DNA of 32,964 nucleotides from Coriobacteriales bacterium (GTDB taxonomy: Bacteria; Actinomycetota; Coriobacteriia; Coriobacteriales; Atopobiaceae). A program made the translations under genes and the position numbers. The stretch covers positions 1-32,964 of the forward strand of contig JAQXQO010000117.1 in assembly GCA_029101205.1 (NCBI GenBank), in the 5' to 3' direction. Each line of letters starts with the position of its first letter. Within the stretch, counting starts at the first letter, position 1. The notes beneath the pieces were generated by a model, which worked only from the letters and a program-made list of their open reading frames with translations, was not told the DNA's origin and did not search any database. Below, piece after piece: positions 1 through 32,964 of this stretch.

Positions 1-744
1 CTGCATGCACTTCAGGATGATGGACTCCAGCGCCGCATCAACGCGCGGGGTTATCTGGCTGGGCGGCTTGGGCTGCTCGCGCACCTGCTTCAGGGCAACG
101 GTGATGGCGTCGTCGCCGTCGAACGGCACGCGGCCGGTGGCTGCCTCGTACATCACGATGCCGAGGGAGTACAGGTCGGTGGTGGGTCCCAGGGGCTTGC
201 CCTGAGTCTGCTCGGGCGACACGTAGTGTGCGGTGCCCAGGACCGAGTTGTCCGTGGTCAGGTGGCTGTTCTTTGCCCGCGCGATGCCGAAGTCCATCAC
301 CTTGATGTTGCCGTCGGGCTGCACCATGATGTTTTGCGGCTTGATGTCGCGGTGAATGATGTCGTGGCGGTGGGCCACCGAAAGCGCCTGCGCTATCTGC
401 GAGCCAATCTGTGCCACCTTGCGGCAGTCCAGTGCGCCGTGCCTGCGGATGCCGCTCTTTAGATCGGTGCCGCGCAGGTACTCCATGATGATGTAGTAGG
501 TGTCGCCGTCCTTGCCCCAGTCGTACACCGACACGATGTAGGGGCTCTGCAGGGCTGCGGCAGCCTGTGCCTCCTGCTTGAAGCGCGCGGCGAACGACGG
601 GTCAGCCGCGTACTGGGGCAGCATGGTCTTTATGGCTACCGTTCTGCCGAGGACCTTGTCGAGTCCGCGGTACACGATGGCCATGCCACCCGTGCCTATC
701 TTGTCCTGGACCACGTAACGGCCACCAAGAACCCTAGCTGGCAT
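1..744 (-). CDS. Ser/Thr protein kinase, PknB-like, N-terminal kinase domain (C-terminus cut by window edge)
   Basis: Minus-strand translation from ATG at 744: MPARVLGGRYVVQDKIGTGGMAIVYRGLDKVLGRTVAIKTML...HRDIKPQNIMV...VMDFGIARA...GTAHYVSPEQ; Hanks kinase motifs; open to position 1. Confidence 0.93.
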   Translation of the reverse strand, partial: MPARVLGGRYVVQDKIGTGGMAIVYRGLDKVLGRTVAIKTMLPQYAADPSFAARFKQEAQAAAALQSPYIVSVYDWGKDGDTYYIIMEYLRGTDLKSGIRRHGALDCRKVAQIGSQIAQALSVAHRHDIIHRDIKPQNIMVQPDGNIKVMDFGIARAKNSHLTTDNSVLGTAHYVSPEQTQGKPLGPTTDLYSLGIVMYEAATGRVPFDGDDAITVALKQVREQPKPPSQITPRVDAALESIILKCMQ

Positions 745-873
745 CAAATTCTCCTATCAACCACGTAGCCATGCCACATTTTGTCTGAAGTGCGATGTGG
801 TGCGTTTGAAGCGTCGACGTTCGTCGTGTGACTGGTCCCGTGCGCCGAGCCCGGGCCTCACCTCGTTTGTGTG

Positions 874-3717
874 TCATGACGCCGCCCCCTTGGACTGGAC
901 GTTCAGGCAGGCCGAGAAGACCTGACCCGCAACCTCAGCCGCCACGCCCGTGACGTCCTTGCCGTTGCCCTCGATGCAGACCGAGATGGCCACGGTGGGC
1001 GAGTCGTAGGGAGCAAAGCCTATGAACAGCGAGTTGATGGAGTTGTTCCCCACCTGCGCAGTTCCGGTCTTTCCTGCCACCTTGTAGCCGCTGACGCGAG
1101 CACCCGTGCCGGTGCCGCTTTGCACGACCGCCAGCATGGCTTCCTTCACGCTGGCTGCCGTCTCGGACGAGACGGCCTTGCCCAGCGACTTGGGGGAGGT
1201 CGTGGACGTGGTGGCGCCGGAGGGCGACAGCACGTGGTCCACGATGTAGGGGTTCATCACGATGCCGTTGTTTGCGATGGCGGCGGCGACCACGGCGTTC
1301 TGCATGACCGTGGTCTGGGGGCCGGCGGGGCTGGAGTGCTCGCCCACGGGCTGGCCGCAGGCGGCCCACGCGGTCTCCCACTCGGTCATCTCGGACGGGT
1401 CGGGCATCAGCGACGCGGTGCAGGAGAAGTCCTGTCCCAGCGAGCTGCCGTAGCCGAAGGCCTTCGCATAGCTGACCAGGGTGTTGGCACCCAGCTTCGT
1501 GCCGATCTGACCGAAGGCGGTGTTGGCCGAGTAGGCCAGCGCCTCGGACAGCGAGATTTCGCCGTAGCCGGTGTTGTGGTCATTCGAGACCGACTGTCCG
1601 CCTATGTTCATGGACGCGGGCGCGTTGATGGTGCTGTTCAGCGTGTAGGTGCCGGTCTCGAGCGCGGCTGCCAGCGTGACGACCTTAAAGGTGGAGCCAG
1701 GCGTGTACAGCTGCGTGGTGCGGTCCACCAGGGAGCTGCTGGAGCTGGTGAGCGCGGCGCTGATGTTGGTCAGGTCGTACGTGGGGTTCGAGGCCTTCGC
1801 CAGGACGGCTCCCGTGGAGGGGTCCAGCACCACGATGGCGCCGGTGTAGTTCTTCAGTGCGCTCTCCGCAGCCTTCTGCATCTGGTAGTTCAGCGTCAGG
1901 ACCACGGAAGACCCGGGCGTCTGGATGCCGGCGAGCGAGTTCAGGGCATCCTGCCAGGTGGAGTAGTTCTGCTGGCCGGTCAGGGTGTCGTTCATGCTGG
2001 ACTCGATGCCCGAGCTGCCATACTGCGTGGAGATGTAGCCCACGGTGTGAGCTGCCACCGAGCCGTTGGGGTAGGAGCGCACGTAGGTGCCGTCGGCCTG
2101 CTGCACGCTCTCGACCAGCGTCTGTCCGTCGGAGGTGATGATGGCGCCGCGTTGGACGTAGGCGGTGCGAGCGATGGTGTGGTTGTTGCTGGGCATCTCG
2201 CGATACTCCTGGGCACGCACCACCTGGATCACGGTCAGGTGCGTGATCAGCAGGGCAAACAGCACTGCGAACACCGTGATGAGGTGCACCAGGCGGTTGC
2301 CTAGGGCCACGCGGCCCAGGACGCCGGACTCGGGGGTGTCCAGACCAAAGCTGCCGCGCACGTGGCTGCCGTGAGCCACCGCGGCGGCCTTCTCGGAGCG
2401 TACCTGGGGCATGGTGCCGGCGCCGGCCATCTGGGTGTCGCGGCCGGTGGCCTCGTCGCCTGCGCGCAGCAGCAGGCCAACCACGATGAAGCTGGCCAGA
2501 AGCGAGCTGCCGCCCTGGCTCATGAAGGGCAACGTGACGCCGGTCAGGGGCAGGAAGCCCGTGCAGCCGCCCACGATGAGGAAGGCCTGGAAGGCGATGG
2601 AGGTGGTCAGGCCGATGGCGGTGAAGGCCGAGATGTCGGACTTTGCGCGCGCAGCCGTGGCGAAGCCGCGGACGGCGAACAGCATGTAGGCAATCAGCAC
2701 GGCAGCGCCGCCCAGAAGGCCCATCTCCTCGCCGATGGCCGAGAAGATGAAGTCGGACTCGACCACGGGAATCAGCGTGGGCATGCCCTTGCCGATGCCG
2801 GAGCCGATGAGGTCACCGTCGGCCAGGGAGTACAGCGACTGAATCAGCTGGTAGCCGCCGTCGGGGTTCCCGAAGGGGTCCAGCCAGATGTCGATGCGGT
2901 TCTGCACGTGGGAAAAGACGTGGTAGCACACGACGCCGCCCAGCAGCAAAAGAACCAGCGAGATCAGCACGTAGCTGACGCGCCCCGTGGTGGCGTACAG
3001 CATGACCACAAAGAAGGTAAAGAAGAGCAGGGCGCTGCCCAGGTCGCGCTCGAACACGACGACCAGCAGGCTGATGCCCCACATGGCCAGAAGCGGCATC
3101 AGCATGCGCGGACGGGGCAGTGCCAGGGGCCCCACCTTGTGCGTGGACGCCGAGAGGAGCTCTCGGTGCTCGGCAAGGTAGGCCGCCAGGAAGAGGATTA
3201 TCAGGATCTTCGCCAGCTCGCCGGGCTGGAAGGAGAACGGGCCAAACGTGATCCACAGCTTGGAGCCGCCGCGCTCGGTGCCGATGAGCATGGGCAGCAC
3301 CAGCAGTGCCACGCCCAGAAGGCCCATGATGTACTTGTACTGTGCCAGGTCATCCAGGCTCTTTACCAGGAACAACGTCAGCACCATGGCGCCCACCGAG
3401 ATGAAGAGCCACACGACCTGACCCACGGCCAGCTCGGGCTTCAACCTGGTGACGAAGGCGATGCCTATGCCGGACAGCACAAAGACCAGCGGCAGTATGA
3501 CCGGGTCGGCGCCGGGCGCCAGGAACCTGATGGCCACGTGGGCCACCGCAAAGGCGGCAAACAGGCCGATGGGCACCGCCAGCGTCTGGAACGTCACCGC
3601 CGTGTTGGTGTTTATGACGTACATGGCGTACAGCAATATCACGGGCAGAGCCCCGGCACACAGCAGCAGAAGCTCCGTGTTTCTTCTGGTGATGATTGAC
3701 TTGCCCATGCTACTCAC
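874..3717 (-). CDS. Fusion of FtsW/RodA-type SEDS glycosyltransferase (N-term) and class B penicillin-binding protein transpeptidase (C-term), 947 aa
   Basis: N-terminal multi-TM SEDS-like segment ([45 protein letters not shown]); C-terminal transpeptidase motifs STFK (SxxK), SAN (SxN), KTGTA (KTG), all in one frame. Confidence 0.95.
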
Positions 3718-5107
3718 CCGATCCCTGGGTCGATTGCGAAGTGGAGTCTTGCTGCGCCGACTGCGCGGTGGCCTCTACGTTCTGCTGGGCGGCCTGCGCG
3801 GCAGCCTCGCCGGTGGCCGCTGCCTCCGAAGGCGCCGACTCACCCGTCTCGGCGGGGGTGCCGCTGGAGGACTGGTCTGTCGTCGCGGCCGCGTCCGACG
3901 AGCTCTGCTCGCCCCTTGCCTCGGCCGCCGCCTCTGCGGCCTTTGTCTTGTCGGCGTCTATCTGGTTGCGGTACTGCTCGATGGTGGCCCGCCCGGCCGA
4001 CTCGCTCTCGACGTGGATGCCGGAGTCCAGCTGGTGCTGGGTCGCCTCTGGCAGATCGCTGACCTGCACCGAGCTGGTATCCACGAGCTCGTACAAGGGC
4101 AAGCCCAAAAAGTCTCCGTTCAGGCCCCGGTACACGCCGACCGACCCGTCGTTGTTTCCGACGTACCAGTTGTTGCGCACCAGCCCGAACGTGGCGACGC
4201 CCACCACGGCTAGGGCGGCAAGGGCCACGATGAGCCACACCATGACGGCCTTGCGCCTGCGTTCGCGGTGTACCTCGGCCAGGCCGTCCTCGACGACGTC
4301 GATGACCACCACGGTCACGTTGTCGTGCCCGCCGGCGGTCAGGGCGGCAGAGGTCAGGTTGTTGGCCGCGGCCTGGGGCGTGGCGCTGGAGACGGCCAGG
4401 GCCTCGATGTCCTTGTCGGGCACCATGCTGGACAGGCCGTCCGAGCACACGATGACGCGGTCTCCCGCCTGCACGCCCAGCGTGAAGTGGTCGGCGTACA
4501 TGTCGGGGTCCGAGCCCAGGGCCCGGGTGATGATGGAGCGTGACGGGTGCAGACGAGCCTCGTCGGCTGTGATTTCGCCTGCATCCACCAGCTCTTCCAC
4601 GTAGGAGTGGTCGTGTGTGATGCGCACTAGAGAGCCGGCATGCAGCAGGTACACGCGGGAGTCGCCCACGTGCGCCACGGCCATGCGGTTCTTGTCTATG
4701 AGGACGCAGGTGGCGGTGCAGCCCATGCCGGGCTTTCCCTGCCCCTGCTTGGCGCCTTCCAGCACGGCGGCGTTGGCGGCCTCGACGGCTGCGCCCAGCG
4801 CCACGTCGTCTGCGGTCTCGGGCGCCTGCGCACCTATGGTGTCGACGGCTATCTTGCTGGCGACCTCGCCCGCGGCGTGGCCACCCATGCCGTCGCACAC
4901 GCAGAACAGCGGCGCCCGCACCAGGAACGAGTCCTCGTTGTGCTCGCGCACTAGGCCCACGTCCGAGCGGGCGCCCCACGAGAGGTACTTCGAGCTGCCA
5001 GTGGCGGTGTCTGCACCGGGCCGGTTCTCGACGGGCATCTCGTTGCGGCCGGGGACGTTCACGGGCTCCGGCGTGCTTTCGGTGTTTTGGTCGAGCTCCT
5101 CGCTCAT
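3710..5107 (-). CDS. PP2C-family Ser/Thr phosphatase (PstP/Stp-like) with C-terminal TM segment and low-complexity tail
   Basis: [101 protein letters not shown]. Confidence 0.95.
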
Positions 5108-5517
5108 CGACGGCTCACTCGCATGATGGTGTCGCCAATCTGCACCTCGTCACCGTCGCGCAGCGTGACGGGCTGGCCGATGAGATGGCCGTTCACCATG
5201 GTGCCGTTGGTGGAGTGCAGATCCTCCAGCACCAGGGCGGGACCCTGCAACGTGAAGCGTGCGTGCGTGGCCGAGACGTATGGCTCGTCGATGACGATGT
5301 CGGACGAGGGCGAACGGCCCACGACGACGGGGCCCAGCATGTCTACGTGCAGGCCCCTCAGCTGCTTCGAGCCCTTCTCGACGTCGACGGACCAGATGGC
5401 CGCGTCGCGGCGCTGGCCGCGCACAAGGCCGATGCCCGTGCGCATGGCGGCAAAGAGGAACAGGTACAGCAAGATCACGAGGAGGATGCGACCTGCGAAC
5501 AGTATGAGGTCGATCAT
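5104..5517 (-). CDS. FHA-domain membrane-anchored protein (FhaB/FipA-like)
   Basis: ATG at 5517: MIDLILFAGRILLVILLYLFLFAAMRTG then FHA motifs VVGRSPSSDIVIDEPYVSATHARF...LEDLHSTNGTMVNG; stop overlaps the downstream phosphatase start. Confidence 0.9.
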   Translation of the reverse strand: MIDLILFAGRILLVILLYLFLFAAMRTGIGLVRGQRRDAAIWSVDVEKGSKQLRGLHVDMLGPVVVGRSPSSDIVIDEPYVSATHARFTLQGPALVLEDLHSTNGTMVNGHLIGQPVTLRDGDEVQIGDTIMRVSRR

Positions 5518-5518
5518 G

Positions 5519-6619
5519 CTAGTTGCCCTTGAACTGGAGGTTGATGAGGCCAATGGTGATGACGTCGCCGTCGCGCAGCGAGCAGGCCTCGACATCTATG
5601 TCGTTGACCAGGGTGCCATTGGTGGAGTTGAGGTCGTTGATGACCCACTCGCCGTTGTCGTAGGTCAGCATGGCGTGGTGGCGCGACACGTTGGGGTCGT
5701 GCAGCACGATGCCGCCGGGCGTGCGCTCGCGGCCGATGGCGGTGCGCGGTGCGGTGGCGACGTAGGTGTGGCCGGACTGCATGTCGGTCAGGGTGCAGGT
5801 GGCGGGACGAGCGGCGTCGGCCACGGGCTCCGATGCTACGACGGTGGGGGAGTCCTCCTGCTGGGGCTCGGCGGCCTGCGGGGCGCTCACGGCCTCGGGC
5901 TGCTGCGCCGGCGCGTAGGCGGCGTTCGCCTGGGCTTGGCCCTTCTCGTAGTTCTCCTCGGCGATGTCCTCCAGGACCTCGTTGGGAATCACGTCCAGGC
6001 CGTCCATGCCGGAGTCGCCGGACACGGGGGAAGCCACGACGGGCTGTGCGTATGCGGGCTGGGGCTGAGCCGTCGGCTGCTGCGGCACGGGCTGCACCGA
6101 GGCCGCCACGGGCTGCATGGGCTGGACGGGCTGCATGGTGGGGGCTGCCTGCGAGACGCGCGCGCCGGGGACCGGACGCACGCCCTGCGCCTGGACGGGC
6201 TGGCGGCCCAGGAAGGCGTTCTCCTCGTCGCGCAGGCGCGCCAGGGTCTTCGGGTCGACGTTCTCGGCAAAGACGGCGAACTTGCCGGGCTTCAGGCCCG
6301 GGTCCACCATGAAGCGCACCAGGGGGCGTCCCACGAACGTGTAGCCGCGCTTCTTTGCTTGGGCCTCGACCAGCGCCGAAACCTCGTCGGTGATCTGGGG
6401 ATACAGGGTGCGCATCCTCTGGTCGTCCGCGGAGGAGACCAGCACCGTGTACAGCGCGGGTGCCGTGTCGACGCCCTCGATCACGAAGGTCTCGTCCTCC
6501 ATCTCGCGTACCGCACGCTTTGCGAGCTTCTTGAACGAGAAGGGCGTCGTGGCGTTGTTGTCGTTTGCGTCTCCAAAGATGGCGCCGATGCGCTGCTCAA
6601 AGACATTCAGTACGTTCAT
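5519..6619 (-). CDS. FhaA-like protein: DUF3662/FhaA N-terminal domain, Q/P-rich linker, C-terminal FHA domain
   Basis: MNVLNVFEQRIGAIFGDAN...FSFKKLAKRAVREMEDET; C-term IGRERTPGGIVLHDPNVSRHHAMLTYDNGEWVINDLNSTNGTLVND. Confidence 0.92.
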   Translation of the reverse strand: MNVLNVFEQRIGAIFGDANDNNATTPFSFKKLAKRAVREMEDETFVIEGVDTAPALYTVLVSSADDQRMRTLYPQITDEVSALVEAQAKKRGYTFVGRPLVRFMVDPGLKPGKFAVFAENVDPKTLARLRDEENAFLGRQPVQAQGVRPVPGARVSQAAPTMQPVQPMQPVAASVQPVPQQPTAQPQPAYAQPVVASPVSGDSGMDGLDVIPNEVLEDIAEENYEKGQAQANAAYAPAQQPEAVSAPQAAEPQQEDSPTVVASEPVADAARPATCTLTDMQSGHTYVATAPRTAIGRERTPGGIVLHDPNVSRHHAMLTYDNGEWVINDLNSTNGTLVNDIDVEACSLRDGDVITIGLINLQFKGN

Positions 6620-8472
6620 TGACTATCCTCACCCTCTGGGCTCATGCGATCTGAACCTATAAGGACATCCATCGCACACATAATTCCTCCCCAGACTAGC
6701 GCAACCGCGAGGGCGGTCGCTTCCTCAGGGGTCCATATGCCGCCATTTTCCACGTGTGATAGCACGGCTAGGCAAACGGCGACTATCGCAAAGCACGCCG
6801 CCTGCCCCACGATCCGGAAGGTCAGCGTTCCTCTGGACGAGAACCACGAGCACGCCCCCGCCGCCGCAGCGCAGCCGAGCATCGTCCACCAGCTCCAGGG
6901 GTCCAAAAGCAGCGTCGCGCATGATGACGCCAGCTGGGCGGGGGCAAACGACGCAGCCCAGCACCGCTGTACAAACTTGCACAAAAGCCAAGAAGCGCCA
7001 CCCGTTGCGGCGGCCTGCAGGGGCACGGCCGCCAGGCCCGCTATGGCGGGCCCGCACAGCGAGGAGCCCAGCGTCGAGGGCAGAAGAACCGCGGTCGTGG
7101 CAGAGCGCTCCTTGCGGCCGGCGTAGGCCCACCACGCCAGGCTGACCACGCCCAGCACCAGCGCCACCGGCATGGAGCCCGAGCCCTCCTGTGCCGATGT
7201 GGCCAGCACTAGCGCCGCCAGCACCAGCGCCGAGCCCAGCGGCGGCCAGACCCAGGTGCACCCGCCGGCCGCCAGAGACACCGCCAACTGTGCCTGCCAA
7301 GAGGTCTGCAGCACAAAGGGCAGGACGCGAAACGCGAGGTAGGCCGTGCACAGGGCGCCCGCACCCCGGGTGATGGCGGGGCGCAGCCAGGGGAAGCGCT
7401 CCGCCCAGGTGAGCCCTGGGTCCGCATCGGCGCCCAAGGGGCCGTCGTCTCCTGCCTCGGCCTGCTCTATGAGGTCGCGCAGCGAGGCCTGGCCCTCCTG
7501 GGGGTCTCCCAGGTTGGGAACCACGGTCTTTGCCAGCTCCTCCACGGAGGCCATGCGACCTGCGGGGTCGGGGTCCAGAGCTCGCAGGAGCGTCTCCTCC
7601 ACGATGCCCGCCAGCTGGGGCTCCACCTTCGAGAGGGCGGGGGTGGGGCCGTGCATGATCTTTTGCAGCGACGCCGAGGCGCTGGGCGCCCGATAGGGAC
7701 AGCTGCCCGTCAGTGACTCCCACACCACGACCGCAAGGGAAAATATGTCGCTGCGCTCGTCCACCAGCTCGCCGCGTATCTGCTCCGGGGGCATGTAGCC
7801 CACCGTGCCGCCGCGCGCCCCGCCGTAGCCGGCGGCAGAGGCCAGAGTAGCCATGCCAAAGTCGCCCAGCTTTACGGTGCCGGTGCGGTCAATCATGATG
7901 TTGGCGGGCTTTATGTCCAGGTGGAGCACGCCGTTCTCGTGTGCGAAGGCCAGGGCCGCCGAGACGCTCTCCAGCACGTGGGCGCACTCGTCAAAGGTCA
8001 GGACACCACCCTCCACGCGCTGCAGCAGGTCCTGCAGGTTCAGGCCGTCCACGTACTCCATGACCAGATACGAGCTCGTGGCGTCCGTCTCGAAGTCGAA
8101 CACCGTGACTATGTTGGGGTGCGCCAGCATGCCCGAGGTGCGTGCCTCGGCCAAGGCCTCGTCCAACGTGGACGCAGCCTGGGGGTCAGAGCCTGGCAGC
8201 AGCAGGGGCATGCGCTTTATGGCCACGCGCCGCTGGAGCCTGGTGTCCCAGCAGACGCTGACCGTGCCGAACCCGCCCTCGTTGTTCTGCGCCAGCACGC
8301 GATAGCGTCCCAGCAGCATGCGACCTACCGCATCGGGGCGTGCCTGTTCTGCGCCCTGGGCGTCCGGGCGCATCGCTGCGCCCTGGGCGTCCGGGCGCAT
8401 CGCTGCGTCCTCGGGCGACCCGACGGGGCTCCCTGTAGGGCGCGATGGCTGTGACGACCTGAATCCCTGCAC
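6616..8472 (-). CDS. Ser/Thr protein kinase with C-terminal multi-TM region
   Basis: LLGRYRVLAQNNEGGFGTVSVCWDTRLQRRVAIKRM...LHLDIKPANIMID...LGDFGMATL...GYMPPEQIRGE; several hydrophobic segments after ~aa 390. Likely GTG start at 8472 preceded by GAGGAGCT; the ORF track extends to an ATG at 8589. Confidence 0.87.
   Translation of the reverse strand: MQGFRSSQPSRPTGSPVGSPEDAAMRPDAQGAAMRPDAQGAEQARPDAVGRMLLGRYRVLAQNNEGGFGTVSVCWDTRLQRRVAIKRMPLLLPGSDPQAASTLDEALAEARTSGMLAHPNIVTVFDFETDATSSYLVMEYVDGLNLQDLLQRVEGGVLTFDECAHVLESVSAALAFAHENGVLHLDIKPANIMIDRTGTVKLGDFGMATLASAAGYGGARGGTVGYMPPEQIRGELVDERSDIFSLAVVVWESLTGSCPYRAPSASASLQKIMHGPTPALSKVEPQLAGIVEETLLRALDPDPAGRMASVEELAKTVVPNLGDPQEGQASLRDLIEQAEAGDDGPLGADADPGLTWAERFPWLRPAITRGAGALCTAYLAFRVLPFVLQTSWQAQLAVSLAAGGCTWVWPPLGSALVLAALVLATSAQEGSGSMPVALVLGVVSLAWWAYAGRKERSATTAVLLPSTLGSSLCGPAIAGLAAVPLQAAATGGASWLLCKFVQRCWAASFAPAQLASSCATLLLDPWSWWTMLGCAAAAGACSWFSSRGTLTFRIVGQAACFAIVAVCLAVLSHVENGGIWTPEEATALAVALVWGGIMCAMDVLIGSDRMSPEGEDSQ
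8351..8404. repeat. Two perfect tandem copies of a 27-bp in-frame repeat (AAMRPDAQG x2)
   Basis: gcgccctgggcgtccgggcgcatcgct at 8351-8377 and 8378-8404, with a partial third copy (gcgtcc) following. Confidence 0.95.
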
Positions 8473-8576
8473 GTCAGCTCCTCGTTTGTGCTTCGTTTGC
8501 CGCGTCGCGGGCGCGGCGCCTTCCGTGGCGCCGCATGTGCTGCCGAAAACTTTTTTCCATTTTACGAGATTCATGC

Positions 8577-8605
8577 TTGCACAAAACAAAACGGTTTAGT
8601 AGAGT
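8577..8605 (+). promoter_or_regulatory. Candidate sigma-A-type promoter for tRNA-Leu
   Basis: TTGCAC (8577-8582), 17-nt spacer, TAGAGT (8600-8605), 12 nt before the tRNA 5' end. Confidence 0.5.
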
Positions 8606-8617
8606 ATGAAACCGCAC

Positions 8618-8704
8618 GCGGGCGTGGCGGAATTGGCAGACGCGTACGGTTCAGGTCCGTATGAGAGCAATCTCATGAAGGTTCAAGTCCTTTCGCCCGC
8701 ACCA
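8618..8704 (+). tRNA. tRNA-Leu(CAG), CCA encoded
   Basis: GCGGGCG...CGCCCGC acceptor stem, discriminator A + CCA, anticodon arm tacgg-ttCAGgt-ccgta, long variable arm tgagagcaatctca, T-loop GTTCAAGTC. Confidence 0.95.
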
Positions 8705-8714
8705 AGCACTCTAG

Positions 8715-8747
8715 GAGCGCTTCGACCAACTGGTCGGAGCGCTTTTC
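8715..8747 (+). terminator. Rho-independent terminator after tRNA-Leu
   Basis: AGCGCTTCGACCA-act-GGTCGGAGCGCT followed by TTTTCTTG; one mismatch in the stem. Confidence 0.8.
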
Positions 8748-8783
8748 TTGTATGTATGCGTATTGTCCTTGCGTCATCAACGC

Positions 8784-8812
8784 ATAAAGAAAAGGGCGCC
8801 CCAAAGGCGCCC
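8784..8812 (-). terminator. Rho-independent terminator for the 73-aa ORF
   Basis: GGGCGCC-ccaaa-GGCGCCC (8794-8812); on the minus strand followed by TTTTCTTT. Confidence 0.75.
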
Positions 8813-8847
8813 TCCTGTGATGACCCACTTGGTCGAAATTGCCGCGG

Positions 8848-9069
8848 CTACTTGTTGTCGTCGTCGAACTCGGACCAGCCGCTCTCGTCGTTATCGTCGT
8901 CGAACAGGTCCCAGTCGTCAGGCGACTTCTTGTGGTTGTAGAACTCGCGCCTGGTCTTGCGCTCCAGCAGGAATGCAATGAGCAAAAACAGCAGTATTCC
9001 GCCGACCAACAGGCAGGTCACGCCGGGCCTGGTCCCAAACAGCCAGTTCATAAAGTCCAAAAACCACAT
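8848..9069 (-). CDS. Small single-pass membrane protein with acidic, DDD-rich C-terminus, unknown function
   Basis: 73 aa: MWFLDFMNWLFGTRPGVTCLLVGGILLFLLIAFLLERKTRREFYNHKKSPDDWDLFDDDNDESGWSEFDDDNK; followed by a terminator on the same strand. Confidence 0.65.
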   Translation of the reverse strand: MWFLDFMNWLFGTRPGVTCLLVGGILLFLLIAFLLERKTRREFYNHKKSPDDWDLFDDDNDESGWSEFDDDNK

Positions 9070-9181
9070 GCGTGTGCCTTTCCTTCAAAGCGTCATGTGC
9101 GAATGTGGACAAGTATATACTTTGGAGCACCTAGTATGCGCAGGCTGACAACGTGCCCAGCCGAAATAGAGAGGGAGTTCC

Positions 9182-10468
9182 ATGCTCGACATCAAGTTCG
9201 TGCGCGAGAATCCGGACGTCATCGACAAGTCGTGTGCGTCCCGACAGAACGCGCACTGGGATCGCGAGAAGTTCTTTGAGCTGGATGAGGAGCGCAGGTC
9301 CGTCATCGTAGAGGTCGAGAAGCTGCAGGCTCAGCGCAACTCCGCCTCGAAGCAGATCGGTGCCCTGATGCGAGACGGCAAGACCGACGAGGCCAATGCC
9401 GCCAAGGCCCAGGTAAAGGCCAACAAGGAGCGCATCGACCAGCTGAACGACAAGCGTGCCAAGGTCGAGAAGGACCTGTTTGACCTCGTGGCCGCCATCC
9501 CGAACATCCCCCACGAGTCCGTACCCTACGGCAAGGACGACTCGGACAACCCCGAGGTGCGTCGCTGGGGCGAGCCGACGAAGTTCGACTTTGAGCCCAA
9601 GGCCCACTGGGACCTGGGACCCTCCACGGGCATGATCGACTTCGACCGCGGCGTCAAGCTGGCGGGCACGCGCTTCTACCTGCTGGGTGGTGCCGGCGCC
9701 CTCATGGAGCGCGCACTCATCAACTTCTTCATCGACATGCACGTGAAGGCCGGCTTCAAGGAGTGGTGGCCCCCCGTCATCACGAACTACGACAGCCTGT
9801 TCGGCACGGGCCAGCTGCCCAAGTTCGACGATGACCTGTTCCACGTCAGCGGTGGCATGTACCTGATTCCGACCGCCGAGGTCATGCTGACGAACATCCA
9901 CCGCGGCGAGGTCCTGGACGGCGACAAGCTGCCCCTGTGGTACACCGCCTTCACCCCCTGCTTCCGCGAGGAGGCGGGTTCGGCCGGCCGTGACACGCGT
10001 GGCATCATCCGCGTGCACGAGTTCGACAAGGTCGAGATGGTCAAGTTCTCGAAGCCCGAGGACTCCATGAACCAGCTGGAGAGCATGGTCCACGAGGCCG
10101 AGCTGTGCCTGCAGACGCTGGGCCTGCCCTACCACGTTGTCACTCTGTGCACCGGCGACATCGGCTTCAGCGCCACGAAGTGCTACGACCTCGAGGTCTG
10201 GCTGCCCAGCTACAACAACTACAAGGAGATCTCCTCCTGCTCCAACTGCTGGGACTTCCAGGCTCGCCGCGCCAACATCAAGTACCGCGATCCCGAGCAC
10301 TTCAAGGGCACGCGCCTGGTCCACACCCTGAACGGCTCCGGCCTGGCCGTTGGCCGCACCATGGCAGCCATCATGGAGAACTACCAGAACGCCGATGGCT
10401 CCATCACGGTGCCCGAGGCGCTGCGCCCCTACATGCGCGACATGGAGGTCATCAAGCCCCTGGCCTAG
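9182..10468 (+). CDS. serS: Seryl-tRNA synthetase
   Basis: N-terminal coiled-coil arm; class II motifs including FREEAGSAGRDTRGIIRVHEFDKVEMV and LNGSGLAVGRTMAAIMENYQ; GAGGGAG RBS upstream. Confidence 0.98.
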   Translation: MLDIKFVRENPDVIDKSCASRQNAHWDREKFFELDEERRSVIVEVEKLQAQRNSASKQIGALMRDGKTDEANAAKAQVKANKERIDQLNDKRAKVEKDLFDLVAAIPNIPHESVPYGKDDSDNPEVRRWGEPTKFDFEPKAHWDLGPSTGMIDFDRGVKLAGTRFYLLGGAGALMERALINFFIDMHVKAGFKEWWPPVITNYDSLFGTGQLPKFDDDLFHVSGGMYLIPTAEVMLTNIHRGEVLDGDKLPLWYTAFTPCFREEAGSAGRDTRGIIRVHEFDKVEMVKFSKPEDSMNQLESMVHEAELCLQTLGLPYHVVTLCTGDIGFSATKCYDLEVWLPSYNNYKEISSCSNCWDFQARRANIKYRDPEHFKGTRLVHTLNGSGLAVGRTMAAIMENYQNADGSITVPEALRPYMRDMEVIKPLA

Positions 10469-10516
10469 TGCCATCTAGCGGAAAGCACATCGCCGGTCCT
10501 CAGTGCGTTTTCTGCG

Positions 10517-10547
10517 GAGGGTCGCCCGACTGGGCGGCCCTCTTTTC
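10517..10547 (+). terminator. Rho-independent terminator after serS
   Basis: GAGGGtCGCCCgactGGGCGgCCCTC followed by TTTTCT. Confidence 0.8.
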
Positions 10548-10559
10548 TAGGAAAATTTA

Positions 10560-10573
10560 CGAACAGATGTTCT
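10560..10573. promoter_or_regulatory. Candidate LexA/SOS box
   Basis: CGAACAGATGTTCT: GAAC-N4-GTTC core, 13/14 match to the Gram-positive consensus CGAACRNRYGTTYC; overlaps a candidate -35 (TTCTCA 10570-10575, 17-nt spacer, TACACT 10593-10598). Confidence 0.65.
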
Positions 10574-10631
10574 CAAACATCACGTCAATGGGTACACTTG
10601 TACTATCGACAGCCAAGGATCGGAGGCGCGC

Positions 10632-11048
10632 ATGGAAAACGCAGCGGCAGTGGGTTGCATGGTCACTCTGTATCGGCAGGACCAGGGGGACGAGTGCCGG
10701 GAGGTGTCTGCCACGTTCGATGCCGGAGGCTACCTCCTGGTGGGCGAGAAGAGCTTTGGCGAGCTCAGCAGGTTCGCCTATGGCGAGAGCCACCACTACC
10801 ATCAGGTGGCCCTTCCGCCCGATAGCGTGGACGAGCTGTGGAAGGTCACGTACGTGGATCCTCTGGACGAGCGCGAACGGGCCGCGATGGACGGACTACT
10901 GAGGTTCTTCGAGGCGTCGGGGGCGTTCCTGTCGGATCTGATGGACGCGCTTGATCGCAGCGGCGTCCCGTACACGTACCTTCCCGGTGCCGGAAGGGTT
11001 ACCGCTGCCTTTAGGCCCAAGCAAACGGGGGAGACCGCCCACATTTAG
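10632..11048 (+). CDS. Hypothetical protein, 138 aa
   Basis: ATG at 10632 with GGAGG RBS upstream; no family recognised. Confidence 0.75.
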   Translation: MENAAAVGCMVTLYRQDQGDECREVSATFDAGGYLLVGEKSFGELSRFAYGESHHYHQVALPPDSVDELWKVTYVDPLDERERAAMDGLLRFFEASGAFLSDLMDALDRSGVPYTYLPGAGRVTAAFRPKQTGETAHI

Positions 11049-11064
11049 GCACACGTACAGAAAA

Positions 11065-11090
11065 AGCCCCGCATCCGAAGATGCGGGGCT
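11065..11090 (-). terminator. Terminator hairpin for tRNA-Arg (possibly bidirectional)
   Basis: AGCCCCGCAT-ccgaag-ATGCGGGGCT perfect 10-bp stem; minus-strand loop CTTCGG and TTTTT tail. Confidence 0.85.
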
Positions 11091-11098
11091 GCAATTTC

Positions 11099-11175
11099 TG
11101 GTGCGGCGTGAGGGATTCGAACCCGCGACAGACTGATTCGTAGTCAGTTCCTCTATCCAGCTGAGGTAACGCCGC
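11099..11175 (-). tRNA. tRNA-Arg(ACG), CCA encoded
   Basis: Minus strand GCGGCGT...ACGCCGC-ACCA; anticodon arm actga-ctACGaa-tcagt; T-loop GTTCGAATC. Confidence 0.95.
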
Positions 11176-11352
11176 TTGCGACTTCTTACTATGCCATTCG
11201 GCACCCATGGCGTCAAGAACTTTTTTGACTTTTTTCTCGGCACAGCTTCGGAGTCCTAGTGGCATGGTGTGCGCAGCGGTCATCATGCCTGGTAAGAGGT
11301 GTCGTGAGCGGTCGCGACACGACGATGGGAGGATTTTTACGCAGGGGATGTG

Positions 11353-11433
11353 CGAATCCCCGGGGAGCCCGCCTAAAAGAAAACCCGCCTCCGAGGAAGC
11401 GGGTTGCATAATCTGGCGGAGAGCTGGGGATTC
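11353..11433. repeat. Direct repeat copy 1: tRNA-Ser 3'-end fragment plus duplicated terminator
   Basis: cgaatccccggggagcccgcctaaaagaaaacccgcctccgaggaagcgggttgcataatctggcggagagctggggattc; near-identical to 11513-11592 (3 substitutions and 1 indel by eye). Confidence 0.93.
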
Positions 11434-11512
11434 CCGCGCCGCTGTGCGGCGCTCAAGGCCTCGCTGCGCTCGGCCCGTGTGCGTGCACCGCACGCACACG
11501 CCCTCTCGGGTT
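11434..11512. repeat. Hairpin-rich core between the direct repeats
   Basis: GCGCCGC-tgt-GCGGCGC (11436-11452) and CGTGTGCGTGC-acc-GCACGCACACG (11476-11500), both perfect, plus GGCC...GGCC (11457-11475). Confidence 0.85.
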
Positions 11513-11592
11513 CGAATCCCCGGGAGCCCACCTAAAAGAAAACCCGCCTCCGGGGAAGCGGGTTGCATAGTCTGGCGGAGAGCTGGGGATTC
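11513..11592. repeat. Direct repeat copy 2, overlapping the 3' end of the intact tRNA-Ser
   Basis: cgaatccccgggagcccacctaaaagaaaacccgcctccggggaagcgggttgcatagtctggcggagagctggggattc. Confidence 0.93.
11541..11564 (-). terminator. Rho-independent terminator of tRNA-Ser
   Basis: Minus strand AACCCGCttccccggagGCGGGTT followed by TTCTTTT. Confidence 0.8.
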
Positions 11593-11663
11593 GAACCCCA
11601 GATTCCCGTGGAGGGAATACTCGCTTAGCAGGCGAGCACCTTCGGCCTCTCGGTCAGCTCTCC
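11573..11663 (-). tRNA. tRNA-Ser(GCT), CCA encoded
   Basis: Minus strand GGAGAGC...GCTCTCC-G-CCA; anticodon arm ctcgc-ctGCTaa-gcgag; long variable arm; T-loop GTTCGAATC. Confidence 0.96.
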
Positions 11664-11703
11664 AAATCAAGTGCTTAGGTATAGTACCCCAGAATCGAGG
11701 TTC

Positions 11704-12696
11704 TCACAACAAATCCTTTTGAATAAATTCGTCGTTGACCACGATGTCGTCCTTGTGGTCGCGAATCGCCTGCCACGAGAAGCGCTCTACCAGCTGGTCT
11801 GCGGTCACTTCCTCGCCCGGTTGGGCCAGGCCGACCGTGGACGCCAGCTTTCCCAGCAGGCGCTGGGGGCCTGCCATGCGCTCGCGCAGCACGCCCAGGT
11901 TCAGATCGCGATCTCGCTTCGACAGGCGGCGTCCGTCAGGTGCCATGAGGAGGGGCACATGCGCGTAGGTGGGCTGAGGGAAGCCCAGGAGCCTTTGCAG
12001 ATATATCTGGCGCGGAACGGAGCCCAGAAGGTCGTGCCCACGTACCACCTGGGTCACGCCCATGAGGCCATCGTCCACGACCACGGCCAGCTGGTAGGCT
12101 ATGACTCCGTCGCTGCGCCTGACCAGGAAGTCGCCACAGTCGCGGGCAAGGTCCTCGTGCTGCCGTCCGTAGACCACGTCGTCGAACCAGATGCTGCCGT
12201 GGGAATCTCCCTGGTTGGGCACCCTGACGCGCGTGGCGGGGTCGCGAACCTCAGACTTTTTCCGGACCTCTGCGGGTGTCAGGTTGCGGCAGGTCCCGGG
12301 GTACACGTAGGTGCCGTCCGAGAGGTGCGGGGCTGTGGCGGCATGCAGCTGCGACCTGGTGCAAAAGCAGGGGTACAGAAGGTTCCTCTTGCGCAGGGTC
12401 TCAAGTGCGCTTGCATAGGCCTCGCCACGCTGACTTTGGTAGTAGGGACCCTCGTCCCATGTCAGCCCCAGCCAGGACAGGTCGTCCATCAGCAGCTTTG
12501 CCGCCTGGGGGTCCTGGGCCCTGGGGTCCAGGTCCTCGATGCGCAGTATCACGCGTCCGTTCTCGTGGCGCGCCGCCAGCCAGGCCATCAGCAGGGCAAA
12601 CACGTTGCCGGCATGCATCCTGCCCGAGGGCGTGGGCGCAAACCTCCCCACCGTGGTCAGGGGGTGCATCTCTTCGAACGTGCTGCTGAATGACAT
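11704..12696 (-). CDS. gluQ: Glutamyl-Q tRNA(Asp) synthetase (GluRS paralog lacking anticodon-binding domain)
   Basis: 330 aa; VGRFAPTPSGRMHAGNVFALLMAWLAAR...ILRIEDLDPR; CxC...Y...C Zn-site-like CFCTRSQLHAATAPHLSDGTYVYPGTC; RRLSKRDRDLN; no C-terminal anticodon-binding domain. Confidence 0.85.
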   Translation of the reverse strand: MSFSSTFEEMHPLTTVGRFAPTPSGRMHAGNVFALLMAWLAARHENGRVILRIEDLDPRAQDPQAAKLLMDDLSWLGLTWDEGPYYQSQRGEAYASALETLRKRNLLYPCFCTRSQLHAATAPHLSDGTYVYPGTCRNLTPAEVRKKSEVRDPATRVRVPNQGDSHGSIWFDDVVYGRQHEDLARDCGDFLVRRSDGVIAYQLAVVVDDGLMGVTQVVRGHDLLGSVPRQIYLQRLLGFPQPTYAHVPLLMAPDGRRLSKRDRDLNLGVLRERMAGPQRLLGKLASTVGLAQPGEEVTADQLVERFSWQAIRDHKDDIVVNDEFIQKDLL

Positions 12697-12707
12697 CGTG
12701 TGTGGTC

Positions 12708-13382
12708 CTAGCGGTTTGAGGTTGAATCTGCATTCTCGTTGGCTTGCGGCTGCCGTAGCAGGTGTGCGTACGCATAGACGTTTGCCACTCCCGGATAGGA
12801 GGACTCGTGTTGGTATACGCGCTCGTAACCCAGATGGTCATAGTAGCCGTAGTCGCAGCCATCGTCAGTCATGAGGTAAAAGCCTCGCGCACCCTCACGG
12901 TGCAGGTGGTCGCCTGCTGCGTGCAGAAGCCTCGTGCCGACGCCGGTCCCCCGCAGAGAAGGGCTTACTATCAGAAGCTCTATCGTCGCGTCCGCCCAGG
13001 GCTTGCCCTTGGATTCCAGACGCGCGCTGGCCTGGGCCTCCTGGTCTATGAGCTCCAACTGGCTGTTGGTCTCGTGAGGCCCCACAAGCTGGCGGAGACG
13101 CTCCTCATAGGAATGCCTGACGGCGTCCCAATGCTGGCGCTGGTCCTCGCGACCATGCAGGGTTACCAGCACGGCGGCGCGTGCCACGCCGTCTGCGCAG
13201 GCAACCTGGGACCAGTTGTGACAGCGCAGGTGCGCCGAGAGCTCGGCCGCGCCCAGGAGAGGCTGCGCCCGCTGTGCCGCATCCGCGAACCACATGTGCG
13301 CGACCAGCCCGGCAAGGGGCTCGAAGTCCTCCTGCTTGAAGGGGCGGTACGACAGGTTTGGTTGGTCTTGCGCGGCTCGCAT
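12708..13382 (-). CDS. GNAT-family N-acetyltransferase
   Basis: Start MRAAQDQPNLSYRPFKQEDFEPLAGLVAHMWF with AGGAG RBS; ELLIVSPSLRGTGVGTRLLHAAGDHLHREGARGFYLMTDDGCDYGYYDHLGYERV. Confidence 0.9.
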   Translation of the reverse strand: MRAAQDQPNLSYRPFKQEDFEPLAGLVAHMWFADAAQRAQPLLGAAELSAHLRCHNWSQVACADGVARAAVLVTLHGREDQRQHWDAVRHSYEERLRQLVGPHETNSQLELIDQEAQASARLESKGKPWADATIELLIVSPSLRGTGVGTRLLHAAGDHLHREGARGFYLMTDDGCDYGYYDHLGYERVYQHESSYPGVANVYAYAHLLRQPQANENADSTSNR

Positions 13383-13556
13383 CGTGTTCTCCTGGAGGTG
13401 CATCGGCCTTGCGGCGGTCGCAGCCGCTAGACTGTGAGGGCCGTATCGGGCGCTGGTCAGTACTTCTTGCCATCGTATCAGCTTGGTATGGGCATAAGGA
13501 AAAGTGTCCGTGAGCCTGCGAGGGGCGTCCATCGCCCCGACGGAAGGGGACTTCGT

Positions 13557-14219
13557 ATGAGTGAGAACAGCACGGGGCAGGAGCAGGGCTTTACGCTGGG
13601 CACGCCCACGCTGGTGTGCAGGTGGAGAATAGCCAGCCAGAGGCTGCCGATGGCCAATCGCCATCTGCGTGCTCTTGGCGCTCGCTTCGTCAACGGCGGG
13701 ACCATGCCCAAGGCTCTTGTGGCGTGGGCAAAGCAGCACGTGGAGTGGACGTTGGAGGACGGCAGCGCACGGTGGCCGGACGGCGTCCTCATGATCGTGG
13801 TCGACCAGGACGGCAAGGCGGCCATGACGGTGGGGCCGTACAAGCCGCTGCAAAGGACCAGCACCCAAGGGCTGCTGGAGCGCGCCCGCTACGCCGAACA
13901 GGAGGGCAACGCCACCAATGTGGCGCCCGAGACGCTGTGGGCGGTGCGTGGCGAGGACCTGGTGTGGGGCATGGATCCGGACCAGAGCCCGTCCGGCGCA
14001 GCCACGTTGGTAAGGGACCTGGCGCTGACCGTGGGCATGAACGTGGTGCGCGACGCCCACCTGATGGACGAGGTGGAGCGCGGAGACCACTTTGACGAGC
14101 TGTTCCTGGTGTCCGACGAGCATGGGGTCGTCCCGGCATCGGATGCGGCTGGCAGGCGTGCGCAGAGGTTTGCCGACGGCTACCAGAAGCTGCTGGACTC
14201 CATGGCGCGCAAGCGCTAG
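13557..14219 (+). CDS. Hypothetical protein, possibly a divergent class IV aminotransferase-like fold
   Basis: Likely start MSENSTGQEQGFTLGTPT; C-term LTVGMNVVRDAHLMDEVERGDHFDELFLVSDEHGVVPASDAAGRRAQRFADGYQKLLD loosely recalls fold-type IV C-termini. Confidence 0.6.
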   Translation: MSENSTGQEQGFTLGTPTLVCRWRIASQRLPMANRHLRALGARFVNGGTMPKALVAWAKQHVEWTLEDGSARWPDGVLMIVVDQDGKAAMTVGPYKPLQRTSTQGLLERARYAEQEGNATNVAPETLWAVRGEDLVWGMDPDQSPSGAATLVRDLALTVGMNVVRDAHLMDEVERGDHFDELFLVSDEHGVVPASDAAGRRAQRFADGYQKLLDSMARKR

Positions 14220-14549
14220 GTGGAGCACGAACACCGGCGTGCGCAAGTGTCTGGATTCTGCAAATGACACACGGGGCAAAGCCATGGATTATAGCAATGA
14301 GTACGCAGGTTTGTGCCTTGAAATCGATGGAAAAACCACCGAGCGGCGTCAAAGTCTCGTCTAACAGATGCGTCAAGGAGCCCTGTGGGCATTGCGTTAT
14401 GATGACAAATGCTTCTGGGTGTATGTCGTTTGGGGGAACATACGCATGCGTCCCGAAGGCGGGTTTTGCCTGGTAAAGCCGGCAAAACTTTAAAGCAAGG
14501 CAATAGCCACCGCAGGGACGGTGGACCGTATCGCTTCGAAGGAGAGGAT

Positions 14550-17500
14550 ATGGCAAGGAAATTCAAGTCTATGGACGGTAATGAGGCCGCGGCATACGTG
14601 TCGTACGCCTATACCGAGGTGGCGGGCATCTACCCGATCACGCCGTCCAGCCCCATGGCCGACCACGTCGACCAGTGGGCCGCAAAGGGCATGAAGAACA
14701 TCTTTGGTACCCCCGTGAAGGTCGTCGAGATGGAGTCCGAGGGCGGCGCTTCCGGCACCGTGCACGGCTCCCTTGGCGCTGGCGCTCTGACGAGCACCTA
14801 CACGGCATCCCAGGGCCTGCTCCTCATGATCCCGAACATGTACAAGATCGCCGCCGAGCAGCTGCCTGCCGTCTTCCACGTCAGCGCCCGTACCGTCGCC
14901 ACGCAGTCGCTGAACATCTTCGGCGACCACTCCGACGTTATGGCCTGCCGTCAGACCGGTTTCGCCATGCTGGCCGAGAGCAACGTCCAGCAGGTCATGG
15001 ACCTGTCGCCCGTCGCTCACCTGGCCGCCGTCAAGGGCAAGACCCCGTTCCTGAACTTCTTTGATGGCTTCCGCACCTCTCACGAGATTCAGAAGGTCGC
15101 CGTCTGGGACTTCAAGGACCTCGGCGACATGCTGGACATGGGCGCCGTCCAGGCGTTCCGCGACCACGCCCTGAACCCCGAGCACCCGCACGCCCGCGGC
15201 AGCCACGAGAATGGCGACACGTACTTCCAGAACCGCGAGGCCTGCAACACCCTGTACAACGAGCTGCCCGACGTCGTCGAGTACTACATGGACGAGATCA
15301 ACAAGCGCATCGGCACGGACTACAAGCCGTTCAACTACTACGGCGCTCCCGACGCCGACCGCGTGGTCGTCTGCATGGGCTCCTTCTGCGACACCCTGAA
15401 GGAGGTTATCGACTACCTGAACGCCCGTGGTGAGAAGGTCGGCCTGATTGAGGTCCACCTGTATCGCCCGTTCTCCATCAAGCACCTCGCGGCCGTTCTG
15501 CCCGAGACCGCAAAGAAGATCGCCGTCCTGGACCGCACCAAGGAGCCCGGCTCCGTGGGCGAGCCTCTGTACGAGGACGTCGTGTCTGCTCTGTACGAGG
15601 CTGGCATCTCCGGCCTCACCATTGTGGGTGGCCGCTACGGCCTCGGCTCCAAGGATACGCCGCCCGCCAGCGTGTTCGCCGTCTACAATGAGCTGGCCAA
15701 GGATCAGCCCAAGCGGCAGTTCACCATCGGCATTGTGGACGACGTCACCAACCTGTCCCTGCCCGAGGTTCCCTCCCCCAACACCGCGGCGGAAGGCACC
15801 ATCGAGTGCAAGTTCTGGGGCCTCGGCGGCGACGGTACCGTTGGCGCAAACAAGAACTCGATCAAGATTATCGGCGACCACACCGACAAGTACGTCCAGG
15901 CGTACTTCCAGTACGACTCCAAGAAGACGGGCGGCGTCACCGTCAGCCACCTGCGCTTCGGCGATTCGCCCATCCGTTCGCCGTACTACATCACGAAGGC
16001 TGACTTCGTCGCTTGCCACAACCCCTCCTACATCGTGAAGGGCTTCAAGATGGTGCGCGACGTCAAGCCTGGCGGCACGTTCCTCGTGAACTCCCAGTGG
16101 AGCGACGAGGAGTTCGCCGAGCAGCTGCCTGCCGTTGCAAAGCGCTACATCGCAAAGAACAACATCTCGGTCTACCTGATCGACGCCATCGACCTGGCCG
16201 CCAAGGTCGGCATGGGCAAGCGCACCAACACCGTGCTGCAGTCCGCGTTCTTTGCCCTGGCAAAGGTCCTGCCTGCCGAGGACGCCCTGAAGTACATGAA
16301 GGACGCCGCTCAGAAGTCCTACGCCAAGAAGGGTCAGAACATCGTCGAGGCCAACTGGAAGGCCATCGACGCCGGCGCCACCGCGTTCCACAAGTTCGAG
16401 GTGCCTGCCGACTGGGCCAACGCCACCGACGAGCCGAAAGAGATCAAGCTCGAGGGCCGCGAGGAGCTCGTGAAGCAGGTCAAGGAGCTGCTGATGCCCA
16501 TCGACCAGATGGAGGGCGACAGCCTGCCCGTCTCGGCCTTCGAGGATCACGCAGACGGCCAGTGGGAGCTCGGTGCTTCCGCATACGAGACGCGCGGCGT
16601 CGCCGTCATGGTGCCTCGCTGGGATCACTCTAAGTGCATCCAGTGCAACACCTGCTCCTATGTGTGCCCGCACGCAACGATTCGCCCGATTGCCATGAAC
16701 GCCGAGGAGGCCGCCAACGCCCCCAAGGCCATGAGGACCACCGACCTCAAGCTCCCGAAGAACACCGGCTACACCTTCACCGTCGCCGTGTCTCCTCTGG
16801 ACTGCATGGGCTGCTACAACTGCGTGGCCGTCTGCCCGAAGAGCGACGTCAAGAACGGCGGTGCCCTCACCATGGTCCCGCAGGAGTCCGAGGCCGATCA
16901 GGCCGAGGTCTGGGACTACGCGGTGAACAAGGTCAGCGAGAAGTCCGAGCTGGCCGGCGACACCAACATCAAGGCGTCCCAGTTCCACAAGCCCCTGCTG
17001 GAGTTCTCCGGCTCTTGCGCTGGCTGCGCCGAGACCAGCTACGCCCGTCTGGTGACGCAGCTGTTCGGTGACCGCATGTTCATCTCGAACGCCACCGGCT
17101 GCTCCTCCATCTGGGGCAACCCCGCGGCCACTTGCCCGTACACCACGAACGCTGCCGGCCACGGCCCCGCTTGGAACAACTCGCTGTTCGAGGACAACGC
17201 CGAGCACGGCCTGGGCATGGAGATCGGCTACGAGGCCGAGCGCAACCGCGTCGTGGCTATGACCGAGGCGCTGCTTGAGTCCGACTCCGCCTCCGACGAC
17301 CTGAAGGCCGCCGCGTCCAACTGGATCGAGGCCAAGGACAAGACCGAGGCTTCGCAGGTCACCGCAGCTGCCTACATCAAGCAGCTCGAGGCCGCCGGCA
17401 CGCCTGAGGCCGAGAAGATCCTGGCCGACAAGTCGTTCCTGACCAAGAAGTCCTTCTGGATCTTCGGCGGCGACGGCTGGGCGTACGACATCGGCTTCGG

Positions 17501-18104
17501 TGGCCTGGACCACGTCCTCGCCTCGAACCGCAACGTCAACGTCTTCGTGTTCGACACCGAGGTTTACTCCAACACCGGCGGACAGGCCTCCAAGGCCTCG
17601 AACCTGGGCCAGGTCGCTCAGTTTGCCGCTGCCGGCAAGGAGACCAAGAAGAAGTCCCTCGCCGAGATTGAGATGAGCTACGGCTACGTGTACGTCGCTC
17701 AGGTCGCCATGGGCGCCAACCCCATGCAGACCCTGAAGGCCATCCGCGAGGCCGAGGCCTACGACGGTCCTTCGCTGATCATCGGCTACAGCCCCTGCGA
17801 GATGCACTCCATCAAGAAGGGCGGCATGATGCACTGCCAGGAGGAGATGAAGCGTGCGGTCGACTGCGGTTACTGGAACCTGTTCCGCTTCAACCCCGCT
17901 GCTCCCGAGGGCAAGAAGTTCTCGCTCGACTCCAAGGAGCCGAAGGGCGGCTATCAGGACTTCCTGATGAACGAGGCTCGCTACGCTCGCCTGACCCGCG
18001 AGTTCCCGGGCCGCGCCGAGGAGCTCTTCGCAGAGAACGAGGAGGCCGCAATGCAGCGCTACGCTCACCTGCTGAAGCTGAAGGATATGTACGCCGAGGC
18101 GTAA
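14550..18104 (+). CDS. nifJ: Pyruvate:ferredoxin (flavodoxin) oxidoreductase
   Basis: Start MARKFKSMDGNEAAAYVSYAYTEVAGIYPITPSSPMAD after GGAGAGG RBS; Fe-S motifs CIQCNTCSYVCPHA and CMGCYNCVAVCPKS; TPP site GGDGWAYDIGFGGLDHVL...TEVYSNTGGQASKAS. Confidence 0.97.
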   Translation: MARKFKSMDGNEAAAYVSYAYTEVAGIYPITPSSPMADHVDQWAAKGMKNIFGTPVKVVEMESEGGASGTVHGSLGAGALTSTYTASQGLLLMIPNMYKIAAEQLPAVFHVSARTVATQSLNIFGDHSDVMACRQTGFAMLAESNVQQVMDLSPVAHLAAVKGKTPFLNFFDGFRTSHEIQKVAVWDFKDLGDMLDMGAVQAFRDHALNPEHPHARGSHENGDTYFQNREACNTLYNELPDVVEYYMDEINKRIGTDYKPFNYYGAPDADRVVVCMGSFCDTLKEVIDYLNARGEKVGLIEVHLYRPFSIKHLAAVLPETAKKIAVLDRTKEPGSVGEPLYEDVVSALYEAGISGLTIVGGRYGLGSKDTPPASVFAVYNELAKDQPKRQFTIGIVDDVTNLSLPEVPSPNTAAEGTIECKFWGLGGDGTVGANKNSIKIIGDHTDKYVQAYFQYDSKKTGGVTVSHLRFGDSPIRSPYYITKADFVACHNPSYIVKGFKMVRDVKPGGTFLVNSQWSDEEFAEQLPAVAKRYIAKNNISVYLIDAIDLAAKVGMGKRTNTVLQSAFFALAKVLPAEDALKYMKDAAQKSYAKKGQNIVEANWKAIDAGATAFHKFEVPADWANATDEPKEIKLEGREELVKQVKELLMPIDQMEGDSLPVSAFEDHADGQWELGASAYETRGVAVMVPRWDHSKCIQCNTCSYVCPHATIRPIAMNAEEAANAPKAMRTTDLKLPKNTGYTFTVAVSPLDCMGCYNCVAVCPKSDVKNGGALTMVPQESEADQAEVWDYAVNKVSEKSELAGDTNIKASQFHKPLLEFSGSCAGCAETSYARLVTQLFGDRMFISNATGCSSIWGNPAATCPYTTNAAGHGPAWNNSLFEDNAEHGLGMEIGYEAERNRVVAMTEALLESDSASDDLKAAASNWIEAKDKTEASQVTAAAYIKQLEAAGTPEAEKILADKSFLTKKSFWIFGGDGWAYDIGFGGLDHVLASNRNVNVFVFDTEVYSNTGGQASKASNLGQVAQFAAAGKETKKKSLAEIEMSYGYVYVAQVAMGANPMQTLKAIREAEAYDGPSLIIGYSPCEMHSIKKGGMMHCQEEMKRAVDCGYWNLFRFNPAAPEGKKFSLDSKEPKGGYQDFLMNEARYARLTREFPGRAEELFAENEEAAMQRYAHLLKLKDMYAEA

Positions 18105-18144
18105 TGTAGCTGTAGGGCGCAAGGCACCGCAAGGCTAGTCACAG

Positions 18145-18177
18145 GCCGGACCAGGTTTTCCTGGTCCGGCTTTTTTG
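18145..18177 (+). terminator. Rho-independent terminator after nifJ
   Basis: GCCGGACCAGG-tttt-CCTGGTCCGGC followed by TTTTTT. Confidence 0.93.
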
Positions 18178-18296
18178 TTTGCGGGCGCTAGCGACGCCGT
18201 GGGTGGCGTGACGCTCGAACGCCATGGCTCCGTGCGTGCCACGACCCCAGGGCGTGGTGCCGTGGCACACATCCCATAGCAGCTGTGATGTAGAAT

Positions 18297-19628
18297 TTGA
18301 CTATGCGTCTGCCTGCGGACGGGGCGGCCCAGGGGCCGCGGCGCAGCCAGACGCAAGGCCAAAGGGCGGCCAGGCAGAGAGGCATAGCAAAGGTGAACCC
18401 CGTAATCGTGATTCCCACGTACTGGACGAAGGAGGCCGTCGCGCCGCGCATCGGCGAGGTCGGCACCTACGACCATGCGACGCCCATCGCAAAGCCCAGA
18501 CCCGAGCTGGAGGACTGCCTCGAGTCGCTGGAGCAGGTGCGGGGCGTGCTGCGTGTCGTGGTGCTGGTGGTGGCCCCGCCCTCGTGTGTCGACTCGGCAC
18601 GTGCGCGAGTGAACGCCATCTGCATGGAGCATCCCAACCTGAATCCGCTGATCATCGGCCCAAAAGAGGCCAGTGCCATCTCGAACGCCATCCACATGGT
18701 GGCACCCAACATGGTCGGCGAGACCGTGTCGCTGCGCGGGTACGGCGCCATCAGAAACATGGGGCTGGCCGTGGCGGCGATTCTGGGCCATGACATCGTG
18801 GTCTTCCTGGACGACGACGAGATCGTGCTGAACGAGAACTTCCTCATCGACGCGGTGTACGGTCTGGGACTTCTGACGAGGCAGGATTTGCCCGTTTCGG
18901 CAAAGAGCGGGTACTTCTTGAACTCGCACGACTCCTGCTACGCGGACGAGTCCACCACGCACTGGTGCGACCGCTACTGGACAAAGAAAAAGGAGTTCAA
19001 CGCCTGGATGCGCCGCGCCCAGGAGGGTACGCGCATCTCGCGCTCGAACTACGTGTGCGGCGGTTGCCTGGCCATTCATGCGGACGCGTTCTGCCGCGTG
19101 GCGTTCGACCCCTACATCACGCGCGGCGAGGACATGGACTACCTGTTCAACCTGCGCATGAACGGCTTGGACGTGTGGTTTGACAACCAATGGTACGTGA
19201 AGCACCTGCCGCCGAAGACCCCGTCGGACGCCGCGCGCTTCATGCAGGACGTCTATCGCTGGACCTATGAGGTCGAGAAGATCGATGTGGCGAACCACCG
19301 CATCGGCCTGCACAAGATAACGCCCCAGTCGCTGTCGCCGTATCCCTCCACGTGGATTACGCCGGAGGTGCATAAGAGGATATTCCGCACGTCTTTGCTG
19401 CGCGCCATCAGCCAGCCCGAGCACCGCGAGTACTTCTACATCTGGACGCACGCTCGTGCCGACGCCAAGGTGTGGGCGCGCAGGGTCAGCGAGAGCTACC
19501 TGCAGTTCCAGACGTACTGGCCCGGCATGATGGCGCAGCTGTGGCGTGACCAGCCCCTGGCCGAGGCCATCCTGCAGAGCGGCGCCCCGCACGTGCCCAG
19601 CCGACCCAGGAGGGACCGTCGCAAATGA
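18297..19628 (+). CDS. Glycosyltransferase-like protein (GT-A/family 2-like)
   Basis: NPVIVIPTYWTKE...GHDIVVFLDDDEIVLNENFL (DxD-like)...GGCLAIHADAFCRVAFDPYITRGEDMDYLFNLRM. Start uncertain (ATG 18303 or GTG 18393 plausible). Confidence 0.8.
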   Translation: MTMRLPADGAAQGPRRSQTQGQRAARQRGIAKVNPVIVIPTYWTKEAVAPRIGEVGTYDHATPIAKPRPELEDCLESLEQVRGVLRVVVLVVAPPSCVDSARARVNAICMEHPNLNPLIIGPKEASAISNAIHMVAPNMVGETVSLRGYGAIRNMGLAVAAILGHDIVVFLDDDEIVLNENFLIDAVYGLGLLTRQDLPVSAKSGYFLNSHDSCYADESTTHWCDRYWTKKKEFNAWMRRAQEGTRISRSNYVCGGCLAIHADAFCRVAFDPYITRGEDMDYLFNLRMNGLDVWFDNQWYVKHLPPKTPSDAARFMQDVYRWTYEVEKIDVANHRIGLHKITPQSLSPYPSTWITPEVHKRIFRTSLLRAISQPEHREYFYIWTHARADAKVWARRVSESYLQFQTYWPGMMAQLWRDQPLAEAILQSGAPHVPSRPRRDRRK

Positions 19629-20968
19629 GGGAGTGGATTCTGAACCATACCTCCCAGCTGGTGCAGTTCGGGCTGGTATTGGTGTCTCTGGCCATGCTGG
19701 CGCTATTGTCCTGGGGCATCTCGCAGAGCAACCTGGCTGCATCCATGATTGCCGGAGCCATCCTGGCCGTCGCCATCGTTATGGCCGGCTCGGTGCTGCT
19801 GATGCCCGACGACCTGAGGTCGCAGGCTACCGAGCGCACGTTGCGCCTGGCCTCCAGCACTCTGAGCCACATGCGCGGCGGCCTGACGCCCGAGAACTGC
19901 ACGGCCGTGTGCCAGCTGCTTTTGCCCGAGACCCAGGCTTCCGCCATAGCCATGACCGACGCCTCGCACGTGCTGGCTTACGTGGGCGAGGAGCCCGCCC
20001 CCTATCCGCAAGGCTCCCCCAACAGCGCGCCTACCCAGGAGGTGCTGGAAAGCGGCCACATGGAGACCTTCTCGAGTCGTGACGTCCAAGCCCAGGATGG
20101 CTCTGCGCAGAAGAGCCGCGCCGTCGACGGCTTCCCCGTGGGCGTCATCGTGCCCCTGGTGGTCAGCGACAAGTCCATCGGCACGCTGAAGCTGTACTAT
20201 CGTCACGGCTACCAGGTGGACCGCATGCAGCTGAAAATCGCCCGCGGCTTCGCCGAGCTCCTCTCGACGCAGCTGACCGCCTACGAGCTGGACCAGCAGG
20301 CGGAGCTGACGGCGCGCGCCGAGGTGAAGGCGCTCCAGGCGCAGATCAACCCGCACTTCCTCTTTAACACGCTGAACACCATCGCCTCGTTCACGCGCAC
20401 GGACCCCACGAAGGCCCGCGACCTCTTGCGCGAGTTCTCGGTCTTCTACCGCAGGACGCTGGAGAACTCCGACTCGCGCATAGCGCTGTCGCGCGAGCTC
20501 GAGCAGACGCGCCGCTATCTGAAGATCGAGCGCGCCCGCTTTGGCGAGGACCGCATCGTGGAGGAGGAGCACGTGCAGGAGGGCCTGGAGGGCGTGCTGG
20601 TGCCGTCCTTCCTGGTGCAGCCCATAGTCGAGAACTCCGTGCGCCATGCCATGCGCGACGAGGGCCCACTGCACATAGACATCCACGTGGTCACCGACGG
20701 CAGCGACGTGCTCATAGCCGTGGCAGACGACGGCTTGGGCATGGAGAAGGAGGTCGCTGCGCACCTGATGGACCCGCACGCCCCGCACACGGGACATGGC
20801 ACGGGCATCGCCCTGCACAACGTGGACGAGCGCATCCGCCGCTTCTACGACGAGGGCTCGGGCATCGAGATCATGTCGAAGCTGGGCGAGGGCACCTGCG
20901 TGACCCTGCGCCTTGCTGGTGCGGCGCCAAAGATTAACTCGCGCGCGGCACAGTCTCATAACGGCTAG
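19625..20968 (+). CDS. LytS/YehU-type sensor histidine kinase (2 TM, GAF-like region, HisKA_7TM/His_kinase domain)
   Basis: ALQAQINPHFLFNTLNTIASFTRTDPTKARDLLREFSVFYRRTL; VQPIVENSVRHAM; VADDGLGM; GTGIALHNVDERIRRFY. ATGA overlap with the upstream gene. Confidence 0.93.
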   Translation: MREWILNHTSQLVQFGLVLVSLAMLALLSWGISQSNLAASMIAGAILAVAIVMAGSVLLMPDDLRSQATERTLRLASSTLSHMRGGLTPENCTAVCQLLLPETQASAIAMTDASHVLAYVGEEPAPYPQGSPNSAPTQEVLESGHMETFSSRDVQAQDGSAQKSRAVDGFPVGVIVPLVVSDKSIGTLKLYYRHGYQVDRMQLKIARGFAELLSTQLTAYELDQQAELTARAEVKALQAQINPHFLFNTLNTIASFTRTDPTKARDLLREFSVFYRRTLENSDSRIALSRELEQTRRYLKIERARFGEDRIVEEEHVQEGLEGVLVPSFLVQPIVENSVRHAMRDEGPLHIDIHVVTDGSDVLIAVADDGLGMEKEVAAHLMDPHAPHTGHGTGIALHNVDERIRRFYDEGSGIEIMSKLGEGTCVTLRLAGAAPKINSRAAQSHNG

Positions 20969-21017
20969 AATAAATGGGTATGGGAAACGTCGCGCTATGC
21001 GCTGTGTATTGGGTTAG

Positions 21018-21746
21018 GTGATTTTATTGCTGCACGCCATGATAGTCGACGATGAGGCACCGGCCCGCTCCGAGCTGAAGTACCTCCTCGAGGAGACGGG
21101 GCGCGTCGACAGCATTGTCGAGTGCTCCTCCGCACGAGAGGCCGTCGAGCGTCTGATGGAGGCTCGCGCCGACGTTATGTTCCTGGACATCTCCATGCCG
21201 AAGACCTCTGGCATGCAGCTGGCCGAAGCCCTGCACAAGCTGAAGAACCCGCCTGCCATCGTGTTCGTGACCGCATACAGCGAGTACGCCCTCGAGGCGT
21301 TCGACGTGGACGCCATCGACTACCTGATGAAGCCCGTCGAGACCGACCGCCTGAACCAGGCCCTCGACAAGGTGCAGACGCGCATGAAGCCCCCAACCAC
21401 CACCCACACCTCTGTCGAGCGCATCCCCGTCGAGAAGAGCGGTCGCAAGGTGCTGGTTCCCATAGACCAGATACGCTACATCGAGGCCAAGGACGACTAC
21501 TCCTGCATCTACACCGACACCGATCGCTACCTCTCGACCATCTCCCTGGCAAAGCTGGAAGACAAGCTGACGCCGCACGGGTTCTTCCGCGTGCACCGCG
21601 GCTACATCGTGAACCTAGCCTACGTTGAGGACGTCGAGGTCGTTTCCAGCGGCATCCTGCAGCTGGGCATCAACGGCATCGAGGGCAAGAAGATCTCCGT
21701 CTCCAGGAGGCGCGTCGTCGCGCTAAAGAGGGCGCTGGGCCTCTAG
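21018..21746 (+). CDS. LytR/AlgR-family response regulator (REC + LytTR)
   Basis: HAMIVDDEAPARSELKYLLEE...ADVMFLDISMP...IVFVTAYSEYALEAFDVDAIDYLMKPV; LytTR VLVPIDQIRYIEAKDDYSCIYT...FFRVHRGYIVNLAYVEDV. GTG start. Confidence 0.95.
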   Translation: MILLLHAMIVDDEAPARSELKYLLEETGRVDSIVECSSAREAVERLMEARADVMFLDISMPKTSGMQLAEALHKLKNPPAIVFVTAYSEYALEAFDVDAIDYLMKPVETDRLNQALDKVQTRMKPPTTTHTSVERIPVEKSGRKVLVPIDQIRYIEAKDDYSCIYTDTDRYLSTISLAKLEDKLTPHGFFRVHRGYIVNLAYVEDVEVVSSGILQLGINGIEGKKISVSRRRVVALKRALGL

Positions 21747-21770
21747 TCCCCGGAGGGACCACCCAACCAT

Positions 21771-22289
21771 ATGGAAAACGGAGCAATGCGCTACGACATC
21801 ATCTCGGACACGCACGGACACCTTTCGAAGGCTTTGCTAGACGCGCTTGAGGGCGCCGACATGATCATCCACGCGGGCGACTGCTGCTCGTTGCAGGACT
21901 ACCTGTGTCTGCAGCAGATAGCCCGCGTTGTCATGTGCCTGGGCAACAACGACGCCTATGTCGACTACAGCCCGGCCGTGAAGCGCATGGTCAGGATCTT
22001 CTCGTCGAACCTGCGCTGGGAGGTGTGCCACTACCAGGAGCGGCTGGACCTGGCCACGTGCGACGTGGCCATCTGCGGGCATACGCACCGGCCGTTCGTG
22101 CGCCGCGAGCCCAACGGTGTGCTGCTGATGAACCCCGGCAGCCCCACCTATCCACGCACCAGCATGGGCCCCACCATGGGGCGCATCGTCGCGGCCGACG
22201 ACGGCACCATCCAAAGCGCGCAGATACTGCAGCTGGCCGACGAGGACGAAGGCCGCCCGGGCTTCGCAAGGTTCTTCTCGCGCAGGTAG
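21771..22289 (+). CDS. YfcE/MJ0936-family metallophosphoesterase
   Basis: YDIISDTHGHLSKALLDAL...IIHAGDCC...VVMCLGNNDAYVD...DVAICGHTHRPFVRREPNGVLLMNPGSPTYPR. Confidence 0.92.
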   Translation: MENGAMRYDIISDTHGHLSKALLDALEGADMIIHAGDCCSLQDYLCLQQIARVVMCLGNNDAYVDYSPAVKRMVRIFSSNLRWEVCHYQERLDLATCDVAICGHTHRPFVRREPNGVLLMNPGSPTYPRTSMGPTMGRIVAADDGTIQSAQILQLADEDEGRPGFARFFSRR

Positions 22290-22367
22290 AATGGCACGTC
22301 GCGCCCCGGCGCCTCAGGACCGGGCGGGCGTGCGTCCCGACGAGGGGGGGGAGCGAGCCTGTAACGC

Positions 22368-23201
22368 CTAGGCACCGGCAGAATCCGAGCCACCTGGCCC
22401 GTCGGGAGCCCTCGACATGTCCGACGTCGACATCAGCATGGGGCAGAACACCTTCGTGTAGACGGCCAGCCACGCCAGCGACACGCAGAAGCCGGCCAAG
22501 ACGTCGGAGGCGTAATGAACGCCCAGGTAGATGCGGCTAATGCCCACCAGGGCTATAACGGCGGCAAAGCCGATGCAGCACAGCCAGCGCAGGACGCGGT
22601 CGCGTTCGTAGTGCCACACCATCCACGCGCACAGCCCAAAGAACGCCATGGACACCATGGAGTGCCCCGAGGGAAAGCTGTAGCCCACCTCGGACACCAG
22701 CCTGAAGCCATCGGGGCGGGGGCGTTGCACGATGGCCTTCAGCACCTGGTTCAGCACTAGGGCCGCTGCCAGGTTGATGGTGGCGCACAGGCCGGGGCGC
22801 TTGCCGGGGGCGAACGCGGCTATCATCAGCAGCATCACCAGCAGCGCCTCGGGCGTCGCCAGGTCCGAGAAGCCCGTCATGATGCTCGTCAGCCAGGGCC
22901 GGCGCAGTTTCATCACGAACAGCGTGTACGCCAGCTGGTCGAAGCGCATGACCTCGCCCTCCAGCACGTCCTCCAGGATGGCCAGAAACACCACCAGCGC
23001 CACGGCCACGATGACCCACCTGCGCTGGCGCACCACGGTGTGCCACAGCAACTTCAGCATGCGTTCCAAAAAGAGCATCCCCCTTGCTCGTCCAATGGCC
23101 GCTTCGCGGACCCGTGGCATCGTACGGGCCTTGCCAGATGGCGCGCATGCTCCGCTGGCGCGCGCAGCCCGCGGCGCTTCCCGGCCACACTTTACGTCCA
23201 T
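22368..23201 (-). CDS. PAP2-family phosphatase
   Basis: KAIVQRPRPDGF, SFPSGHSMVSM, GISRIYLGVHYASDVLAGF; start uncertain (23078 plausible, MLFLERMLKLLWH). Confidence 0.9.
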   Translation of the reverse strand: MDVKCGREAPRAARASGACAPSGKARTMPRVREAAIGRARGMLFLERMLKLLWHTVVRQRRWVIVAVALVVFLAILEDVLEGEVMRFDQLAYTLFVMKLRRPWLTSIMTGFSDLATPEALLVMLLMIAAFAPGKRPGLCATINLAAALVLNQVLKAIVQRPRPDGFRLVSEVGYSFPSGHSMVSMAFFGLCAWMVWHYERDRVLRWLCCIGFAAVIALVGISRIYLGVHYASDVLAGFCVSLAWLAVYTKVFCPMLMSTSDMSRAPDGPGGSDSAGA

Positions 23202-23285
23202 CCGAGTTTCTAGCCATCATAGGCCGCGGGTGTCGTCAATTGCCCAAGCCCACGGTAAGCGCAGCCCCAACGTAGCCATACAAAA

Positions 23286-23315
23286 AGCCAGGCGGCGTGC
23301 CGTGGCACGTCGCCT
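23286..23315 (-). terminator. Rho-independent terminator of trxA
   Basis: CAGGCGaCGTGCCacGGCACGcCGCCTG on the minus strand followed by CTTTTTG. Confidence 0.75.
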
Positions 23316-23364
23316 GGGGGAAGAAGGAAGGGGCAAAGGAAGGGAAGGGCAGTTGGGCCAGCCA

Positions 23365-23685
23365 CTACAGGTTTGCCTGGATTTCCGTTACCAGGTTGTC
23401 CTTCGGCATGAGGCCCACCATGGTGTGGACGGGCTTGCCGCCCTTGAAGATGATGAGCGTGGGGATGGACACGATGCGGAACTTCGTGGCCAGGTCGGGC
23501 TCGTCGTCGACGTTGCACTTATAGAAGTCGACCTGGTCGCCCATCTGTTGGCTGACCTGCTCGACGATGGGGCTGAGGGCACGGCAGGGACCGCACCAGG
23601 AGGCCCAGAAGTCGATGAGGACGGGCTTGGTGCTCTGGGCAACGACCGAGTCGAACGTTGCGGTGGTGATTTCATTCACGGCCAT
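23365..23685 (-). CDS. trxA: Thioredoxin
   Basis: VLIDFWASWCGPCRALSPIVEQVS...FYKCNVDDEPDLATKFRIVSIPTLIIFKGGK; WCGPC active site and cis-Pro. Confidence 0.97.
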   Translation of the reverse strand: MAVNEITTATFDSVVAQSTKPVLIDFWASWCGPCRALSPIVEQVSQQMGDQVDFYKCNVDDEPDLATKFRIVSIPTLIIFKGGKPVHTMVGLMPKDNLVTEIQANL

Positions 23686-23848
23686 GGGGTATCCTCCTGA
23701 GTGTCGAGAATGGCTTTCGTTTGGCTTGCGTAGCGCTTATACCCGTTTTTTGCGGTCTGCCGACACCCATTTGAGGTGTGGAGGCCCTGTGTGCGGAGCT
23801 GCCCTCAGGCGGACGGAGGTCGACGTTCGTGGCATGGGAGGCGGTTGC

Positions 23849-24409
23849 ATGGCGTTGCACCACGAGGCCTACAAGGAGGCCTACGTCAGCAAGGCGCGTG
23901 CCGAGGTGGCGCATCTGGAGAGCGCGGGAGTGGTCCTTTCGGGCAACTCGTTCTCGCAGGTGCTCTTTGCGAAGGGCCAGCCCGACCCGGGCGAGCTGGA
24001 CGGCAACGGCAGCCGCCTGTTGGCTGGCCCCGACGGCAAGGCGCTCAGGGCCTCCCTGACGGCGCTGGGATACCAGCCGCAGGACTGGGCGGCCATGAGC
24101 ACGGTGACGGCGGCTGGCGACATGCTGGACCCCGAGCTTTTGCGCCTGGCGGTGACCACGCTGGACCCCTCCACGCTGGTGGCTTGCGACGAGCCGGCGG
24201 CCCACGCGCTGCGTGAGGCGTATGCCGACGACCTTGTGGCCATCGAGGACTTCGACGCCGCCATGCTGGAGCCGGGCGTCGTGGTGCCCGTGCGGGGCAT
24301 GCGCGTGATGAACCTGGGAGGCTTCGAGGCGGCGCTGTCCGACCCGCGCCAAAAGCAGGTCATGTGGGCCCGACTAAAGAAGCTGCCGCCTTTGGGCGAG
24401 CCGTACTAG
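23849..24409 (+). CDS. Conserved-looking hypothetical protein, 186 aa
   Basis: Likely ATG at 23849 (MALHHEAYKEAYVSKARAEVAHLES...) with GGGAGG upstream; the track ORF beginning at 23567 overlaps trxA and is unlikely to be the real start. Confidence 0.7.
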   Translation: MALHHEAYKEAYVSKARAEVAHLESAGVVLSGNSFSQVLFAKGQPDPGELDGNGSRLLAGPDGKALRASLTALGYQPQDWAAMSTVTAAGDMLDPELLRLAVTTLDPSTLVACDEPAAHALREAYADDLVAIEDFDAAMLEPGVVVPVRGMRVMNLGGFEAALSDPRQKQVMWARLKKLPPLGEPY

Positions 24410-24581
24410 AGCCGTACCGGGGATGCCGCGTCTGCGGTGGCATGCGCTTCTTGGCCGCTCCTTACCTGCGTAAACTGCGAGTTTCGAACGCGTGGCGGGG
24501 GCTGGTCAGCGTGTACCATAGTCCGACTACTATGCCGTCCCCATGGCGGGGACGGCCTCGTGAAACCCGGAAGGTCCACCC

Positions 24582-25448
24582 ATGCGCATCAGCGATATTC
24601 TTGCCCAACGCCAAAGCTACTCGTACGAGATCTTTCCCCCGAAGGGCCAGATGAGCGTAGACCAGGCCGCCGAGGTCGTGGACCAGCTGGTCCAGAACCA
24701 CCCCGACTGGATCAGCGTGACCTTCTCGGCAGGCGGATCCGGGAACTCCCAGAACACCTTTGCCATCGCGGGCGACATCGCACGGCGCGGCACGCAGGCC
24801 CTGGCTCACCTGACGTGCATGGGCGCCACGCGCCAGGACGTGGACGGCTACGTGGAGCAGGTGCGCCTGCACGGCGTGCAGAATGTCCTGGCCCTGCGCG
24901 GAGACCGCATCCCCGGGCGCGACGTGCGCGACTTTGCTCATGCCAGCGACCTGGTGGCCTACCTGAAGCAGCTGGACCCAGACCTGTGCGTGGGTGGCGC
25001 CTGCTACCCCGAGGGGCACGTGGAGTGCGAGAGCCTGCGCCAGGACATCGAGCACCTGAAGGCAAAGCAGGACGCCGGCGTGGACTTCCTGGTGACGCAG
25101 CTCTTCTTTGACAACGACGACTTCTACCGCTTCCGCGAGCGCTGCGACCGTGCCCGCATAAAGGTGCCCATCGTCGCCGGCATTATGCCCTTCACCAGCG
25201 TGAAGCAGATCCAGCGCATGGCGTTCAACTGCGGCGCGTCCATCCCCGCGAAGGTCGTGAAGCGCCTGGTGCGCGCCGGCGACAGCAAGGAGGCCCAGGC
25301 GGCAGCGGGCATCGAGTACGCTTGCCAGCAGCTGGTGGACCTGGCTGCCAACGGCGTGGACGGCCTGCACATATACAGCATGAACAAGCCCGCCATCGGC
25401 AAGGCCACGCACGACGCGCTGGTGGACTGCGGCTATCTGCAGAACTAG
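24582..25448 (+). CDS. metF: 5,10-methylenetetrahydrofolate reductase
   Basis: SYSYEIFPPKGQ...VLALRGDRIPG...DFLVTQLFFDNDDFYRFRERC...VPIVAGIMPFTSVKQIQRM...GVDGLHIYSMNKP. Confidence 0.97.
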   Translation: MRISDILAQRQSYSYEIFPPKGQMSVDQAAEVVDQLVQNHPDWISVTFSAGGSGNSQNTFAIAGDIARRGTQALAHLTCMGATRQDVDGYVEQVRLHGVQNVLALRGDRIPGRDVRDFAHASDLVAYLKQLDPDLCVGGACYPEGHVECESLRQDIEHLKAKQDAGVDFLVTQLFFDNDDFYRFRERCDRARIKVPIVAGIMPFTSVKQIQRMAFNCGASIPAKVVKRLVRAGDSKEAQAAAGIEYACQQLVDLAANGVDGLHIYSMNKPAIGKATHDALVDCGYLQN

Positions 25449-25473
25449 GAGCAGCTAGGAGGTCCCGCGAGGC

Positions 25474-26187
25474 ATGGCACAGCTGCAGAGCTACGACATA
25501 CGTTCCATAGACGAGGCAGAGGTCCTGCGCTACATGGGCTACAGCGGGCAGAAGTACTCTCCCGAGCTGGAGGGGCGCATCCGCCAGACCATGCAGGAGT
25601 GCCTGGACGTGTCGCAGCCGCGCGGGCTCGTGCAGGTGTTCGAGGTGGCGGGGCGCGGCACGAGCGCGGACGGCCGGCCCGAGGTCAGGTTGGAGGGTAC
25701 GGCGCTGACGCTGGTGGGCGACTCCATGCGGGAGCACATGGACGGGGCCGTTGCCGTGGGCGTGCTGGCAGTTACGCTGGGCATGGCAAACGAGCGCATG
25801 CTGAAGCGCCTGAGCCTGACCGACCACATCCGGCAGGTGATCTTTGACGCGGCGTCCACCACGCTGGTGGAGCGCGCCGCCGACGCCGCCGAGGCCAGCA
25901 TCGTGCGGCAGGCCGCCGACCGCGGGCTCTTCACGAACTTCCGCTTTAGCCCGGGGTACGGCGACATGCCCATGCAGACGCAGCCCGTGCTGCTGCAGAC
26001 GCTGGACGCGCAGCGCAGGCTGGGCATCACGCTGACGCCCACGCTGCTGATGACCCCCACAAAGAGCGTGACCGCCGTGGTGGGCATGTTCCACGAGCGC
26101 CAGCCGTCCACGCACGGCAGCTGCAAGGGCTGCCCCTGCTTTGACTTCTGCACCATCAGACCTACCGGGAGGACCTGCCGTGGCTAG
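25474..26187 (+). CDS. Stand-alone methionine synthase reactivation-domain protein
   Basis: RFSPGYGDMPMQTQPVLLQTLDAQRRLGITLTPTLLMTPTKSVTAVVGMF resembles the AdoMet-binding activation domain of MetH; C-terminal Cys cluster CKGCPCFDFC. Confidence 0.85.
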   Translation: MAQLQSYDIRSIDEAEVLRYMGYSGQKYSPELEGRIRQTMQECLDVSQPRGLVQVFEVAGRGTSADGRPEVRLEGTALTLVGDSMREHMDGAVAVGVLAVTLGMANERMLKRLSLTDHIRQVIFDAASTTLVERAADAAEASIVRQAADRGLFTNFRFSPGYGDMPMQTQPVLLQTLDAQRRLGITLTPTLLMTPTKSVTAVVGMFHERQPSTHGSCKGCPCFDFCTIRPTGRTCRG

Positions 26188-28717
26188 CACAAAAGACCCG
26201 TTCGTACGTCCGAAGCCGATGTTTGGCACCTACGACCACCGCAAGCTGCGTGTGAAGGACCAGCACCTGGCCGACGCGCTGGCCGGCAGGGCGTTCCTGC
26301 GCTTCGACGGCGCCATGGGCACGCAGCTGCAGGAGCGCGGCATGCAGGCGGGAGAGCTGCCCGAGCTTCTGTGCCTCACGAACCCCGACGAGATCGCACA
26401 GATTCACGCCGCCTACGTGCAGGCGGGTGCCGAGGTCGTGACCACGAACACCTTCGGCGCCAACCGCGCCAAGCTGGCGACGGCGGGCGACGATGCCCCC
26501 ACGGTGGACCAGGTGTTCCAGGCGGCCATCGCATGCGCCAAGGCGGCGCACCCGCGCTACGTGGCGGCGGACATCGGCCCCACCGGGTCGCTGCTGCAAC
26601 CCATGGGCACCCTGCCGTTCGAGACGGCCTACGATCTGTTTGCCGAGCAGGCCATCGCGGCCACGCGGGCGGGCGCCGACCTCTTCGTCATCGAGACCAT
26701 GGCCGACCTGGCCGAGATAAAGGCCGCCGTCCTGGCGTGCAAGGAGAACTCCGACCTGCCGATCTTCTGCACCATGACCTTTGGCGAGGACGGGCGTACC
26801 TTCCTGGGCACCACGCCCGAGGTGGCGGCGGTCACGCTGTCGGCCCTGGGCGCGGACGTGCTGGGAATCAACTGCTCGCTGGGCCCTGCCGACGTGGCAC
26901 CCCTGGTGGAGCGCATGCTGCCCTGGTCGCGCGTGCCGGTGATGGCCCAGGCCAACGCCGGCCTGCCCAGCGTGGTGGACGGCGTCACCGTGTACGACAT
27001 CAAGGCGCCCGAGTTCGTGGACGCCGTCCAGGGTATGGTGGACGCCGGCGTGTCGGTGGTGGGCGGCTGCTGCGGCACCGCTCCCGACTACATCGCGGGC
27101 GAGAAGGACATGCTGGCCCGCAAGGCGGGTCCCGCGCCGCGCAAGGTGCGTGACGACTTCGTCGTGGCCAGCTCGCAGCAGCTGTGCGTGCTGCGCCCCG
27201 GCGACGTGGGCGTCATCGGCGAGCGCATCAACCCCACCGGAAAGAAAAAGATGAAGGAGGCCCTGCGCTCGGGCAGCTACGACTACATCATGGGCCTGGC
27301 CATCGAGCAGACCCGCGCCGGCGCGCAGGTGCTCGACGTGAACGCCGGACTGCCCGAGGTGGACGAGACCCAGGTCCTGTTGAAGATAATGGCCGACCTC
27401 CAGGGCGTCACGAGCCTGCCTCTGCAGGTGGACTCCGCCGTGCCGCAGACCATCGAGGCCGCGGTGCGCAGCTATCCTGGCAAGCCCATCATCAACTCCA
27501 CCAATGGAAAGCAGGAGACCCTGGACGCCGTGGTGCCCATAGCGGCGCACTACGGCTGCGCCCTCGTGGGTCTGACCATAGACGAGGCCGGCATCCCCAC
27601 CACCGCGCGGGGACGCCTGGACATCGCGCGAAAGATAGTCCAGCGCACCGACGAGTGGGGCATCCCGCGCCAGGACGTGATCATCGACTGCCTGGCCATG
27701 GCCGCCTCGACCGACCAGCGCGCCCCGCGCGCCATCCTGGACGGCATCCGCCTGGTAAAGCGGGAGCTTCCCGGCGTGCGCACGGTGCTGGGCGTGTCGA
27801 ACATCAGCTTCGGCCTGCCGTTCCGCCCCCTGGTGAACGCCACATTCCTGGCGGCGGCCTTCTCGGCCGGGCTGGACCTGGCCATCATCAACCCAGCGCA
27901 GCAACGCATGATGGACGTGGTGAACTCCTGGCGCGTGCTGTCCGGCGAGGACCAGAGCGCCCAGCGCTACGTGGCCGACTACGTCAACCGCTCCGACAAG
28001 GCGCCCGCAGCCGCGGCTCCCGTTAACGGGGCGGCGGCATCGGGTGCGGCTGCCGCGCCCGGCCCCGCCTCCGGCCAGCAGGCGGAGTCGTCCGACCCCG
28101 TGGAGCGCACGAAGCAGCTGGTGCTGGCCGGGCGCAAGGGCCCCATCCCCGACCTGGTGCAGACCATCGTGGCCGACCACGGCGTCATGTTCTGCATCAA
28201 CGACGTGCTGATCCCCGCGCTCGACGAGGTGGGCAGGCGCTTCGAGAAGGGCACGTTCTTCTTGCCCCAGCTGATGGCGTCGGCGGAGGCGGCGAAGGCC
28301 GGGTTCAACCGGCTGAAGGAGCTGAACGGCGACGCGGCCGACGTGCCCTCGAAGGGCAAGGTGGCCATCTGCACCGTGAAGGGCGACATCCACGACATCG
28401 GAAAGAACATCGTGAAGATGCTGCTGGAAAACTACGGCTACGACGTCGTGGACCTGGGTCGCGACGTGGAGCCGCAGGTGGTCGTGGACGCCGTCGTGCG
28501 CGACCACATCAAGCTGGTGGGCCTCTCGGCGCTGATGACCGCCACGGTGCCGGCCATGTCCGACACCATCCAGCTGCTACACGAGCAGGCGCCCTGGGCC
28601 AAGGTCATGGTGGGCGGCGCCGTGCTGAACCCCGAGTACGCCCAGATGGTGGGCGCCGACTTCTATGCGAAGGACGCCAACGAGTCCGCGCGCATCGCGG
28701 GCGAGGTGCTGGGGTAG
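26180..28717 (+). CDS. metH: Cobalamin-dependent methionine synthase (homocysteine, folate and B12 modules; no reactivation domain)
   Basis: FDGAMGTQLQERGM; GINCSLGP; VGGCCGTAPDYI; GERINPTGKKKMKEAL; B12-binding GDIHDIGKNIVKMLLENYGYDVVDLG. GTG start at 26180 overlapping the upstream ORF. Confidence 0.95.
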   Translation: MASTKDPFVRPKPMFGTYDHRKLRVKDQHLADALAGRAFLRFDGAMGTQLQERGMQAGELPELLCLTNPDEIAQIHAAYVQAGAEVVTTNTFGANRAKLATAGDDAPTVDQVFQAAIACAKAAHPRYVAADIGPTGSLLQPMGTLPFETAYDLFAEQAIAATRAGADLFVIETMADLAEIKAAVLACKENSDLPIFCTMTFGEDGRTFLGTTPEVAAVTLSALGADVLGINCSLGPADVAPLVERMLPWSRVPVMAQANAGLPSVVDGVTVYDIKAPEFVDAVQGMVDAGVSVVGGCCGTAPDYIAGEKDMLARKAGPAPRKVRDDFVVASSQQLCVLRPGDVGVIGERINPTGKKKMKEALRSGSYDYIMGLAIEQTRAGAQVLDVNAGLPEVDETQVLLKIMADLQGVTSLPLQVDSAVPQTIEAAVRSYPGKPIINSTNGKQETLDAVVPIAAHYGCALVGLTIDEAGIPTTARGRLDIARKIVQRTDEWGIPRQDVIIDCLAMAASTDQRAPRAILDGIRLVKRELPGVRTVLGVSNISFGLPFRPLVNATFLAAAFSAGLDLAIINPAQQRMMDVVNSWRVLSGEDQSAQRYVADYVNRSDKAPAAAAPVNGAAASGAAAAPGPASGQQAESSDPVERTKQLVLAGRKGPIPDLVQTIVADHGVMFCINDVLIPALDEVGRRFEKGTFFLPQLMASAEAAKAGFNRLKELNGDAADVPSKGKVAICTVKGDIHDIGKNIVKMLLENYGYDVVDLGRDVEPQVVVDAVVRDHIKLVGLSALMTATVPAMSDTIQLLHEQAPWAKVMVGGAVLNPEYAQMVGADFYAKDANESARIAGEVLG

Positions 28718-28720
28718 GGG

Positions 28721-29734
28721 CTACCCCAGGTCCACGAGGTCGTGGTTGATGGGCGTGTGGAACAGCCGCTCCACACGCGCGGGGTCGCGCGTCTGTGCCA
28801 GGATCCACATCAGCTTGGTATAGATGGACTCGAAGGTCATGTCGTAAGCCACGATGACGCCACGACGGTCGCGGATGTGCAGTCCCACCTGGTAGATGGC
28901 CATGTCGGAGCCTTCGTGGGGCACCTGCGTGGTCACTACCACGATCTTTCCGGCCTGCGTCCAGCGCTCGATGGCGCGAGCAAACGCGTCGTCGCCGGAA
29001 TCGTCGGGATACATCGGGATGCCGCCCACGCCGAAGCTCTCCAGGATGATGGCGTCGAAGTCGTCTATGAGCTCGTCGAACACGTGCGGGCTCATGCCCG
29101 GCACCAGCTTCAGCGGAAAGATGCGCCCCTCCAGCGCATGCGAGAATATCGGCACGCTGGGTGCGTCCCCCGTGGCTATGTAGCGCACCACGCGGCCCCC
29201 GCGCACGACCGCCAGGTCGGGGAAGTCGATGCTGGAAAACGCGTTGTAGCTCTTTGACCTGGTCTTTCGGGCGCGGGTGCCGGCGATGACGTGGCCGTTG
29301 AAGACTATCATGACGCCGCGCGAGCCGGGGTCGGCCGCCACGGCAAAGCTGTCTATGAGGTTTCGGGTGCCGTCGGTGGCCGTGCGCTCGATGGGCTGCT
29401 GGGCGCCCGTCAGCACCACGGGCTTGGCCAGGTACAGGCACAGGTACGATAGCGCCGCCGCCGTGTAGGCCATGGTGTCGGTGCCGTGCATGACGACGAA
29501 GCCGTCGTAGTCGTCGTAGTTGTCCTGGATGGCCCTGGCTATGCGCAGCCAGTGCTCGGGCCGCATGTTGCTGGAGTCGATGGAAAACAGGGGCAGCGTG
29601 GACACGTCGTAGCCGCGGCGCAGCTCGGGTACGTACGACAGGATGGCGTCTGCCTGCATGCCGGGCGCCAGCCCCTCGGCGCCTTCCACGGACGCGATGG
29701 TGCCGCCGGTTGAGATAAGCAAAATCCTCTTCAT
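28721..29734 (-). CDS. L-asparaginase (type I, AnsA-like)
   Basis: MKRILLISTGGTIASVEGAEGLAPG...DGFVVMHGTDTMAYTAAALSYL...VVLTGAQQPIERTATDGTRNL. Confidence 0.93.
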   Translation of the reverse strand: MKRILLISTGGTIASVEGAEGLAPGMQADAILSYVPELRRGYDVSTLPLFSIDSSNMRPEHWLRIARAIQDNYDDYDGFVVMHGTDTMAYTAAALSYLCLYLAKPVVLTGAQQPIERTATDGTRNLIDSFAVAADPGSRGVMIVFNGHVIAGTRARKTRSKSYNAFSSIDFPDLAVVRGGRVVRYIATGDAPSVPIFSHALEGRIFPLKLVPGMSPHVFDELIDDFDAIILESFGVGGIPMYPDDSGDDAFARAIERWTQAGKIVVVTTQVPHEGSDMAIYQVGLHIRDRRGVIVAYDMTFESIYTKLMWILAQTRDPARVERLFHTPINHDLVDLG

Positions 29735-29923
29735 GCCACGCCTCCGATGGTTTGGCTGTCTGTATGCTCCCTGTGGAATCCTTCTCACATCGTCGCAGCT
29801 GAGACACTGTGTTGCCTTCACGCCGACGGCTGTGTGGCCGTGTCGCTTCAGCTATGCCGTTGTACAATATGCGATAACTGCCCGCGATACATCGCGTGAT
29901 TCCGCATCAGATGGAGGAACGAC

Positions 29924-31618
29924 ATGGAAAACATCCCGGCACCCGTAGACGCCACCCAGACCAAGGCTTGGGCAAAGCTCCAGCAGCACCACGACGAGCT
30001 CGTGGCGAACAACTTCAGCCTGAAGCAGTGGTTCCAGGAGGACCCCGACCGCGTGTCGAAGTACTCCTTCGACGTGAACGACCTGCACTTTGACCTGTCC
30101 AAGAGCTACCTGGACGACGAGACCGTGGACGACCTGGTCGAGCTGGCCCAGGAGGTCGGCCTGGAGGACCGCCGCAAGGCCATGTTCTCCGGCGTGCACA
30201 TCAACACCACTGAGGACCGCGCCGTGCTGCACACCGCGCTGCGCCGCCCGAAGTCCGACGAGGGCAAGCTCATCGTCGACGGCCAGGACTGCGTGAAGGA
30301 CGTCCACGAGGTGCTGGACCGCATGTACGCCTTCGCCAACCGCGTGCGCTCCGGCGAGTGGAAGGGCGTCACCGGCAAGAAGATCCAGACCATCATGTCC
30401 ATCGGCATCGGCGGTTCCGACCTGGGCCCGGTCATGGTGTACGAGGCCCTGAAGCCCATGGCTGACGCCGGCATCAGCGTGCGCTACGTCTCGAACATCG
30501 ACCCTAACGACATGGCCGAGAAGACCAAGGGCCTGGACCCCGAGACCACGCTGATCATCATCGTGTCCAAGACCTTCACCACGCTGGAGACCATGACCAA
30601 CGCGCGCGAGGCCAAGACCTGGCTGCTGGAGGGCCTGAAGGCCCAGGGCGCCATCGACGGCTCCGACGCCTCGGTCGCTGATGCCATCCAGAAGCACTTA
30701 GTGGCCGTCTCCACCAATCTCGAGCTGGTCGAGAAGTTCGGCATCGACCCGCAGAACGCCTTTGGCTTCTGGAGCTGGGTCGGCGGCCGCTACTCCGTCG
30801 AAGCGGCCGTGGGCCGGTGGCGGATCATCGCCTTTGGCCCCGAGCGCTTCCAGCAGTTCCTGCAGGGCTTCCACGACCTGGACGAGTACTTCTGCAACAC
30901 CCCGCTGCGCCAGAACGTCGTCGCGCTCATGGGCCTGCTGAACGTCTGGTACGAGAACTTCTTTGACGCCGAGAGCCACGCCGTGCTGCCCTACAACCAG
31001 TACCTGCACCGCGTCCCCGCGTACCTGCAGCAGCTGACCATGGAGTCCAACGGCAAGTCCACGCGTTGGGACGGCACGCCCGTCACGACCAAGACCGGCG
31101 AGATCTTCTGGGGCGAGGCTGGCACCAACGGCCAGCACGCCTTCTACCAGCTGATCCACCAGGGCACGCGCCTGATTCCTGCCGACTTCATCGCCTTCGT
31201 GAACACCGCGAACCCGACGAAGGACGGCCAGCAGGACATCCACGAGCTGTTCCTGGGCAACTTCCTGGCCCAGACGAAGGCCCTGGCGTTCGGCAAGACC
31301 GCTGACGAGGTCCGCGCCGAGGGCACGGCCGAGTGGATGGTCCCCGCTCGCTGCTTCACCGGCAACCGCCCGACCACCAGCATCTTTGGCACCGAGCTGA
31401 ATCCCCACACCCTGGGCGAGCTCATTGCCCTGTACGAGCACATCACCTTCACCGAGGGCACCGTGTGGGGCATCGACTCCTTCGATCAGTGGGGCGTCGA
31501 GCTGGGCAAGCAGCTGGCAAAGCAGATCACGCCTGCCTTCCACGACGACAGCAAGCTGGCCAGCCAGGATCCCTCCACGAAGGCGCTCATCGCCTTCTAT
31601 CGCCAGAACCGCAAGTAG
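29924..31618 (+). CDS. pgi: Glucose-6-phosphate isomerase
   Basis: [77 protein letters not shown]. Confidence 0.98.
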
Positions 31619-31692
31619 GCGCGGTTCGCGCAATCGCCCTGGCACGCTCAGGTGCTGGGGAGATTGCGGCTTCATAGCCACGGTTAACAAGT

Positions 31693-31727
31693 CGCCCCGA
31701 CTGGCACCGCCAGCCGGGGCGTTTTTT
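31693..31727 (+). terminator. Rho-independent terminator after pgi
   Basis: CGCCCCG-actggcaccgccag-CCGGGGCG followed by TTTTTT. Confidence 0.85.
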
Positions 31728-31749
31728 CATCTGATGTGTCGCGCCGCGT

Positions 31750-31792
31750 CGCATGCCCTTCTTGCCCGTTTGGCAGGCAAGAAGGGCATGCG
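31750..31792. repeat. Perfect 17-bp inverted repeat with 9-nt loop
   Basis: CGCATGCCCTTCTTGCC-cgtttggca-GGCAAGAAGGGCATGCG. Confidence 0.95.
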
Positions 31793-31818
31793 GCTTCGGG
31801 ACGTCGCCGTGCGGGCGC

Positions 31819-32694
31819 CTAGCAGTTGCCCACACGCACGCGTTCCAGGTACTGCCGAGCCACGTCGGCCAGCTGGTAGACCGTCTGCACCGGCGTGGGG
31901 CCGCGGTCCGTCATGTGCCAGCGCGGGAAGAACCTGGTCACGTGCAGCGTTATGGGGTCGCCCTGCACAGGCAGGCCGGCCAGCCACTGGGCGATGCGCT
32001 GCATCTCCTGGGGTGTGTCGTTCATGCCAGGTACGATCAGCGTCGTGACCTCCAGGTGGCAGCTGGGCTCTGCCGCCAGCGTGCGGATGGTCTTCTGCAC
32101 GCACTCCAGGCTGCCGGCGCACGTGCGGTAGAACTCGTCGCTGAAGCCCTTCAGGTCGATGTTCGCGGCGTCCACCAGGCCCGTCAGCTGGTCGATGACC
32201 CAAGGCTCTGCGCAGCCGTTTGACACGAGCACGTTCTTCAGCCCGGCGTCGTGCGCCAGCTGCGAGCAGTCGCGCACGTACTCCCAGCCCACCAGCGGTT
32301 CGTTGTACGTGTAGGCCAGGCCCACCATGTCGTGGTCTTGCTGGTGTAGCTGCCATGCCAGGTCCACCAGCTGCCGAGGCGACATGCTGCGCGTGCGGGC
32401 GTGATCGCGGTCGCACTGCGAGATGGTCCAGTTCTGGCAGAAGGGGCAGCGCAGGTTGCACCCGTAGCTGCCCACGCTGAGCACCGTGGTGCCGGGCAGG
32501 TAGTCTGCCAGGGGCTTCTTCTCGATGGGATCTTGGGCGATCGAGGTCAGAAAGCCGTAGCTCTGGCAGGTAACCCGCCCGTCGTGGCAGGCACGGGCCC
32601 GGCAGAAGCCCACCTGGCCCTCCGCCAGCCTGCACTCGTGCGGGCACACCCTGCAGCGGACGGCATCCGACGCCACGTCGGTGGTGCTGCTCAA
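31819..32694 (-). CDS. amrS: AmmeMemoRadiSam system radical SAM protein (AmrS-like)
   Basis: RCRVCPHECRLAEGQVGFCRAR...GTTVLSVGSYGCNLRCPFCQNWTISQ...AYTYNEPLVGWEYV...NIDLKGFSDEFYR; likely TTG start at 32694 (TTGA overlap with the upstream stop, GAGG upstream). Confidence 0.87.
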   Translation of the reverse strand: MSSTTDVASDAVRCRVCPHECRLAEGQVGFCRARACHDGRVTCQSYGFLTSIAQDPIEKKPLADYLPGTTVLSVGSYGCNLRCPFCQNWTISQCDRDHARTRSMSPRQLVDLAWQLHQQDHDMVGLAYTYNEPLVGWEYVRDCSQLAHDAGLKNVLVSNGCAEPWVIDQLTGLVDAANIDLKGFSDEFYRTCAGSLECVQKTIRTLAAEPSCHLEVTTLIVPGMNDTPQEMQRIAQWLAGLPVQGDPITLHVTRFFPRWHMTDRGPTPVQTVYQLADVARQYLERVRVGNC

Positions 32695-32964
32695 TGGTGC
32701 CTCACCACCTGGAAGCGCTGCAGCTGCACGTCGTCCTCGTCGGGGTCGAGGGCGCCCCGGCCGGCGGCAAAGCCAACCACCCCCCCGGGCGGGGGGCTGG
32801 CGGCCCCAACCGGCCGCACCCCGCCCCGCCCCCCCGCCGCGCTGGTCCGCTTGCCCCCACCCCCGGGCGCCCTCGACCCCGACGAGGACGACGTGCAGCT
32901 GCAGCGCTTCCAGGTGGTGAGGCACCATTGAGCAGCACCACCGACGTGGCGTCGGATGCCGTCC
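32658..32964. repeat. 100-bp perfect inverted repeat (arms 32658-32757 and 32865-32964) with 107-nt spacer, truncated by window end
   Basis: Left arm ggacggcatccgacgccacgtcggtggtgctgctcaatggtgcc...gtcgagggcgccc is the exact reverse complement of the right arm gggcgccctcgac...ggcaccattgagcagcaccaccgacgtggcgtcggatgccgtcc; symmetric about 32811. Confidence 0.97.
32691..32757 (-). CDS. C-terminal tail of a probable AMMECR1-like (AmrA) protein; upstream part unresolved
   Basis: Minus strand ...GALDPDEDDVQLQRFQVVRHH*; resembles AMMECR1-type C-termini (PDE...RFxVxRH) and sits directly upstream of amrS. Confidence 0.5.

Follow-up and report, generated by a model that had tools for sequence, protein, structure and literature searches.

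The locus behind the tRNA-Ser(gct) gene of this Coriobacteriales bacterium raises the question of why the 3' end of the tRNA gene is present a second time downstream of it and what the hairpin-rich sequence between the two copies represents. The window, that is the whole stretch of DNA that was analysed, is 32,964 nucleotides in length.

The duplicated tRNA-Ser(gct) end and its core

A direct repeat of 75 nt with 95% identity (11359-11433 and 11518-11592) is present in the window at a spacing of 159 nt, in agreement with the unit of about 80 nt at about 160-nt spacing that was described in the original prediction. Each copy contains the tRNA-Ser 3' end and a terminator, and the hairpin-rich core is located between the copies. 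The intact tRNA-Ser predicted to adjoin one of the copies was found by ARAGORN, and the U-tract terminators are both intrinsic terminators of the minus strand (Table 1).

In two congeners, G001 and G002, the tRNA-Ser is beside the same GluQ-like gene and is followed by a single terminator, without the element. The distance from the tRNA-Ser to the next tRNA, Arg(acg), is 156 nt in G001 versus 397 nt in the window. This comparison of the region downstream of the tRNA-Ser had been proposed with the original prediction. The extra DNA in the window is an insertion and the congeners show the empty site. The GGGGAT...ATCCCC pair noted previously is also present and is read as the inverted arm, now decayed, of a second unit. 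It is concluded that the window contains one intact and one decayed unit behind the tRNA-Ser(gct).

Table 1. Features of the tRNA-Ser(gct) locus, in order along the minus strand
Feature	Position	Strand	Basis
Host gene, tRNA-Ser(gct)	11573..11663	-	ARAGORN
tRNA-Ser 3' end, T-loop to CCA (GAATCCCCAGCTCTCCGCCA), the duplicated part	11573..11592	-	Sequence, repeat alignment
Terminator of the tRNA gene, first copy, tail TTCTTTTAGG	11541..11564	-	Terminator prediction (intrinsic)
Linker from terminator to closing stem; its GGTGG can pair with CCGCC of the copied tRNA end	11520..11533	-	Sequence, fold
Structured core, covariance-model match E = 4.2e-14 (whole genome)	11427..11519	-	Model, covariation, strand analysis
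P1 5' strand (GGATTC), part of the inverted tRNA T-arm copy (GGGGATTCGAACCC)	11514..11519	-	Covariation, arm comparison
P5, CCC-GAGA-GGG, GNRA-capped mini hairpin	11501..11510	-	Covariation, loop analysis
P4, 11-bp hairpin CGTGTGCGTGC-GGT-GCACGCACACG; sequence varies, pairing kept in relatives	11476..11500	-	Covariation
P3, GGCC-GA-GC-GCA-GC-GA-GGCC, tandem G.A stem, GNA loop	11457..11475	-	Covariation, fold, loop analysis
P2, 7-bp hairpin GCGCCGC-ACA-GCGGCGC	11436..11452	-	Covariation
P1 3' strand (GAATCC), first bases of the second tRNA 3'-end copy	11428..11433	-	Covariation
tRNA-Ser 3' end, second copy (T-loop to CCA), 20/20 identical to the gene	11414..11433	-	Repeat alignments
Terminator, second copy (intrinsic)	11382..11405	-	Terminator prediction
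Decayed inverted arm (GGGGATTCGCACATCCCC) of the second, distal unit, the GGGGAT...ATCCCC pair	11344..11361	-	Sequence, alignment
Possible P4 remnant of the decayed unit (GTGTCG...CGACAC)	11297..11321	not assigned	Sequence inspection only

Two perfect hairpins of 7 and 11 bp and a GGCC pair had been described for the core, and all three were located. Read on the plus strand these are GCGCCGC-TGT-GCGGCGC (P2), CGTGTGCGTGC-ACC-GCACGCACACG (P4), and the GGCC/GGCC stem (P3). The tRNA-like sequence at the right end of the core, GGGTTCGAATCCCCGGGAGCCCA, is likewise present. The left GGGGATTC and the right GAATCCCC of the core pair with one another, closing a multibranch structure. Folding of the region 11337-11600 is better than that of 200 out of 200 shuffled sequences (z -5.4 for the plus strand and -6.7 for the minus strand). 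On the tRNA strand, the order is inverted T-arm, P5, P4, P3, P2, and copied tRNA 3' end. The closing stem, P1, comes from the host tRNA and is formed by the copied 3' end and the inverted copy of the T-arm. The core match was reported on the plus strand because the model had been built on the complement; the biological orientation is judged to be the minus (tRNA) strand.

A covarying family behind tRNA genes

A DNA search of relatives identified core fragments behind other tRNAs. A covariance model, R1, was built from seven copies and identified a total of 42 copies in 10 out of 61 relatives, with up to 13 per genome. Both the recurrence of the core at other tRNA 3' ends and its recognition by a covariance model, suggested earlier as checks, were therefore seen. 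Across the class, R1 identified copies in 43 of 300 Coriobacteriia genomes, from 25 of 124 genera and at least four families. The distribution is patchy, with 257 of the 300 genomes and both congeners lacking the element. More cases were found by a pattern scan of named genomes in the Atopobiaceae, Coriobacteriaceae, Eggerthellaceae (Slackia, Enterorhabdus), and unclassified Coriobacteriia. Related repeats occur behind many tRNA genes of gut bacteria. Plasmid and phage collections contained no similar DNA, and of 9 pattern matches in viral contigs none was recognised by the covariance model. At Rfam gathering thresholds the window matches tRNA only, and the weak Rfam matches in related loci are off-family.

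Compensatory changes, on both sides of the pair, are seen in 33 of the 35 pairs over 101 copies. The covariation score is 0.596 versus 0.167 for shuffled sequences and at most 0.077 for slid controls, and 94.0% of the cells pair versus 68.5% when shuffled. The alignment was fitted to the model and leans towards structure. Despite this the covariation is secure, given the margin over the slid controls and the two tandem units of one locus (L033), which differ almost only in P4 and both pair perfectly.

The strand that folds can be judged from the mismatches and loops. There are 94 G.A mismatches on the tRNA strand versus 5 on the complement, and 57 G.U versus 37. The P5 loop is GNRA in 80 out of 84 copies, where the purine at the third base is the informative position because some of the copies came from a pattern search in which the last loop base was fixed. 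The P3 loop is GNA in most copies. Since the GNRA loops and G.A mismatches lie on the tRNA-sense strand, this is taken as the folded strand, which favours a predicted RNA of the tRNA strand as the folded molecule. The earlier suggestion of a tRNA-derived structured RNA can be kept for the arms, which are tRNA-end copies, and for the RNA-like loops; the RNA itself is a prediction. GNA hairpins and tandem G.A pairs are also stable in single-stranded DNA. In addition, the terminator between the tRNA and the element in the window is strong, which counts against a read-through RNA. On both grounds it is possible that the folded molecule is single-stranded DNA instead.

The association with tRNA genes is close. 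Of the 101 distinct copies, 86 have a tRNA on the same strand within 700 nt upstream, mostly 50-63 nt away, and 25 anticodon types are represented. Ten of the remaining 15 are near contig ends. Of the other five, three form an array that follows a degenerate tRNA-Glu end (L183) and two are single copies, behind tRNA-Val and tRNA-Phe 3' fragments that lack their 5' parts (L169 and L157, respectively). Wherever enough intact flank is present, the copy immediately follows a tRNA gene or a 3' fragment of one. At L157 (about 3210-3610) and L169 (about 5480-5765), foreign-looking DNA seems to cut the tRNA-Phe and tRNA-Val near the anticodon. The tRNA 3' fragments still carry the element behind them, and the Phe fragment is adjoined by what reads like the start of a phage integrase.

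The arms are fitted to the host tRNA. Compared with the reverse complement of the host T-arm, the inverted arm agrees at 13.1 out of 15 positions, versus 11.8 for the same arms against the T-arms of other tRNAs (sd 0.11, maximum 12.2, 2000 draws). Identity between the copied tail and that of the host is 80% or more in 64 out of 71 cases. An instructive exception is genome G028, in which the host tRNA-Glu ends GAATCCCGT..., and both the arm and the downstream tail are GACTCCCGC..., the form of tRNA-Glu found in other carriers, with matching T-stem. This unit came with foreign DNA, since its arm and tail fit the tRNA-Glu of another species.

Resemblance to rtT and to other repeats

The rtT repeat of E. 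coli has been known since the early work on tyrT, as a curiosity of one tRNA locus. Copies are found behind tRNA-Tyr at tyrT/tyrV, and the Rfam family RtT (rtT, rttR; RF00391) matches E. coli and Salinisphaera halophila. The element in the window and nearly all of its relatives are likewise directly 3' of a tRNA with a repeat of the tRNA 3' end, and tandem units in both systems each contain such a copy. The folds of the window, E. coli, Salinisphaera, and other sequences are multibranch, with the tRNA-end copy pairing with its inverted complement to close the structure, and include a hairpin with tandem G.A around a short loop. The CGTTGCC-GCA-GGCAACG hairpin of E. coli is also present in Coriobacterial copies, and the Salinisphaera halophila copy has GAACC-GAGA-GGTTC and GAGCGAAGCGA hairpins like the Coriobacterial ones.

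There are also differences. The E. coli repeat has extra hairpins (CCTGAAGGG, GCGCGCAGCGC) and no intrinsic terminator is visible before it, whereas the Coriobacterial elements use many tRNAs, with arms fitted to each. The Rfam model is blind to the Coriobacterial elements. RF00391 has no match in the window at the gathering threshold, in the window unit at E <= 10, in ten related loci at E <= 1, or in any of 120 genomes of the class. The Coriobacterial element is built like rtT, yet by model score it is not a member of RF00391. As the model misses the Coriobacteriia, homology to E. coli rtT rests on the common plan rather than on a model match. A full-text literature search found reports of RtT (PMC4986893, PMC2965389) and none on Coriobacteriia or on tRNA-fitted arms.

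Look-alikes behind tRNAs were seen at single loci in a Gammaproteobacterium (Gln), an Aminicenantota (Glu), an Opitutaceae (Glu), a Colwellbacteria (Glu), and a haloarchaeon (Leu). In the last of these, Candidatus Halobonum tyrrellensis, a similar inverted arm comes after tRNA-Leu(tag), together with a GAGCGAAGCGAG hairpin and a tRNA-end copy (L187, about 4066, complement), a possible archaeal case. Verrucomicrobium strains (L109, L135, L196, L205, L213, L216, and L217) contain many copies of a REP-like palindrome, TCGAACCCGGAGGGTTC...GAGCGTAGCGA...CTACCGCGGAGCGGTAGGCC, which is not tRNA-linked. In a Bacillota MAG (L148) a comparable unit (GGGACTCGAACCC...GAGAGCGAAGCGA...) is repeated in tandem, and no tRNA was found in its vicinity.

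Probable mobility and the competing explanations

Several observations bear on how units arise. For copies without a following unit, the direct repeat ends at the CCA or within 10 nt of it in 31 out of 47 cases; in the others it reaches the terminator or extends past it. Neighbouring units can have differing terminators and cores with the same tRNA end (L068, L059, L166). The likeness of cores is 0.69 at different tRNAs of one genome versus 0.63 across genomes and tRNAs, and in genome G021 the nearest relative of every copy is in the same genome. Together the repeat ends, tandem units, and core likeness are read as targeted insertion, spread inside a genome, and now and then a transfer from one species to another. 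The small mobile or palindromic element of tRNA 3' ends envisaged in the original prediction is in essence what the copies suggest, given the many tRNAs, the patchy distribution, the apparent spread within genomes, and one foreign case. Another of its suggestions, a scar of att-site integration and excision, is unsupported in the form given, since the structure of the core is conserved and covaries. There is a likeness, since the tRNA 3' end is duplicated from the T-loop on, as by tyrosine integrases at tRNA genes, and the 20-nt duplicated end resembles an integrase attachment site. However, the units here have no island or integrase. Beside the duplicate of the window unit there is no remnant of an excised island or integrase, and at L157 and L169 foreign-looking DNA cuts the host tRNAs.

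Three candidate mobilisers were considered. The Y1/RAYT transposase (PF01797) does not track the element, being absent from G010 (13 copies), G021 (7), G028, and G000. Integron integrase (TIGR02249) is above the family cut-off in none of 8 genomes, which have general tyrosine recombinases only. Reverse transcriptase (PF00078) is present in G010, G251, and G318 and is absent from G000, G029 (13 copies), G021 (7), G028, and G033. None of the three is the obligatory mobiliser. The idea of a gene cassette, from a reading frame ending beside a T-arm (L044), was rejected, the contig having ordinary chromosomal genes beside a tRNA-Ser.

The feature in the window belongs to a family of rtT-like, probably mobile elements at tRNA 3' ends, which would enter tRNA genes by a targeted mechanism. 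A unit consists of a linker with terminator, an inverted copy of the host T-arm, the P5-P4-P3-P2 core, and a copy of the host tRNA 3' end from T-loop to CCA, often with a terminator. On the tRNA-sense strand the inverted arm pairs with the copied tRNA end as P1, giving the closed multibranch structure. Entry into a tRNA 3' end would duplicate about 20 nt of the tRNA, and repetition may generate the tandem units. The rtT RNA has been reported to arise by read-through from the tRNA promoter and to be released during tRNA processing, and by analogy the folded RNA of the Coriobacterial element may be produced in the same way.

Among the other explanations, it is barely credible that the 3' end of the tRNA-Ser was merely duplicated locally in tandem and that the GC-rich hairpins arose by chance. 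The genome is GC-rich and slippage could give a 75-nt direct repeat, but dozens of genomes have one core architecture, with compensatory changes, after about 25 types of tRNA, and recurrence and covariation rule out slippage and random hairpins. The original prediction had reserved this reading for a core that is single-copy, absent from relatives, and without covariation, which is not what was found. It is very improbable that these are palindromes of the REP/REPIN/BIME type, moved by RAYT (TnpA_REP) and piled up behind tRNA genes. Such palindromes are also small and multicopy with mismatched stems, P3 (the GAGCGNAGCGA hairpin) is REP-like, similar hairpins were caught by the pattern scan in Verrucomicrobium, Planctomycetes, and Pseudomonas, and enterobacterial BIMEs have been noted to include rtT-like sequences (PMC2965389). 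Against this, the Coriobacterial copies are strictly at tRNA ends with host-specific arms rather than dispersed and have a larger multibranch fold, and the carriers without a Y1 transposase largely refute a resident mobiliser of this kind.

An attC-like cassette of single-stranded DNA, in which the folded strand is recognised by a recombinase and undergoes recombination with the T-arm palindrome of a tRNA, the units carrying tRNA end and terminator, is somewhat unlikely. As in integrons, a folded element is bounded by inverted repeats, here of the T-arm, and forms array-like tandems with exchangeable parts, as the differing terminators before the same tRNA end illustrate. The stability of GNA mini-hairpins and tandem G.A in DNA and the strong terminator preceding the element would also suit a DNA element. 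However, there is no integron integrase above cut-off, the T-arm TTCGAAC does not fit the RYYYAAC of attC, and no unit bears a gene. In addition, the P5 loops obey GNRA, not merely GNNA, and the G028 junction is unlike an exchange in the T-loop. Also unlikely is a conserved host regulatory sRNA resembling rtT, kept for tRNA or stringent-response physiology and not selfish. This accords with the RNA-like GNRA loops and the covariation, and RtT RNAs of E. coli and the Pasteurellaceae, near Asn and Lys tRNAs in the latter, are expressed and linked to amino-acid limitation (PMC4986893). It is harder to reconcile with the absence of the element from most genomes of the class and both congeners, with as many as 13 copies at different tRNAs elsewhere. 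The arms follow whichever tRNA adjoins and therefore insertion suits better than a dedicated regulator.

A largely selfish element, the RNA structure of which is needed for its spread, is the favoured form of the mobile-family explanation. A broader proposal is tentative, having rather less than an even chance of being right. The Coriobacterial elements may be part of a class that spans several phyla and consists of mobile structured RNAs, or of single-stranded DNAs that fold. Its members would insert specifically at the T-arms of tRNAs, each remaking its closing stem from the sequence of the target tRNA. E. coli rtT would then be a fossil member and tRNA genes the obligatory niche. The occurrence of the rtT plan after some 25 kinds of tRNA in Coriobacteriia, with over 30 covarying pairs and fitted arms, makes the class open to comparative study. 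It raises the question of what moves such an element and writes the sequence of the target tRNA into its stem, and has a bearing on the annotation of tRNA genes, on tRNA-end integration sites, and on small RNAs from tRNA operons.

Elsewhere in the window (874-3717, minus strand), a reading frame of 947 aa combines an FtsW/RodA domain (residues 74-421) and a penicillin-binding transpeptidase domain (residues 626-933), a fused SEDS-PBP protein.
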